Positions 1 through 50,407 of a stretch of 50,407 nucleotides of DNA are shown here, piece after piece (positions within the stretch are counted from its first letter, which is position 1; each line of letters opens with the position of its first letter). The notes under the pieces were generated by a model. It was not told the origin of the DNA and did not search any database. It worked only from the letters and a program-made list of their open reading frames with translations. Made by a program: the position numbers and the translations under genes. The DNA is taken from IMG/VR virus record IMGVR_UViG_3300012988_000008, positions 1 to 50,407 of that record. The stretch is one strand, 5' to 3'. Source of the DNA: a virus.

Positions 1-123
1 AATTCTTGGAGAACTTCGGGCGGAAGAACCGAATTGAGACCGCCAGCCGCAAAGATTTCATTTACAGCACCAGCGCCAAAGACTTCGACAAGCCCAGTGT
101 ACGTCTTCATCGAATCCATGGCC
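1..123. repeat. Terminal direct repeat, left copy
   Basis: These 123 bases are identical to the last 123 bases of the window (50285-50407). An exact end overlap means the molecule is circular or terminally redundant. A length this short is also what an assembler leaves when it closes a circular contig, so it need not be the physical packaging repeat. The repeat lies inside a coding gene, which reads through it without interruption. Confidence 0.95.
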
Positions 124-1277
124 GACATCTTCAAGTTCAGTTGAAGACTTTCAATCGACCTTTTACGAACAGCAAACGTCGAAGCGTCCCCCGTCAACAT
201 ATTGTCAATCATCTTAATCTTGTCGTCGCGGTCCCGCTCAAGGTTTTGAATAGTGTCTTGGGGGGCCGACGCCGAACGTGCTTCTGAAATCAGATTGGCG
301 TAGATTTGATTGATTGATTGTTGTGCGACGGGGATAAGACGATCAAGACTTTGAATATTACCTTGACTGTCCGTGAAACCGGCAGAGCTAATACGAGACG
401 TAAGACCATTCCACAGCGGAGTGATAATAGTGTCCGCCTTGGCTAAGTACGTATTGTTGAACTCGCGGTCCAGTTCTTTCTGATCAAACTCCGACTGAGT
501 ACGACCTTCAGCTGTTAAGGCTTGGTTCTCAATCCTAAGGCGGGTGTTCTCAGCTATCTGTGCGTTCTTAGCCAAGATACGTTGACCGATGACAGCAGCT
601 TCGTTGGGATCAGTCCCTGGAAGAACCGCACCAGCGTCGACAGCAGCCTTGACGTTAGTCTGAAACATATCCGTCTCAGCCTTGAGCTGAGCATCGAAGA
701 CTGCTTCTCCGGCTTCAGCTTCGCGGAACAGCCAATGGTCCAATCCGGCGTCTTTAAGTGTCTTATAGATGACGTCTTGACGGTCCGGGTACTTTGCACG
801 AAGATCAGCCAGAGCGGCTTCAATTCGGATACCACTCGAGCCTTGGGGGGCCCGTCCTTGGTTTTCCGCAGACTGTGCCCGCTGTAGTTGAGTAACAGTT
901 CGAGTTACGTCCGGCGGCAGAGGTGCGCCTTCAAGTTCCGAATCGACTGGAACGGGAAGGTTGTCATCCAGAGCTACAGGAATACTGGGAAGTTCCGGTT
1001 GGGCCACACGAGGCCCTGTTTGAAAGTTTCCGCTTCTTGCGTCAAGAACAAACTTAGCTGCGTCGGATTCTGCTTGTTGGTTTGCAGCAGTCCGGGCGTC
1101 AGCAGCTTGTTGTCGACTGGCGGCCTGTGCTCGCCTAAAGTTGTCCGAACCTTGACTGACCAAGTTGGTACCGAAGTTAGCAAGACCTTCAAGGAAAGTC
1201 GGACCCTTGTTATTTTGAGGGTCAATGATACGACGGCTAGACGACGCCAGATCAAGTTGTTGAGTGAAACTAGCCAC
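1..1277 (-). CDS. Internal virion protein with C-terminal lysozyme domain (5' part, continues at window end)
   Basis: This is the amino-terminal part of an 871-residue protein. It starts with GTG at 1277, directly after the TAA of the large internal protein, reads to base 1 and continues in the same frame at 50284 down to the stop at 48946. Translation begins VASFTQQLDLAS and gives long Ala/Gln/Asp-rich helical sequence with no obvious signal peptide. By position after the gp14-like and gp16-like genes it should be one of the proteins stored inside the capsid and ejected with the DNA. The muralytic domain lies in the other part (48946-50407). Joining the two halves keeps the frame exactly (2616 nt in the 50,284-bp circle), which supports a circular molecule. 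The start is inferred, as no ATG lies near. Confidence 0.85.
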   Translation of the reverse strand, partial: MASFTQQLDLASSSRRIIDPQNNKGPTFLEGLANFGTNLVSQGSDNFRRAQAASRQQAADARTAANQQAESDAAKFVLDARSGNFQTGPRVAQPELPSIPVALDDNLPVPVDSELEGAPLPPDVTRTVTQLQRAQSAENQGRAPQGSSGIRIEAALADLRAKYPDRQDVIYKTLKDAGLDHWLFREAEAGEAVFDAQLKAETDMFQTNVKAAVDAGAVLPGTDPNEAAVIGQRILAKNAQIAENTRLRIENQALTAEGRTQSEFDQKELDREFNNTYLAKADTIITPLWNGLTSRISSAGFTDSQGNIQSLDRLIPVAQQSINQIYANLISEARSASAPQDTIQNLERDRDDKIKMIDNMLTGDASTFAVRKRSIESLQLNLKMSAMDSMKTYTGLVEVFGAGAVNEIFAAGGLNSVLPPEVLQE

Positions 1278-4200
1278 TTACTGAATTTTCTCCATAAAGT
1301 CTTGCTGTTGCCGTTGTTTGTTACGGCGATTGGCGTACGAGTCGTACAGAGACGGATCGACTTGATCGTGAGTTCGAGCAAGGGCTGACTTACGAATATC
1401 AGGTTCAAGCATATTGACAAAGAGACTAATCTCTTCCGACAATTCTTGAGTCCGCTCGGGATGGTTTAACATTTCTTGTCGATACTGTGTGATCACCTTA
1501 GACGCCTCTTCGACGACTTTAGTCCGATCCTTATTAAAGTCCGACATAGCCGAAAGATCATCCATAGCTCCCGGTTGAGCGCCCCATAAAAGGACGGCCC
1601 AAGCGGATGCAGGCGGGAGGTTTCCGACTTGAATGTTACCATTGCCCGATTTCAAGTAGCCGTACTGTTGAATGGTATACCACTTAAGAACATTGGACAC
1701 AGACGAAATATTCTTAGCGAGGCTTGCAAAAGCCCGTTCAGTCATCGGCTGTCCTGTGTCTGCACCTGATTCAGCAGACATGTACTTAAGCACTGGGCCA
1801 ATGTCATCCATGACGTCCTTAGAAATGGACCAAGTGGCGCCACCAAGAACGTCCATCGGGCTTACCTCCCCGTACTTATTCTTGCCGAAGAGGTTTCCGA
1901 CAGTGTCGCCCAACCAACCACCAGTACCGAGGCGATCCGAAATCATCATGTCCGAACCGTCGGTAATGTTGTACCAAAGGTTGTCCATGAAGCCACGGTC
2001 TATCCAGCCCAGTGGAGTATTAAGGTCAGGGGCTTCTCCGTTCTTTCCTTTGATGTAATCCGACACCACAGGGGCGAGAGGAATACCAGCAGAGCCGTAC
2101 ATAAAGGCTTGACCTAAGATCAGCCTCCAAGCTTCGGCACGAGTAAAGCGTCCCTTACCAGTGAAACCGCCGAGCATCGCTTCAAGCATACGTGCTTGAT
2201 ACGCAAAGAACTGCGTCGGAAGTGAAGCTAGTCCCTGCTGCCACCAAGCCTGTGAAGTACGAGACATGGAAAAGGCAAGGTCTTCTGCACGACCAGCAAC
2301 CGCATTAAGGAAAGCGTCTTCATTGATTTTATTAAAATCCGTTTCCAAAGACATCTTACGCCAAGCCGAACGATACGCCACAGCACGGTTAAACATTTCA
2401 CCTTCGTTGAAGAAGAAACGACCCGCTTGACGGAACTCGTCTAGCTTAGACCCAGTGACATTAAAGACAGACTTAGAACCCATAGCATTAATCATTGTAT
2501 GGGAATCGTTTAAGTCAAAGAAACCCGACTTAGACGCATGAGTAAAGTACGCCTTCATTTCTTCGGCGCTGTCAAATCCGTAAGCTTTAAACGACTTACT
2601 AAAGTTTTCGAGAAGCGCCGACTTGTCCCCTTTAAAAGCCATAAAAGCCCGAAGCGGAACAACTGACTGAAGGCCTCGGATTGCACCGGCACCGTCAATC
2701 GAATGAATAGCAAAGTACGTGTTAGCCTGCAAGAATAACTGTACAGGATTAAACATACCAAGTTTAAGATCGAAGGCCCATCCGCGAAGGAAGCCGACGG
2801 GGTTCTTGTCTTCCATGAAGTTTAGAACTGCACGACTTGCTCCGTGACGAAGACTGTTGGGGTCGGTACCCATCATCCATTCGGCAATACCGCGTTGGAA
2901 TTCTGCCGCCCTTAAGTCACCTTCGGTTTGCCAGCCAAGATTACGTTTAATAATTTCACGTTGATCTTCGAAAGCATTAAGAACATTGTGTTGCTTAGCC
3001 AGCGCGTTCGGCTTACCATTAAGCAGTGCTTGCATGGGGGTTCGAATACTCGGGTTTGGCTCAATATACTCTTGGAACGACTTAAACCAACGTTCTGCTG
3101 CACTAATCTTATAGTCAGAGAAACTGGCCAGATTAGCGATATTAAGGAAAGCCTTATTAGTAGAGGCCCAAGCATCCAGTGTGGGGGCTTGTTCTCCGTG
3201 CCAATCGACAAGGCCTTTAGTATTCTTTTGACTATAGTACAGACGACCGTGCGTACGTGCGTACTGGGTAAAACCGTCTTCAGTGTCGTCTCCCACAAAA
3301 GGGTTCAGACCACGATGATATGGCTCAGGCATTTCACGGTCAAAGTACGTAGCAAATGCTTCGTCAGTCCGATAGTTGCCGGTCTGGACTCCGTCTAAGA
3401 ACTGTTGACCAGTCGGATACCCCGGACGCCCTGCGACAATGTCGTCTAGCGCTTCTGCGGAAATATTGGGATTATCTCGAACAGCGACCCGCATACGGTC
3501 CATAGTCTTAGTCCATTCGTCCACTTGGGCCTTAGTGCCGACCATGTACGTATTGGGAGACTTAAGGAACTTTTTACCGTCCGGTTGAGTGCCCCAGTTG
3601 GTTTGCTTGGCAAAGTACTTATCTTGATAAATGCGGTGACCGCCGGGACGATACTGAAGCTGTTGGCGCTCAAGAGCAGACCGTTGAAGGTCTGTACGAC
3701 GAACAAAGACAGTGTTTACTTCTGATCCGTCGACCAAGAACTTATGGGCGTCGTCTAATTGAACTGAGACAAAACCATTGTTCTTAAACCAATCGACTTG
3801 TTCCGGAGTAAGAGCTTCGTCAAAGATTGTCCCGTCAGACGCATTTACACCACGTCCTTTGAGGCCCTTGGTGAACCCCTCGTCGATAAGGGCATTGGCA
3901 TTAGTAATAGTGCCACCAGGACCTAAGTCGACGGTAACAGTTTCTGTTCCGCGAAGAACTTTATCTTTCCACATAATATCGTTACGAATAACGTATTCGA
4001 CGTCATTGATCTTACGAAGACCGTTGTACGCCTTCCACTCGGCCTCAGAGACGTCACGACCGAAGGTACGTTGATAAAGCATATTAGCTTCGTCTAACGA
4101 CCACCATTTGCCTTGATTGTCTCCGGCTTGCCATAGTTGCGAAATACGTTCACGGCTTGCAGGGTCGACTTTAACGTCTTTGTATAAATCCCGAAGTACG

Positions 4201-5870
4201 GTATTAATAATCCGGTTACGAGTCATGTCCGATCTAGTGGCCTGATTAGCCAACATCGGATCAGAACGTTCACGAGCACCAGACAAGAACCGTTTAATAA
4301 TTGAGTTTGTCTGAACATTAAGAACGTTTGTGTACGTACCCGTCTCAGGCATGTTTCGTTCTAGTTTGACGAACCAACCACCGTCTTCGGCTTGAACAAC
4401 CCTCGCATCACTAAAACCTAAACCGTTAGCGTAATTCCGGGCCGAAGATTCGCGAGCGTAACCCGTTCCGTCGACTCGACCAATTGTGAATTCGACTGAA
4501 GTAGTCCGGCTGCCGTCTGCGAGTTTAGTCCGCTTTTCTGCGACGTCAGCAATACGGCTATCAAACCTAGCGGATTCGTCGTCAATAAACTTGGTCAAAG
4601 CCTTTTGATATTCAGTTTCGTCTGCGTACCGTCCCGGTTGAAGCCAGTCAGGAAGACGATCACGAAGTCCTCGGGCCTTGTCTAGAATATCGTTAGCGAT
4701 TGCTTGGGGACTAACGACGTACGGCGTTCCCGTCGAACGGATTACCGTAGTCGACAGACCATCAACAACTTCATTTGCAGAGTTCATACCCGCGCGAACG
4801 ACTGCTTCTTCAGTACCATTCTTAGCCAATTCAGCGGCGGCTTGGGCCATAGCAGCACCAGACGTACGTCGACCACCCATACGAAGCGCAAGGGCGGGGA
4901 GGGACGTAGCAATCTTAGCACCACGGGTTACTGGGGCTGCAAGGATACCTGCATTGTCAAGAAGATTGTAAAGATTAGTCTGAACAGGATCAGTCGTTTC
5001 TTTCAGATTCGTAAGAATGTCGAGTTGAGCAGAACGAGACGTGTAGCCCAGCAAGTCGGTATTCTTTTGAATATTTGGTAACAACTGTTCTCTGACGTAC
5101 ACAGCAAAATCTTCGGGGGCCATGTTCCAAAGAGACGCTGCTTCTGATCGACGGCGCGTACCCGCGAAGACTTGAGAAGTGGCGTTACTGAACCAATTTT
5201 TAAATTCACGATCCACGTCTACGTTACCTGTCATGCCCATAGAACCTTTAAGTGGAACCATAGACAAAACAAAGTCAGCCGCATGACGAACAAACCCTTG
5301 CTGTTCGACGGCGAATTGGGCACGATCAATTTCACGTTGAAGGATCATGTACTTTGTGTTCATGTCCCGGATTTGATCTATGGGGCTTCCCATTTCCATC
5401 AAGTTCAGTAAAGTGCGGGCTTGTTCAGGGTCCCGGGCCGCTACGTCGGTAACTCGATCGATAGCTTCTCGTTCAAGCGCCGCTTCAGCCCGACGTTCAA
5501 TGTCTGCTTGAATTTCTTGTTCGAGTGCAAGAGACGCTCCTCGTTGCAATTCGCCGGTAGGGTCAGTCCTGCGATCCGACGCTGCGAGTTCTTCTAGGCC
5601 TTTAATAGAACGTTGTTGACGGCGCGTGGCGGCTTCGACTCTTGCCTGATGTTCGCCGTACTGTGCAATCGACTTTTCGTAGGTCTGTTGAAGAGTTTGA
5701 AACTCGTCGAACAAGGGATCGGCATCAGGATCAACGTTTGCCATTGCAGCAACTTGAGCCTGACGGAACTGCGCTAACGAATTAGTCGGTGCTTCTGCTC
5801 GATTGACATTCTCAGGAACGTCAGAGAAGGGTCCCGGCTGACCTTCTAAGCCAGCGAATAGATTAGCCAT
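1278..5870 (-). CDS. Large internal virion (ejection) protein, gp16-like
   Basis: 1530 residues, the largest gene of the window. Its size and its place after a gp14-like gene and before a lysozyme-bearing virion protein match the large internal core protein of T7-type phages, which is ejected into the cell and helps form the channel for genome entry. The N-terminal 200 residues are charged and coiled-coil-like. The region around residues 1150-1300 carries hydrophobic stretches (for example GQAFMYGSAGIPLAPVV) that could insert into membrane. I see no lytic transglycosylase motif here; in T7 gp16 that activity is at its N-terminus, whereas in this phage a lysozyme domain sits in the next gene. 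The start is ATG, two bases after the previous stop. Confidence 0.8.
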   Translation of the reverse strand: MANLFAGLEGQPGPFSDVPENVNRAEAPTNSLAQFRQAQVAAMANVDPDADPLFDEFQTLQQTYEKSIAQYGEHQARVEAATRRQQRSIKGLEELAASDRRTDPTGELQRGASLALEQEIQADIERRAEAALEREAIDRVTDVAARDPEQARTLLNLMEMGSPIDQIRDMNTKYMILQREIDRAQFAVEQQGFVRHAADFVLSMVPLKGSMGMTGNVDVDREFKNWFSNATSQVFAGTRRRSEAASLWNMAPEDFAVYVREQLLPNIQKNTDLLGYTSRSAQLDILTNLKETTDPVQTNLYNLLDNAGILAAPVTRGAKIATSLPALALRMGGRRTSGAAMAQAAAELAKNGTEEAVVRAGMNSANEVVDGLSTTVIRSTGTPYVVSPQAIANDILDKARGLRDRLPDWLQPGRYADETEYQKALTKFIDDESARFDSRIADVAEKRTKLADGSRTTSVEFTIGRVDGTGYARESSARNYANGLGFSDARVVQAEDGGWFVKLERNMPETGTYTNVLNVQTNSIIKRFLSGARERSDPMLANQATRSDMTRNRIINTVLRDLYKDVKVDPASRERISQLWQAGDNQGKWWSLDEANMLYQRTFGRDVSEAEWKAYNGLRKINDVEYVIRNDIMWKDKVLRGTETVTVDLGPGGTITNANALIDEGFTKGLKGRGVNASDGTIFDEALTPEQVDWFKNNGFVSVQLDDAHKFLVDGSEVNTVFVRRTDLQRSALERQQLQYRPGGHRIYQDKYFAKQTNWGTQPDGKKFLKSPNTYMVGTKAQVDEWTKTMDRMRVAVRDNPNISAEALDDIVAGRPGYPTGQQFLDGVQTGNYRTDEAFATYFDREMPEPYHRGLNPFVGDDTEDGFTQYARTHGRLYYSQKNTKGLVDWHGEQAPTLDAWASTNKAFLNIANLASFSDYKISAAERWFKSFQEYIEPNPSIRTPMQALLNGKPNALAKQHNVLNAFEDQREIIKRNLGWQTEGDLRAAEFQRGIAEWMMGTDPNSLRHGASRAVLNFMEDKNPVGFLRGWAFDLKLGMFNPVQLFLQANTYFAIHSIDGAGAIRGLQSVVPLRAFMAFKGDKSALLENFSKSFKAYGFDSAEEMKAYFTHASKSGFFDLNDSHTMINAMGSKSVFNVTGSKLDEFRQAGRFFFNEGEMFNRAVAYRSAWRKMSLETDFNKINEDAFLNAVAGRAEDLAFSMSRTSQAWWQQGLASLPTQFFAYQARMLEAMLGGFTGKGRFTRAEAWRLILGQAFMYGSAGIPLAPVVSDYIKGKNGEAPDLNTPLGWIDRGFMDNLWYNITDGSDMMISDRLGTGGWLGDTVGNLFGKNKYGEVSPMDVLGGATWSISKDVMDDIGPVLKYMSAESGADTGQPMTERAFASLAKNISSVSNVLKWYTIQQYGYLKSGNGNIQVGNLPPASAWAVLLWGAQPGAMDDLSAMSDFNKDRTKVVEEASKVITQYRQEMLNHPERTQELSEEISLFVNMLEPDIRKSALARTHDQVDPSLYDSYANRRNKQRQQQDFMEKIQ

Positions 5871-5873
5871 TAA

Positions 5874-6335
5874 TTATCCTCTAGGGGTAGACGCCATGTC
5901 TCCAAGCGTCTGTGCATTACCAAAGACTTGCCATGCAAGATTGCCGACAGCATTCCACGTCTGTGCTTTTTGTTGGAACTTATTGGCGTATCCGATTTGC
6001 TGGGACGCCTGATCCGTTAGTGTATTGAACCTGTCAAGGAACGAAAGATTAGAATTGCTTTGACTAATAATTGATCCTTGAGCCCCTTGAGCACCTGAAG
6101 TACTTCCGGCACCTTGGTTTGTAGCAGCCATCTGTGACTGTGCAAATGCCAGACGACTTGCTCGAACAGCTTCACGACGTTCACGAGCTGACTGAAGATT
6201 CATCCGTTGGCGGTCTAGGGCCGCTGCTTGTTGTGACGCCTTGGCTGCTTTATTAGAAGCATTAATATTTGCGACTGTCGAACCGGCAGCCACGCCAAGG
6301 GCTGCGCCTGCAATAATTGTACTTACGGCAGCCAT
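5874..6335 (-). CDS. Internal virion protein, gp14-like
   Basis: 153 residues. It has an Ala/Gly-rich hydrophobic N-terminus (residues 5-25, IIAGAALGVAAGSTVANI), then a highly charged Ala/Gln/Arg helix and a Gly/Ser/Gln-rich middle. This composition is typical of the small internal virion protein that makes the outer-membrane part of the ejection channel in T7-like phages. Its ATG overlaps the stop of the acetyltransferase-like gene (TAATG), and the gp16-like gene follows directly. The assignment rests on composition and gene order, not on a catalytic motif. Confidence 0.72.
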   Translation of the reverse strand: MAAVSTIIAGAALGVAAGSTVANINASNKAAKASQQAAALDRQRMNLQSARERREAVRASRLAFAQSQMAATNQGAGSTSGAQGAQGSIISQSNSNLSFLDRFNTLTDQASQQIGYANKFQQKAQTWNAVGNLAWQVFGNAQTLGDMASTPRG

Positions 6336-6751
6336 TAGGTTAGACCTTTAACATAAGAGACTTCGAGAGGTCGATATCCATCTTCGACTAGAAGATTTCC
6401 GAGGTTTTCAGCATAGTCGTTGGCAAGGGTGGCGAAGACAGAAGTAATAGCCCCCGAGTCCCGCCCCCAGTCTTCGAATGCCTTTTTCAATTCTGCGCCG
6501 TTACCGTCTGGACAGTACCAGACCAACTCAGCGGCGAGACAGACATTTTTATTGAAGACTAGGGGCGTCAACATGCCAGCGACAAAGCCTTCGTCATTGT
6601 AGAAGACCCCACCGTTGGCGATTAGTTGTTCAAGATTTTCGACTACCGTATCTACATCAAAAGGTACATGTTGATAAACAGAAGTCGAATGGAACTCGGC
6701 AGCCTTGTCTAACAGGAAACCGATGTCAGCTTGTGTGGCTTGCTTTACCAT
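6335..6751 (-). CDS. GNAT-type acetyltransferase-like protein of the virion module
   Basis: 138 residues. The layout resembles the phage GNAT family: an N-terminal helix pair (residues 6-50), a central beta-rich part with AELVWYCPDGNGAELKKAF (residues about 73-92) in the position of the acetyl-CoA loop, then a helix and a terminal strand with EDGYRPLEVSYVKG. GNAT enzymes move an acyl group from CoA to an amine; the substrate here cannot be inferred. It sits between the nozzle gene and the internal virion proteins, joined to both by TAATG overlaps, so it is co-translated with virion genes. The canonical R/Q-x-x-G-x-G/A loop is not clear, and activity may be lost. Confidence 0.6.
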   Translation of the reverse strand: MVKQATQADIGFLLDKAAEFHSTSVYQHVPFDVDTVVENLEQLIANGGVFYNDEGFVAGMLTPLVFNKNVCLAAELVWYCPDGNGAELKKAFEDWGRDSGAITSVFATLANDYAENLGNLLVEDGYRPLEVSYVKGLT

Positions 6752-8949
6752 TAAATTAAAACCGTTCCTGTGTAAGAGACCGCCCAGCCAATGAGATCGA
6801 AGTCATAACCGATCTTATCATTTTCAAGACGGAACTGAATAGCTCGTCCCTGCCCACGAACTTTGTGTTTAGTCTGGACGAGGGGGAAACCAGTATCGAA
6901 GTCTAAATTACTTTCATCGAACATGGGCAAACGAGTGTGGCGATAAGCTTCAAACTTGGTAGAAAACTTACCGGACGCTTGGCTGTTGGCCCAATTCCAT
7001 TTAACTTGGAAAAGGCAACTAGACGGTTTGTCGACCGTGTAGTCTCCGTTGTCTGGTACGAATGTCTCTTCTGTCCGCCTAAAATACGTATAGACCCAAG
7101 GGGTTGCCTTCTTACGCATGGCGTCGTCTAGAAGTTCGTATCCAGTTTCAACAAACGACATGTACTTAACGCCCACGCCGTCCGACAACCTCCAGTCTGC
7201 AAAGTTATTGTTGTAGAAATAACCCCAACCTAAACGGCTAAACTCATTGGGTTCAGGCGCATTAAACGCGTACTTTGTGAACGACTCAGGAATTTGCGGG
7301 TGGTCTACTTTTTGAAGAGACGTACTAAGGACGGCCCCGCTTAAATGATAACCCCCTGTAACGTCGACCGACCAAGGATAAAAGGCCTGAAGGTTTAAAT
7401 CGAGATTAAGAATTCGATTGTAGCCGTACAACGGAAGGGTTTCGTCGTCTGCGTACAACCATTGAATAGTGTTGGTCGCAGGATCGTAGATACCCTTTGC
7501 GTACTGCTTTCGTCCTTCAGGGATATTGTTATTATAAAAAGACTGTATACTTTCTTCTGAAATATTCACCCTGTCAAAGACACCTTCGACCGGACCAAAC
7601 TGTCCAATCTTAGGAGACATCGCCATGATGCCGACTGACGACCACCAGTAGATTTGATTTTCTGCTTCTACGACGGCCCCACGGCTATTACAGCCGACAG
7701 GATTAATCTTAGAAATAGACATGTCTGACGCACTGAAACCAGACGCAGTTCCAGAGACCGACCAAATACCATTGGTTCCGAAGACTACAATAGCGTCTCC
7801 TAGGGGGACCAGCTTCAGACCCTCAGACATTTCTGGGATGGGGATATGCCCACCATCGGTCGGAAGAAGGTCGCTGATGTCTTCAGCGGTGGGATCAGCC
7901 TCTTGATAGCAGAGCCCCGCCTTTCCTTTAGCGTCTAATAGTTGGCTAAAGTAAACATTAGAGCCAGACAAATACCAGACACGACCACTAAAGAAGGCCG
8001 TAGACACGGGCCGATCAGTTGTAGCAACAACGGGAATCCCGACAATACCCGACACAGCCGATCTGTCAATGTAAAAGGCGTCTACGACATAATGGCCGCG
8101 AGGGGCCCTCATGTTACCGGAGTATACCGTTTTGAGAAGATCGGGCTTAAAGGTATTATCTGTAGCGTCTCGGGCCACCCACCACTGTTTGTTATTGGGC
8201 GGGTATCTTCCGACTTCAGTGAAGTACTGAGTAATCGGCGACGACGAAGGGCCTTTGTAGACACCGGAATTACCGAACGAATCAAAGTACTGTACTGTAG
8301 TGCCCGTACCGTCGTTTTCTGGATTTAACCAACCCTGATTCTTCAGGTTATAGTGGTGAGCATTAGAAAGAGTCGTGGGTTCTGCGTCATTTGCTAATCC
8401 GTCAGCGACACCTTGGAAGTCTCGGATTTGAATATAGATTCGTTGAACGACAATAGTGTCTGAGTCTGGAAGGTATTCAATAACCAGCGGTTCAATGTTA
8501 GCCCCGACGACAAAAAGAAATCCGTTGCCAGTAGACGCTTCGACTTCTACCCTAGACGTGTCTAATTTATTAGGTGCAAGATACGAATTTAAATCAACAC
8601 TAAACGATTTACGTCCATCAGACAGTGTTTCGAAAGACTGATCATAAAAAGATAAAGTGCTTCCGACTTGCTGTACGACGTAATTCTTGTCTGACCGCTT
8701 AGCTGCCGAGTCCCAGCGGAACTCTTTGATGGCATCACCCGCTGTCGTAATCGTCGAACGGAGAGTCGGGTGTAAAACACCAGAAGGCTCCATGTCGAAA
8801 CCTAGACGTCTTGTTCGATTACCCTTTTTAAAGATGACACAGTTGTCTTCAGCAATACTAGAATTTTCGGGGTACGTCAACTCGGAAGCCTCGGTAATAA
8901 GGCCCCGAGTGAAGTTCCGATAAATCTTGTTTGCTACTTGTCGGGCCAT
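6751..8949 (-). CDS. Tail nozzle protein (tail tubular protein B-like)
   Basis: 732 residues. The start (MARQVANKIYRNFTRGLITE, followed by a PENSSIAEDN stretch and a basic RTRRLGFD motif) matches the way nozzle proteins of T7-like and other short-tailed phages begin: a 'use all inputs from the list, then number the first domain' strand that packs against the adaptor ring. The rest is beta-rich with many Trp/Tyr, as expected for a beta-propeller tube. It follows the adaptor gene (9187-9924) with one small gene between, the usual order. The role is to form the distal tube through which DNA leaves. Its stop overlaps the next start (TAATG). Confidence 0.75.
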   Translation of the reverse strand: MARQVANKIYRNFTRGLITEASELTYPENSSIAEDNCVIFKKGNRTRRLGFDMEPSGVLHPTLRSTITTAGDAIKEFRWDSAAKRSDKNYVVQQVGSTLSFYDQSFETLSDGRKSFSVDLNSYLAPNKLDTSRVEVEASTGNGFLFVVGANIEPLVIEYLPDSDTIVVQRIYIQIRDFQGVADGLANDAEPTTLSNAHHYNLKNQGWLNPENDGTGTTVQYFDSFGNSGVYKGPSSSPITQYFTEVGRYPPNNKQWWVARDATDNTFKPDLLKTVYSGNMRAPRGHYVVDAFYIDRSAVSGIVGIPVVATTDRPVSTAFFSGRVWYLSGSNVYFSQLLDAKGKAGLCYQEADPTAEDISDLLPTDGGHIPIPEMSEGLKLVPLGDAIVVFGTNGIWSVSGTASGFSASDMSISKINPVGCNSRGAVVEAENQIYWWSSVGIMAMSPKIGQFGPVEGVFDRVNISEESIQSFYNNNIPEGRKQYAKGIYDPATNTIQWLYADDETLPLYGYNRILNLDLNLQAFYPWSVDVTGGYHLSGAVLSTSLQKVDHPQIPESFTKYAFNAPEPNEFSRLGWGYFYNNNFADWRLSDGVGVKYMSFVETGYELLDDAMRKKATPWVYTYFRRTEETFVPDNGDYTVDKPSSCLFQVKWNWANSQASGKFSTKFEAYRHTRLPMFDESNLDFDTGFPLVQTKHKVRGQGRAIQFRLENDKIGYDFDLIGWAVSYTGTVLI

Positions 8950-9302
8950 ATCGCCTTTCCAAACTTGTCCGTAGACATAAGGTAATCAATTAAATCTAGT
9001 TCAGCAGTTCGACGAGACAGATAACGTCCTTTGAGCCGTTCTGGCATAGCGCCACCTTTATACGGTACGATAATCCAACCACCTTGTCCATCCAAACGGA
9101 GTTCGTACTCTTGTCGGCCCGCAGATACAAATTCTGCTGTGTCTCGGACTTTCTTACGGGCGTTAGGGTGGACGTGGGCCAGTTTATCAGCGACGCTTTC
9201 GGCTGTAGTCGACTTGTTCGAACGGTTGCCGCTGTCTGGCTTTCCAGAGGTGTTTTTGGAGTCGTACGCGTTGTCCGCGATTTCGACGTTCTTCGTTTGC
9301 AT
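8934..9302 (-). CDS. Hypothetical virion-module protein
   Basis: 122 residues, not recognised. The first 45 residues are polar, Ser/Asn/Lys-rich and probably disordered. Residues 60-115 look folded, with GRQEYELRLDGQGGWIIVP and LKGRYLSRRTAELDLIDYL. The gene starts inside the 3' end of the adaptor gene (116-nt overlap) and ends 16 nt inside the nozzle gene, so it is translationally coupled to both. A small tail-assembly or adaptor accessory protein is a reasonable guess only. Confidence 0.6.
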   Translation of the reverse strand: MQTKNVEIADNAYDSKNTSGKPDSGNRSNKSTTAESVADKLAHVHPNARKKVRDTAEFVSAGRQEYELRLDGQGGWIIVPYKGGAMPERLKGRYLSRRTAELDLIDYLMSTDKFGKAIWPDK

Positions 9303-9924
9303 TTGAGACGCCTTTATAATTTACAAAAGACATTCGTTTTGCTTCGGACAGAAGTAGCGGGAAGTGCGCCTCATCAATCGGAGCTACGAAATCATCATTA
9401 AGTTGGAATGCATTGGACTTCCGCGCCCAACACAATACTTTAGACTCTTGAAGAGTGCTGTCTAACGAGCTGTTGTAGCTGTCAAACAGAATGGTATTAT
9501 TATCGTACGTAGTCCAGTACCGAGGACCGTTGTTCGTAAACACATAAAAATTGTCGACCAACATTGACGGCTCGGACTGGGACATGTAAATCGTCGCATA
9601 TCGGAAGAACAGTTCAGGCTCTCTGAAACGTACTTCGACAAATTCAGGTGCTTCTAATGTACCGTGATTATAATGAATACTGTACACTTCGTCTACGTCT
9701 GACGGAATAGTCATTTGAGTAGGTCGATCTGGATCATTAGACGGGGCCAACGAAACTAACTTTCGTTCTGACGGCCAGTCATAATTGCTGAACAAATCTT
9801 CGTACGCTGTCCTGACTTCTTCGGCGACCTGCAAAGATTCGACAGTGTCTCCAATCGAATTAACCTCGTCGGATTCCATAGCAGCTAAGATGTTCTGTAC
9901 AATTTCAAGTAAGGTCATTTTCAT
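9187..9924 (-). CDS. Head-to-tail adaptor protein (tail tubular protein A-like)
   Basis: 245 residues. An N-terminal helical region (residues 1-50, ILAAMESDEVNSIGDTVESLQ) is followed by NYDWPSERKLVSL and later by a SEAKRMSFVNYK helix. This pattern (helix, 'YDW' turn, beta region with P/D-rich loops, C-terminal helix) is characteristic of gp11-like adaptor proteins that form the twelve-fold ring between portal and nozzle. Gene order agrees: it lies just before the nozzle gene. The C-terminus is strongly basic (RKRR). Confidence 0.75.
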   Translation of the reverse strand: MKMTLLEIVQNILAAMESDEVNSIGDTVESLQVAEEVRTAYEDLFSNYDWPSERKLVSLAPSNDPDRPTQMTIPSDVDEVYSIHYNHGTLEAPEFVEVRFREPELFFRYATIYMSQSEPSMLVDNFYVFTNNGPRYWTTYDNNTILFDSYNSSLDSTLQESKVLCWARKSNAFQLNDDFVAPIDEAHFPLLLSEAKRMSFVNYKGVSNANEERRNRGQRVRLQKHLWKARQRQPFEQVDYSRKRR

Positions 9925-9925
9925 G

Positions 9926-10294
9926 TCAGAGACTCGTAGACTGTAAATCGATAGTAAATGTAGACGACGTAATGGCCGTGGCTGCGCTGTCAGTTACTTT
10001 AGACCGATAAGTAGCCGAAGTACTAAAAGGAATGCCGTCAGCAAACGCAGTAAATCGAGAGACGTTTGAAGTGGGGCTTTCAGGTAACACGGAGCTGTCC
10101 CCACTAACAAATTCCCAGGCATACGTGTAAGGAGGCACCCCGCCGACAACGGTAACACTGGACGGATTTGAAAGAACTAACCCGTACCCTGTACGACTTC
10201 CAGAAACATTGTTTGGCTGTTTAGTAAAGTAAAATGTCCCGGGAACGCCACCGCCTGAGTTTTTTGCAGAAACTGTAGAAGCAAAAGTACTCAC
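9926..10294 (-). CDS. Virion-associated protein with PKD/Ig-like domain
   Basis: 122 residues from a GTG whose bases overlap the stop of the tail-fibre gene (GTGA). A TTG 27 nt upstream is an alternative start. The protein is Ser/Thr/Val-rich and beta-structured. The segment VGGVPPYTYAWEFVSGD is the core strand pattern of PKD and related Ig-like domains, with the conserved Tyr-x-Trp. Such domains decorate phage capsids and tails and are thought to bind surface polysaccharide weakly. The position directly after a fibre gene suggests a tail or capsid accessory protein. Confidence 0.6.
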   Translation of the reverse strand: MSTFASTVSAKNSGGGVPGTFYFTKQPNNVSGSRTGYGLVLSNPSSVTVVGGVPPYTYAWEFVSGDSSVLPESPTSNVSRFTAFADGIPFSTSATYRSKVTDSAATAITSSTFTIDLQSTSL

Positions 10295-11205
10295 GAGAAG
10301 TTCGAGCCCCAGATAAACCAAGTATTAGGATTCATCTGATAAAGAGTAACCACACCCCACTGAGCAACAGTAGCATTTGCATTACCCCCCGAACCCGCCT
10401 TAGCTAATGTAACTCCAGAACCTCTCGCGATGGTCAGTGACGCGGAGCCCAGATTAATTACCGTCACAAACTGATTAGCGGGGAACCCCGGAGGAATAGT
10501 TAAAACTCTGGTTGCCGCTTCATTATAAATAATAGTACGACCCGCTTCTATATTAAGAATAGTACTATTTGCAGTCTTGGTCGTAGACGGACTTCCTCTG
10601 TACCCTACGGAAGTTGCTGTAATAGTGGTTTGTCCAGGGTTAAGAACAACGTCAGACGTAGACGTAAAATTGACTGGGCCGTCGAAGTCTGCGCCGTCGT
10701 CAAAGAATTGTGTTCCTGTGTAAGTGTTGGGCCCTTGAAGGGTCGGAATGGTTACGCCAGTGTCCTGTGTAGCCGCCGTCCCTAGGCCTAAATTAGCACG
10801 GGCGGCGACCGGATCAACTTCGTTAAGATTATTGACTGCTTTCAAATCACCGACGTTAGGGATGTCTGTGGGTGAAAGCCATTCAAGAGCGCTACCGTCG
10901 GTACTCAACAGTTTCCCGTCGTTTCCGACTTGAGACGGAATCACCGTACCGCCCAGAAGAAGTTGGGCATCTTTTACATCGGTCCAGCGGGCAGGATCAG
11001 TATCAGAAGCGGGGGCAGGTAAGTTGAGAATACGCTTAGAGTTCATGTCAAGGGGGGCGCCCATTTGATTGGGACTGGACCCGTCACGGCTAAGCGTATT
11101 CTCGAAAGCGTCTTCGATCTTTTGACTATTGTCGTTAAGAGTCTGGATCGCCGACGTCTGATTTTCTAGGGACGCCAGTGTCCCCAACTCTACGATTTTA
11201 GTCAT
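10291..11205 (-). CDS. Tail fibre protein with shared virion-anchor N-terminus
   Basis: 304 residues. Residues about 30-75 (NTLSRDGSSPNQMGAPLDMN followed by S-K-R-I-L-N-L-P) closely match residues 33-78 of the tailspike at 18101-20221, so the two share a virion-attachment domain. This 'NTLSRDG..PN.M.APLDMN' pattern is common at the N-terminus of phage fibres. The rest is Thr/Gly/Val-rich, with repeated short beta strands (TAATQDTGVTIPTLQG, TKTANSTILNIEAG), as in fibre shafts. It is far shorter than the tailspike and has no visible enzyme motif. It is likely a receptor-binding or branching fibre. Confidence 0.7.
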   Translation of the reverse strand: MTKIVELGTLASLENQTSAIQTLNDNSQKIEDAFENTLSRDGSSPNQMGAPLDMNSKRILNLPAPASDTDPARWTDVKDAQLLLGGTVIPSQVGNDGKLLSTDGSALEWLSPTDIPNVGDLKAVNNLNEVDPVAARANLGLGTAATQDTGVTIPTLQGPNTYTGTQFFDDGADFDGPVNFTSTSDVVLNPGQTTITATSVGYRGSPSTTKTANSTILNIEAGRTIIYNEAATRVLTIPPGFPANQFVTVINLGSASLTIARGSGVTLAKAGSGGNANATVAQWGVVTLYQMNPNTWFIWGSNFS

Positions 11206-11207
11206 TC

Positions 11208-11429
11208 TTATTTATCCACCTTAGACAGTAATTGGTCTTCAATTCGTTGCAGAGATTCCCGAATGAATCTAAAGTCTCTGTGCACATCTTCTTTCTTGGC
11301 GTAAGTGTGGTGCAAGTTAGAAAGTTCGGAGTCCATTTCATGTAGACGTCCGTATAAATTCTTAACAGCAAATCCCAGACCTGCGGACAGAATCCCAAGA
11401 AGAATGTTGATTAACCAAAGTTCGGTCAT
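11208..11429 (-). CDS. Small membrane protein with coiled coil (possible holin-like)
   Basis: 73 residues. One transmembrane segment (residues 4-22, LWLINILLGILSAGLGFAV) is followed by a charged coiled coil ending in RESLQRIEDQLLSKVDK. A single N-terminal membrane helix with a cytoplasmic coiled coil occurs in haemolysin/XhlA-like and pinholin-like phage proteins, but length and topology alone do not prove lysis function. It lies between the capsid-module terminator and the tail-fibre gene, away from the endolysin at 47668-48099. Confidence 0.6.
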   Translation of the reverse strand: MTELWLINILLGILSAGLGFAVKNLYGRLHEMDSELSNLHHTYAKKEDVHRDFRFIRESLQRIEDQLLSKVDK

Positions 11430-11442
11430 GTTCGAAACAAGA

Positions 11443-11482
11443 AAGGGGAGGACCCCTGTTGTGGAATCCTCCCCTTAGCCGC
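11443..11482 (-). terminator. Strong intrinsic terminator after capsid/decoration genes
   Basis: A perfect 10-bp inverted repeat (AAGGGGAGGA at 11443-11452 with TCCTCCCCTT at 11467-11476) lies in the 62-nt gap between the decoration gene and the small membrane-protein gene. On the minus strand the stem is followed by TTTCTTGTTT. It should partly stop transcripts coming from the capsid promoter, in the same place as Tphi after gene 10 in T7. Confidence 0.8.
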
Positions 11483-11491
11483 CCCTTCTAC

Positions 11492-12043
11492 TTACAGATC
11501 AGCAGGAACGGGTTGAGGATCGATATACTCGATCACCAGTCGGGCCTTACCAGCGGTGAACGTACCCACCGTAGTAATGCCAATGAATGCACGGTTTGCA
11601 CCGACACCGTTCGTACCGGCCGTAGCCGCAGTCAGGGTGCCGTCACCGTTAATTCGCTTACCGACAGCAAGGTTCGCGGTAACACCAGCAGTGGCCGTAA
11701 CAAGCGCGGTAGCCGAAATGGCCGTGCCGTTAGCTTGGAACAGACCCACTGCAATCGACGTACCACCGACAGCCGTTTCACCAGAGACGATAAAGACATC
11801 GGTAATCGAAGAGTTGGCGGGGAGCGAGACGTCGCCGTTATAGAAGCCGTCCTTAGTGCCGTCGTTATTCAGATCGGCACTGAAGTTAACACCGACCGGA
11901 AGCAGTTTCAGGTCTAAGTCAACTTCGATTTGTTTACGTGCACCGGCAACGCGAAGAGAACCCGGACGGTTCTTACGCAGGGCCGGATCGACCCAGTCTT
12001 GTCCAAAACGGACTTGGAGGCCGTCAGCGTTAGTCCATGCCAT
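11492..12043 (-). CDS. Capsid decoration/structural protein
   Basis: 183 residues, directly downstream of the major capsid gene and upstream of a strong terminator, so expressed at capsid level. The sequence is rich in Ala, Thr, Gly and Val with regular beta-strand spacing, has no Cys and includes a DLNNDGTKDGFYNGD Asp/Asn-rich loop that could bind calcium. The N-terminus (MAWTNADGLQVRFG) and residues about 30-50 with basic RVAGARKQ are typical of small phage head proteins. Head stabilisation or decoration is inferred from position and composition. Confidence 0.6.
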   Translation of the reverse strand: MAWTNADGLQVRFGQDWVDPALRKNRPGSLRVAGARKQIEVDLDLKLLPVGVNFSADLNNDGTKDGFYNGDVSLPANSSITDVFIVSGETAVGGTSIAVGLFQANGTAISATALVTATAGVTANLAVGKRINGDGTLTAATAGTNGVGANRAFIGITTVGTFTAGKARLVIEYIDPQPVPADL

Positions 12044-12059
12044 ATATAATTACCTCCAA

Positions 12060-13070
12060 TTATTCGTTAGGCGCGGCGGGGTTCGACAGAATCGTAACCA
12101 GGTTTTCCGGGCGGTAAATCTTGACGCCGTAACGGGCAGTCGTGACGTACTCTTCGCGTTGGAAGTCCTTGTTGTATTCGCCGTCGACTTTCGGCATTTG
12201 ACGCCATGCGCCAACCCACGGACGGACGTCCGATTCGGCCGAGAAGAAGAGGTTGCCGACTGCACCAGCGCCCGAGACAACCGTATTGATCGTTTCCGAA
12301 GCACCGCTTTGGTTGTCACCCGACTTCGGCAGGTAGTTCGACGTATAGACATCGAAGCCCATGATATTGGCAATGAAGTGATTTTCCGAGCCAATACCGG
12401 TCGAGATAATACCTTCCCAGCGCGGGTTGTACGTGATGTTCGTGGCAGCGGCCAGAGCATTCATCGCAAACTCGGTCGACGGGTCGACAATAGCAATCAA
12501 GTTACGATCAGGAACATTAGCCTTCTTAAGGGCATAACGTGCGTACGCGAAGTCTTCGTAACCCAGAACCTTCATGGTGCCCGAGCCAATGGTTTCGGTA
12601 GCGACCCGACGGTGGGCTGCGCCGTTAATCAGGTTCGGCGAGTTCGCCACTTGATAACCGGCGGGGTTACCCGTGCGAGGTTGACCTTCCTTGAGAATAT
12701 CGATTTCAAGGTGACGCTTAATAGCGCGGGCTTGCTTAGGCACGAAGGTCGACACAAGCTCAGACATATAGAACATGTCTTGCTTGTTCTTGTTCGTGAT
12801 ATACGTACCCGATTGCTTGTAGCGGTTAATGGTGAAGTTAAACTCACCGAGGTCCAGCGGGCTGTAGCTGACCGCTTGATCTTCGACGTAGTCGTAAGCG
12901 TCTAGTTCACCGATGCTGGGGATAGTCAGCATTTCGCCGTCAGGGAAATTGTCCAGCCAACGGACAAAGCCGTCAGCCATCAAGTCGTCCGTCAGGACAT
13001 CTTTCAGTTGAGCAGACCACAGCTCAGAGCGGATAAGCGCCTGGCTGTTGTTGGTAGTCATACCAGCCAA
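12060..13070 (-). CDS. Major capsid protein
   Basis: 336 residues. The sequence has features common to HK97-fold coat proteins of podoviruses: an N-terminal helix, LTIPSIGELDAYDYVEDQAV (residues about 47-66) in the E-loop region, a spine helix around ELVSTFVPKQARAIKRHLE, a P-domain with NLIAIVDPSTEFAMNALAAA (the DPS/DP-x-x-E turn is typical), and ENHFIANIMGFDVYTSNYLP late in the chain. It follows the scaffold gene and is preceded by a consensus promoter inside the small gene before scaffold. It should form the icosahedral shell. Confidence 0.88.
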   Translation of the reverse strand: MAGMTTNNSQALIRSELWSAQLKDVLTDDLMADGFVRWLDNFPDGEMLTIPSIGELDAYDYVEDQAVSYSPLDLGEFNFTINRYKQSGTYITNKNKQDMFYMSELVSTFVPKQARAIKRHLEIDILKEGQPRTGNPAGYQVANSPNLINGAAHRRVATETIGSGTMKVLGYEDFAYARYALKKANVPDRNLIAIVDPSTEFAMNALAAATNITYNPRWEGIISTGIGSENHFIANIMGFDVYTSNYLPKSGDNQSGASETINTVVSGAGAVGNLFFSAESDVRPWVGAWRQMPKVDGEYNKDFQREEYVTTARYGVKIYRPENLVTILSNPAAPNE

Positions 13071-13083
13071 ATTTTAATCTCCG

Positions 13084-13776
13084 TTAATCAAAGAATCCGG
13101 GATTTCCCGCCTCTTTGTGCATTTGAAGTTGGATTCGTGGGCTGTTGTACAACTTCGGATTCGTCTTACGCAAGTCTTCGTAGTATGCATAAGTTCCGGG
13201 TTGCGTAGCCCTTTGGGGATTAATAGCCGCCAGAGCTGCCGAATTGACCGTACCCGGGGTTCCGGGCTTAGGGGCAGCCGCCGTGTTGAGACCCATCTGA
13301 GCATAAAATGCCTTCGGGCTTTGCGCTGCCGAGTCCATCAAGAAGCTAAGACTGACACCAAGTTCAGTCGCTTTTTGTTGTACGGCGGCGTTAGCCTTTG
13401 CAGCGTCACCAAAGACTTCAACCAGTTTTTGTGAAACTTCGTTGACATTCTTGGACAGTTTTTGTTCAGTGTTGGCCTTTTCAAGGGTCTGGCGGATACG
13501 AGTTTCCAAATCAACTTCATCAATGCGTTGCTCGGGACTGGCCGGGGGTGGCGCAATGGGAGTTTGTTGACGTTGGGCCTCGACGTCAGCCGCAAGGGCT
13601 TGACGATATTGGGCAGTTTCGGCTTCCAGTGCCTCAATGTGTCGTTGAGCGAAGTCCACGGATTTAGCCATGTCTTCTACGGTTGCGTACTTCTTGCCTT
13701 CGCCTACGAGGGCGTCAAAAGCGCTTTGCGGAGGGGTCTGCTCAGTAAAGACGTTAAGGTCGGACATATTGGTCAA
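13084..13776 (-). CDS. Capsid scaffold protein
   Basis: 230 residues, acidic and helical. It starts MTNMSDLNVFTEQTPPQ, then a coiled coil (residues about 40-70, with EALEAETAQYRQALAADVEA), then Pro-rich linker, then Gln/Ala helices and a basic C-terminal end. This composition and its place immediately before the major capsid gene are characteristic of the internal scaffold that directs prohead assembly and is later removed. A second in-frame ATG lies three codons after the first. The stop is 14 nt from the capsid start. Confidence 0.82.
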   Translation of the reverse strand: MTNMSDLNVFTEQTPPQSAFDALVGEGKKYATVEDMAKSVDFAQRHIEALEAETAQYRQALAADVEAQRQQTPIAPPPASPEQRIDEVDLETRIRQTLEKANTEQKLSKNVNEVSQKLVEVFGDAAKANAAVQQKATELGVSLSFLMDSAAQSPKAFYAQMGLNTAAAPKPGTPGTVNSAALAAINPQRATQPGTYAYYEDLRKTNPKLYNSPRIQLQMHKEAGNPGFFD

Positions 13777-14027
13777 TATTCCTCAATTTTTAAAAGTTCT
13801 ATGATTTCGCGGTACGCTTGTCGCTTACCGTTCAGGTGCGCCTGTTTATGCGACCACGAAGGAGAGTCATAGTCTTGGTCTTTAATGACTTCTCCATCAT
13901 TACACCTATTATACACTATTTTACTTAATTTGTCAAGTACTTTTTTCGATCCGAGAACTAAAGCCTTAAAAGACTCTTGTTCATCCTTGGGGAGGTCCTG
14001 GAACCATACCGTTTTGACTTTGGCCAT
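13773..14027 (-). CDS. Small conserved protein between portal and scaffold
   Basis: 84 residues beginning MAKVKTVWFQDLPKDEQ. I chose the ATG at 14027 because translation upstream of it lies within the portal reading frame and does not look like protein. The last third (SPSWSHKQAHLNGKRQAYRE followed by IIELL) resembles small proteins that accompany podovirus portal genes, where a D-x-PSWAxxQAxxNG segment precedes a helix. It overlaps the portal end by 47 nt and the scaffold start by 4 nt (ATGA-type). A consensus promoter lies inside it. Function unknown. Confidence 0.7.
   Translation of the reverse strand: MAKVKTVWFQDLPKDEQESFKALVLGSKKVLDKLSKIVYNRCNDGEVIKDQDYDSPSWSHKQAHLNGKRQAYREIIELLKIEEY
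13908..13936 (-). promoter_or_regulatory. Consensus sigma70 promoter for scaffold and capsid
   Basis: On the minus strand TTGACA (13931-13936) and TATAAT (13908-13913) are separated by exactly 17 bases, a perfect consensus. It is inside the 84-residue gene, about 130 nt upstream of the scaffold start. The spacer and flanks are AT-rich, against the GC content around them. It should give a strong extra supply of scaffold, capsid and decoration transcript, stopped in part at 11443-11482. Confidence 0.9.
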
Positions 14028-15765
14028 CTGGTGCCATACCTTCCATATTAATTTGTGCAGCAGCCCCAGCAATTTTCTGGGATTCTGCTTGTTCAAGGAG
14101 ACGAATATTTTCAGACACAAGGTCGAACCGTTCCAGACCCAACAGCTCTTCGACGACTTCTGCCAATTTGAGTCCCGAAATGTGGTTTGTAACCGATGGG
14201 TCTTGGCCGATAGTCTGGACCATTTGGGTAAGATTCTGGACAATGTTGGCGTTTCGTGCAAAATGACGTGCGCCGATAGGACGAATCTTGCCGCGAGCAG
14301 TAATGTCTTCTTTGGTAACCTTCATAAACTCTACGGCACCGAACTGATCATCAGTAACACGAATAAGCTCTGAAGGCTCCATATTACGCCTAGCGACTTC
14401 CAGCATGCAGTTAATAGCCGGCTCCATGAATACTTCTTCAAAATACGAAGACTTGTTCAAGAAAATTCGGTTAGTCCCGTTTTCTAAGACTTGTACTTCG
14501 TACGCGGTCTTTTCACCCGGGGTACGGAAACCCATAGCCTGTTTGGGGGCACCCGCCATTTCTTCCATTTTAGATTCGTAGATTTGAATCTGCGTGTCTG
14601 CCGAAAGCATTGTAGTGTCCGGCGGCATAAACGATACGTCCCCGTCGTCGCCACAATAAATCCGTTCGCCGGGACCGTATTCGAAGTCTTGGACGGTACC
14701 AATAACTTTCATGACAGGATGAACGATAAGGTCGTACGCGTCAGACTTAGCGTTTTCTAAGTGGTCAATACGATATTGCATCCCGACCAAATTGTCCAAC
14801 GGGCCCATGGCGTACAAATTATCTGGACGTAATCGCCAGCCGACATGGAAGATCGGAGCCGTTCCTAGCCAAGACGGATTGGTCTCTTGACGAATAATGT
14901 GAGACCTATCGACTACTGTGATGATTTGGTTCTTAAACAGTTCGTCTTTTTCAGGATCGTAGATGTCGCCGTAGAACGTCAACAGTTCGACGTAGTTCGA
15001 CTCCATATAATGTTCCCAAGAACTAAACCCGTCCATTTGATACGTGGCGTCTTTAGTGTAGTCCCCCGGGGTCGAGCCCTTAAACTGATGACGACAGTCC
15101 CGCATCTTCTTAAGAGTTTTTTCAAGAAACGCTAAGTCGGGGTGCGATTCCATCTTAGAGCGAAGAGACGCCATAGTCTCAATAGTACGGATAATTTTTG
15201 ACGTATCTTCGAACCTCGCAGCGGTGGGGTCAAAGACAATGTCCAGAGGGCTAATGCGATTAAGTCGAGGACCGACGTAGCCGCTGATCGTTTCTTGAGT
15301 GATCGGATCAGTCGTCGTTTCGTTGACAAAATCGACAATAGCAAAACAGTTCCCCCAGTCAATAAAATCGTTCAGACACTTAGCAATCTCAGTGCGGAAC
15401 TTCGACTGGCGGAGCTTATTCTCCATGTACGCTTCAATAACACGGCGCTTTTCTACAGCGTCTGCGTCTTCGTCGTCACCTTCCCATTGAATCGGCCTGT
15501 CATTGGGGAACATCGCGGCCATATAGTTAGCCTGAAGGTTGTCCCGGATTTGGCAGAGTTTAGGGATGTGAACAGAGTTTTTCCACGGAAGGGTGGTATT
15601 AGTCGTGGTTCGAGTATCTGTCGCAAAAATGTATTCGCGAATTTCTTTCTTTTGAGACGCCCAGATTTGCCGATACATTTCCCATTCAGTGAACGTATTC
15701 GCGATCTGATGGGCAAGTCCGTCTGGCTTCATGACGTCTCGAATTTCAAGTGCCTTTTCGGCCAT
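13981..15765 (-). CDS. Portal protein (head-tail connector)
   Basis: 594 residues, in the size range of podovirus portals. Recognisable features are an N-terminal helix with WEMYRQIWASQKKEIREYIF, a NTTLPWKNSVHIPKLCQIRD segment, the wing/stem region around MQYRIDHLENAKSDAYDLIV and the helix with EKTAYEVQVLENGTNRIF that usually lines the channel. The Gly/Pro/Gln-rich tail (APDGQSQNGMVPGPPQG) is disordered. Its ATG overlaps the large terminase stop (TAATG). It forms the dodecameric ring at one vertex, where terminase docks and the adaptor later binds. Confidence 0.88.
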   Translation of the reverse strand: MAEKALEIRDVMKPDGLAHQIANTFTEWEMYRQIWASQKKEIREYIFATDTRTTTNTTLPWKNSVHIPKLCQIRDNLQANYMAAMFPNDRPIQWEGDDEDADAVEKRRVIEAYMENKLRQSKFRTEIAKCLNDFIDWGNCFAIVDFVNETTTDPITQETISGYVGPRLNRISPLDIVFDPTAARFEDTSKIIRTIETMASLRSKMESHPDLAFLEKTLKKMRDCRHQFKGSTPGDYTKDATYQMDGFSSWEHYMESNYVELLTFYGDIYDPEKDELFKNQIITVVDRSHIIRQETNPSWLGTAPIFHVGWRLRPDNLYAMGPLDNLVGMQYRIDHLENAKSDAYDLIVHPVMKVIGTVQDFEYGPGERIYCGDDGDVSFMPPDTTMLSADTQIQIYESKMEEMAGAPKQAMGFRTPGEKTAYEVQVLENGTNRIFLNKSSYFEEVFMEPAINCMLEVARRNMEPSELIRVTDDQFGAVEFMKVTKEDITARGKIRPIGARHFARNANIVQNLTQMVQTIGQDPSVTNHISGLKLAEVVEELLGLERFDLVSENIRLLEQAESQKIAGAAAQINMEGMAPDGQSQNGMVPGPPQG

Positions 15766-17309
15766 TAACGGATTCCTCCGAAGCGGGGGTGATAAACAAT
15801 ATTATTTCCGGCAGCTGACCTGTCTCGAGCCAACATTCCGGTGGGAGCGACGGAAATAGAAATGGCGGTCGCAAGGGCGTCCATACAGTCGTCGTGAGGC
15901 GGATGCTCGAGTACCAACTCGTCTTCAAGAGTTTGACAGTGACCGCCCTTGTAATGCCACACAGAACGATTGTCGTATCTTGGTTCAAGGATGGCTGCCA
16001 TACGTTCTTGTTTAGACCCTTGGTGGCGGGTAGGCGCAATTTCTACGACAGACAAGAACAAGCCTTGGGGGACAAAGTAGTTGTCCTTAAGGTCACGAAC
16101 AATAGTCTTCTGTGCGGCAGTAACTTCGGCGCCTAGCTTCCTGAAGCCCCATTTAGAATGAAGGTCTAAGATGTGCTTAAAGTACTCAGGAATTCGGTCC
16201 GTCTTGAACCGATCAATGTCGAGCACGTACGTCTGGTTGCCGCTGTCAGTGCCGATAACAACGATGGCCGTGTAGTCAGCCCTGTCACGGAGGCTGTAAG
16301 CGAAGTCAACGGACGCAGTGAGATTGAGCTTTCTGTTTTGGTAGTACCAATTACCGCCGCTCTGGGTGAGGAACTTCTTGTCGTAGTACTGGAAGACTCC
16401 GCGATCAATTCGAAGCTCTCCGGGGTCATTGGGGTCGTTGTAGTACTGTGCACGAAATTGAGTTCTGTCGACGTATTGGGCTCGTTTGCGTGCCAAGATT
16501 TGGGCGTCGAAGCCGAATCTACGGCCATCGGATCGAACTTGAACTGGCCAGAGAAACTGTCCGGTACCGTCCCCGACATCTTCGACGGCTCGTTCAAAGA
16601 CTTCGTAAACGTTTTCTGATCCGACGACTTCGTTTTGGTTGTCATAAACATCTTCTTTCATGTCGACTAAGGTAGCGTATAAATCTTTAGGATGATACCG
16701 AGTACCACAGACCCAGACTTGTGCATCCGAGCCTTGAATAGACGCCAGCAGGCTGTACTGAGATTCTACTTTACGACGACCTTCGTCGGTGTACGCATTT
16801 TCGTAGACGACAATATCGTCCATGACAGCAATGTCGCAGTGGAGGCCGGTGAGAGACGTCGTAAGACCGCCGGTGAATACCGTAGGGTCGCGGATAGCCT
16901 CGTCTTTGCGTTTGGGGTGGTCGACAGAAATTTCTGTATTGGTCCACTTTTCACGCTTGCCTTCGTCGGGGTGTACCATTTCCGGCCAATAACGTCTGTA
17001 CTGATTAGACGTAAGAATATCTTTGATAAACTTAAGCTGCTTTTCGGCAAGGTTTGCGGTGGCCGAAATGTACAGGATGCGGCAGTCTGGATTTCGTGTA
17101 ATGTGCCAAGCACACCTGTAAGCAATCAGGCGGGACTTACCGTGGTCTCGTGGCATTAATAGTACCTGGTGAGACTTAGAGTCTGCCCTGTTCCACCAAG
17201 AACAGATGTCTTCGTGGACCGACCCAAGAACCTGCTTAGGGGCAATCAGTTTAATGAAGGACGCTAAGTCTGCTTCGGCCGCTTCACGGATTTCTGCTAT
17301 GGTAGCCAT
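15765..17309 (-). CDS. terL: Terminase large subunit
   Basis: 514 residues. The ATPase half shows a Walker A-like motif LLMPRDHGKSR (residues 50-60) and Walker B CDIAVMDDI (158-166). The nuclease half shows the first acidic residue in ASVDFAYSLRDRADYTA (Asp335 region) and the late HDDCMDALATAI motif with the second metal-binding acids. This motor packages DNA into the prohead and cuts it. The DHGKS version of the motif is typical of T7-like and related podoviral terminases. It is flanked by portal downstream and the small HNH-like gene upstream. Confidence 0.93.
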   Translation of the reverse strand: MATIAEIREAAEADLASFIKLIAPKQVLGSVHEDICSWWNRADSKSHQVLLMPRDHGKSRLIAYRCAWHITRNPDCRILYISATANLAEKQLKFIKDILTSNQYRRYWPEMVHPDEGKREKWTNTEISVDHPKRKDEAIRDPTVFTGGLTTSLTGLHCDIAVMDDIVVYENAYTDEGRRKVESQYSLLASIQGSDAQVWVCGTRYHPKDLYATLVDMKEDVYDNQNEVVGSENVYEVFERAVEDVGDGTGQFLWPVQVRSDGRRFGFDAQILARKRAQYVDRTQFRAQYYNDPNDPGELRIDRGVFQYYDKKFLTQSGGNWYYQNRKLNLTASVDFAYSLRDRADYTAIVVIGTDSGNQTYVLDIDRFKTDRIPEYFKHILDLHSKWGFRKLGAEVTAAQKTIVRDLKDNYFVPQGLFLSVVEIAPTRHQGSKQERMAAILEPRYDNRSVWHYKGGHCQTLEDELVLEHPPHDDCMDALATAISISVAPTGMLARDRSAAGNNIVYHPRFGGIR

Positions 17310-17312
17310 GTG

Positions 17313-17567
17313 TTACTTTCTAGCGCGCCTAGCCTTGCTGTCACGCTTAAAGGAGCGGTTCTTGGCTTTAGACTGCATCTGTAAATTTGAAGATTTATTA
17401 TTGGCGGTATTATTATCTTTGTGGGCTACGTCTTTTCCGTCACCCTTACGTGCTTTACCCGCCTTGATCATTTTTCGACGGGCCGCATTTCGCTGAGCAC
17501 GCCTCTTCTTTTGTTCAGGCTTCGAATTGTACTTAGCCTGTGCTCGCTGTCTTGCTTCTGTAGCCAT
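17313..17567 (-). CDS. Very basic HNH-like protein between terminase genes
   Basis: 84 residues, nearly a third Lys/Arg. The middle (GKDVAHKDNNTANNKSSNLQ followed by M-Q-S-K-A-K-N-R-S) follows the HNH pattern 'DxxHxDg...NN...NLxxxxxxxNrs', but the first His of the usual motif is replaced (DVAH keeps only one) and no zinc-binding Cys are present. HNH proteins next to terminase genes often assist DNA cutting during packaging. Here it may be a small nuclease or a DNA-binding remnant of one. It sits two nt from the small terminase and three nt from the large terminase. Confidence 0.65.
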   Translation of the reverse strand: MATEARQRAQAKYNSKPEQKKRRAQRNAARRKMIKAGKARKGDGKDVAHKDNNTANNKSSNLQMQSKAKNRSFKRDSKARRARK

Positions 17568-17569
17568 CG

Positions 17570-18094
17570 TTATTTTACCAGTCTCAAGCCAATACGATCT
17601 GCGTCGTCTAACAACTCTTGTTGCACTTTTGTTTCTTTTTTCAATTCAGCAGCCACTTGTTCTTTAGTCGGACGGCCTTTGGTTGCTTTGGGAAGCCATC
17701 CTTGTTCTGCTAAGTATTTTGCGGCAGCTAGTGCTTGTGGACCACTAGTTTCTGAGATAGCCCTGATCTTTGCGATAGCTTCTGATTGTTGTTTAATTGC
17801 CAAGCGGCGACGCCATTCTTCAAACACTTCGGGGAACCAAGGGGTTCGCATTAAACGTTCCCAATGGTTATAATCCCCTAAGTACGTCATAGCCCATAAA
17901 TAACCTGTAGGGTCTTCTAAGGCAATAAAATCATCACAAGCACACCTATAACCGTCACGTCGGTCGAACAGGGTGAAGAGGGGCTTGACAGGCCATTGGT
18001 CTTGGGGTTTAGGTGCCATCCTGTCGAAGAACAAAGCTTCGGTCAGCCATGCGCCGCTAGCCCCTTTGTATGGTTGTTTGTCTAAAGTTCTCAT
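17570..18094 (-). CDS. Probable terminase small subunit
   Basis: 174 residues. The C-terminal region carries WLPKATKGRPTKEQVAAELK, a basic 'GRP-T/S-K-E-x-V' motif commonly seen in small proteins just upstream of podoviral large terminases. The middle is helical with many Trp/Arg (LMRTPWFPEVFEEWRRRLA). Small terminase recognises concatemer DNA and feeds the large subunit. The assignment is by position (before terL) and this motif, as small terminases diverge too much for more. Confidence 0.7.
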   Translation of the reverse strand: MRTLDKQPYKGASGAWLTEALFFDRMAPKPQDQWPVKPLFTLFDRRDGYRCACDDFIALEDPTGYLWAMTYLGDYNHWERLMRTPWFPEVFEEWRRRLAIKQQSEAIAKIRAISETSGPQALAAAKYLAEQGWLPKATKGRPTKEQVAAELKKETKVQQELLDDADRIGLRLVK

Positions 18095-18100
18095 GTGTAA

Positions 18101-20221
18101 TTATGTATTAGCGATTAGACCGTGGCCTAAAGTGCCAAGACGGTCAATGAGAGTGTTTAAAGCTGTACGACATTCAGCGTCAATGGTGGTGCCGCCTGTG
18201 GGTTTGGTGACAGCAGCTTGGCGAGCCCCAAGGACTTTGTTTGCGCCGATGAGGAACGAACTGTCCGAAGTACGCCAAGTGGCTTGAGTGGTCGTAGCAT
18301 GCCCAAAGAAGATGTCACGAGACGTCGAGTGGGCCGACAGGCGAAGGTTTCCGGCGTCTCCGTTGACTATAGCAGTAGTCGCACCGTCGACCAGAAGGAG
18401 ACGAGGAACTGCGTCCGCTACGGTTAGTGCGCCTGTCGTCAAAGACGTTAAGTTCATTGACAAGGCGGCTGCTGTATCAGTGATCCAAATACCATTGGCT
18501 GACAGAACGTTTCCGGTGTCTTGGGCGTCTAAGGTGTTACTGGCGAACGTCGGAACACCGATAATCTTAGCGCCGTTCTTCCAAGCGAGACCCAGCGCAG
18601 AGTTTTGAACTGTTAAGACGTTACCTCCTGACGCGACAATGACACTCGCCCCTTGGTCCAGGGACAGGGCCCCTGTGCTCGGGCCGTACGACAGAATGTT
18701 GGGGTACGCACGAACCGCAGAGCCCAGAAGTTCTACGACGTAGAATTGACCCCCCGAGAACATATTACTGTTCAGAGCGCCCACTGTTCCTTGGCCAATC
18801 GATATAACTCCTGTTCTTGCACCACCGCCAGAGCAACGAACCAGATTCAATTCACCACCGTCTTGGGTAGTCACTGGCGTAAAGGACGGTGCGTAGTCGT
18901 TACCACCAAATGCACAACGGTTCGCGTAGAAGCTACCGCCATTGGCAGTACGAACAGATTTAGTGGGCCCGCCGACAAAGACGTCGTTGTCCATACAGTA
19001 CCAGTAAGACCCGTTGCGGGCCATACCTAAGACAGTACCGTCGGTAGTTGCGTCCGTCCCCGTCCAAGACCAACCAAGGTAGCGGGAATACGCAGTTGCA
19101 TTTTCACTGAGGTTAAAGAAGCCTTCGACGGCCGCTGTGCCCCCAGACCACGCTAAGGTGGCAAAAGGAATTGCAATCTGGCTTTGCGTACGTCCCTGAA
19201 GAACCGTTCGAATGAACGTTGTCGGGGCGACAGGGGCAGTTTGATAACGGGCACGGTACGTGTACGACAGCCGATTTGGTGCTACTGTTCGGACTTGGTG
19301 TCCACCACAGAAGGCCCTCGCGTCGTTGTCCCCCGCCACAAAGATGGCCCCGATAGCTGAGTTCGTCGTAACGTGGTTCGGGAGGGGTGTTCCGACGCCG
19401 ACTGTAACTTCGTACAAAGTCCCGGAAACGGGAGACACAGAAATACTTGTGATATCCATGTACGTGGGGAAAGCGGACGCTTCAAGCCACAGTGACGGTT
19501 GATCAGACCTTCGAATAATTGCTTCGGTTCCAAAGTCGGTCACGCCGTCGGGAAGAATAATCTTGATACGACCGTATCCCGTCAGGATAGTTTTTGACTG
19601 CCAGTCACAAGCGGCTTTGAGGATTGCAAAGCGCTGGGCATTGGTCGTTGCCCCAGAGAAATTGGGGGTGATCGTCAGGTCCGTATCACCGTTGTACACA
19701 AATGGAAGATTACTGGTGTACGCGTACGTAGCTGCCAATTGAGCCGTAGCTTCTTGGTTGATGTCCACGACCTTGGGGGCCACAAGGGTTTTCCTGAAGG
19801 CCTCTGCGTTCGGTGCAGTAAGGTTACCCCCAGTGACGTCTGCCTTAAAGGCGGTCGCTGCAATGGCGTCAATAGCCGCTTGACTGGCTTCTGCTGCGTC
19901 GGCGGCTGCCTGTGCGGCTGCGTTTTGTGCATCTTGTGCGGCGTCCGTAGCGGTGTTTACGGCAGCTTCAAGATTATCTACGGCGACTAAAACTTCTTGA
20001 ACTTCTTGGAGTCGGGCAGGCTCAGTCGGAGTCGTGGGTTCCGGCAGATTAATGATTCGTTCACTGTTCATGTCCAACGGGGCCTGCATCTCGTTGGGGC
20101 CGGTACCGTCACGGCTTAAGGTATTGTCAAAGGCGACAACAATTTTGTCGAAGTCGTCATTGAGACCATTAACAGAGCGATACCCCGAGGCGATGGGACG
20201 CAGATCAATTTTGTCAGACAA
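18101..20221 (-). CDS. Tailspike/tail fibre, first gene of the late arm
   Basis: 706 residues from a TTG with an AAGAGG ribosome-binding sequence 14 nt upstream. Residues 1-80 form a virion anchor shared with the fibre at 10291-11205 (NTLSRDG, PLDMN, INLPEP motifs). Residues 85-125 are an Ala/Asp-rich coiled coil. Residues about 200-640 are rich in Gly, Ser, Thr, Asn and short hydrophobic strands, compatible with a right-handed beta-helix such as those of polysaccharide-degrading tailspikes. I cannot identify catalytic residues. No chaperone-type C-terminus is evident. It lies directly downstream of the main late promoter, ahead of the packaging genes, which is an unusual place for a receptor-binding protein. 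Confidence 0.75.
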   Translation of the reverse strand: MSDKIDLRPIASGYRSVNGLNDDFDKIVVAFDNTLSRDGTGPNEMQAPLDMNSERIINLPEPTTPTEPARLQEVQEVLVAVDNLEAAVNTATDAAQDAQNAAAQAAADAAEASQAAIDAIAATAFKADVTGGNLTAPNAEAFRKTLVAPKVVDINQEATAQLAATYAYTSNLPFVYNGDTDLTITPNFSGATTNAQRFAILKAACDWQSKTILTGYGRIKIILPDGVTDFGTEAIIRRSDQPSLWLEASAFPTYMDITSISVSPVSGTLYEVTVGVGTPLPNHVTTNSAIGAIFVAGDNDARAFCGGHQVRTVAPNRLSYTYRARYQTAPVAPTTFIRTVLQGRTQSQIAIPFATLAWSGGTAAVEGFFNLSENATAYSRYLGWSWTGTDATTDGTVLGMARNGSYWYCMDNDVFVGGPTKSVRTANGGSFYANRCAFGGNDYAPSFTPVTTQDGGELNLVRCSGGGARTGVISIGQGTVGALNSNMFSGGQFYVVELLGSAVRAYPNILSYGPSTGALSLDQGASVIVASGGNVLTVQNSALGLAWKNGAKIIGVPTFASNTLDAQDTGNVLSANGIWITDTAAALSMNLTSLTTGALTVADAVPRLLLVDGATTAIVNGDAGNLRLSAHSTSRDIFFGHATTTQATWRTSDSSFLIGANKVLGARQAAVTKPTGGTTIDAECRTALNTLIDRLGTLGHGLIANT

Positions 20222-20396
20222 AGTAAATTATGAACCTCTTAAAATAAGAAAACCCTTGTCCCCTTTCCCCTCTAAGTGTATACACCGTGGGTGTGACAAA
20301 GACGGAAAGGTAAGATAAAGGATAAATAAATAAACTGACAAGATTTAAGAATTAATTATATTAGATAATCAAAATAACTAATATCAACTAACCGTG

Positions 20397-20414
20397 GACA
20401 CTTATAGTAGTGTC
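20397..20414. promoter_or_regulatory. Dyad at the late promoter start site (operator or 5' hairpin)
   Basis: A perfect 6-bp inverted repeat GACACT-TATAGT-AGTGTC lies about 10-25 nt downstream of the expected transcription start of the leftward late promoter. It could be a repressor operator or a hairpin at the beginning of the late transcript that protects the 5' end. Confidence 0.4.
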
Positions 20415-20430
20415 TGTCGTTTACTCTACT

Positions 20431-20459
20431 ATTATAACATATTTTAAAGCCTAAGTCAA
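20431..20459 (-). promoter_or_regulatory. Main late promoter (leftward, sigma70 type)
   Basis: On the minus strand TTGACT (20454-20459) and a perfect TATAAT (20431-20436) are 17 bases apart. Transcription should start near 20424 and enter the tailspike gene after a leader of about 200 nt, then run on through packaging, capsid and tail genes. Only one base differs from full consensus. Confidence 0.88.
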
Positions 20460-20575
20460 CCCCTAAAGACTAAAATAGTTATGGTATCCCCCACTAAGGG
20501 TAATCCACCGAGGTGTAATATCGCTAAGGGTCGTACAGTCCCGTGTATTCCCGACCACCACTTCCTAACATTTAT

Positions 20576-20875
20576 TGTAATACAACCCCGCTTAAAGATA
20601 ATTGAAAGGCGGAAGCCTTGACTTATGGGGATTTTCTCTGAGAAATTCTTTAGGTGTGATATGCATAAAGCGGAACACCCCCAGCCCCCTGCCCCGGGGG
20701 TAAGCATTCGGGGGCTCAGCGGGGGCCATAACATGTATTCATTGGCGGGATTGGTGTATTACAGCGACATGGGTTCAGTAAGTGTATTACACTCCCCATG
20801 TATTCATCACCAAGCTAACCTTATTGATTACATTAACATTAGTCATAGCCCACCAGCCCTTGACTATGTATTACA
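20576..20875. repeat. TGTATTACA dyad/iteron-like repeats
   Basis: The 9-mer TGTATTACA occurs at 20755-20763, 20783-20791 and 20867-20875, and inverted (TGTAATACA) at 20576-20584. The first three are 28 and 84 (3 x 28) bases apart. The copy at 20783 is the core of GTGTA-T-TACAC, an 11-base palindrome. A related word ATGTATTCAT occurs twice (20733-20742, 20798-20807). Regular spacing and dyad symmetry suggest binding sites for a regulator or replication initiator. Confidence 0.5.
20683..20716. other. GC-rich hairpin in divergent region
   Basis: AGCCCCC (20683-20689) pairs perfectly with GGGGGCT (20710-20716), and the loop contains CCCCGGGG. A further run GCGGGGGCC follows and offers an alternative pairing. 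There is no U-tract on either side, so it is not a normal terminator. An origin structure or transcription-shielding element between arms is possible. Confidence 0.5.
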
Positions 20876-20934
20876 CATGAATGACCACATTGGACTATAG
20901 TATAGGCCCCAAAGCTGCACCATTACAAGGGCTC

Positions 20935-20962
20935 TTGACACCGCTCCGCATAAGTTTATGCT
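20935..20962 (+). promoter_or_regulatory. Candidate early rightward promoter
   Basis: A perfect TTGACA (20935-20940) is followed after 16 bases by TATGCT (20957-20962, four of six consensus). It lies about 100 nt upstream of the first rightward gene. A second, weaker candidate is TATAGT at 20896-20901, whose poor upstream element would overlap a TGTATTACA repeat. I expect at least one of them to start early transcription. Confidence 0.55.
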
Positions 20963-21060
20963 GCACCCCATCGTTAAGTTCTTTGACATCGTGAAGCACA
21001 CACCTAGACGTTCCCACGTGAGGGCGGACCTATGTCCAAATCTTGTAACGGGAAGCACCA

Positions 21061-21207
21061 ATGCAACAACCAACTGAACAACAGACGGCTGAAGAGCTGA
21101 AAACAGAGTTGGCTCAACTGTCAGCTGACTTCGATAACATCATCAGCCGTATGCGTGACTTACTCGACAACCGCGCTTACTTCACGACGAAGGTGGACCA
21201 TGTTTAA
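21061..21207 (+). CDS. Small early protein, 48 residues
   Basis: MQQPTEQQTAEELKTELAQL, then a second helix with ADFDNIISRMRDLLDNRAYF. The whole chain is charged and predicted as a helical coiled coil. It has a GGGA ribosome-binding sequence 8-9 nt before the ATG. It is the first gene of the rightward arm, where phages place small host-takeover proteins. It is not recognised and overlaps the next start by eight nt. Confidence 0.6.
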   Translation: MQQPTEQQTAEELKTELAQLSADFDNIISRMRDLLDNRAYFTTKVDHV

Positions 21208-21436
21208 ATCTATCATCGCCATCTTAGTCGCTAACCTACTGGCTCTGTCAGTAGTTTATGTCGTTCTTGACCTTCAAAGCCCTAGTCCGACGTTTGACTT
21301 AGTCGAATACACATTGGACGGCTCTGTTTATGTCCAAGACTATAGTTTGACTAAAGAAGACTGTATAGACGAAGCGCTTAAGGCCAACACATCAACTAAC
21401 GACTCATCTTATCTGTGTGAGGTGTCAGAAGAATGA
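21200..21436 (+). CDS. Small exported or membrane-anchored protein
   Basis: 78 residues starting at the ATG at 21200, chosen because AAGGTGG precedes it and because the hydrophobic N-terminus then begins properly. Residues 4-24 (SIIAILVANLLALSVVYVVL) form a signal anchor or signal peptide. The rest is short and acidic with two Cys (EDC and YLC), which could form a disulphide outside the cytoplasm. A periplasmic early protein, for instance in superinfection exclusion, is possible but unproven. Confidence 0.6.
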   Translation: MFKSIIAILVANLLALSVVYVVLDLQSPSPTFDLVEYTLDGSVYVQDYSLTKEDCIDEALKANTSTNDSSYLCEVSEE

Positions 21437-21627
21437 TGACCTATCAACAATGGCTCAAAAAGTTCCCCCTGCCCCAAAACTACAGGGCAGAAACAATGGC
21501 CGTAACAACAGACGTAATAAACCGTTGTCGGGTAGTAATGGCTGACAACAGAACTACTAAACGACGATTTGATTACGTCGAAGAAATAGCCCGCATTGAA
21601 TGGGCTCTAAGACAATCAGTTATCTAA
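21433..21627 (+). CDS. Small early protein, 64 residues
   Basis: It begins MMTYQQWLKKFPLPQNYRAE and ends DYVEEIARIEWALRQSVI. It is basic in the middle (RTTKRRFD) and helical at the end. It overlaps the previous stop in the ATGATGA arrangement, so it is translationally coupled. Not recognised. Confidence 0.6.
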   Translation: MMTYQQWLKKFPLPQNYRAETMAVTTDVINRCRVVMADNRTTKRRFDYVEEIARIEWALRQSVI

Positions 21628-21708
21628 CCATCAACATCCCCGCCCTTACTTGCGAGCGTCTAGCTCAACTGCGCCAACCAGTTTGTTGGTATGATCGGAA
21701 CTAATAAC

Positions 21709-21816
21709 ATGCGTAAATCCACGGTTCTTGAAGAGGCCGTTATCGGTATGCTTGCCGGTTTCATGGTGGCCATTGCTTACGCCGCCTTTGTGTTGGTCTT
21801 TGGCGGGGGCTTCTAA
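21709..21816 (+). CDS. Small membrane protein, 35 residues
   Basis: MRKSTVLEEAVIGMLAGFMV, then a hydrophobic stretch ending VLVFGGGF. One transmembrane segment covers most of the chain. A GGA sits about nine nt before this ATG. An in-frame ATG at 21691 would add six residues but has no ribosome-binding sequence. It lies two nt before the next gene. Small single-helix proteins like this are typical of early phage regions; function unknown. Confidence 0.5.
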   Translation: MRKSTVLEEAVIGMLAGFMVAIAYAAFVLVFGGGF

Positions 21817-21818
21817 AC

Positions 21819-22247
21819 ATGGCCCGCAAAGGTAAGCGCGAACGTATCATTGCAGCGCGTCAATCTATCATGACTGCCAACTGTAATGAACAAAAAGACC
21901 AGCCCCTGTTGACTAAAGGTATCGGCCCCGCCGGTTACAAATCACGGTCAACAGACAATAGAACAGGGCTCAAGGGACGTAACAGCGGTGTCGGTTTCCA
22001 CGGCCCACGGGGCTTTAACAGTCCCGTCTATGCTGTGTCTAAGCGGGAACAGACTAAGGGCCTCATTGGGCCTGTAGCGGGGCCTGACAAGGCAAGGCCA
22101 GCCTTTGGGGTCAATGGGTCACAGCGGTTCGCAGGAGATGAGAAGTGGGCGGCGGAGGAATTCGGTTACGACTACGCCGTGCCGGAACCGTCAGATACGA
22201 TCCTCATGAAGCACCCGCCTAAGCGCCCACGTTGGCGCAAGGTCTAA
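21819..22247 (+). CDS. Basic early protein, 142 residues
   Basis: The chain starts MARKGKRERIIAARQSIMTA and ends in a strongly basic KHPPKRPRWRKV. It is rich in Gly, Lys, Arg and Pro (TGLKGRNSGVGFHGPRGFN), with little predicted secondary structure in the middle, so it could bind nucleic acid. It is not recognised. It is the last gene before a terminator at 22259-22293. The repeated word AATCTATCAT lies within its codons 15-18. Confidence 0.6.
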   Translation: MARKGKRERIIAARQSIMTANCNEQKDQPLLTKGIGPAGYKSRSTDNRTGLKGRNSGVGFHGPRGFNSPVYAVSKREQTKGLIGPVAGPDKARPAFGVNGSQRFAGDEKWAAEEFGYDYAVPEPSDTILMKHPPKRPRWRKV

Positions 22248-22258
22248 CACCACTTTGG

Positions 22259-22293
22259 AACCCCCTGGGCGAAAGCCTCGGGGGTTTCTTTTT
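22259..22293 (+). terminator. Intrinsic terminator of the first early operon
   Basis: AACCCCC (22259-22265) pairs with GGGGGTT (22280-22286), with an inner GGGC-GAAA-GCCT stem and a GNRA-type tetraloop, followed by TCTTTTT. The right arm and tail (CGGGGGTTTCTTTTT) are the same as in the end terminator at 46534-46572. Confidence 0.88.
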
Positions 22294-22868
22294 GTCCCCT
22301 ATTATCAATGGGTTTTGATCTATCATCATTTTTATTCGTCACCCCCTGCAACCAATCCCCCCCTGTGTCATTTATCTCCCGTCAGACGGCAAGCGGGCCA
22401 AAGCGAAGGCCACCCCGTCGAACCTGCCCCCGCGAAAGCTGTCGGGGCCCTGACTACGGCGGAAGGCGTAAGCTGACTGCATGGAAAGGGGCCTACGCTT
22501 GGGGGACGTGGTGAAGTCCCGGTGACGACGGGGCTCCGTGGTCCGAAACGCCACCCCGCTTTGCGCCTAGCAAGCGCTGTCCGGGGGCATGTCATGGCGG
22601 AGTATTGGACACGTAAGCAAAACCCCCGCGCATGGTCATGTGTGACCCGCTGTGTGTAGCGTCCAGCGGGGGACAACACCTAGTGGGGTGCTCGCTGGCG
22701 TTAGGCCGGGGCACCCCTCGTGTTGTTAGCATTGAGACGGCAATCTATCATCGCCTGCTTTACACCCCGCTTTGAAGGGTCGTCAGGTTCCACCCGAACC
22801 TTGCCGTTTCTATCCTGACAACAATCCTGTTGTCGGGCTTTTCTATCTTATGTGAAAGAGACACTAAC
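22294..22868 (+). ncRNA. Candidate large structured non-coding RNA region
   Basis: About 575 bases between two intrinsic terminators and without a believable reading frame; the GC-rich core is about 22380-22810. Perfect or near-perfect helices include GGCC/GGCC with loop AAAGCGAA (22396-22411), GGGAC/GTCCC (22503-22520), GGTCA-TGTG-TGACC (22634-22647), alternative CCCGCTG/CAGCGGG (22646-22670), and a three-tier arm: ACAACAC/GTGTTGT (22673-22679 with 22720-22726), GGGGTGC/GCACCCC (22685-22691 with 22711-22717) and CTGGC/GCCGG (22695-22709). AGGTTC-CACCC-GAACCT lies near 22785-22802. Not recognised as tmRNA, RNase P, group I intron or known ribozyme. It could be a free RNA or a long leader of the next gene. 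Confidence 0.55.
22814..22844 (+). terminator. Terminator hairpin ending the structured RNA region
   Basis: CCTGACAACA (22814-22823) pairs over ten positions (one G-U) with TGTTGTCGGG (22828-22837) across an ATCC loop, followed by CTTTTCT. It lies 25 nt before the next start codon, so it could end the upstream RNA or act as an attenuator for that gene. Confidence 0.75.
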
Positions 22869-23504
22869 ATGGCTCCCCGTAAACCTAAAGCCGCTGCACC
22901 CGTTGACGCTGGCACGACTTCCATCGTTGCCCCGTTGACCTTGGAACAACGCATCGACCGGGCGATTACGCTCGACGGTACGTTTGACACTCAAACGCAT
23001 CTGCTTGCCGTCGAAACCCTTCAACACGCAGCGACTACTGGCGACTTCACCCTGTTCGCCAAGCTGATCGGTGACGTGACCACCAAGGGCGGACAGACCT
23101 TCGGTCGCGGCGTCCGGTCCCGTCGTCTGGCCCTCATCGAATGGGCCGCAGCTTTTAGCCCCATTCGCATCAACGGTGACGGTGTCATTGGCGCCCTCGC
23201 CGAAAGCGCCAAGGGTTATAAGCCGTACAACGTCGAAGGTGCGGAAGCTGTTCCGTTCTTTGATATGCCGTCCGAAAAGCGCCGTCGTGAGACGCACGCA
23301 CCTTTTGACGTCGCTGTCATCATGGGCCGCATCGGCTCCTTCAACAAGGCGATTGATAAGGCCGTCGAAAATGGCTCGCTGAACGATAATGAGGAGGCGC
23401 TCCGTCGCTTCACCGCTGACGTTCAAGCATTCGCCATCGCCAAGGCCGCCGAACTTGGCCTTTCGTCGGACGCAGCTAAGGCTCGCCGCGCCCAAGCGGC
23501 TTAA
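22869..23504 (+). CDS. Unknown early protein, 211 residues
   Basis: It starts MAPRKPKAAAPVDAGTTS; the ATG at 22869 has AAAGAGA before it, and upstream sequence belongs to a terminator. The Ala/Pro/Lys N-terminus looks flexible. The body has TLEQRIDRAITLDGTFDTQT, repeated Ala-rich helices (HAATTGDFTLFAKLIGDV; AVENGSLNDNEEALRRFTAD) and a basic Ala tail. The GC content and codon choice (GCC, CGC, AAG) are higher than in neighbouring genes, and it follows the structured RNA, so it may be well expressed. Function unknown. Confidence 0.7.
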   Translation: MAPRKPKAAAPVDAGTTSIVAPLTLEQRIDRAITLDGTFDTQTHLLAVETLQHAATTGDFTLFAKLIGDVTTKGGQTFGRGVRSRRLALIEWAAAFSPIRINGDGVIGALAESAKGYKPYNVEGAEAVPFFDMPSEKRRRETHAPFDVAVIMGRIGSFNKAIDKAVENGSLNDNEEALRRFTADVQAFAIAKAAELGLSSDAAKARRAQAA

Positions 23505-23806
23505 GAGTATATGACCGAACTTAAACGGGGTTAACGTCATTAAACTATGACCCTACTTAAAGACGTGGTGATATTTATTAAACTGGATGACAGGAGGGTC
23601 GTCATGTATCCGCCCCGCTAAATCGGGGCAACCTTTGTGCATATCATTTAACCCCCGTCGGTTCACACTGGCGGGGGTTATTTGTGCTTATCAATGGATG
23701 CACGCCTTCGGCCTAAAACCGTGGGACGTGTCGCGACCGTGCATCCTTTCATACGCACAGCCGACGTGTTGGTAAGACGTATGAAGTCCATTAGGGACAA
23801 TCTATC
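23505..23806. other. Gene-free stretch with three strong hairpins
   Basis: This 302-base gap contains a hairpin GCCCCG-CTAAAT-CGGGGC (23612-23629), a terminator-like stem (23650-23679) and a long stem GGATGCACG/CGTGCATCC (23696-23704 with 23738-23746) enclosing a 33-nt loop with an inner CGG/CCG helix. It also holds a direct repeat TATGACC-N2-ACTTAAA at 23510-23525 and 23546-23561. No reading frame looks protein-like. A second small structured RNA or leader element is likely. Confidence 0.5.
23650..23679 (+). terminator. Probable terminator hairpin
   Basis: AACCCCCG (23650-23657) pairs perfectly with CGGGGGTT (23672-23679). The sequence after it (ATTTGTGCTT) is only moderately T-rich, so termination may be partial. 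The stem arms resemble those of the terminators at 22259 and 46534. Confidence 0.6.
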
Positions 23807-23974
23807 ATGGACAAATATCAATATACCGTGGACCGCCCCGGCTCAAACGTGGTTGCCGGTGTCATCGCCTGGAACGATACGCACGTTCTCATTGACGTTT
23901 TTATTAACGGTAAACTGAAGACGAACCGCCTGCGTCGGCCTATCGAACGCTTCATGATCGACTACGCGCTGTGA
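23807..23974 (+). CDS. Small protein, 55 residues
   Basis: It starts MDKYQYTVDRPGSNVVAGVI and continues with AWNDTHVLIDVFINGKLKTN and a basic helix RLRRPIERFM. It looks like a small beta-alpha domain. The repeated word AATCTATCAT overlaps its start codon, and no purine-rich ribosome-binding sequence other than GGGA precedes it. The stop overlaps the next GTG start. Not recognised. Confidence 0.6.
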   Translation: MDKYQYTVDRPGSNVVAGVIAWNDTHVLIDVFINGKLKTNRLRRPIERFMIDYAL

Positions 23975-24210
23975 GTGACACGACGGAGCCGTGCGGCGGA
24001 TGCGGCGAAGCTGATCCTATGAAGCGGTGCGTCGGATGCATGCACGACTTCCGCGCCCAGACGAAAGCCCGCGAGGACGCGCAGCCGGTGTGCCCGACTT
24101 GCAAAGGAACGGGCGCACTATGGGGCGGCGCAACAGGTCACATGATTTGTGAAAAGTGCGGCGGGTCTAGCAACAACCCCGCCCCCGACGCGCTGCGGGT
24201 AGCGGTGTAA
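23971..24210 (+). CDS. Small zinc-ribbon protein
   Basis: 79 residues from a GTG overlapping the previous stop (GTGA). Four Cys pairs are present: C-G-G-C (8-11), C-V-G-C (20-23), C-P-T-C-K-G-T-G (41-48) and C-E-K-C-G-G (60-65). The second pair set matches the CxxCxGxG repeats of the DnaJ zinc-binding domain, so it should bind one or two zinc ions. Partner (protein or nucleic acid) unknown. Confidence 0.7.
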   Translation: MSDTTEPCGGCGEADPMKRCVGCMHDFRAQTKAREDAQPVCPTCKGTGALWGGATGHMICEKCGGSSNNPAPDALRVAV

Positions 24211-24262
24211 GAAGTAATCTATCATCAGCTGTCTTACGCTTCGCATTTACAAGGAAATGTTG

Positions 24263-24454
24263 ATGTCCATTCGTTTTACACTGACTAATCGTAATAATGG
24301 TATTATCACGACTGTCGATGCCCCCCGTCGTGGTGAACACATCAAAGATGGCTCGGTAAAGGTCCTACAACCGACCGCTCGCGACTGTAACACCCTCATG
24401 CAAGACATTAAACACATCACCAAGTTGGGTGAAAAAGGAGGAATTTTGGCATGA
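24263..24454 (+). CDS. Small protein, 63 residues
   Basis: MSIRFTLTNRNNGIITTVDA, then a basic region and a helix TLMQDIKHITKL. I chose the ATG at 24263 because AAGGA lies seven nt before it; an in-frame ATG at 24257 lies too close to that sequence. It ends in the overlap ATGA with the next gene. Not recognised. A copy of the AATCTATCATCA word lies 36 nt upstream. Confidence 0.6.
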   Translation: MSIRFTLTNRNNGIITTVDAPRRGEHIKDGSVKVLQPTARDCNTLMQDIKHITKLGEKGGILA

Positions 24455-24780
24455 TCGACGCCAACGCAGAAATCCGAGCGAGGCGGGACGAACTCCAAAC
24501 AGAACTGGCAACAGTTCAAACACAGGTTGCATCCCTCAATCGAAAGGCTAAGTCAATCAGAGGGGAGCTTGAACCCCTTAATCGTAAGCTTAAGACTGAA
24601 AACCTGATCGTAGGTTCGCGTTGGTATCTGCCTAGTATGAGGTACTATTCGACAACCCGCAAGGACGTTCTCGTGATTCATAAGACCGAGACATACGTCA
24701 TCTATATTCACGGAGGACAGCCTGAACGTATGGGGATGCAAGACTTTTTGAGCAAAGCCGCCTTTAGGTCCTTGACATAA
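24451..24780 (+). CDS. Coiled-coil protein, 109 residues
   Basis: Residues 5-50 form a heptad-like coiled coil (EIRARRDELQTELATVQTQV, then SLNRKAKSI). Residues 55-105 form a compact beta-rich domain with VGSRWYLPSMRYYSTTRKDV and VIYIHGGQPERMG. Such a long helix plus small SH3-like domain suggests an oligomer that binds something through its C-terminal part. Not recognised. A consensus promoter overlaps its last codons. Confidence 0.6.
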   Translation: MIDANAEIRARRDELQTELATVQTQVASLNRKAKSIRGELEPLNRKLKTENLIVGSRWYLPSMRYYSTTRKDVLVIHKTETYVIYIHGGQPERMGMQDFLSKAAFRSLT

Positions 24781-24800
24781 TCATAGGCTCGTGTTATAAT
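24772..24800 (+). promoter_or_regulatory. Consensus sigma70 promoter (rightward)
   Basis: TTGACA (24772-24777) and TATAAT (24795-24800) are separated by exactly 17 bases, a perfect consensus. It should start transcription near 24807, just before the membrane-protein genes, the tRNA and the amidoligase cassette. Confidence 0.92.
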
Positions 24801-24820
24801 CTTCTTGCAAGGAAGGGTAA

Positions 24821-25180
24821 ATGGACCTAACATCTTGGTTACTTCTTATATGGTTTGTAGGGGCCATCTGTTCCGCCCTTTTGGGGACCTACCTCGGCGC
24901 TAAATATCCTGAAGTTTCAGGAGAGGGTATCGTAATCGTCGGAATTTTTTGGCCCATCGCCCTCGCTGGGGGCATAATTGCACTACCATTTATCGGAATC
25001 GCCCTTTTAGGAGAGGCTTCAGGTAGACGCCTTAAGGCTAAGAAACTCGCTGCGTACGAGCGAGAAGAGGCCGGACGTAAGGCGCTGGCCGACAAATGGG
25101 CCGAAGAAAATAAAGACTGGTACTGGCACTACAATCCTTACAGTCGTCAGAACTACACCTTCAAAACCCCGCGACCTTAA
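24821..25180 (+). CDS. Membrane protein with two transmembrane segments
   Basis: 119 residues. Transmembrane segments lie at about residues 5-27 (SWLLLIWFVGAICSALLGTY) and 36-65 (GIVIVGIFWPIALAGGIIAL). A charged C-terminal tail follows (RRLKAKKLAAYEREEAG, ending NYTFKTPRP). A strong AAGGAAGGG ribosome-binding sequence precedes the ATG. It is the first gene after a consensus promoter. Host-membrane modification is possible; no family is recognised. Confidence 0.65.
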   Translation: MDLTSWLLLIWFVGAICSALLGTYLGAKYPEVSGEGIVIVGIFWPIALAGGIIALPFIGIALLGEASGRRLKAKKLAAYEREEAGRKALADKWAEENKDWYWHYNPYSRQNYTFKTPRP

Positions 25181-25200
25181 GTGAAAAGGAATCTATCATC

Positions 25201-25626
25201 ATGAACAGTCTTTCTTGGCTTCTGTACTTCGCTGGCATTGCTGGCCCCCTTTCTTCTGCCCTCAATCAACTTGCTGTAATTATGTTGTTAGGTTTTGCAG
25301 CTGCGGTTGTCGCGGGCCTTATTACATATGCTAGCACCTCGACGTCGTCTTATGACGATGAGGACGACAGGAAGACGAAGGCCCAAATTCGGGGCGTTGT
25401 CAACAAGTACGCAAAGATTTTGCCCAAGTGGTTGGCCCTGCCGCTGATTTGTATGGTTGTCTCTTCTGTTATTCCTCCCAAGGAAACTCTGTACCTCATC
25501 GCAGCTTCGGAAGTCGGCGAACAAGTCGTGACCAGCCCGACGATGACTAAGGCTATTGACGCCCTTAACCGTCTTCTGGACGGAGTCGCAGTTAAGAAGC
25601 CGGCCCAGAATACTCCCGCCACTTAA
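25201..25626 (+). CDS. Membrane protein of a phage family of unknown function
   Basis: 141 residues. Hydrophobic segments lie near residues 5-18, 24-44 (VIMLLGFAAAVVAGLITYAS) and 77-92. The later segment IPPKETLYLIAASEVGEQVV followed by a short helix and NRLLDG matches a motif I recall from several T7-like phage genes of unknown role ('P..kTLY.IAASE.GE'). The sequence AATCTATCATCATG runs directly into the start codon, and AAAGGA lies ten nt upstream. Function unknown. Confidence 0.65.
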   Translation: MNSLSWLLYFAGIAGPLSSALNQLAVIMLLGFAAAVVAGLITYASTSTSSYDDEDDRKTKAQIRGVVNKYAKILPKWLALPLICMVVSSVIPPKETLYLIAASEVGEQVVTSPTMTKAIDALNRLLDGVAVKKPAQNTPAT

Positions 25627-25639
25627 GAAGGGACCCACA

Positions 25640-25831
25640 ATGAAGGGGCCAGCCGTTCCTAAGTCCCCGGTTAAAGGTACTCGATACGATCCGCCAGAAG
25701 ATTGGTTGTTCGGTAAAGGGTACTATGGGCCGCCCGATTTAAGGCCGCACCCGTCTGGATATACGTACGACCAAATTCGAATGTGGTTTGACTACAAAAT
25801 CAATCGAAAAACCGGTTTGATATATCCCTAA
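25640..25831 (+). CDS. Small Pro/Gly/Tyr-rich protein, 63 residues
   Basis: It starts MKGPAVPKSPVKGTRYDPPE and continues with many Tyr, Gly and Pro, ending NRKTGLIYP. The ATG at 25640 follows AAGAAGGGA. Low-complexity start and no hydrophobic part. Not recognised. The tRNA gene begins eight nt after its stop. Confidence 0.55.
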   Translation: MKGPAVPKSPVKGTRYDPPEDWLFGKGYYGPPDLRPHPSGYTYDQIRMWFDYKINRKTGLIYP

Positions 25832-25838
25832 CATTTTT

Positions 25839-25923
25839 GTCCGCGTGGTGGAATTGGTAGACACGACAGACTTAAAATCTGTTGCTAATTGGCGTACGAG
25901 TTCGAGTCTCGTCGCGGACACCA
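25839..25923 (+). tRNA. tRNA-Leu (anticodon UAA)
   Basis: 85 bases. The acceptor stem is GTCCGCG/CGCGGAC, followed by A and an encoded CCA end (25921-25923). The anticodon stem ACAGA/TCTGT encloses loop CTTAAAA with anticodon TAA at 25873-25875. A long variable arm and the T-loop TTCGAGT are present, as in class II leucine tRNAs. It would read UUA and UUG codons. Encoded CCA means no CCA addition is needed. Confidence 0.95.
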
Positions 25924-25934
25924 AGGAGGTTTAA

Positions 25935-26216
25935 GTGTGGGGGAGCCCTGTTGAAGTAGAGACCAGAAGACGAGTCTTATTAACGTATTATGCGTATGCG
26001 TACGAATATTTAGACTTGTCACTGGTTTCAGACGAAGAATTCGATAGGATGTCGTTTGAAGTGGATTTATCCATAGATACGACTAGACCAGACTTAGACA
26101 GTTTCTTTCGGACACATTTTAATCCGTACACAGGAATGTGGATACGAAATCACCCCGATTTGAGACGAGTACATAAAAGAATTCATCAGGTGTTTAAGGA
26201 TAAAATAAATGCGTGA
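25935..26216 (+). CDS. Conserved phage protein with LigA-Ia-like motif
   Basis: 93 residues from a GTG with a perfect AAGGAGG ribosome-binding sequence. The segment YYAYAYEYLDLSLVSDEEFD resembles the N-terminal Ia domain of NAD-dependent DNA ligases (YY..D.P.vsDaeYD) but no ligase core follows. The latter half has TTRPDLDSFFRTHFNPYTGM and NHPDL. It is probably a stand-alone phage family of unknown role. It begins 12 nt after the tRNA and overlaps the next gene. Confidence 0.6.
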   Translation: MWGSPVEVETRRRVLLTYYAYAYEYLDLSLVSDEEFDRMSFEVDLSIDTTRPDLDSFFRTHFNPYTGMWIRNHPDLRRVHKRIHQVFKDKINA

Positions 26217-26661
26217 ATTTAAAGCAGGCGACAAAGTTCGTGTACTTCCACACGAGGAAGTAGTAGTCAATGGTACCATGTATTATTCTATTTCTCTTTC
26301 CGTAGGTCGGGTTTTTACATTGAAGGAAAGAGCATTAGATCAGGGCCGTCCTGAAGCATGGCTCGTAGAAGAAGGTCCTATTTATCTCCATCCGACGTGG
26401 ATTGAACTGGTGCCGGAACCCACCATCGAAGAGCAAATCGAAGCCAAGAAAGCTGAACTGAAGGAACTCGAAGACCGGCGGGTAGCCGAAGGCGTCAAGG
26501 TCGGTGATAAGTTTAAGGCGTCACAAACGGTTTTTGAAATTGTTGCGATCTCAGGTAGATATTGTTGGTGGAAAACCAAAAACAATAATAGGGGTGGGAC
26601 GGAATGTTGTGAGACCTTCCTTAGAACTTCCGCTTATACAAAGGTGAATGACAGCAAATGA
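26209..26661 (+). CDS. Hypothetical protein with two SH3-like beta domains
   Basis: 150 residues. Residues 1-65 (FKAGDKVRVLPHEEVVV, GRVFTLKERALD) and 96-145 (VKVGDKFKASQTVFEIVAIS) each look like a small 'KxGDKV' beta barrel. They are joined by a Glu/Lys-rich helix (IEEQIEAKKAELKELEDRRV). This is a common build for phage proteins that bind other proteins. No enzyme motif is seen. Overlaps both neighbours by short sequences. Confidence 0.6.
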   Translation: MREFKAGDKVRVLPHEEVVVNGTMYYSISLSVGRVFTLKERALDQGRPEAWLVEEGPIYLHPTWIELVPEPTIEEQIEAKKAELKELEDRRVAEGVKVGDKFKASQTVFEIVAISGRYCWWKTKNNNRGGTECCETFLRTSAYTKVNDSK

Positions 26662-27050
26662 CACTTCGCATTCAACCCTTCCCGCTTTGCTGCGGTATCG
26701 CAGTCGTAACGGGCTTTGGTAACGATCCGCGTCATGCCCATCGTGACCGTCGAGACGGTGCCCCCACAATGGCCGAGATCGAACAGTATCTTACGAACGC
26801 GGCTGCTGGTGGTTTGACCGGGGGAGGTCCCTTCCAAGGTACTGGTCTGGGTCGTGTGGGTATGCTGTTGGCAGCCGTAAACGCCGAACAGCGTGTGTTT
26901 ATGCAGCCCATCTTCCGGCGTCTTGGTTGGCGCCGTGCGGGGCGGGCACACAATATTCACAATCACCCTAACTCACGTCCCGGTGACGACAATTACTCTG
27001 AAATTTTCTTGTATAGGAAGGTGTTGGCGAATGCCCAAGACGATGACTAA
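26658..27050 (+). CDS. Hypothetical protein, 130 residues
   Basis: It starts MTLRIQPFPLCCGIAVVTGF by ATGA overlap with the previous gene. The middle is Gly-rich (AAAGGLTGGGPFQGTGLGRV), and the end has NNP-type polar residues (HNIHNHPNSRPGDDN) and an acidic tail. Two adjacent Cys and a HNxHNHP cluster might bind metal. I cannot name a family. It directly precedes the gamma-glutamylcyclotransferase-like gene and may belong to the same cassette. Confidence 0.55.
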   Translation: MTLRIQPFPLCCGIAVVTGFGNDPRHAHRDRRDGAPTMAEIEQYLTNAAAGGLTGGGPFQGTGLGRVGMLLAAVNAEQRVFMQPIFRRLGWRRAGRAHNIHNHPNSRPGDDNYSEIFLYRKVLANAQDDD

Positions 27051-27417
27051 TACCCCTAAGCCCCAACACCTTTTCGTCTACGGTACGCTTCGTGACGCGC
27101 ACCCCAACTCTAAGCGATTCGGGCTGACTAGTGTCGCTAAACACAACGCCAAGTTGATGGGCTTCAATGTCCACAACCTTGGTTGGTTCCCCGGGATCGT
27201 ACCGGGCGAAGGCTTCGTAGTGGGGGACGTCTTCCACATCACAGACGATTTGATCCCGGGTCTGGATGCATACGAAGGTGTGCCCAGCCTGTACCGCCGG
27301 GAAGTTCATAAGGTCGGCTCGACTAACTGTTACGTGTACGTGTACAACGGCACACCGCCGCCGGGCTCCCAGATCACCGACGGTGACTGGCTCAAAACAA
27401 CTCAAGCGAAGGGTTAA
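27031..27417 (+). CDS. Gamma-glutamylcyclotransferase-like (AIG2/GGCT fold) protein
   Basis: 128 residues. LFVYGTLRDAHPNSKRF (residues 14-30) contains the YGTLR substrate-binding motif, and LDAYEGVPSLYRR (78-90) carries the catalytic Glu (Glu82) of the GGCT family. These enzymes release 5-oxoproline from gamma-glutamyl amines. GGCT-like genes occur in phage amidoligase cassettes, where they are thought to trim or cyclise gamma-glutamyl linkages. It overlaps the preceding gene by 20 nt. A second ATG at 27043 is a possible start. Confidence 0.82.
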   Translation: MPKTMTNTPKPQHLFVYGTLRDAHPNSKRFGLTSVAKHNAKLMGFNVHNLGWFPGIVPGEGFVVGDVFHITDDLIPGLDAYEGVPSLYRREVHKVGSTNCYVYVYNGTPPPGSQITDGDWLKTTQAKG

Positions 27418-27426
27418 TCTATCATC

Positions 27427-28524
27427 ATGGCTAAACAACCCCAACAAGTCGGTCCGGGCTTGGTCCGCCGGTACATTCGACTAAGGTCGGGTAACCGTGC
27501 TTGGCGCATGGTTCGGCCGGATAATCCGAATATCGTTTATCCTCAGCCCAACGATGCCCCGGCCCAACGTCAAATACCGGCTGCCCCCGTGCCAGTAGCA
27601 GAGTCTCTAAACCCCGTGCCAGTAGCAGAGTCTCTAAACCCCGTGCCAGTGGCCGAACCCCTAACCCCCACGACAAAGCCCGATAAACCTCGTAAGTTTA
27701 AAGACGTTGGTTATCCTGCTTGTTGCGGTGCGTCGTTTCTTCTAATCGAGCCGCCGGCTTCTAAAAAGAAAACCCCTGAAGAAGAGGCTCGTTCGTATTA
27801 CGAAGCCAAGAACTTTGTCGCAACCCGTGATAACTACTTAGGGTACGTTAAAGTATACGAAGACGACCTTAAAGGTTGGGAAGCCGGCGGTAAAAAGGTT
27901 CGAACCCCTCGGGGGAACCACCCAAATACTACAAGACAATACATAAAAGATTACCAAAATGCTGCTGATTCGTATGAATTTGAGTATATGTTCAAGAAGG
28001 GTTTGTTGAACGGCAAAGCAGGCCAATATGACCGGGACATGGCGACCTACAAGTCCCCGGGGATCGCTTTGTCTATGGACCAATTTCATGGGGCGCATCA
28101 AACTCCGGCGGGTCTGTGGGTCCGTAATGACTACGAAATCCGGGAAAATTATTCGGGCAAACCCTTCACGGTTCCAGAGCCTTTTGAAACTCCTGACGTA
28201 AAACGGGACAAGGCCGTTGCGCTGACTCTTACGTCGCACACACACGACAACGGGTATAAAGTCCACTTAATTCAGGGCATGTCCCGAGACGATCTGGCTA
28301 ACGACATCGCCAGTTTCATTGCAAGGAATAAGAAATTTGCGGTCGGAGACGTCGTTACCTTTATCCTTAATAAGGGCCAAGGGACTCAACAAAAGCTGAA
28401 TAAGTTGGCCGCAGCGGGATATCGTCACGTTTTAACGACGTCAAACGCTAACCATAACGGGTCGTCTATTCTGTACTTGTTTGAACGGACTCTTACAGAC
28501 GTGGACAAACCGAATGGACAGTAA
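27427..28524 (+). CDS. Hypothetical protein of amidoligase cassette with Pro-rich tandem repeat
   Basis: 365 residues. After a basic N-terminus comes a Pro-rich linker with three tandem copies of VPVAE(S/P)L(N/T)P (residues 55-81), encoded by a 27-bp repeat. Then YPACCGASFLLIEPP, a Lys/Glu-rich region, a central region with many Tyr (YEFEYMFKKGLLNGKAGQYD), and a C-terminal alpha/beta part (KFAVGDVVTFILNKGQGTQQ). No known enzyme motif. Its place between the cyclotransferase-like and amidotransferase genes suggests a cassette role, perhaps as substrate or carrier protein. The motif AATCTATCATCATG ends at its start codon. Confidence 0.65.
   Translation: MAKQPQQVGPGLVRRYIRLRSGNRAWRMVRPDNPNIVYPQPNDAPAQRQIPAAPVPVAESLNPVPVAESLNPVPVAEPLTPTTKPDKPRKFKDVGYPACCGASFLLIEPPASKKKTPEEEARSYYEAKNFVATRDNYLGYVKVYEDDLKGWEAGGKKVRTPRGNHPNTTRQYIKDYQNAADSYEFEYMFKKGLLNGKAGQYDRDMATYKSPGIALSMDQFHGAHQTPAGLWVRNDYEIRENYSGKPFTVPEPFETPDVKRDKAVALTLTSHTHDNGYKVHLIQGMSRDDLANDIASFIARNKKFAVGDVVTFILNKGQGTQQKLNKLAAAGYRHVLTTSNANHNGSSILYLFERTLTDVDKPNGQ
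27589..27669 (+). repeat. 27-bp tandem repeat, three units
   Basis: Units at 27589-27615 and 27616-27642 are identical (begin GTGCCAGTAGCAGAG); the third (27643-27669) is diverged. Each encodes nine residues (VPVAESLNP). In-frame repeats like this can change copy number by slippage and vary linker length. Confidence 0.92.
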
Positions 28525-29203
28525 GTTTCCACTGGTATTTATCGCCAGCCGTCTTGATCCAAATGTGATGGGCCTTTTCTACGATATGGGTTTTCGTGGC
28601 ACAAACGATTTGATGCTGGCGGACGTCTGTGTCTTCACTGGTGGAGAAGACATTCATCCTCAACGCTACGGTGAACCTCTTATTCCAGAGTGTGGTCGTC
28701 CTAATGAAAAGCGGGACGCGCACGAAGCTGACACCTTTAGGAACTGTGTCGAATTTAAAGTCCCTATGATCGGTATTTGTAGGGGCGCACAATTTCTGAA
28801 TGTAATGAACGGCGGACGTCTGTGGCAACACGTCGACAATCACGGCGAGTCTCACAACGTCCGTTGTTTGTTGTCCGAGCAAGTTTTTAAAGCAACTTCT
28901 ACCCACCACCAAATGATGCGTCCGACAGAAGACGCCGAGGTGATTGCAGTCGCAGAAAAATCTCGCCCGGATGTCACCTTTAAGACTCCGTCTCTGTGTA
29001 CCGCACGGATGGCTGCGGGAATTACCCAACTGCCTAACACCGAAGACTACGACCCCGAAGTCGTGTGGTACGAAAAGACTAAGTCTCTGTGCGTACAATT
29101 CCATCCCGAGTACAACAAGGCGTCCGACAGTTGTCGTCCGTACTTCGTCAAACTCGTCGAAACCCTTTACCCCGAACTGTTTAAGCCGAGAGAGGCAGCA
29201 TAA
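28514..29203 (+). CDS. Class I glutamine amidotransferase-like hydrolase (PuuD-like)
   Basis: 229 residues. FTGGEDIHPQRYGE (41-54) is the substrate-side motif of gamma-glutamyl-GABA hydrolase-type enzymes. GICRGAQFLNVMNGG (87-101) is the nucleophile elbow with Cys89, and CVQFHPEY (193-200) supplies His197 and Glu199. The enzyme should cleave a gamma-glutamyl amide, giving free glutamate or ammonia. It lies between the repeat protein and the class II amidotransferase and overlaps both (TAATG to the next). The start is the ATG at 28514. Confidence 0.88.
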   Translation: MDSKFPLVFIASRLDPNVMGLFYDMGFRGTNDLMLADVCVFTGGEDIHPQRYGEPLIPECGRPNEKRDAHEADTFRNCVEFKVPMIGICRGAQFLNVMNGGRLWQHVDNHGESHNVRCLLSEQVFKATSTHHQMMRPTEDAEVIAVAEKSRPDVTFKTPSLCTARMAAGITQLPNTEDYDPEVVWYEKTKSLCVQFHPEYNKASDSCRPYFVKLVETLYPELFKPREAA

Positions 29204-30537
29204 TGTGTGGACTCGTAGGAGTTGCAGGTGATCTATCAGGGCCTGACATTAAAGTCTTCAACAACCTTCTTTACTTCGACTACGTCCGGGGCTCCCACAG
29301 CACCGGTATTGCCAGTGTTCCCATGCACGGTGCAGCCGAGCCGACGCTCCTCAAGGCGGCGACCGATCCTCTTGGTCTGATGGGCTTCAAGGCGTACGAC
29401 ACTGCGGTCACGCCGTACAAACGTATTATTATGGGCCACAATCGGCACGCCACGAAGGGTGCTGTAAATCGGGTTAACTCACATCCGTTCCACGTGGGTA
29501 ATATTTTGGGAGCGCACAATGGTACCTTGGATTACTCGTGTCTCCGAGACCTTGAAAATGCACCGGAAGGTGAAACGGACTCCGAACAGTTGGTGGCTAC
29601 CATTAACGCCCTTGGGGGCGACATCGCGGGCGCTCTTGCACTGACTTCTGGTGCTTGGGCCTTGACAATCTATAAGGCCGAAGACAATTCGATTAACTTC
29701 GTCCGAAATAGTCAACGTCCGCTGTACTACGCCTTCAATGAATCTCGGAAGGCTCTTTATTGGGCGTCCGAAGCATGGATGCTTAGTGTCGCTCTTACAC
29801 GGAATGACATTAAGTTCTCTAAGATTATGGAAGTTCCGGTCGACACCATTCTGTCTTGGGGTATTCCGAAACTGAACCAGACCTTTGCTGATAAGCCCAC
29901 CCGTGAAAAAGCGGAGGGTAAGAAGGCAGCAAATTTTCGAACGCACGGACAAGGCGCACCGTGGATGGACTGGGGGCGGGAAGACGACAACAGCCGCCAG
30001 TTCGACCGAAGAACTGCTCAAACAAGCGGTGGAAACGAATCCAAAAAGCTTACCAGCGACAACAAGGAAGTTGTTGATGTCAACGACGACGATGAAGGCT
30101 GGGGGGCATACTACGAAGGCTTTATGGCCGGAGAGACGGGCCGTCCCCGAGCAGACAACCCGTACGACCACGCCAAACAAGGGCTCCACTGGGAACAGTG
30201 GCGAGACGGCTGGGTCGCAGGAGACGCCGCTGACGTCAAGGCAAAAAATTCCAAGAATAAGGACAAAGAAAAGAAAGACATTGTCAAGCCTTCTGATAAC
30301 AATGTTGTTCTCTTTTCCGAAAAAAAAGAAGCCCCTTCGTCTAGCGTCCGTAGAGGGCCCGGCGGAAACTACATCAACGCTGGAAAATTCCGAGAGCTGA
30401 CGGGCAACGAATGTGGTTGGTGTAATAATCCGATCACTTTCGCCGACAAGGGCTTCTTTATGCAACACGCAGCTAAGACAATCTTTATCTGCGAAACCCA
30501 CGGTTGCGCTACCGACAAAACCCTCCAACAAATGTAA
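29203..30537 (+). CDS. Class II glutamine amidotransferase-like protein (Ntn hydrolase) with zinc-finger tail
   Basis: 444 residues. Cys2 (MCGLVGVAG) is the N-terminal nucleophile; IIMGHNRHATKG (75-86), LGAHNGTLD (102-110) and GETDSEQL (123-130) give the Arg, Asn/Gly and Asp of the glutamine site, as in GlmS and asparagine synthetase. No synthetase domain follows; instead there is a charged linker and a terminal zinc finger (C-G-W-C at about 404-407, C-E-T-H-G-C near the end). Ammonia released from glutamine could feed the neighbouring ligases. It overlaps the class I gene by one base (TAATG). Confidence 0.88.
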   Translation: MCGLVGVAGDLSGPDIKVFNNLLYFDYVRGSHSTGIASVPMHGAAEPTLLKAATDPLGLMGFKAYDTAVTPYKRIIMGHNRHATKGAVNRVNSHPFHVGNILGAHNGTLDYSCLRDLENAPEGETDSEQLVATINALGGDIAGALALTSGAWALTIYKAEDNSINFVRNSQRPLYYAFNESRKALYWASEAWMLSVALTRNDIKFSKIMEVPVDTILSWGIPKLNQTFADKPTREKAEGKKAANFRTHGQGAPWMDWGREDDNSRQFDRRTAQTSGGNESKKLTSDNKEVVDVNDDDEGWGAYYEGFMAGETGRPRADNPYDHAKQGLHWEQWRDGWVAGDAADVKAKNSKNKDKEKKDIVKPSDNNVVLFSEKKEAPSSSVRRGPGGNYINAGKFRELTGNECGWCNNPITFADKGFFMQHAAKTIFICETHGCATDKTLQQM

Positions 30538-31395
30538 GTGAACATGAAAAACAATCGTTTTACTAATCGTTTTACTATTGGTGCTGACCCTGAAATGTTT
30601 GTCCAACAGGCTATGCCGGGACAAGAGCCGAGTATTATTTCTATCCATGGTTTGATCCCGGGTGACAAGCGTAATCCCTTTGCCGTCCGGGGTGGTGCCA
30701 TTCAAGTCGACGGTATGGCCGCTGAGATTAACGTCAATCCGGCACGAAACCGGCAAGAGTTCATGGACAATATTCGGTCGGTCATGGACGAACTTCAAGG
30801 ACATCTTCCGCCGTTTACTAGCATTGTTCACGGTCTTCCGGTCGCCGACTTTACGGCTGACTACATGGCAACCCAACCCCCTGAAGCAGTAGAGTTGGGC
30901 TGTGAGCCGGATTACAATGCTTGGACGGGCAACATTAACCCCCGTCCCAATGGTTCAGCTTTGTTCCGTACGGCGTCGGGGCACATCCACCTTGGCTGGG
31001 ACACGAACGTTAGTGACCCTTATGGTGACAAAGAGCACTTCGAACTGTGCTGCCGTATTGCCAAGCAAATGGATTACTATGTCGGTATCTACAGCTTGCT
31101 TTGGGACCCCGATAATCGCCGTCGCGATCTTTACGGTAAGGCGGGTGCATTCCGTGCTAAGTCGTACGGCTTGGAGTATCGCACACCGTCGACAGCGTGG
31201 CTTGCTAAGCCGGAACTTCAAGCGTGGGTCTTCGACGCGTCTGTCAAGGCACTGACTGACTACTTCAACGGTGACGTTGCCGAAGACCTGTTCGGGGACA
31301 TGGCACGATCTATCATCGACACCAACGACATTGACTGGCAGAAAAAGGTTGACTTTGACCTTGACCTCGTTCTGCCGTATCAACAGGCGGCTTAA
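30538..31395 (+). CDS. COOH-NH2 ligase type 2, phiEco32-like (glutamine-synthetase fold)
   Basis: 285 residues from a GTG directly after the previous stop; the ATG at 30544 is an alternative. TIGADPEMFV (13-22), VDGMAAEINVNPA (57-69), TASGHIHLGW (145-154) and a later GLEYRTPSTAW give the acids, His pair and Arg of the carboxylate-amine ligase family named after phage phiEco32. Such enzymes use ATP to join a carboxylate with an amine, as in glutamate-cysteine ligase. It works presumably with the other ligases nearby. Confidence 0.88.
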   Translation: MNMKNNRFTNRFTIGADPEMFVQQAMPGQEPSIISIHGLIPGDKRNPFAVRGGAIQVDGMAAEINVNPARNRQEFMDNIRSVMDELQGHLPPFTSIVHGLPVADFTADYMATQPPEAVELGCEPDYNAWTGNINPRPNGSALFRTASGHIHLGWDTNVSDPYGDKEHFELCCRIAKQMDYYVGIYSLLWDPDNRRRDLYGKAGAFRAKSYGLEYRTPSTAWLAKPELQAWVFDASVKALTDYFNGDVAEDLFGDMARSIIDTNDIDWQKKVDFDLDLVLPYQQAA

Positions 31396-31408
31396 CAGGA
31401 GGGCTTAG

Positions 31409-32059
31409 GTGCTTAAATACGATACTTTGGAGCAAGCACAATTTCGGCTCCGACAGTCTGTCATTATGTACAAGGGTGAACCCTATTACTGTGACGCAGT
31501 TAATAAGCGCGGTAATGGGCCCATTCGTCTGTCCCTTATGGGACTTCCGATTTCTGGCACGGTGCCGACTGGGAAAGAAGGTCGAATCATTACCGTCGAT
31601 CAAGACGACGAAGACTTGGATTTCCGAATCTTCCGGCTTGGTTACATGAATGACCCTCAAAGACGGTCTGCGACGTTCTTGACTCGGACATCGTCCCGGC
31701 AGCAGCATCAAGGCCTAACCCGAGCGACGATTTTCCCGCAACCTTCCGGGTCTGCCATGTCGGGTCCAGCTATGCGTGATACTTTGATGGGTATCTATCC
31801 ATCCGTCGAAGAAGCTTTTAGTCGGATTAACGACGAAGGTTGGGCGTCTTGTGCCATCAGTCGAGACTTTGCTGTCGGTAGGTCTAAGGAAACCCCGCAA
31901 GTTCGCACCCTTATGTACAGGGGACGACCTGTAGGTGTAGCTTTAGGCTTAAAGTTCCAACATTTTCTGATTAACAAAGAAGACGAGTACTTGTCGGAGG
32001 CATTGCAAGAGGCAGGCTTCCCTTTCGAAGTGGACGAAACAGATGCAAAAACCTCTTAA
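31409..32059 (+). CDS. Hypothetical protein of amidoligase cassette
   Basis: 216 residues from a GTG. It is rich in beta strands, with RLRQSVIMYKGEPYYCDAVN (13-32) and later PRRSATFLTRTSSRQQHQGL-like basic sequence. The middle repeats Ser/Gly-rich loops. I cannot name the family, but proteins with this beginning are, from memory, found next to COOH-NH2 ligases in other phages. It lies between the two ligase genes and overlaps the second by 17 nt, so it is probably needed with them. Confidence 0.65.
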   Translation: MLKYDTLEQAQFRLRQSVIMYKGEPYYCDAVNKRGNGPIRLSLMGLPISGTVPTGKEGRIITVDQDDEDLDFRIFRLGYMNDPQRRSATFLTRTSSRQQHQGLTRATIFPQPSGSAMSGPAMRDTLMGIYPSVEEAFSRINDEGWASCAISRDFAVGRSKETPQVRTLMYRGRPVGVALGLKFQHFLINKEDEYLSEALQEAGFPFEVDETDAKTS

Positions 32060-33164
32060 GGAACTTGGAACTCAAATTCACGCTTTCTACCGAGGCAATT
32101 TCGGGCAAAATCCTCCGGCCGACAGTGATTCCTTTGGTTTGGAAATCGAGCTCGAAGGACTTGGTGGAGAACATTGGACGGAATTCTCTGAAAAGCTTCC
32201 TAAGTTGGAAGGTTGGCGGACTGTCGAAGATGGATCGCTTCGAGACGGCGTTGAATTTGTCTCTAATGGCCCTCGGCCTTATAGTGTTCTGCGTGACGAT
32301 CTTCAACATCTTTCTGGGACATTCACCAAACTAGGGTTTACCCCTGTATTTAGTTTCCGTACCAGTCTTCATGTCCACATGAATGCTATGCATTTGTCGT
32401 GGAGAGACGTACTCAAGATTTATATTCTGTATATTATCTTTGAACGTCATCTTATGGAAATGGGCGGAGCAGAGCGACAGGGGAACGTTCACTGTTTGGG
32501 TGCAGAATTGGCTCAACGAACTATCGACGACCTTCGTGAAGCCCTTCAAGCAGACATTAAGGTGGGGGGCTTCAATCGGTACGGAGACCCTATCAATACG
32601 TCATTTGCACACGAAGTCGCAGCAGTGACTGACCGGGGCCGTCGATACGCGGCATTTAACTTTGCTAGCCTTCCGACTCACGGAACCATCGAGTTTCGTA
32701 ACCACAGAGGCACGGCAGACACTGACACAGTAATGGCATGGGTGGACACCCTCCGTGCTATGCGAGACTACGCAACGTCGGCGGTCCAAACGCCGATTGA
32801 ATTGCTTAAACGCTTTAGCACCCTTGGTGAACAAGCTTTTGCCGTAGAGGTCTTCGGACAAGGGTCTCCTATTGCCGTCGCTGTGACTCAAAAACCTGGA
32901 GAAACCCACACGGGTATGCGTCTGGCACAAGAAATTGCATTCGCACGTACTAATTGGGACACTAAGGCGGCACCTAAACCCAAGGTTAAAAAAGAAATTG
33001 TGGACTCTTATTCGGAGGCTGTCGCCAATTTCAATGATATAGATTGGGCAGCATTTGAACAAAGAGAAGAGGTCCGACGAGTGAGACAGAATGTTCAACG
33101 TTTCGAATTTAACCAATGGGCTTTACGCCCTGCGCAAGTAGGACCGATTAATAATGGCAACTAA
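32043..33164 (+). CDS. COOH-NH2 ligase type 1 (putative amidoligase, GS-like fold)
   Basis: 373 residues. SFGLEIELEGL (30-40) contains the ExExE metal-binding motif, SLRDGVEFVSNG (65-76) the next acid, RTSLHVHMNAMH (106-117) the His pair, and GTIEFRNHRGTAD, about residue 215-227, the conserved Arg region of the amidoligase family related to glutamate-cysteine ligase. It should form a peptide or amide bond using ATP. A second, differing ligase (30538-31395) and an ATP-grasp enzyme nearby suggest several bonds are made in sequence. Confidence 0.88.
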   Translation: MQKPLKELGTQIHAFYRGNFGQNPPADSDSFGLEIELEGLGGEHWTEFSEKLPKLEGWRTVEDGSLRDGVEFVSNGPRPYSVLRDDLQHLSGTFTKLGFTPVFSFRTSLHVHMNAMHLSWRDVLKIYILYIIFERHLMEMGGAERQGNVHCLGAELAQRTIDDLREALQADIKVGGFNRYGDPINTSFAHEVAAVTDRGRRYAAFNFASLPTHGTIEFRNHRGTADTDTVMAWVDTLRAMRDYATSAVQTPIELLKRFSTLGEQAFAVEVFGQGSPIAVAVTQKPGETHTGMRLAQEIAFARTNWDTKAAPKPKVKKEIVDSYSEAVANFNDIDWAAFEQREEVRRVRQNVQRFEFNQWALRPAQVGPINNGN

Positions 33165-33915
33165 AATCTTTAGTCATAATCCCGGTAGTCGGGGAGCAGG
33201 AGAGCTCGCAAATGCCCTTGGAATTGCCCGGGTCCGACACGTGGGAAGCCGAGTTCGGTGCGGCCGACAAGACACCGTTATCAATTGGGGAAGTGGCCGT
33301 GCTCTCCCTGATCATGTTGCTGGGGCTGGTCGTATTCTTAATGCCCCGGCTGCTGTCGCAGTGGCTTCGAACAAACTCCGATGCTTTGAGCGTATCGGCG
33401 CTAGGGCTCGTTGTGTTCCTTACACTACCCAAGCTGGCGTAGCTCGTGATTGGGGCACCAAGGTTGTAGTCCGACATACGCTTAACGGACATTCTGGTGA
33501 AGGCATTGAAATTGTCGAGCCGGGGGTTGACATCCCGGCCGCGCCATGCTATACTAAGTACATTGTCAAGGAGTCCGAATGGAGAATTCATGTCCTCAAC
33601 GGTCAAGTCATCGATGCAACCCGTAAGATTCGAGACCCTGACTTCGTAGGCGAACCGAACTGGGCGGTACGAAATCACGCGGGTGGGTTTATCTTTGCAC
33701 GTAACTCGGGTGAACCGTCTGAAGACGTCGTGCGACAAGCAGTCGCCGCAGTGGAAGCTGTTGGACTCGATTTCGGTGCTGTAGACGTCATGGTCTCAAA
33801 ACCGACTCGTGGTCATCCGGAACGCTTAGCGTACGTACTTGAAATTAACACTGCACCCGGTTTGGTGGGCACTACGGTCGAAAGGTATCGCGATGCGTTC
33901 CGAACCATCCTTTGA
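33154..33915 (+). CDS. ATP-grasp ligase
   Basis: 253 residues. An N-terminal part with the RILNAPAAVAVASNKLRCFE segment is followed by the core: YTKYIVKESEWRIHVLNGQV (133-152), with the EWR/H pattern of ATP-grasp, DFGAVDVMVSK (206-216) and LEINTAPGLVGTT (229-241), with Asp211, Glu230 and Asn232 as metal ligands. ATP-grasp enzymes join carboxylates with amines through an acyl phosphate. It overlaps the amidoligase gene by 11 nt. A near-consensus promoter sequence occurs within it (33527-33555). Confidence 0.88.
   Translation: MATKIFSHNPGSRGAGELANALGIARVRHVGSRVRCGRQDTVINWGSGRALPDHVAGAGRILNAPAAVAVASNKLRCFERIGARARCVPYTTQAGVARDWGTKVVVRHTLNGHSGEGIEIVEPGVDIPAAPCYTKYIVKESEWRIHVLNGQVIDATRKIRDPDFVGEPNWAVRNHAGGFIFARNSGEPSEDVVRQAVAAVEAVGLDFGAVDVMVSKPTRGHPERLAYVLEINTAPGLVGTTVERYRDAFRTIL
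33527..33555 (+). promoter_or_regulatory. Near-consensus promoter inside the ATP-grasp gene
   Basis: TTGACA (33527-33532) and TATACT (33550-33555) are 17 bases apart; only one base differs from consensus. The spacer is GC-rich, which may weaken it. It could give extra transcript of the following small genes, thyX and the replication genes. Confidence 0.6.
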
Positions 33916-34171
33916 ATGTGAAGTTCATAAGACAGTAGACGGTTACGCCATTTGTTGTCCTGGCAAGCAAACAAAAAGGCTTACTGATAACCATTGGTGG
34001 TCTAATTACTCTTCTTGGGGTTATAGAGGTAGGCGTAAGTACTACAAAATTAAATTGTTTGCGATCTGGAAGGCGCGCAGGCTTGAAAATGAAATGATCA
34101 ATGAAATGATCAAGGCTTATCGTGAAGAACAGTACCGTAAGAATTTTGTTGAGCGGAAGGTGTGGCGTTAA
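33893..34171 (+). CDS. Basic protein, 92 residues
   Basis: It starts MRSEPSFECEVHKTVDGYAI with AAAGG seven nt upstream and overlaps the ATP-grasp gene by 23 nt. It is Trp/Tyr/Lys-rich (NHWWSNYSSWGYRGRRKYYK), with a C-terminal helix. Three Cys and one His in the first 24 residues might bind metal. Not recognised. Confidence 0.55.
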   Translation: MRSEPSFECEVHKTVDGYAICCPGKQTKRLTDNHWWSNYSSWGYRGRRKYYKIKLFAIWKARRLENEMINEMIKAYREEQYRKNFVERKVWR

Positions 34172-34398
34172 TGACCAGCCCCTGTTATATTTGTGGCAAG
34201 GGCATGGAAGAGTTGCGACTCGACGGTCGTGACATGAAGCCCCGCCCGTGCACCACATGTGAAGACATCATCGCGGAAACTGTCGGCGGCCGTGGTGACC
34301 CAGACGAAGTAATCACTTGGGGCGAGTTTGCCCTCTCACTTATGGACAGTGTAGAGGAAACAGAACTTGTCAGCGAAACTAGTGTGGGCGACCCCTAA
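34171..34398 (+). CDS. Small zinc-ribbon protein, 75 residues
   Basis: MTSPCYICGKGMEELRLDGR followed by RPCTTCEDI: two CxxC pairs about 20 residues apart, as in a zinc ribbon. The second half is acidic. The ATG overlaps the previous stop (TAATG). No partner known; it overlaps the thyX start by 32 nt. Confidence 0.6.
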   Translation: MTSPCYICGKGMEELRLDGRDMKPRPCTTCEDIIAETVGGRGDPDEVITWGEFALSLMDSVEETELVSETSVGDP

Positions 34399-35002
34399 AG
34401 GGGAAGAACTTATCGGGTACATGGCCCGGGTGTCCAACCCCGATGCACAGTTGGGGGAAGACGCATCAAAGTTAATTCGTTACCTTATTAAACATAAACA
34501 TTGGTCACCATTTGAAATGGTGTCCGTCTGTCTTGAGTTGGAGACAACCCGTGACGTGTCACGACAAATACTTAGGCATCGTTCGTTTCACTTTCAGGAA
34601 TTTAGTGGTCGGTACGCCGCTTACCAAGAACTGCACACCGTTCGTGAAGTCCGTATGCAGGACGCTGAAAACCGACAAAATTCTTTGGAAAGCTCGGACG
34701 AATCGTTGGCCCTTTGGTGGAACGACGCAATTAAAGATGTCTCAGCACACGCCGGGGCGCTTTATTCTGAAGCATTGGAACGAGGAGTCGCTAAAGAAGT
34801 TGCCCGCTCCGTTCTCCCAGAAGGTCTCGTTCCTACGCGAATGTACATGGTCGGGACCTTGCGCGACTGGATTCATTACTTCGCCGTGAGGTGTGGTCCG
34901 GAAACACAAAAGGAACACCGAACGTTGGCCCGAGAAATGCGATCTATCATCATGTCACAGTTCCCTAACGTGGAGAAAGCACTTGAAGAAGCAGGGGTTT
35001 GA
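34367..35002 (+). CDS. thyX: FAD-dependent thymidylate synthase
   Basis: 211 residues from a TTG with GAGGAAA seven nt upstream. ILRHRSFHFQEFSGRYAAYQ (68-87) is the ThyX signature RHRxxSxxxxSxRY, with His replacing the usual first Ser as is seen in some phages. The enzyme makes dTMP from dUMP with methylene-tetrahydrofolate and FAD. Phages carry it for their own DNA synthesis, and here it fits the nearby class II ribonucleotide reductase. Both upstream ATG-less starts were considered; the TTG keeps the conserved N-terminus. Confidence 0.92.
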   Translation: MSAKLVWATPKGEELIGYMARVSNPDAQLGEDASKLIRYLIKHKHWSPFEMVSVCLELETTRDVSRQILRHRSFHFQEFSGRYAAYQELHTVREVRMQDAENRQNSLESSDESLALWWNDAIKDVSAHAGALYSEALERGVAKEVARSVLPEGLVPTRMYMVGTLRDWIHYFAVRCGPETQKEHRTLAREMRSIIMSQFPNVEKALEEAGV

Positions 35003-35171
35003 CGACTACCAAATATACAATGTTCCCAAACACCCAGACAACCCTGAGTACATGAATGGCTGGACCGAAGGAGAACAACAGCATTGGGACGATATGGCCC
35101 GACTAGAACAAGAAGTTGACGAATACGAGGCAGAAGCCGAACACAGAGATTACGACGACGATTACGATTGA
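34983..35171 (+). CDS. Small acidic protein, 62 residues
   Basis: TTG start with GGAGAAA before it; the reading frame upstream is within thyX. It reads MKKQGFDDYQIYNVPKHPDN and ends in a strongly acidic run (EAEAEHRDYDDDYD). Not recognised; perhaps a DNA mimic or a partner of the primase-helicase, which begins in a TGATG overlap with it. Confidence 0.5.
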   Translation: MKKQGFDDYQIYNVPKHPDNPEYMNGWTEGEQQHWDDMARLEQEVDEYEAEAEHRDYDDDYD

Positions 35172-36814
35172 TGGCAAACACGACGGTACGGCATGAGCCG
35201 TGTCCCGAGTGTGGGTCAAATAATAATTTAGCCGTCTATCCGGACGGTCACAGCTACTGCTTTACGCCCGGGTGCGGGCACTACATTCCCTCGGAAACAC
35301 ATAATCAAGAGCGAGAGGAGCGTGTGCCCTTAGTGAAGCACGGAAAACTGACACCCCTCACCACAGAATTTAAACCCATCGCTGACCGTAAAATTAGTGC
35401 GGCCACAGCGAAAAAGTACGGAGTTGCGTACGGAGGCGAGTCCCAACACAGGTACCCGTACTACGACGCAGAAAAACACCATGTAGCAAACAAACAACGC
35501 CAACCCGGAAAAGCCTTCGCCATCGAAGGAGAGTGGGGACGTGCGACGCTATTCGGACAACAATTGTTTGAGCCGGGCGAGGCTAAGTACATCACCATTG
35601 TCGAAGGTGAATGTGACGCCATGGCTGCGTACGAAATGTTGGGGTCCCGTTTTCCCGTCGTTTCTGTCCATTCTGCCGCTACGGCAGCCAAGAATGTCGC
35701 CGATAACTTTGAGTACCTAAACTCCTTCGAAAATGTCGTCGTCTGTTTCGACAGGGACGAAGCCAGAGAAGCGCCGAACGGTACCAAAATTCGTCCCGGA
35801 CAAGACGCAGCTGAACTAGTGGCTGGCATGTTTGAGCCGGGGAAGGTAAAAGTCTTTACGCCCCGAGACTTTAAAGACGCCAACGACTATCTTCTAAACG
35901 GTAAGTCAGATGCTTTTTCTAAGCAGTGGTGGCAGGCCCCTACGTACACACCCAGCGGTATTAAGTTGGGCAAAAATATGTGGGAAGAAATCTCCACACC
36001 CAAAAACTTCGAAACCGTCTCGTATCCTTGGGCCGGCTTGGACAAGATGACATATGGAATTAGGCTATCTGAATTCGTTGTCGTTACTGCCGAAACAGGT
36101 ATCGGTAAAACTTCCATTCTTAAAGAGATCGAGTATCATCTTCTTAAGAACACAACGAGAGGTATCGGGCTTCTACATCTCGAGGAGCCGAACTCCGATA
36201 CGGCCCTTGGTCTCATGTCGATTTCGGCGAACAAGCCTTTACATCTTCCAGATGTCCGAAAGTCCGTCGACTCCGAAGAACTCCGTAAATACTACGACGA
36301 CACCGTAAATACTGACCGTGTTGTCATTTGGGATCACTTTGGTTCCAACAGTATTTACGAAATCCTTAACAAAGTACGACATATGCACAACCTCGGTTGT
36401 AAGTACATCGTTCTTGATCACTTATCCATTGTCGTGTCGGACCAGTCCGGCGACGAACGAAAGCAGCTAGATGAGATTAGCACCAAACTTAAGACACTTT
36501 GTATGGAACTTAATATCGCCGTCATCGCGGTTATCCATCAAAACAGACAAGGTCAAATCCGTGGGACTGCTGGTGTCGAGCAGCTTGCAAATATGGTATT
36601 TAAGCTCCACAGAGACAAGACGGAAGCCGACCCGTGGCGCCGCAACGTTACCAAAGTTGTCGTGGAAAAGAATCGATTTTGCGGGAAGACGGGTCCATGT
36701 GCTTGGCTTTGGTACAACGAGGTCACTGGTCGTCTCGTGGAACTTGACGAAGCCGACAGCAAAGCATACGAAGAGGGTCGTGCCCCCGGGTTAGACGGAG
36801 AGGAGCCGTGGTAA
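35171..36814 (+). CDS. Primase-helicase (T7 gp4-like)
   Basis: 547 residues. Zinc finger Cys11, Cys14, Cys30 and Cys35 at the N-terminus; Toprim motifs ITIVEGECDAMA (141-152, Glu145) and CFDRDEA (192-198); RecA-like helicase with Walker A VVTAETGIGKTSILK (304-318), an Asp-rich segment VLDHLSIVVSDQSG and AVIHQNRQGQIRG. Both primase and helicase functions are thus present, as in T7 gp4. It unwinds DNA and makes primers for the polymerase encoded directly downstream. ATG chosen over a TTG one codon earlier. Confidence 0.93.
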   Translation: MANTTVRHEPCPECGSNNNLAVYPDGHSYCFTPGCGHYIPSETHNQEREERVPLVKHGKLTPLTTEFKPIADRKISAATAKKYGVAYGGESQHRYPYYDAEKHHVANKQRQPGKAFAIEGEWGRATLFGQQLFEPGEAKYITIVEGECDAMAAYEMLGSRFPVVSVHSAATAAKNVADNFEYLNSFENVVVCFDRDEAREAPNGTKIRPGQDAAELVAGMFEPGKVKVFTPRDFKDANDYLLNGKSDAFSKQWWQAPTYTPSGIKLGKNMWEEISTPKNFETVSYPWAGLDKMTYGIRLSEFVVVTAETGIGKTSILKEIEYHLLKNTTRGIGLLHLEEPNSDTALGLMSISANKPLHLPDVRKSVDSEELRKYYDDTVNTDRVVIWDHFGSNSIYEILNKVRHMHNLGCKYIVLDHLSIVVSDQSGDERKQLDEISTKLKTLCMELNIAVIAVIHQNRQGQIRGTAGVEQLANMVFKLHRDKTEADPWRRNVTKVVVEKNRFCGKTGPCAWLWYNEVTGRLVELDEADSKAYEEGRAPGLDGEEPW

Positions 36815-38608
36815 TTGTATCTTCCCACACAAGAGAACTTCAATAAATATTGGGTCATCGATACCGAAGGCGACAGTCTTTGGCCCACAGTCTTCTGGTG
36901 CATGTGTGTCACCAACGTCGGCACAGGTGTATCGGAGGACTTAATCGGTCATGAACAAATCCGGAAGTGGTTCAGTCAGCGTAGCGCCGACGAGTTCTTC
37001 GTAGCGCACAATGGCATTTCTTTTGACATTTTTCAGCTCAATCGTGTGTTGGGTCTTAATATTAGTTACGACCGTGTTGTCGATACCCTTGTGCTGTCTT
37101 ACCTTTATCATCCGCACATTCCAGGGGGACACAGCCTAGGAGCTTGGGGCGAACGCTTCAAATTCCCTAAAGGAGACTTCGATGACTTCAGCAAGTTCAC
37201 TAAGGACATGCTGCATTACTGCCAACAAGACGTCCGAATCACCGTCCGAGTCTTCAAAGCACTCGTCGAGCGAATGCGAGGACGTGGATTTAGTGAACTA
37301 TCTTGTTGGATTGAACATAAGGCCCGAGCTGTTATTGACAAGCAAGAGCGTGCAGGCTTTTGCTTCGACGTGCAAAAAGCTCAAAACCTATACAAAGAAC
37401 TCCGCCAGCGTGAACAAGACCTAGAAGGGCCAATTCATAAACTTTTCCCGCCTCGTCTTGTTCCCATTAAGTCTTATAACTATCGTGTTAAAGACAATGG
37501 CGAACCTTATGCGTCGTACGAAAAACATCTTTGTAAATACCCAAAGGTAGAATTTAACGGAGACGGTACTTATACTTGCTACGACTGGCAAGTGTTCAAT
37601 ATTGGCAGCCCGACGCAACGGGCAGAAAGGTTACTCAGTCTTGGTTGGAAACCTACTAAGTTTACGCCCACCGGACAACCAAAAGTCGACGAAGATTCCT
37701 TGGTCGATTTCGCTAGGACCTCCAAGCGACCCGAAGTACAGGCAATCGCTGACTGGCTTGTTGCTAATGGACGGGCCAACATGGTCAACACGTGGCTTAA
37801 TGCTGTTCATAGCGACGGACGAATCCACGGCAAGGTCTTTAGCTGTGGCGCGCTTACTCGTCGAATGCGACATACAACACCTAATACAGCTAACATCCCA
37901 GGAAACGAAGCCGCATATGGACAAGAGTGCCGTGCTCTTTGGCGTGCCACTCCGGGTCGAGTACTTGTGGGGTACGACGCCTCTGCCCTCGAAATGCGGA
38001 TGTTCGGACATTATCTGGGAAACAAAGAGGCTGCCGACCTATACATCTATGGCGACCCACATACTGCAAACGCTGAGGCCCTCACTGAGTCCCTCGATTT
38101 TGTCTTCAGTAGAAAACCTGTCAAAACGGATTTCTACGCCTTCTTATACGGAGCTTCAAATAAGAAATTAGGGTCTCACTACGGTAAGTCTGCCCAGTTC
38201 GGCAAGCGTATCCGCGAGACACTTCTGAATAATACCCCCGGTCTCGAAAAGCTCGCCAAGCGGATTGAACGGGAAGCAGAGACAGGTTGGATCAAAACCA
38301 TCGACGGAGGGTACGTCCGTGTTAATAGTACCCATGCGGCGCTCAACTCAAAGCTGCAATCTGCCGGTGCAATCGCTATGAAACTAGCAGCAGTTCTGTT
38401 GGACATGAAGATTGTTGAACTAAACCTCGACGCTTTCAAGGTGGGTGACATTCACGACGAAGCACAATGGGATTGCCACCCCGACGTCGCTGAACGTGTC
38501 GGTCAACTTGCACTTGAATGCCTTGCCCAAGCGGGCGAAATGTTACAACTAACTGTACCCCTTGCAGGTGAATACAAAATGGGGTCAGATTGGAGCAAGA
38601 CGCACTAA
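36815..38608 (+). CDS. DNA polymerase, family A (T7 gp5-like)
   Basis: 597 residues from a TTG directly after the primase-helicase. The proofreading exonuclease has IDTEGDS (Asp16, Glu18), HNGISFD (Asn66 to Asp71) and YCQQDVR (135-141). The polymerase has motif A YDASALEMR (Asp388), motif B region KTDFYAFLYG (437-446) and motif C GDIHDEAQW (His547, Asp548, Glu549). It is about 100 residues shorter than T7 gp5, and I see no long thioredoxin-binding insert between the thumb helices, so it probably works without it. Confidence 0.94.
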   Translation: MYLPTQENFNKYWVIDTEGDSLWPTVFWCMCVTNVGTGVSEDLIGHEQIRKWFSQRSADEFFVAHNGISFDIFQLNRVLGLNISYDRVVDTLVLSYLYHPHIPGGHSLGAWGERFKFPKGDFDDFSKFTKDMLHYCQQDVRITVRVFKALVERMRGRGFSELSCWIEHKARAVIDKQERAGFCFDVQKAQNLYKELRQREQDLEGPIHKLFPPRLVPIKSYNYRVKDNGEPYASYEKHLCKYPKVEFNGDGTYTCYDWQVFNIGSPTQRAERLLSLGWKPTKFTPTGQPKVDEDSLVDFARTSKRPEVQAIADWLVANGRANMVNTWLNAVHSDGRIHGKVFSCGALTRRMRHTTPNTANIPGNEAAYGQECRALWRATPGRVLVGYDASALEMRMFGHYLGNKEAADLYIYGDPHTANAEALTESLDFVFSRKPVKTDFYAFLYGASNKKLGSHYGKSAQFGKRIRETLLNNTPGLEKLAKRIEREAETGWIKTIDGGYVRVNSTHAALNSKLQSAGAIAMKLAAVLLDMKIVELNLDAFKVGDIHDEAQWDCHPDVAERVGQLALECLAQAGEMLQLTVPLAGEYKMGSDWSKTH

Positions 38609-38609
38609 A

Positions 38610-39227
38610 ATGAATGGTCCAATGTTTTGGAATGCATTACTAAGAGGATTGGCTAACGTCGGTCATAACGAAGAAAATATGATGATCGCCGGTGGCTGTA
38701 TTCGAGATTGGCTCTTAGGTCTTGAACCTAAAGATATCGACATTTTCATCGGTAGTGGTAACACACATTTCAACGCCCCTGAAACTTGGGAAGCCGGAGA
38801 ACAGAACCGAGACGAAGAGTACTTCGGTCGTGGTGGCCCGCAAAATATTACTGCGATCCATAATTATCGTGTAGCAAACACGGACGTCCAAGTTATTTAT
38901 TGTAATAGATCAATTTACGCGCATCTTGCTTCATTTGATCTGAAACTTTCAAATGCGTTCTTTACGTTAACTGGGGGATTGACTGTCCCACAGCCTGTTA
39001 TCGATAGTCTCGAAAGCAAAACTATTTTAGCTAATCTGCACAGGACTGCGGCTAATACAATGGAACGTGCAGAACGTTTCTTAGCCAAAGTTTCCGAAGT
39101 CGAAGAAGGTTGGCGAATTGATCGTGAGCAAATTAGACATGAAATGCCCATGGCTGCACCGCAAAATTTAGTATTTAATAGGCTCCCCCCTCCTGCCTTT
39201 GCCGGACTTGGGGGTGATTGGGCCTGA
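38610..39227 (+). CDS. Nucleotidyltransferase-fold protein (polyA polymerase head-like)
   Basis: 205 residues. MIAGGCIRDWLLGLEPKDID (about 22-41) then IFI matches the GG-x-x-RD-x-LLG-x-x-x-xDID signature of the pol-beta superfamily head of tRNA nucleotidyltransferases and polyA polymerases. The arm domain of true CCA-adding enzymes is missing, and the protein is about half their length. A phage RNA- or protein-modifying nucleotidyltransferase is plausible. It lies directly after the polymerase gene and is followed by a small gene. Confidence 0.75.
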   Translation: MNGPMFWNALLRGLANVGHNEENMMIAGGCIRDWLLGLEPKDIDIFIGSGNTHFNAPETWEAGEQNRDEEYFGRGGPQNITAIHNYRVANTDVQVIYCNRSIYAHLASFDLKLSNAFFTLTGGLTVPQPVIDSLESKTILANLHRTAANTMERAERFLAKVSEVEEGWRIDREQIRHEMPMAAPQNLVFNRLPPPAFAGLGGDWA

Positions 39228-39397
39228 TGAACTATAAAAACCATATTACCCATTGGCGGGGTAAACCTCTTCGAGAACTCAGCCGGGACGAAGCTCTAGA
39301 AGGAATGCAAGAACTTAATCGTCTTTATCAAGGTGCATTGGACAATATACAACGTACTTTGGTCAACTCGAAGCGTGCTGATTATTTTAATAATTAA
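39227..39397 (+). CDS. Small protein, 56 residues
   Basis: MNYKNHITHWRGKPLRELSR followed by a helix ELNRLYQGALDNIQRTLVNS. It overlaps the previous stop (TGATGA). Charged, helical, not recognised. Its stop is followed by an antisense promoter. Confidence 0.6.
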   Translation: MNYKNHITHWRGKPLRELSRDEALEGMQELNRLYQGALDNIQRTLVNSKRADYFNN

Positions 39398-39423
39398 TGT
39401 AGTATTACCCCCGCTGCAAGAAT

Positions 39424-39452
39424 ATTATAACACAGGAATGCAATCTTGTCAA
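39424..39452 (-). promoter_or_regulatory. Perfect consensus promoter facing antisense
   Basis: On the minus strand TTGACA (39447-39452) and TATAAT (39424-39429) are 17 bases apart. It lies in the 48-nt gap between two rightward genes and points left, into the antisense strand of the 56-residue gene, the nucleotidyltransferase and the polymerase. Transcripts would start near 39417. No leftward gene lies downstream of it for 19 kb. Confidence 0.8.
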
Positions 39453-39685
39453 GTCCTTTATTTTATACTCACGTAAATCGTGGTATTATTGACAGTAATC
39501 GAAAGAATGGGACAAACGATCCACCCGTAGTAGTTAAAAGGGGTAAGACGGGAAAGGGTTGGTACGCCAACGAAGTAGAATTGCCTCCGGGCAGCCGAAT
39601 GGTTTACAGTGCCCATAATCCAATACTGTCTTGCGGGGCCCGTCTTGTGATTATTTCTGAGCAAGAACCTCGAAAGATCGCTTGA
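39446..39685 (+). CDS. Small protein, 79 residues
   Basis: TTG start with AGGA about nine nt before it. The sequence MSSPLFYTHVNRGIIDSNRK has a short beta-rich body with VVVKRGKTGKGWYANEVELP and ends RLVIISEQEPRKIA. Not recognised. Its first codons overlap the antisense promoter, and its last codons overlap the promoter of the SSB gene. Confidence 0.55.
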   Translation: MSSPLFYTHVNRGIIDSNRKNGTNDPPVVVKRGKTGKGWYANEVELPPGSRMVYSAHNPILSCGARLVIISEQEPRKIA

Positions 39686-39710
39686 CAAAACGTCTCTGAC
39701 GTGCTATAAT
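39682..39710 (+). promoter_or_regulatory. Consensus sigma70 promoter for the SSB/nuclease operon
   Basis: TTGACA (39682-39687) and TATAAT (39705-39710) are separated by exactly 17 bases. The start of transcription should be near 39717, giving a leader of about 60 nt before the SSB gene. The leader is A-rich and has AAGGAAGAG before the ATG. Confidence 0.92.
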
Positions 39711-39776
39711 ACTGATACTAAGAAAACGAGCAGACGTGTTGCTCCAATAAAAATAAAAACAAGGAAGAGTTACAGA

Positions 39777-40238
39777 ATGATTTTACGTGGACGTGTTGCC
39801 TGGGCAAAGGTTCTGGGGAAAGCCTCTAAGGGCTACGACGAAAACGAGCGGGAATGGTCGATTGACTTCGAGCCGACCGCTGAAGGTGTAGAAAAGTATC
39901 TGGCCGAAGGCGGTTCAGACTTCTACATCAAGTCTAAAGAAAACCACCCGCTGGATCGTTATATCGCATTCAAGCGCCGTGAAACCAAACGAGACGGCAC
40001 CCCCGCCCAACCCATCAAGGTGTTGGACTCCAAGGGACAACCGTGGGACCCCGATACTAAGATTGGTAATCTGTCGGTCGTAGACGCCAAGTTTGCACTG
40101 AATGAAATTACTGTCGGTCGGGTTAAGCGTCTGAAGCCGTCGCTGATTGCACTGAAGATTGTCGAGCACGTGCCGTACGAAGGCAAGGGCAATGACTCGG
40201 ACTTTGAAGACTTCACGTTTGACGACGAGGCTTGGTAA
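39777..40238 (+). CDS. Single-stranded DNA-binding protein (gp2.5-like)
   Basis: 153 residues. A beta-barrel-like body (MILRGRVAWAKVLGKASKGY; INEITVGRVKRLKPSLIALK) ends in an acidic tail NDSDFEDFTFDDEAW with a terminal aromatic residue, the hallmark of T7 gp2.5-type SSBs, whose tail contacts polymerase and helicase. It has its own consensus promoter, as expected for a protein needed in stoichiometric amount. It coats exposed single strands during replication and recombination. Confidence 0.8.
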   Translation: MILRGRVAWAKVLGKASKGYDENEREWSIDFEPTAEGVEKYLAEGGSDFYIKSKENHPLDRYIAFKRRETKRDGTPAQPIKVLDSKGQPWDPDTKIGNLSVVDAKFALNEITVGRVKRLKPSLIALKIVEHVPYEGKGNDSDFEDFTFDDEAW

Positions 40239-40423
40239 TGGTTGACGTTGCAGACCTTGTAGTCGTAGAAGTCGGCGGTTCAGCCACAGTTCGAGACTAC
40301 TTTAAACAACTTTGGGCGTCTCTGACGAACCAAACTATTACACATACATTTGATAATCTAACTATCGACAAACCTACGGCTCGTAAGATTTATAAGCGGG
40401 CTTATCCTAAGGCAAAGGTTTGA
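40238..40423 (+). CDS. Small protein, 61 residues
   Basis: MVDVADLVVVEVGGSATVRD followed by a helix KQLWASLTNQ and a basic end ARKIYKRAYPKAKV. The ATG overlaps the SSB stop (TAATG), so it is coupled to SSB. Not recognised. Confidence 0.55.
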   Translation: MVDVADLVVVEVGGSATVRDYFKQLWASLTNQTITHTFDNLTIDKPTARKIYKRAYPKAKV

Positions 40424-40602
40424 AGTTTACGGCAACTTTTCAACAAGCTGTCGAAGGTATTGAAACTGTCGAAGTTGTCGTCGAAGCTGAAACGTGGGAC
40501 GAAGCCTACACTAAGATCAGCAGTGGTGAGTACGAACGCTACAAAGTCGTCGACAATAAATTCGTCCGTACTAAGCAACTAGGGACCATCAATGTCTATT
40601 GA
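40420..40602 (+). CDS. Small protein, 60 residues
   Basis: TTG start overlapping the previous stop (TTGA). MKFTATFQQAVEGIETVEVV then a helix EAETWDEAYTKISSGEYERY and strand. Its beta-beta-alpha-beta layout resembles small ACT- or ferredoxin-like phage proteins. Function unknown. Ends ten nt inside the exonuclease gene. Confidence 0.55.
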   Translation: MKFTATFQQAVEGIETVEVVVEAETWDEAYTKISSGEYERYKVVDNKFVRTKQLGTINVY

Positions 40603-41437
40603 CACATTAGTCGAAGATATTCTTGGCCTCTTCAGTACGGAACCCCACGAGGCGGACGCAGCTAATGTGTCCGCCTTAGGGGAACAGATCGCGCAGACAG
40701 TGGCTGCCCGCCTCGCAGAAGCCCCCCGCCCCGGTACGTTACGCATGTCGAATCTTGGTAAGGGTGACAGGCAAATCTGGTACGAAGTTAAGGGCGGGGC
40801 CGACAAAGAAGAAATCGGGCCAGAGACCAAGATTAAGTTCCTGTTTGGGGATATCTGGGAATCTATCATGCTCTTCCTCGCCAAAGAGGCGGGACACGAC
40901 GTAAGTCACGAACAAGCGGAGGTAGAAATTGATGGGGTTGTTGGCCACATGGATGCCGTTATTGACGGTGTTGTCGTCGACGTTAAGACTGCATCCAAGT
41001 TTGCTTTCCAAAAGTTCGCTAAGGGTACACTTAAAGAAGACGACGCCTTTGGCTACTATGAGCAACTAGGGGCGTACAGCCACGCCCTTGGTGGTATCGA
41101 CGGTGCTTGGCTTGCTGTCGAAAAAGAACAAGGCAAGCTTACGCTACTTAAAGCGGATAAATCCGAATTCGACGAACTAAACATCCCTGCGCGGGTGACA
41201 CACCTTAAGGAAGTTCTGGACGACACTGAGCCTCCCGAACGTTGTTATGAACCTGTCGAACATGGCAAGTCTGGTAACATGGCCTTAGGTGTTAACTGCT
41301 CTTATTGTCCCTTCAAGGCGACGTGCTGGGCAGACGCCAATGATGGCATTGGTCTGCGGACCTTTATTTATTCCAAAGGGCCTGTGCATTTAACGCACGT
41401 AGTCAAAGAGCCCGACGTATACGAGGTTACATTTTGA
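40592..41437 (+). CDS. PD-(D/E)xK exonuclease, Cas4/RecB family
   Basis: 281 residues. GHMDAVIDGVVVDVKTAS (118-135) gives Asp121 and the D-x-K (Asp130, Lys132) of the nuclease core, and YYEQLGAYSHAL (155-166) the QxxxY motif. Cys218 and the C-terminal cluster CSYCPFKATCW (Cys236, Cys239, Cys245) should hold a 4Fe-4S cluster as in Cas4 and AddB. Many podoviruses have such an enzyme in the place of T7 gp6, to degrade host DNA or process ends. It is next to the SSB and endonuclease I genes. Confidence 0.88.
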   Translation: MSIDTLVEDILGLFSTEPHEADAANVSALGEQIAQTVAARLAEAPRPGTLRMSNLGKGDRQIWYEVKGGADKEEIGPETKIKFLFGDIWESIMLFLAKEAGHDVSHEQAEVEIDGVVGHMDAVIDGVVVDVKTASKFAFQKFAKGTLKEDDAFGYYEQLGAYSHALGGIDGAWLAVEKEQGKLTLLKADKSEFDELNIPARVTHLKEVLDDTEPPERCYEPVEHGKSGNMALGVNCSYCPFKATCWADANDGIGLRTFIYSKGPVHLTHVVKEPDVYEVTF

Positions 41438-41691
41438 GCGACGAAAACATTACTAAACTGTTTCCCGGCGACGGCCCCCGTGCAGCGGCTCCCGTTCAAC
41501 TAGAACAGCCCAAAACTTTTGACATTGTTCTTGAAACGGGCGACATTATCACGGAGTCTGGTTATCTGGCCCTAGGCGGCTACGTAGCTATTCTAGCCAA
41601 TCCTAACGATAGTCTGAACATCAAGTTTGCAGCAGAGGCCGGTAAGGTCCGGTTCGTTCGACAGACCGACGAGGTCATCGAAGATGAATAA
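41434..41691 (+). CDS. Small acidic protein, 85 residues
   Basis: TTG start overlapping the exonuclease stop (TTGA). MSDENITKLFPGDGPRAAAP then beta strands with FDIVLETGDIITESGYLAL. Acidic end VRQTDEVIEDE. Not recognised. It may accompany the exonuclease, to which it is coupled. Confidence 0.55.
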   Translation: MSDENITKLFPGDGPRAAAPVQLEQPKTFDIVLETGDIITESGYLALGGYVAILANPNDSLNIKFAAEAGKVRFVRQTDEVIEDE

Positions 41692-41740
41692 GGGCGATGG
41701 CGGCACTACTTGTGTTGAAGGCTTTGGTGGCTTAAAGTAA
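41684..41740 (+). CDS. Possible tiny protein, 18 residues
   Basis: MNKGDGGTTCVEGFGGLK fills the gap before endonuclease I exactly, with its TAA directly before the next ATG. The ribosome-binding sequence is weak (GAAG). It could be a real micropeptide or only a reinitiation path to the endonuclease start. Confidence 0.3.
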   Translation: MNKGDGGTTCVEGFGGLK

Positions 41741-42082
41741 ATGCGTAGTGGGTTCGAGCGCACACTCGCTGCTTCCCTCAAGAGGCGCAAGTGTGCGTTC
41801 ACCTACGAGTCCCTTAAAGTTCCGTACGTCTCCAAGCACATCTACAGTCCTGATTTCATTCTTGACAACGGCGTCATAGTCGAAGCCAAAGGGTACTTCA
41901 GGCGCGGAGACACGGCTAAGATGAAACTCGTAAAGCAGCAACACCCCGACTTGGACATTAGGTTCGTCTTCGGGGACGCACATAAAAAGGTCCCCGGGCT
42001 CAAAACGACCCACGCACAGTGGGCAGACAAACATGGTTTCCCGTGGGCCGACAAAGAAATTCCCGAGGATTGGATTAAATGA
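41741..42082 (+). CDS. Endonuclease I (T7 gp3-like Holliday junction resolvase)
   Basis: 113 residues. The motifs FERTLA (Glu6), YSPDFIL (Asp38) and VIVEAKGYF (Glu48, Lys50) give the four catalytic residues of the T7 endonuclease I family, whose order and spacing (D-x9-E-x-K) are kept. LDIRFVFGDA and the closing W-x-K-x-G-F-x-W pattern also agree. It cleaves branched DNA and host DNA so nucleotides can be reused. It is somewhat shorter than T7 gp3 (149 residues). Confidence 0.9.
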   Translation: MRSGFERTLAASLKRRKCAFTYESLKVPYVSKHIYSPDFILDNGVIVEAKGYFRRGDTAKMKLVKQQHPDLDIRFVFGDAHKKVPGLKTTHAQWADKHGFPWADKEIPEDWIK

Positions 42083-42432
42083 ATCAAGCACAGTTAAAGT
42101 ATTTAAGGGCGCGCTGTGAACGCCTGTACGCTGATAAAATTAAACAAGTAACTCTTGAATTTACAGACATTGGTTACAGCCTCAGCGCACCTGAAAGGGT
42201 TAAGGCCTTAAAAGAAGGTCGTTGGAAATACGTGGGACCTGAAGATGCTCCGGCACATCAGTTCTTTTATAATATTCGATTTACAGATGATCGGCCCCGC
42301 GTAGTCAATCATAAAGATTTAACTCCGGCACTAGCAGAACTTAAAACTATCTACGAAACTCTGATGGACGAATTAATTCTTGGGGACAACGAAAAAGCCC
42401 TCGAACTAATTAAAGAGTTTGAAGCTTTATGA
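42079..42432 (+). CDS. Hypothetical protein, 117 residues
   Basis: MNQAQLKYLRARCERLYADK, then beta strands (VTLEFTDIGYSL), a segment with DRPRVVNHKDLTPALAEL and a helical acidic end. Translationally coupled at both ends (ATGA). It lies between endonuclease I and the phosphoesterase. Not recognised. Confidence 0.6.
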   Translation: MNQAQLKYLRARCERLYADKIKQVTLEFTDIGYSLSAPERVKALKEGRWKYVGPEDAPAHQFFYNIRFTDDRPRVVNHKDLTPALAELKTIYETLMDELILGDNEKALELIKEFEAL

Positions 42433-43172
42433 GTGGTAAAACACATATCTTAATCCCAGACAGCCATGCCCATCCCGGATTTAATAATGTCCGCTATGAC
42501 TGGCTTGGGCATCTTATCAATGACGTAAAACCCGACACCGTCATCGACATCGGTGATTGGTGGGACATGCCGAGTCTTTGTTCTTACGACAAAGGTACTA
42601 AAGGCTTCGAAGGACGCCGGTACAAGCTAGACATTGCGGCTGGCGTCGAAGCTCAAGACAGGATGATGTCTATTGTCAAACGACAGAAAAAGAAACTTCC
42701 CCGCTTCGTTCGGACGCTGGGGAATCACGAAGATCGCATCAGCCGCGCCATTGATCGCGATCCTGTTCTTGAAGGCACTATTGGCCTGTCGGACTTACAA
42801 AGTCGTGAGTACGGTTGGGAAGAGTATCCGTTCAAGGACATTGTGGAAGTGGACGGTATTCACTATAGCCATTACTTTGTATCTGGGGTTATGGGTCGTC
42901 CTGTACCTAACGCTAATCAACTCCTGATCAAGAAGATGGCGTCGTGTTCTATGGGTCACCAGCACATCTTAGACCACAAAGTAGCAAATACTGTATCTGG
43001 TAAAACTCTCCACGGCCTTATCTGCGGTGTCTACCAAGATTACGAAGCAGATTTTGCAGGCCAAGGGAACCAAGTCTGGAATGCAGGCGTCGTCATCAAG
43101 CGTGGTGTCGAAAACGGTTCTTATGACATGGAGTGGGTCAGCTTAAAACGACTCAAGGAAGCGTATGGATGA
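42429..43172 (+). CDS. Calcineurin-like metallophosphoesterase
   Basis: 247 residues. IPDSHAHPG (9-17; Asp11, His13), DIGDWWD (40-46; Asp43), LGNHED (97-102) and SMGHQH (174-179) are the five metallophosphoesterase motifs for a two-metal site. It should hydrolyse a phosphomono- or diester. In phages such enzymes may act as nucleases, RNA-processing enzymes or nucleotide phosphatases; the sequence alone does not tell. Neighbours are DNA-metabolism genes. Confidence 0.88.
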   Translation: MSGKTHILIPDSHAHPGFNNVRYDWLGHLINDVKPDTVIDIGDWWDMPSLCSYDKGTKGFEGRRYKLDIAAGVEAQDRMMSIVKRQKKKLPRFVRTLGNHEDRISRAIDRDPVLEGTIGLSDLQSREYGWEEYPFKDIVEVDGIHYSHYFVSGVMGRPVPNANQLLIKKMASCSMGHQHILDHKVANTVSGKTLHGLICGVYQDYEADFAGQGNQVWNAGVVIKRGVENGSYDMEWVSLKRLKEAYG

Positions 43173-43338
43173 GGATGAATTGTACCAACACGTAATTCAA
43201 CGGTTCAGTCCAGATGAGCTTTGTGAAATCTTAGACATCACGACTGAACAATTTGCCGATAAGTTTTATGACGAAATCATGGAGTCAGCGAGTGTCCGAA
43301 GTGCCCTCGGTCTTGACGGATACGAATCCGAAGACTAA
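43165..43338 (+). CDS. Small acidic protein, 57 residues
   Basis: MDEDELYQHVIQRFSPDELC then EILDITTEQFADKFYDEIME and a polar end. It has AAGGAAG before the ATG, overlaps the phosphoesterase stop and its 3' end overlaps the next gene. It is helical and acidic, possibly a small helix-turn-helix-like fold (SPDELCEILDIT). Not recognised. Confidence 0.6.
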   Translation: MDEDELYQHVIQRFSPDELCEILDITTEQFADKFYDEIMESASVRSALGLDGYESED

Positions 43339-43678
43339 GTATGGAAAATCAAAACCAGCAATCGGACTTATTCCCGGACCAGCTCTTCTCTATATCGCCG
43401 ACGCCTTTGGAGACGGAGCCAAAAAGTACGGACCAGCTAATTGGCGAGTGGACCCAGTATCTGCTTCTACGTATATCAATGCAGCTCTCCGACACATCCA
43501 CTCTTGGTTTGACGGGGAAGAACGGGCAGAAGACTCTGGTGTCCATCACCTCGGCCACGCAGCAGCTTGCCTTGCTATCGTCCTTGATTCGCAAACTCAG
43601 GGAACGTTAGTAGACGATAGACCTCCGGCGGGTCGAACAGCGGAACTCATTAAGGCACTGACAAAGAGTATTGATTAA
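43292..43678 (+). CDS. dATP/dGTP diphosphohydrolase-like protein (DUF5664 type)
   Basis: 128 residues from a GTG with GGAG seven nt upstream; an ATG at 43268 is possible. TKYGKSKPAIGLIPGPALLY, FGDGAKKYGPANWR, INAALRHIHSWFDGEE and GVHHLGHAAACLAIVL together form the pattern of the family annotated as the N-terminal domain of dATP/dGTP diphosphohydrolases, with a MazG-like helical fold and acid/His metal ligands. It would adjust the nucleotide pool. I cannot tell substrate preference. Confidence 0.75.
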   Translation: MSEVPSVLTDTNPKTKYGKSKPAIGLIPGPALLYIADAFGDGAKKYGPANWRVDPVSASTYINAALRHIHSWFDGEERAEDSGVHHLGHAAACLAIVLDSQTQGTLVDDRPPAGRTAELIKALTKSID

Positions 43679-43881
43679 TGGCACCTATGGACGACAAAAT
43701 TAAACACAGTCGACGCCGAAAAGATCATATCGCCAAAGATTTGAGGTCTCCAAAGTACCGTGAGCGAACGGTCGACCCCAAACGCCTTGAAGACGAAGCA
43801 GAGAAACGCTTTCGACGATACCATAACTTTGACGAGTACTTTGATACAGAATGGCATCCGTATGACCAAGATAAAGACTAA
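43678..43881 (+). CDS. Small highly charged protein, 67 residues
   Basis: MAPMDDKIKHSRRRKDHIAK and continued alternating charges, ending DTEWHPYDQDKD. It overlaps the previous stop (TAATG). Probably disordered or helical nucleic-acid-associated protein. Not recognised. Confidence 0.55.
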   Translation: MAPMDDKIKHSRRRKDHIAKDLRSPKYRERTVDPKRLEDEAEKRFRRYHNFDEYFDTEWHPYDQDKD

Positions 43882-44026
43882 TAAGATGTATCGGGTCTGG
43901 TTCCCAATGGGAGATCATCCGACTAAAATGAGTGGGGCGGCTTTACGAGACCTTCTCGACAAACCAGAAAATCGACTTAGTCGTCCAGTAGACTACGAAG
44001 AAGTATTAGGGAAATTTGGATATTGA
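43862..44026 (+). CDS. Small protein, 54 residues
   Basis: MTKIKTNKMYRVWFPMGDHP then SGAALRDLLDKPENRL and a terminal helix. The ATG at 43862 overlaps the previous gene; the ATG at 43886 (MYRVWF) is as likely, as neither has a clear ribosome-binding sequence. It precedes the ribonucleotide reductase with a TTGA overlap. Not recognised. Confidence 0.5.
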   Translation: MTKIKTNKMYRVWFPMGDHPTKMSGAALRDLLDKPENRLSRPVDYEEVLGKFGY

Positions 44027-45882
44027 ACGACTATCAGAAATTTATTGCCACGTCTCGGTACTGTCGTTGGGACGAAACTAAAGGTCGACGCGAGACTTGG
44101 GAAGAGGTTGTCAACCGTTATCTCGATTTCTTTGACGACAAGTTAGACGGCCAGCGTGATTTCCTTTTCGACATGATTTACAACCTCAAGGTTATGCCGT
44201 CGATGCGCGCCCTTATGACAGCGGGCCCGGCGCTTGAGCGTAATAATGTGGCGGGCTTTAACTGTGCGTACATGCCGGTCGATAGCCCTCGTGCCTTTGA
44301 CGAGGCCATGTTTGTTCTTATGTGCGGCACTGGCGTCGGTTTTTCTGTGGAACAAAAGAATGTCGACAAACTTCCAATCGTTAACGAACACTTCGAAGAT
44401 ACTAACAGTACGCTTCAGATTGCTGACTCTAAAGAAGGTTGGGCCAGAGGTCTCCGAGAACTCATCGCCCTCTTATATATGGGTCAAGTACCGAAATGGG
44501 ACGTCAGTAATGTTCGACCGGCGGGTGCTCGACTCAAAACGTTTGGCGGTCGTGCATCAGGACCTGCTCCGCTTGTCGACCTCTTCCGGTTTACCGTCGA
44601 TCTCTTTAAGAAGGCGGCAGGTCGTCGACTTACAACTCTGGAATGCCACGACATTATGTGCAAGATTGGCGAAGTGGTGGTGGTCGGTGGTGTACGCCGC
44701 TCGGCGATGATCAGCCTGTCTGACGTCAATGACGACCGTATGCGGTCTGCTAAAACAGGTAATTGGTGGGAAAACAATGTCCAACGCGCCCTCGCTAACA
44801 ACTCAGCTTCGTACACTGAAAAGCCAAGCACGTCAGTCTTTATGGCTGAGTGGAAATCTCTATATGATAGTCAGTCCGGTGAACGAGGAATGTTCAGCCG
44901 AGACGCAAGTCAACGTCAAGCTGCTCGATTTGGACGACGTGATACGGACTGGGACTTCGGGACAAATCCTTGTTCGGAAATCATCCTCCGACCGTACCAA
45001 TTCTGCAATCTGTCCGAAATTGTTGTACGACATGATGACGATGCGGACTCTCTTCGCCTAAAAGCAGAAGCCGCAGCTATTCTCGGGACGTTGCAGTCGA
45101 CACTGACGAACTTCAAGTATCTTCGTAAAGTATGGCAGACCAACACTGAAGAAGAGCGCTTACTGGGTGTATCCATGACGGGCATCCTTGATCATCCTAG
45201 TCTTTACAAAGACGTGGAACTTCTGAATGAACTTCGTGACCTTGTTGTTGAGACGAACCGAGAATGGGCTAACGAACTGGGTGTTCCGCAGTCTGCCGCA
45301 ACCACCTGTGTCAAGCCCTCTGGCACCGTTAGTCAGCTTGTTGACAGTGCCAGCGGTATTCATACTCGCCACAGTCCTTTTTATATTAGAACTGTTCGTG
45401 GTGACGTTAAGGACCCTCTCACGCAGTTCCTGATCAGCCAAGGTGTCCCCAATGAACCAGATGTCACCAAGCCTAACGACACCGTCGTCTTTTCGTTTCC
45501 GCAACGGAGTCCGGCTGGGGCGATCACACGGGAAGACCTCACTGCCGTCGAACACCTTGAAATCTGGAAGACTTTCCAGTTGGAGTGGTGTGAACACAAA
45601 CCGTCCGTGACGATCAGCGTCAAAGAACACGAATGGATGGACGTACAGGCGTGGGTCTGGAACAATTGGGACGTCATCAGTGGCGTATCATTCTTGCCGT
45701 ACTCTGAGCATACGTATCAACAAGCGCCGTACCAAGAGTGCGACGAAGAGACATATAACGCTTTTGTCGAAAAATCACCCAAGGAAATCGATTGGTCGAA
45801 ATTGTTAGACTATGAATTAGAAGACACCACCACAGGAACACAGGAGTTAGCTTGTGCAGCAGGTTTTTGTGAGATTGTTTAA
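44023..45882 (+). CDS. nrdJ: Adenosylcobalamin-dependent ribonucleotide reductase, class II
   Basis: 619 residues from a TTG. The first redox Cys is in GFNCAYMP (Cys81). NPCSEIIL (315-322) supplies Asn315, radical-site Cys317 and Glu319, FCNLSEI supplies Cys328, and the C-terminus ACAAGFCEIV has the swinging Cys pair (611, 616). Length and lack of an ATP cone fit the monomeric B12-dependent type that acts on ribonucleoside triphosphates. No small radical subunit gene is present, in agreement. The host must supply adenosylcobalamin and a thioredoxin-type reductant. Confidence 0.9.
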   Translation: MNDYQKFIATSRYCRWDETKGRRETWEEVVNRYLDFFDDKLDGQRDFLFDMIYNLKVMPSMRALMTAGPALERNNVAGFNCAYMPVDSPRAFDEAMFVLMCGTGVGFSVEQKNVDKLPIVNEHFEDTNSTLQIADSKEGWARGLRELIALLYMGQVPKWDVSNVRPAGARLKTFGGRASGPAPLVDLFRFTVDLFKKAAGRRLTTLECHDIMCKIGEVVVVGGVRRSAMISLSDVNDDRMRSAKTGNWWENNVQRALANNSASYTEKPSTSVFMAEWKSLYDSQSGERGMFSRDASQRQAARFGRRDTDWDFGTNPCSEIILRPYQFCNLSEIVVRHDDDADSLRLKAEAAAILGTLQSTLTNFKYLRKVWQTNTEEERLLGVSMTGILDHPSLYKDVELLNELRDLVVETNREWANELGVPQSAATTCVKPSGTVSQLVDSASGIHTRHSPFYIRTVRGDVKDPLTQFLISQGVPNEPDVTKPNDTVVFSFPQRSPAGAITREDLTAVEHLEIWKTFQLEWCEHKPSVTISVKEHEWMDVQAWVWNNWDVISGVSFLPYSEHTYQQAPYQECDEETYNAFVEKSPKEIDWSKLLDYELEDTTTGTQELACAAGFCEIV

Positions 45883-46357
45883 TGGACTTACTAAGTATCG
45901 TGCTTATCTTGTCGTGGGTGCCATTGGCCTTTGTACTGTTGGCGCTGCTTACGGTACTGGCTATTTGGTGGGGCAACGGAACGAAGCACGAATCGAAACT
46001 CGTGAGGTCACTAAGACCGTCAAAGAAATCCAATACGTCCAAGTAAGGAACATTGAATATGAACGTGAACTTCAACAGGAGCTTGATCGAAGCCGAACTC
46101 AAGCGGCCGACATCAAAAAGCGTCTCAGTGAGCGCCCTGTCAACAATTGCCCTGTTGATGCTGGCGTTGTCGGGGTGCTCAACGAAGCCATCAACCCTAC
46201 GACCAATCCCACCAGCGTCCCTGATGGTTCGACCACAACCGTTACCCAGCTTACCGACTGGTCCTTCGACGCCATCCAACAGTACAACGAAACAGCCCTC
46301 CGGTACAATAAGCTGATTGATTGGGTAGAAGAGAATTTAGTTGATGCCAGTAATTAA
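45854..46357 (+). CDS. rz: Spanin, inner-membrane subunit (Rz-like)
   Basis: 167 residues from a GTG with AGGAG seven nt before it, overlapping the reductase gene by 29 nt. A transmembrane segment (residues 17-40, AYLVVGAIGLCTVGAAYGTG) is followed by a long periplasmic coiled coil (NEARIETREVTKTVKEIQYV; ELQQELDRSRTQ). The gene fully contains a lipoprotein reading frame in another frame, the lambda-type Rz/Rz1 arrangement. Together they fuse inner and outer membrane at the end of lysis. It is in the rightward arm, far from the endolysin in coding direction but facing it over the terminator. Confidence 0.8.
   Translation: MQQVFVRLFNGLTKYRAYLVVGAIGLCTVGAAYGTGYLVGQRNEARIETREVTKTVKEIQYVQVRNIEYERELQQELDRSRTQAADIKKRLSERPVNNCPVDAGVVGVLNEAINPTTNPTSVPDGSTTTVTQLTDWSFDAIQQYNETALRYNKLIDWVEENLVDASN
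46059..46316 (+). CDS. rz1: Spanin, outer-membrane lipoprotein (Rz1-like), embedded in Rz
   Basis: 85 residues, wholly inside Rz in another frame, with AAGGA nine nt before the ATG. A hydrophobic signal sequence (residues 25-38) ends in the lipobox L-S-G-C, giving lipidated Cys40. The remainder is Pro/Ser/Thr-rich (RPIPPASLMVRPQPLPSLPT), as usual for Rz1. The signal sequence is preceded by 20 charged residues; a GTG close to the hydrophobic part is an alternative start. It is the outer-membrane half of the spanin. Confidence 0.82.
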   Translation: MNVNFNRSLIEAELKRPTSKSVSVSALSTIALLMLALSGCSTKPSTLRPIPPASLMVRPQPLPSLPTGPSTPSNSTTKQPSGTIS

Positions 46358-46511
46358 AAAACTCCCTTTTAATATTGAAGACGTAACGGACCCCAAACTT
46401 CCAGTAGTAGATAATGTCGGACACTTGCTCGAAAGTATATTTGAGACTACTGAAATTGACTATTATTCTGCTGCCCACCATGTTTGTAATTATATTATGA
46501 ACAAATATTGA
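46344..46511 (+). CDS. Small protein at the end of the rightward arm, 55 residues
   Basis: MPVIKKLPFNIEDVTDPKLP, then DNVGHLLESIFETTEIDYYS and a Tyr/His/Asn-rich end. The start overlaps the Rz gene, and GAAGAGAA precedes the ATG. Last gene before the terminator. Not recognised. Confidence 0.55.
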   Translation: MPVIKKLPFNIEDVTDPKLPVVDNVGHLLESIFETTEIDYYSAAHHVCNYIMNKY

Positions 46512-46533
46512 TTGAAAAGTATTAAATACTAAA

Positions 46534-46572
46534 AAACCCCCGCCGGGAGCAATCCTGACGGGGGTTTCTTTT
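46534..46572. terminator. Bidirectional intrinsic terminator between the converging arms
   Basis: AAACCCCCG (46534-46542) pairs perfectly with CGGGGGTTT (46559-46567). Rightward transcripts see CTTTTT after the stem, leftward ones TTTTTT, so it ends both arms. The end is the same as in the terminator at 22259-22293. Confidence 0.92.
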
Positions 46573-46626
46573 TATGTCAATCTGAGGTGACGGACTGACG
46601 ACGCCAGATTTGGATCACCGCCTTCC

Positions 46627-47058
46627 TTAAGCAGCGATTACGGCAGCAGTCCCAGCGGACGTAGCTACAGTAGCGCCCCTGTTGTTGGTCGCAGTTACGC
46701 GAACCGTGATTACCTTACCGACGTCACCGACGACCGGCACATATGTGGTTCCAGTAGCGCCGCTAATAGCGACACCAGCTGCGTACCACTGTTGGGTAAA
46801 CGTTCCTGTCGGAACCCAGGTGCCCGTAGTTCGGGTAAGGGTCTGTCCGACTTGGGCCGTTCCAGTAATCGTAGGAAGTACTGTATTTCTAGGACTGATA
46901 AAAGGATCACGTCCAGTAATTTCTGGTACGTACGTTCCGGCAAAACTAAAGTAAGTACTGCCGCCGTAATATCGTACCAAATCTTCGAGAATCTCAATCC
47001 ACTCATTAATCGGTTTAGCGCCAACAAAACGCTGACTATTAAAAGGTGTTTCGGCCAT
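46627..47058 (-). CDS. Ig-like domain virion protein
   Basis: 143 residues. The first 55 residues (FNSQRFVGAKPINEWIEILE, then VRYYGGSTYFSF) look like a virion-attachment part. Residues 60-143 form a bacterial Ig-like domain: PTITGTAQVGQTLTRTTGTW, then TFTQQWYAAGVAISGATGTT and a closing ITVRVTATNNRGAT. Last gene of the late arm, next to the terminator. A capsid or tail decoration that binds surfaces is likely. Confidence 0.68.
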   Translation of the reverse strand: MAETPFNSQRFVGAKPINEWIEILEDLVRYYGGSTYFSFAGTYVPEITGRDPFISPRNTVLPTITGTAQVGQTLTRTTGTWVPTGTFTQQWYAAGVAISGATGTTYVPVVGDVGKVITVRVTATNNRGATVATSAGTAAVIAA

Positions 47059-47060
47059 TC

Positions 47061-47675
47061 TTAAACTTTCTCAGTTGTATAAAGGATTGTCGCAGACCCT
47101 GTCCAAGCACTGCCAGACGTGTGCTCAAAGAGCATGACGATATCGCCAAGGGCTGGTGTAACAGTCGCAGCGCCTCGTGGGCTTTCAAGAGGGGTGGCCG
47201 TATTAATGGCCGTGACGTTTAAAAACTTAGACGACGAAATAATAAATGGTGTATTACCAGATACGACGTCTGTTCGAATAATAGCTTGACTAAAGTTTTC
47301 AGATCGAATAAAGTGGTCGTCAGTCGACTGCGTAAACGTAAGCCCACGGACAGTAGTTACATCTGCGGACGTTCCGTCGATACGTGTAATTACACCAATA
47401 CCCATACGACCTTGAGTTGCTGACGCCTTGTCCACTTGCAGTGCTACGTAAGCAATATTTACTGGGGCATCCACCTTATGAGGCCAATTTACTATGTCGG
47501 ACTTATCGATAAGAACGGCCCACTTTGTAGCTGCTACGCCGGCAGCCGAATGAGTAGCTAACGCACAAGACTCTTGAGCCACTGTGGTGACATAAGACTC
47601 ACCGTCGGTAGTCCGCTTAAGCCCAATGAACTTTAGCGCAGCTTCTTTAAGAATTGAGTTAAAAGCTTTAGCCAA
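47061..47675 (-). CDS. Structural protein of unknown role, 204 residues
   Basis: The TTG at 47675 is chosen because it gives a natural beginning (MAKAFNSILKEAALKFIGLK) and overlaps the endolysin stop by eight nt; a GTG at 47702 is possible. The sequence is Ala/Thr/Val/Ser-rich with alternating beta strands, consistent with a virion surface or tail protein (ALGDIVMLFEHTSGSAWTGS near the end). It is two nt before the Ig-like gene. Family not recognised. Confidence 0.6.
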   Translation of the reverse strand: MAKAFNSILKEAALKFIGLKRTTDGESYVTTVAQESCALATHSAAGVAATKWAVLIDKSDIVNWPHKVDAPVNIAYVALQVDKASATQGRMGIGVITRIDGTSADVTTVRGLTFTQSTDDHFIRSENFSQAIIRTDVVSGNTPFIISSSKFLNVTAINTATPLESPRGAATVTPALGDIVMLFEHTSGSAWTGSATILYTTEKV

Positions 47676-48099
47676 CGTGAAGCTCGAAATGAGGGCTGTC
47701 CGTCTCACCACGTTCGCGGGGCTTACCGTCCCGATCCCAGTCAGCACCCCAACGGAGTTCTACGCCGAGTTCTTTAGCGGCTTCAAACATAGCACGACTA
47801 ATCTCGTCAAACTTCTTTAGGTCGGACCAGTCGACGGGCCAAGGAACAAGGTCTACAGCATGACCAAAACCAGTCTTGGGGTTGACAAAATGGTTAGACG
47901 TCAACGTCCAAGTTACTTTGGACCCCGGTTTAGTTCGCCCCTGCGCGTACAACTCACGCTGTCGCTCAGGGGTACGAACACCTTCGAGGACCATAAAGTC
48001 CTGTTTAGTCTTTTGTATCGCCAGCTTCACTACGGACTGTAACTTTGGATGTACTCCCGTTAGGTTCGTTAGTGACCGTTGTGACAGTCTGTACGTCAT
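47668..48099 (-). CDS. Endolysin, M15-family L-Ala-D-Glu/D-Ala-type peptidase
   Basis: 143 residues. The N-terminus [20 protein letters not shown] is usual for phage VanY-like endolysins. Zinc ligands are His70 (TSNH), Asp83 (GHAVDL) and His137 (SPHFEL), with VLEGVRTPERQ before them. There is an insert of about five residues between the Ser-x-His and Gly-His-Ala parts. It has no signal peptide, so it needs a holin; the membrane protein upstream (48005-48403) overlaps it by 95 nt. It cuts peptide cross-links of peptidoglycan in lysis. Confidence 0.88.
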   Translation of the reverse strand: MTYRLSQRSLTNLTGVHPKLQSVVKLAIQKTKQDFMVLEGVRTPERQRELYAQGRTKPGSKVTWTLTSNHFVNPKTGFGHAVDLVPWPVDWSDLKKFDEISRAMFEAAKELGVELRWGADWDRDGKPRERGETDSPHFELHVG

Positions 48100-48403
48100 G
48101 GGTTGTAACCTCTAGTTCGACCCCACTGGGGCCTTTAAGTTCAAGTGACTTCATTGAAATACGATGAAGATAAAAAATTCCAAACAACACTTCAGCATGA
48201 GTAAGAACAAGAGCCACCAACAAAAACGAGATACGTAAAATTTCTGTTTCAGCTGACCAAGACCCGTAGTACATGAGAAGTGTGATGAACATAGCGAATA
48301 ACGACGCACACACCGCCGTTAAGTTTGCTGCCCAAGATCGGAAGGCGTCTATCACCACAGGGTTCAAGACGGCCGACCAAATATGTTTAATAAAGTTTTT
48401 CAT
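48005..48403 (-). CDS. Membrane protein, holin candidate
   Basis: 132 residues. Two hydrophobic segments (residues about 25-46, [20 protein letters not shown], and 56-80, [20 protein letters not shown]) are followed by a polar, Thr/Val/Ser-rich tail. Two transmembrane helices and coupling to the endolysin suit a class II-type holin, but the long C-terminal tail is unusual, and a virion membrane anchor is possible. The start overlaps the collagen-like gene (ATGA). Confidence 0.6.
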
Positions 48404-48939
48404 GCTGTAGCCGTAGCGGTTATATGAAGAGGCACTGCCCCGACTGAAGCAGGAAGACGTAGAATAGTTAGGCCAAGAAGTGTCACGGCTTCGAAGCCGC
48501 CACGAACAACTTGAATAGTCACCTGAGTCGTACTAACAGAAGTTATATGACAACTAAATACTTCATTAGTTGCCGTGACAACAGGACTAATGCTGATAGC
48601 AGGAATTGCCGTAAAGGCGCTTGGGAAGGTCCAAGTTACCGAACCAGACGCATTAGTCGTAAGACGTGTTCCAAACTTTTTGGGGGCGTCTATACCAGCG
48701 GGACCAACGTTTCCAGTATCCCCCTTAGGGCCTGTTGCTCCCGTAGCGCCCGTGTCTCCTTTGGCCCCTTGTGGTCCAGTCGAACCTGTATCCCCTTTGG
48801 GGCCGACGGCTCCGGTGTCTCCTTTAGGTCCTGCTATACCAATAAGGCCTTGAACCCCCGGAGGCCCCGGAATAGGGAAATCAACAAGGACCCTCCCACG
48901 GGCCAGCCTTCTTGCTGTTAGCAAGGACGATAATCTCAT
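48400..48939 (-). CDS. Collagen-like tail fibre protein
   Basis: 179 residues. Residues 22-83 are a run of Gly-x-y triplets (for example [20 protein letters not shown], then more of [14 protein letters not shown]), as in phage collagen-like fibres. A C-terminal globular part follows ([20 protein letters not shown], ending [13 protein letters not shown]), which probably trimerises. The collagen rod extends the fibre from the virion. It sits next to the internal virion protein gene and overlaps the holin-like gene. Confidence 0.82.
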
Positions 48940-48945
48940 CGGTTA

Positions 48946-50407
48946 TTATCCCCCCGCGATCCTTCGTGCATTAGCTCGACGACCGCTAATGTTATGGATA
49001 TTTTCGGGGTTTCCTGACTCCGATCCCCGAGGTCTTAAGAAGTACTGTGCAAAGATGTCAGCAGCTTGTGCCGCATCAGTCGCAGAACGAAGACGTCGGC
49101 CAGCGTTCGACTCAGTATTATTCAATTCCCAGTCAATAAAGGCAAAGGCCTGATTAATATCTGTTAAGTCGAACCCTTGTCGAGCTGCGGTAGCCCGACG
49201 GTCGGGATGCCACTGAGCTAAGCCAATAGCCTGTCCGCCGTCCCCTGCAACAGTCGTGCTAAAGTTAGATTCAGCTTGTAAATTCCCCAAGATACCAGCA
49301 ATAGCCGGAGTAGACCAGCCACGACGGCTTAGGATATTAGAACCGATCTGAATAGCTTGTTGAGCTTCAGGTGCGGGTTGTCGAGCGGTCTGAGAACGTT
49401 CTGCCGACTGACTTGCAGCAGACGTAAACGCATCAATCAGTTGATTGTCCAGTTGCTCTTGGTTTACGCGTTGACTGGTCACTTCGGAAGCCCTAGTACG
49501 CATCACTTCGGGGACTTCGCCTAACGCAAACAACCTACGAGCATCGGCAGGGCTAACACCGGCCATCGTTTCGTCAAATTTTGTAGTTTCAACTAAATAT
49601 CCTAAAGTATAGTTCATGCCGCCCACTTGTTGACGTAAGTCGTTAGGGGGGTTGGCAAGGGCACGCTCGTACGTAGGAATTGTGCCTTGAATGATACCAA
49701 TCCCACCACCAGCAGCAGACATAGAGTTTGCAGCACCAAGGGCGCGATCTCGATAGTTATTGTACGCACGACGATCTAAAGTGATTTGATACGTACCGGC
49801 ACGGGGCCCCGCCTGCTGATAAACGTACGACCAACCTTGCTCAATCTGTGAAGCGGACAGCGGAGTCCGTTTAGAAATATCGAGAAGGTGTGTAGCCGCA
49901 GCTCGTTTACCAAGGATAAGCGTGGGGTCTCCGACTTGCAAGTCTGCATTCTTTTGATCAAGACCAAATAACAGAACTTGAGCCGTCGGCACGTTACGAA
50001 TAAAGGTATTTCGATCTGCCCCCGGTTGGATTTCCAAGGCAGCGTTAGACAGCGCAAAGCCGGAATTGACGTATGCAGTCTGATTGGCTTGACTAGGATT
50101 AGTTCCGAGAGACCTAGCGTTGGCTTGGTGAGTAGCACCCATACTAGGAATCGCCTTACGAGCCTCAGTCTCAGTCATGTTTTGAATTTCAAGTTCACCA
50201 CGAAGCAAGCCAGAAATCTTAGCCATCGTCATTCGTTCACCGGGGGTGTCGATTACCCCAGAGACGTTGCGAAGATCACCAGACAATTCTTGGAGAACTT
50301 CGGGCGGAAGAACCGAATTGAGACCGCCAGCCGCAAAGATTTCATTTACAGCACCAGCGCCAAAGACTTCGACAAGCCCAGTGTACGTCTTCATCGAATC
50401 CATGGCC
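48946..50407 (-). CDS. Internal virion protein with lysozyme domain (3' part, continues from window start)
   Basis: C-terminal part of the 871-residue protein that starts at 1277; bases 50285-50407 repeat 1-123. The domain near the C-terminus (IAGILGNLQAESNFSTTVAG, then GGQAIGLAQWHPDRR and later a W-E-L-N-N segment) matches phage tail lysozyme domains, with Glu in LQAES as the likely general acid. The upstream part is Ala/Gln-rich. It should open peptidoglycan locally when DNA is ejected, as T7 gp16 does. It is thus the muralytic member of the internal proteins, distinct from the lysis endolysin. Confidence 0.85.
   Translation of the reverse strand, partial: AMDSMKTYTGLVEVFGAGAVNEIFAAGGLNSVLPPEVLQELSGDLRNVSGVIDTPGERMTMAKISGLLRGELEIQNMTETEARKAIPSMGATHQANARSLGTNPSQANQTAYVNSGFALSNAALEIQPGADRNTFIRNVPTAQVLLFGLDQKNADLQVGDPTLILGKRAAATHLLDISKRTPLSASQIEQGWSYVYQQAGPRAGTYQITLDRRAYNNYRDRALGAANSMSAAGGGIGIIQGTIPTYERALANPPNDLRQQVGGMNYTLGYLVETTKFDETMAGVSPADARRLFALGEVPEVMRTRASEVTSQRVNQEQLDNQLIDAFTSAASQSAERSQTARQPAPEAQQAIQIGSNILSRRGWSTPAIAGILGNLQAESNFSTTVAGDGGQAIGLAQWHPDRRATAARQGFDLTDINQAFAFIDWELNNTESNAGRRLRSATDAAQAADIFAQYFLRPRGSESGNPENIHNISGRRANARRIAGG
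50285..50407. repeat. Terminal direct repeat, right copy
   Basis: Exact copy of bases 1-123. The repeat ends at the window end, so its true limits beyond this cannot be seen. See the left copy for interpretation. Confidence 0.95.

Follow-up and report, generated by a model that had tools for sequence, protein, structure and literature searches.

Few large structured RNAs of phages are known, and their functions are unknown. Those nearest in kind to the RNA described here are GOLLD, whose members are often longer than 800 nt and are found near tRNA islands, and ROOL (PMC12286853). GOLLD resembles it in being a large, many-armed, structured RNA encoded by phages and also found in prophages, while ROOL, likewise phage-encoded and present in prophages, is of a similar size class and complexity. 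The hallmark of ROOL is assembly into a homo-octameric nanocage, and to our knowledge it has no counterpart to the terminator exchange with the next gene that we propose below. Attenuators and terminator-type riboswitches, which usually measure 80-300 nt, share with this locus an intrinsic terminator just before the ribosome-binding site (RBS) and a competing upstream antiterminator pairing, but the present RNA is without a recognised ligand domain and its regulation is predicted. A further comparison is offered by the put sites, which are short two-hairpin elements. RNA-mediated antitermination is the role of the put RNA of phage HK022 (PMC6256539). The likeness lies in a structured RNA in the early transcript, upstream of terminators, of a phage relying on host RNA polymerase, although no sequence or Rfam relation between the two RNAs was found. 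No earlier description of the RNA itself was found in the open-licence papers searched.

The RNA is encoded in a 50.4-kb virus record, all 50,407 nt of which were analysed and are here called the window. The large terminase of this phage is 60-67% identical to that of Roseobacter-type phages, among them Lentibacter ICBM3, filed under Zobellviridae, Cobavirinae, and about 53% identical to that of Vibrio ICP2, also filed under Zobellviridae. Structural genes occupy the minus strand and early and replication genes (ThyX, primase-helicase, DNA polymerase, ribonucleotide reductase) the plus strand; none of the larger ORFs listed for the window was recognised as an RNA polymerase gene. One homologue of the RNA, on contig IMGVR_UViG_3300023181_000011 (L003), was found in the same gene order (nhmmer E=5e-21), there too directly upstream of a phrog_1448 gene. 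The site belongs to the early block and lies between the following features:

21819-22247, plus strand: gene for a small basic protein, 5' of the RNA (ORF; aligned with contigs L003, L012 and L023, and with L121 by inspection)
22262-22293, plus strand: intrinsic terminator T1, stem 22262-22284 with a U-rich tail (scan: 8 bp and TTTCTTTTTG)
22342-22863, plus strand: structured RNA and 3' leader, aligned to L003 3441-2924, minus strand (nhmmer E=5e-21)
22814-22842, plus strand: terminator T2, stem 22814-22837 (scan: 10 bp and CTTTTCTATC)
22836-22861, plus strand: GGCTTTTCTATCTTATGTGAAAGAGA, 26 nt identical in L003, U-tract and ribosome-binding region (window/L003 comparison)
22869-23504, plus strand: phrog_1448 gene, 3' of the RNA, early autographivirus-type (PHROG match; 56-59% identical in L003)

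The small basic protein had no PHROG or Pfam match. Distant relatives of the phrog_1448 product are early genes in autographiviruses, e.g., Caulobacter phage Cd1, and with this downstream protein as a single query against IMG/VR no relative was confirmed. Both terminators were placed by our scan where an earlier note on this DNA, made from the sequence, had put them as the two ends of a gene-free, structured stretch, and T2 has a counterpart in L003 (2970-2953, minus strand) with an altered yet retained stem, CCUGAC/GUCAGG followed by UUUU.

A search of positions 22000-23000 against Rfam, as the earlier note had suggested, gave no match at the gathering threshold and none up to E=1, and neither ARAGORN nor Rfam matched a tmRNA, an RNase P RNA or a group I or II intron, in agreement with that note's failure to recognise any known family. 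The GOLLD model was not matched in Rfam, nor was ROOL at E values up to 1. The setting differs as well: at about 450-500 nt, the RNA sits in an early operon and not in a tRNA island, a single tRNA-Leu gene lying 3 kb downstream (25839-25923). Structurally it constitutes a new RNA family; in kind it belongs either with the attenuator leaders, as a very large one, or with the large RNAs of phages, as a further example. The tRNA-Leu gene has the anticodon TAA, L003 also carries a tRNA gene downstream of its copy of the RNA (1454-1534, minus strand), and the L003 gap around that gene folds very strongly (z -7.5).

The mechanical ORF rule yields ORFs of 60-103 aa within the stretch, and the one tested (22368-22679, minus strand) had no PHROG or Pfam match. 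In L003, no ORF on the strand of the RNA exceeds 50 aa from one flanking gene to the other. Translated matches between the window and L003 are short and scattered over several frames and both strands, as expected from conserved nucleotides and not from one conserved frame, so that the absence of a credible gene between T1 and T2 holds and the conserved translated frame named in the earlier note as grounds for refutation was looked for against L003 and not seen. The sharp compositional contrast with both neighbours that it described was overstated, because G+C amounts to 65-67% in the RNA core, up to 62.5% in the downstream gene and about 60% at the end of the upstream one. Taken by itself, the window copy has a folding energy that is only weakly unusual (z -1.8, with 4 of 100 shuffles as good), which would suit the view that the helices arose by chance in G+C-rich sequence, or that the stretch is a protein gene, and that it has no function as RNA. 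The L003 copy folds more convincingly (z -4.25), yet the proof of structure comes from comparing the two phages and not from folding energy.

The aligned RNAs are only about half identical, and for this reason the helices can be tested. A covariance model (R2), built from the window sequence and fold alone over 22549-22727, matches L003 3225-3058 with 64.9 bits (E about 1e-14). Among the 44 base pairs comparable within this span in the two phages, i.e., those with letters present on both sides, all 44 are kept in L003, 22 through compensatory double changes and one through a one-sided change to G-U, with none broken; four further pairs, in the middle tier of arm D, are absent there. When partners were slid by 1-3 columns, 36-48% of cells were paired with at most two double changes, and random reassignment of the changed letters (20,000 trials) gave a mean of 31 and a maximum of 41 paired. 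Because 44 was never reached, the secondary structure is real and selected; the RNAalifold energy lies 13 standard deviations below that of column shuffles (z -13). The comparative check proposed in the earlier note thus turned its structured-RNA candidate into a confirmed one over 22549-22727. For this span the chance-helix and protein-gene views are refuted by the 22 double changes without a broken pair, the alifold score and the lack of a single conserved frame; parts of the 5' half lie outside that refutation, and for the locus as a whole we regard a lack of RNA function as very improbable. The elements of the fold are, from 5' to 3':

22385-22419, plus strand: 5' hairpin G, GGCC/GGCC inside GACGG/CCGUC (folded separately and by Sankoff alignment)
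22422-22512, plus strand: arm H, long and irregular, predicted only (folds)
22524-22543, plus strand: hairpin I, GAC-ACGG/CCGU-GUC, weak (inspection; partly in the Sankoff alignment)
22549-22599, plus strand: arm J, three helices with loop CUAGCAA (13/13 pairs kept in L003, 6 double changes; loop CUAGCA kept)
22623-22672, plus strand: multiloop of helices A (22623-22629/22666-22672), B (22634-22638/22643-22647) and C (22648-22651/22658-22661) (16/16 pairs kept, 10 double changes; loops UGUG and GUGUGU identical)
22673-22726, plus strand: three-tier arm D, 22673-22679/22720-22726 (7 bp), 22685-22691/22711-22717 (7 bp) and 22695-22699/22705-22709 (5 bp) (15/15 comparable pairs kept, 6 double changes, 4 pairs shortened in L003)
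22734-22810, plus strand: helix E, 22734-22743/22801-22810, enclosing a motif loop and helix F, 22754-22757/22784-22787 (RNAalifold consensus, folds)

The three tiers of arm D, with their 7-, 7- and 5-bp stems, agree to the base with the earlier description, in sequence and in folds. The loops UGUG, GUGUGU and CUAGCA and the apical hairpin of arm D (CUGGC-GUUAG-GCCGG) are identical in the two phages, whereas most of the surrounding stems are rewritten, which, at the level of sequence comparison, is the mark of a functional RNA. Helix E carries double changes in the RNAalifold consensus. The 5' half (22380-22548) is less certain: hairpin G is matched by a similar fold at the corresponding position in L003, which the covariance model of this half did not confirm, and the position of hairpin I reads GUC-CCCCUU/AAGGGG-GGC in L003. 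This second model (R3, window only) found no significant match in L003, and conservation of arm H is therefore not claimed. Taken as a whole, the comparison identifies a conserved structured RNA of about 450-500 nt in the early operon of a Zobellviridae-like phage. The sequence CACCCCGCTTT occurs twice within it, in arm J (22552-22562) and in the loop of helix F (22763-22773), and also at the start of the corresponding stretch in contig L008.

Clear members of the RNA are two, the window and L003. A sequence search of 50,697 phage records with the window RNA and then the L003 RNA returned nothing related, scanning IMG/VR for the pattern of apical hairpin and motif combined, and for the extended motif, recovered L003 only, and the whole-genome search with R2 reported L003 alone. 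The 16-nt hairpin by itself matched 23 stretches, of which those outside L003 lack the arm, form other hairpins and were rejected as unrelated; the six matches of a pattern scan of the genome contigs are about the chance number for an 18-base pattern. In position, more can be found: L003, L012 and L121 each have a homologue of the small basic gene followed by about 390-600 nt of non-coding sequence that folds better than shuffles (z -4.25, -3.71 and -3.84), and L008 has a non-coding stretch at the same site that does so too (z -4.51). With filters off, R2 gives a weak match at a CUAGC loop in the L008 gap (E=0.003), the best in that contig, and its best L121 match, also at a CUAGC loop, falls within the L121 gap (E=0.16). 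Short blocks are common to the window and L121 (CGCCTAGCAAGCGC, with one mismatch, and GCAATCTATCATC) and to the window and L008 (GCGCCTAGCAA). When L121, L012 and L008 were each aligned globally with the window by the Sankoff method, the scores were not clearly above those of shuffles, so homology of these stretches is not claimed; it is only suggestive, and we consider them probable but unproven relatives. Since many other early-region gaps in related contigs also beat shuffles, folding alone is weak evidence. One such gap, in L067 (3958-4640, minus strand), spans 683 nt at 41% G+C with z -7.3 and no Rfam match and is a possible structured RNA, and in an unrelated group of phage contigs (L088, L095, L093, L105 and others) a hairpin CGCCAGCRGCTATC...GATAGCTGCTGGCG TTAGGCCGG recurs before genes, in some contigs in two copies about 3.2 kb apart.

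These observations bear on what the RNA does. One possible reading, and the main rival to the leader model below, though less likely than not, is a stand-alone, trans-acting large RNA in the manner of GOLLD and ROOL, transcribed as its own unit between T1 and T2 with T2 as its 3' end, and acting early in infection in free form, possibly multimeric or protein-bound. It would account for the terminators on both sides, for the invariant loops UGUG, GUGUGU, CUAGCA and GUUAG, which are such as tertiary or protein contacts would give, and for the RNA, non-coding and folding well, that three further phages have at the corresponding site. Against it, the promoter scan found none between T1 and the RNA, the GOLLD, ROOL and OLE families are unmatched, and both the alternative pairing of T2 and the conserved RBS region would be superfluous for a free RNA. 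The scan of 22250-22700 showed no sigma-70-like promoter, as would be expected if transcription came from an early promoter further upstream, for instance the one at 20935. Behind the phrog_1448 gene, the scan found a perfect sigma-70 promoter at 24772-24800 (TTGACA-17-TATAAT, with TG before the -10), so that the next early genes need not rely on read-through of T2.

The alternative pairing of T2 is the following:

22721-22823, plus strand: antiterminator pairing of 22721-22729 (UGUUGUUAG) with 22815-22823 (CUGACAACA) (complementarity, shuffles, energies)

When the whole RNA is scanned for complements of the T2 5' arm, the longest one in either phage is supplied by the 3' strand at the base of arm D; it measures 9 bp each time, with differing sequences. 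An equal complement at a matching place arose in 1 of 6000 shuffles of the terminator arms. By this complementarity, the RNA can adopt two nearly equal states: with arm D closed and T2 formed, or with the strands exchanged, the energies are -95.4 and -91.9 kcal/mol in the window and -85.6 and -87.1 kcal/mol in L003, i.e., within 1.5-3.5 kcal/mol of each other, the window favouring the first state and L003 the second. The locus thus has, in the window and in L003, an intrinsic terminator between leader and RBS and, in silico, a conserved, mutually exclusive antiterminator pairing, the exact register of which differs between the two. Moreover, the 26 nt over the U-tract and RBS are identical, whereas the phrog_1448 proteins are 56-59% identical.

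We tentatively prefer to read the RNA as a large cis-acting leader that would control whether transcription proceeds into gene 22869 and those that follow. In this model the upstream arms would build a rigid multi-arm fold. In the first state arm D would be closed at its base and T2 formed, and RNA polymerase would stop; in the second, the 3' strand of the arm D base would pair with the 5' arm of T2 below helix E, the freed 5' strand of arm D could pair with the 3' arm of T2, the compact terminator hairpin would not form and transcription would continue. A candidate for setting the state is a factor that would bind the exposed AUCUAUCAUC loop. Here, transcription of the element, its switching, the regulated gene and the factor are what we infer. 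The earlier note had proposed either a non-coding RNA or, for the 22869 gene, a regulatory leader of great length; both are possible, and the predicted, conserved exchange leans towards the leader. A leader of such size would be unusual. The same scan found no terminator in the positional counterparts of L121 and L012, and inspection by eye shows no U-tract where the L008 stretch ends; the switch therefore cannot be the general function of the site.

The loop invoked for the factor belongs to a motif spread over the genome. The commonest 9-mer of the window is ATCTATCAT, with 11 copies, all on the plus (early) strand (21208, 21863, 22318, 22743, 23800, 24217, 25191, 27417, 31308, 34942 and 40861), where a third-order expectation gives about 0.1. 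It is common to at least five related phages, with 9 copies in L003, 14 in L121, 7 in L012 and 3 in L023, and of the 44 copies in these and the window, 41 are on the early strand; the L008 contig has none. Roughly half of the window copies have a start codon no more than about 12 nt away, and the motif is dense in promoter-proximal early genes, often between Shine-Dalgarno sequence and ATG. The frame in which coding copies are read varies from gene to gene, so that it is the nucleotides that appear to be under selection. By analogy with T4 RegA, the 9-mer may be the site of a regulator of translation or of RNA decay, which we offer as a lead. It is not favoured as a promoter, its contexts sharing no -35 element and several copies standing directly at start codons. 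Two copies concern the RNA:

22318-22327, plus strand: ATCTATCAT(C) between T1 and the folded core (motif scan)
22743-22752, plus strand: ATCTATCATC, mostly in the loop inside helix E (motif scan, folds)

The window and L003 have in common an extended block, ATCTATCATCRCCTGCYTTACRCCCC, at the 22743 motif, and in each phage the extended form ATCTATCATSRSCYGYYTTACRC occurs inside the RNA and again at the start of another early gene (window 22743-22768 and 24217-24240; L003 3042-3017 and 2172-2147, minus strand).

With two copies in or beside the RNA, one of them in a predicted loop in both the window and L003, the RNA could be a decoy or hub, its AUCUAUCAU loop titrating a protein or small RNA that acts on the motif copies at early gene starts, with a logic like that of CsrB/CsrA. 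The abundance of the 9-mer on the early strand, with roughly half of its copies near start codons, speaks for this, but one or two copies per RNA would titrate poorly against about ten in mRNAs, and the L008 phage has a folded stretch at the site and no motif, which makes the decoy unlikely. Less likely again is a processive antitermination element, put- or EAR-like, by which the nascent RNA would alter RNA polymerase such that T2 and later terminators are read through. Its position in the early operon just before terminators would suit this role, and, as no phage RNA polymerase was recognised, the host polymerase must be managed; known elements are, however, much smaller, and this one ends in T2 and does not precede several terminators.

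In conclusion, comparison of just two genomes yields strong covariation in an RNA outside Rfam and places it in the early operon, where host takeover is set. It is possible, though doubtful, that it represents a new class of large structured RNA marking the early operon of a group of Zobellviridae-like phages, one that would evolve very fast in sequence and would work as an RNA machine in free form or else as a giant switch, in concert with an RNA code built on AUCUAUCAU and spread over the genome. That class would comprise the window, L003 and probably L008, L121 and L012, with arms and loops such as CUAGCA as what persists. The exchange of strands between the last arm and the terminator is a testable prediction, and the RNA and the repeated AUCUAUCAU motif together point to an RNA-level layer of control in phages without a recognised RNA polymerase of their own.
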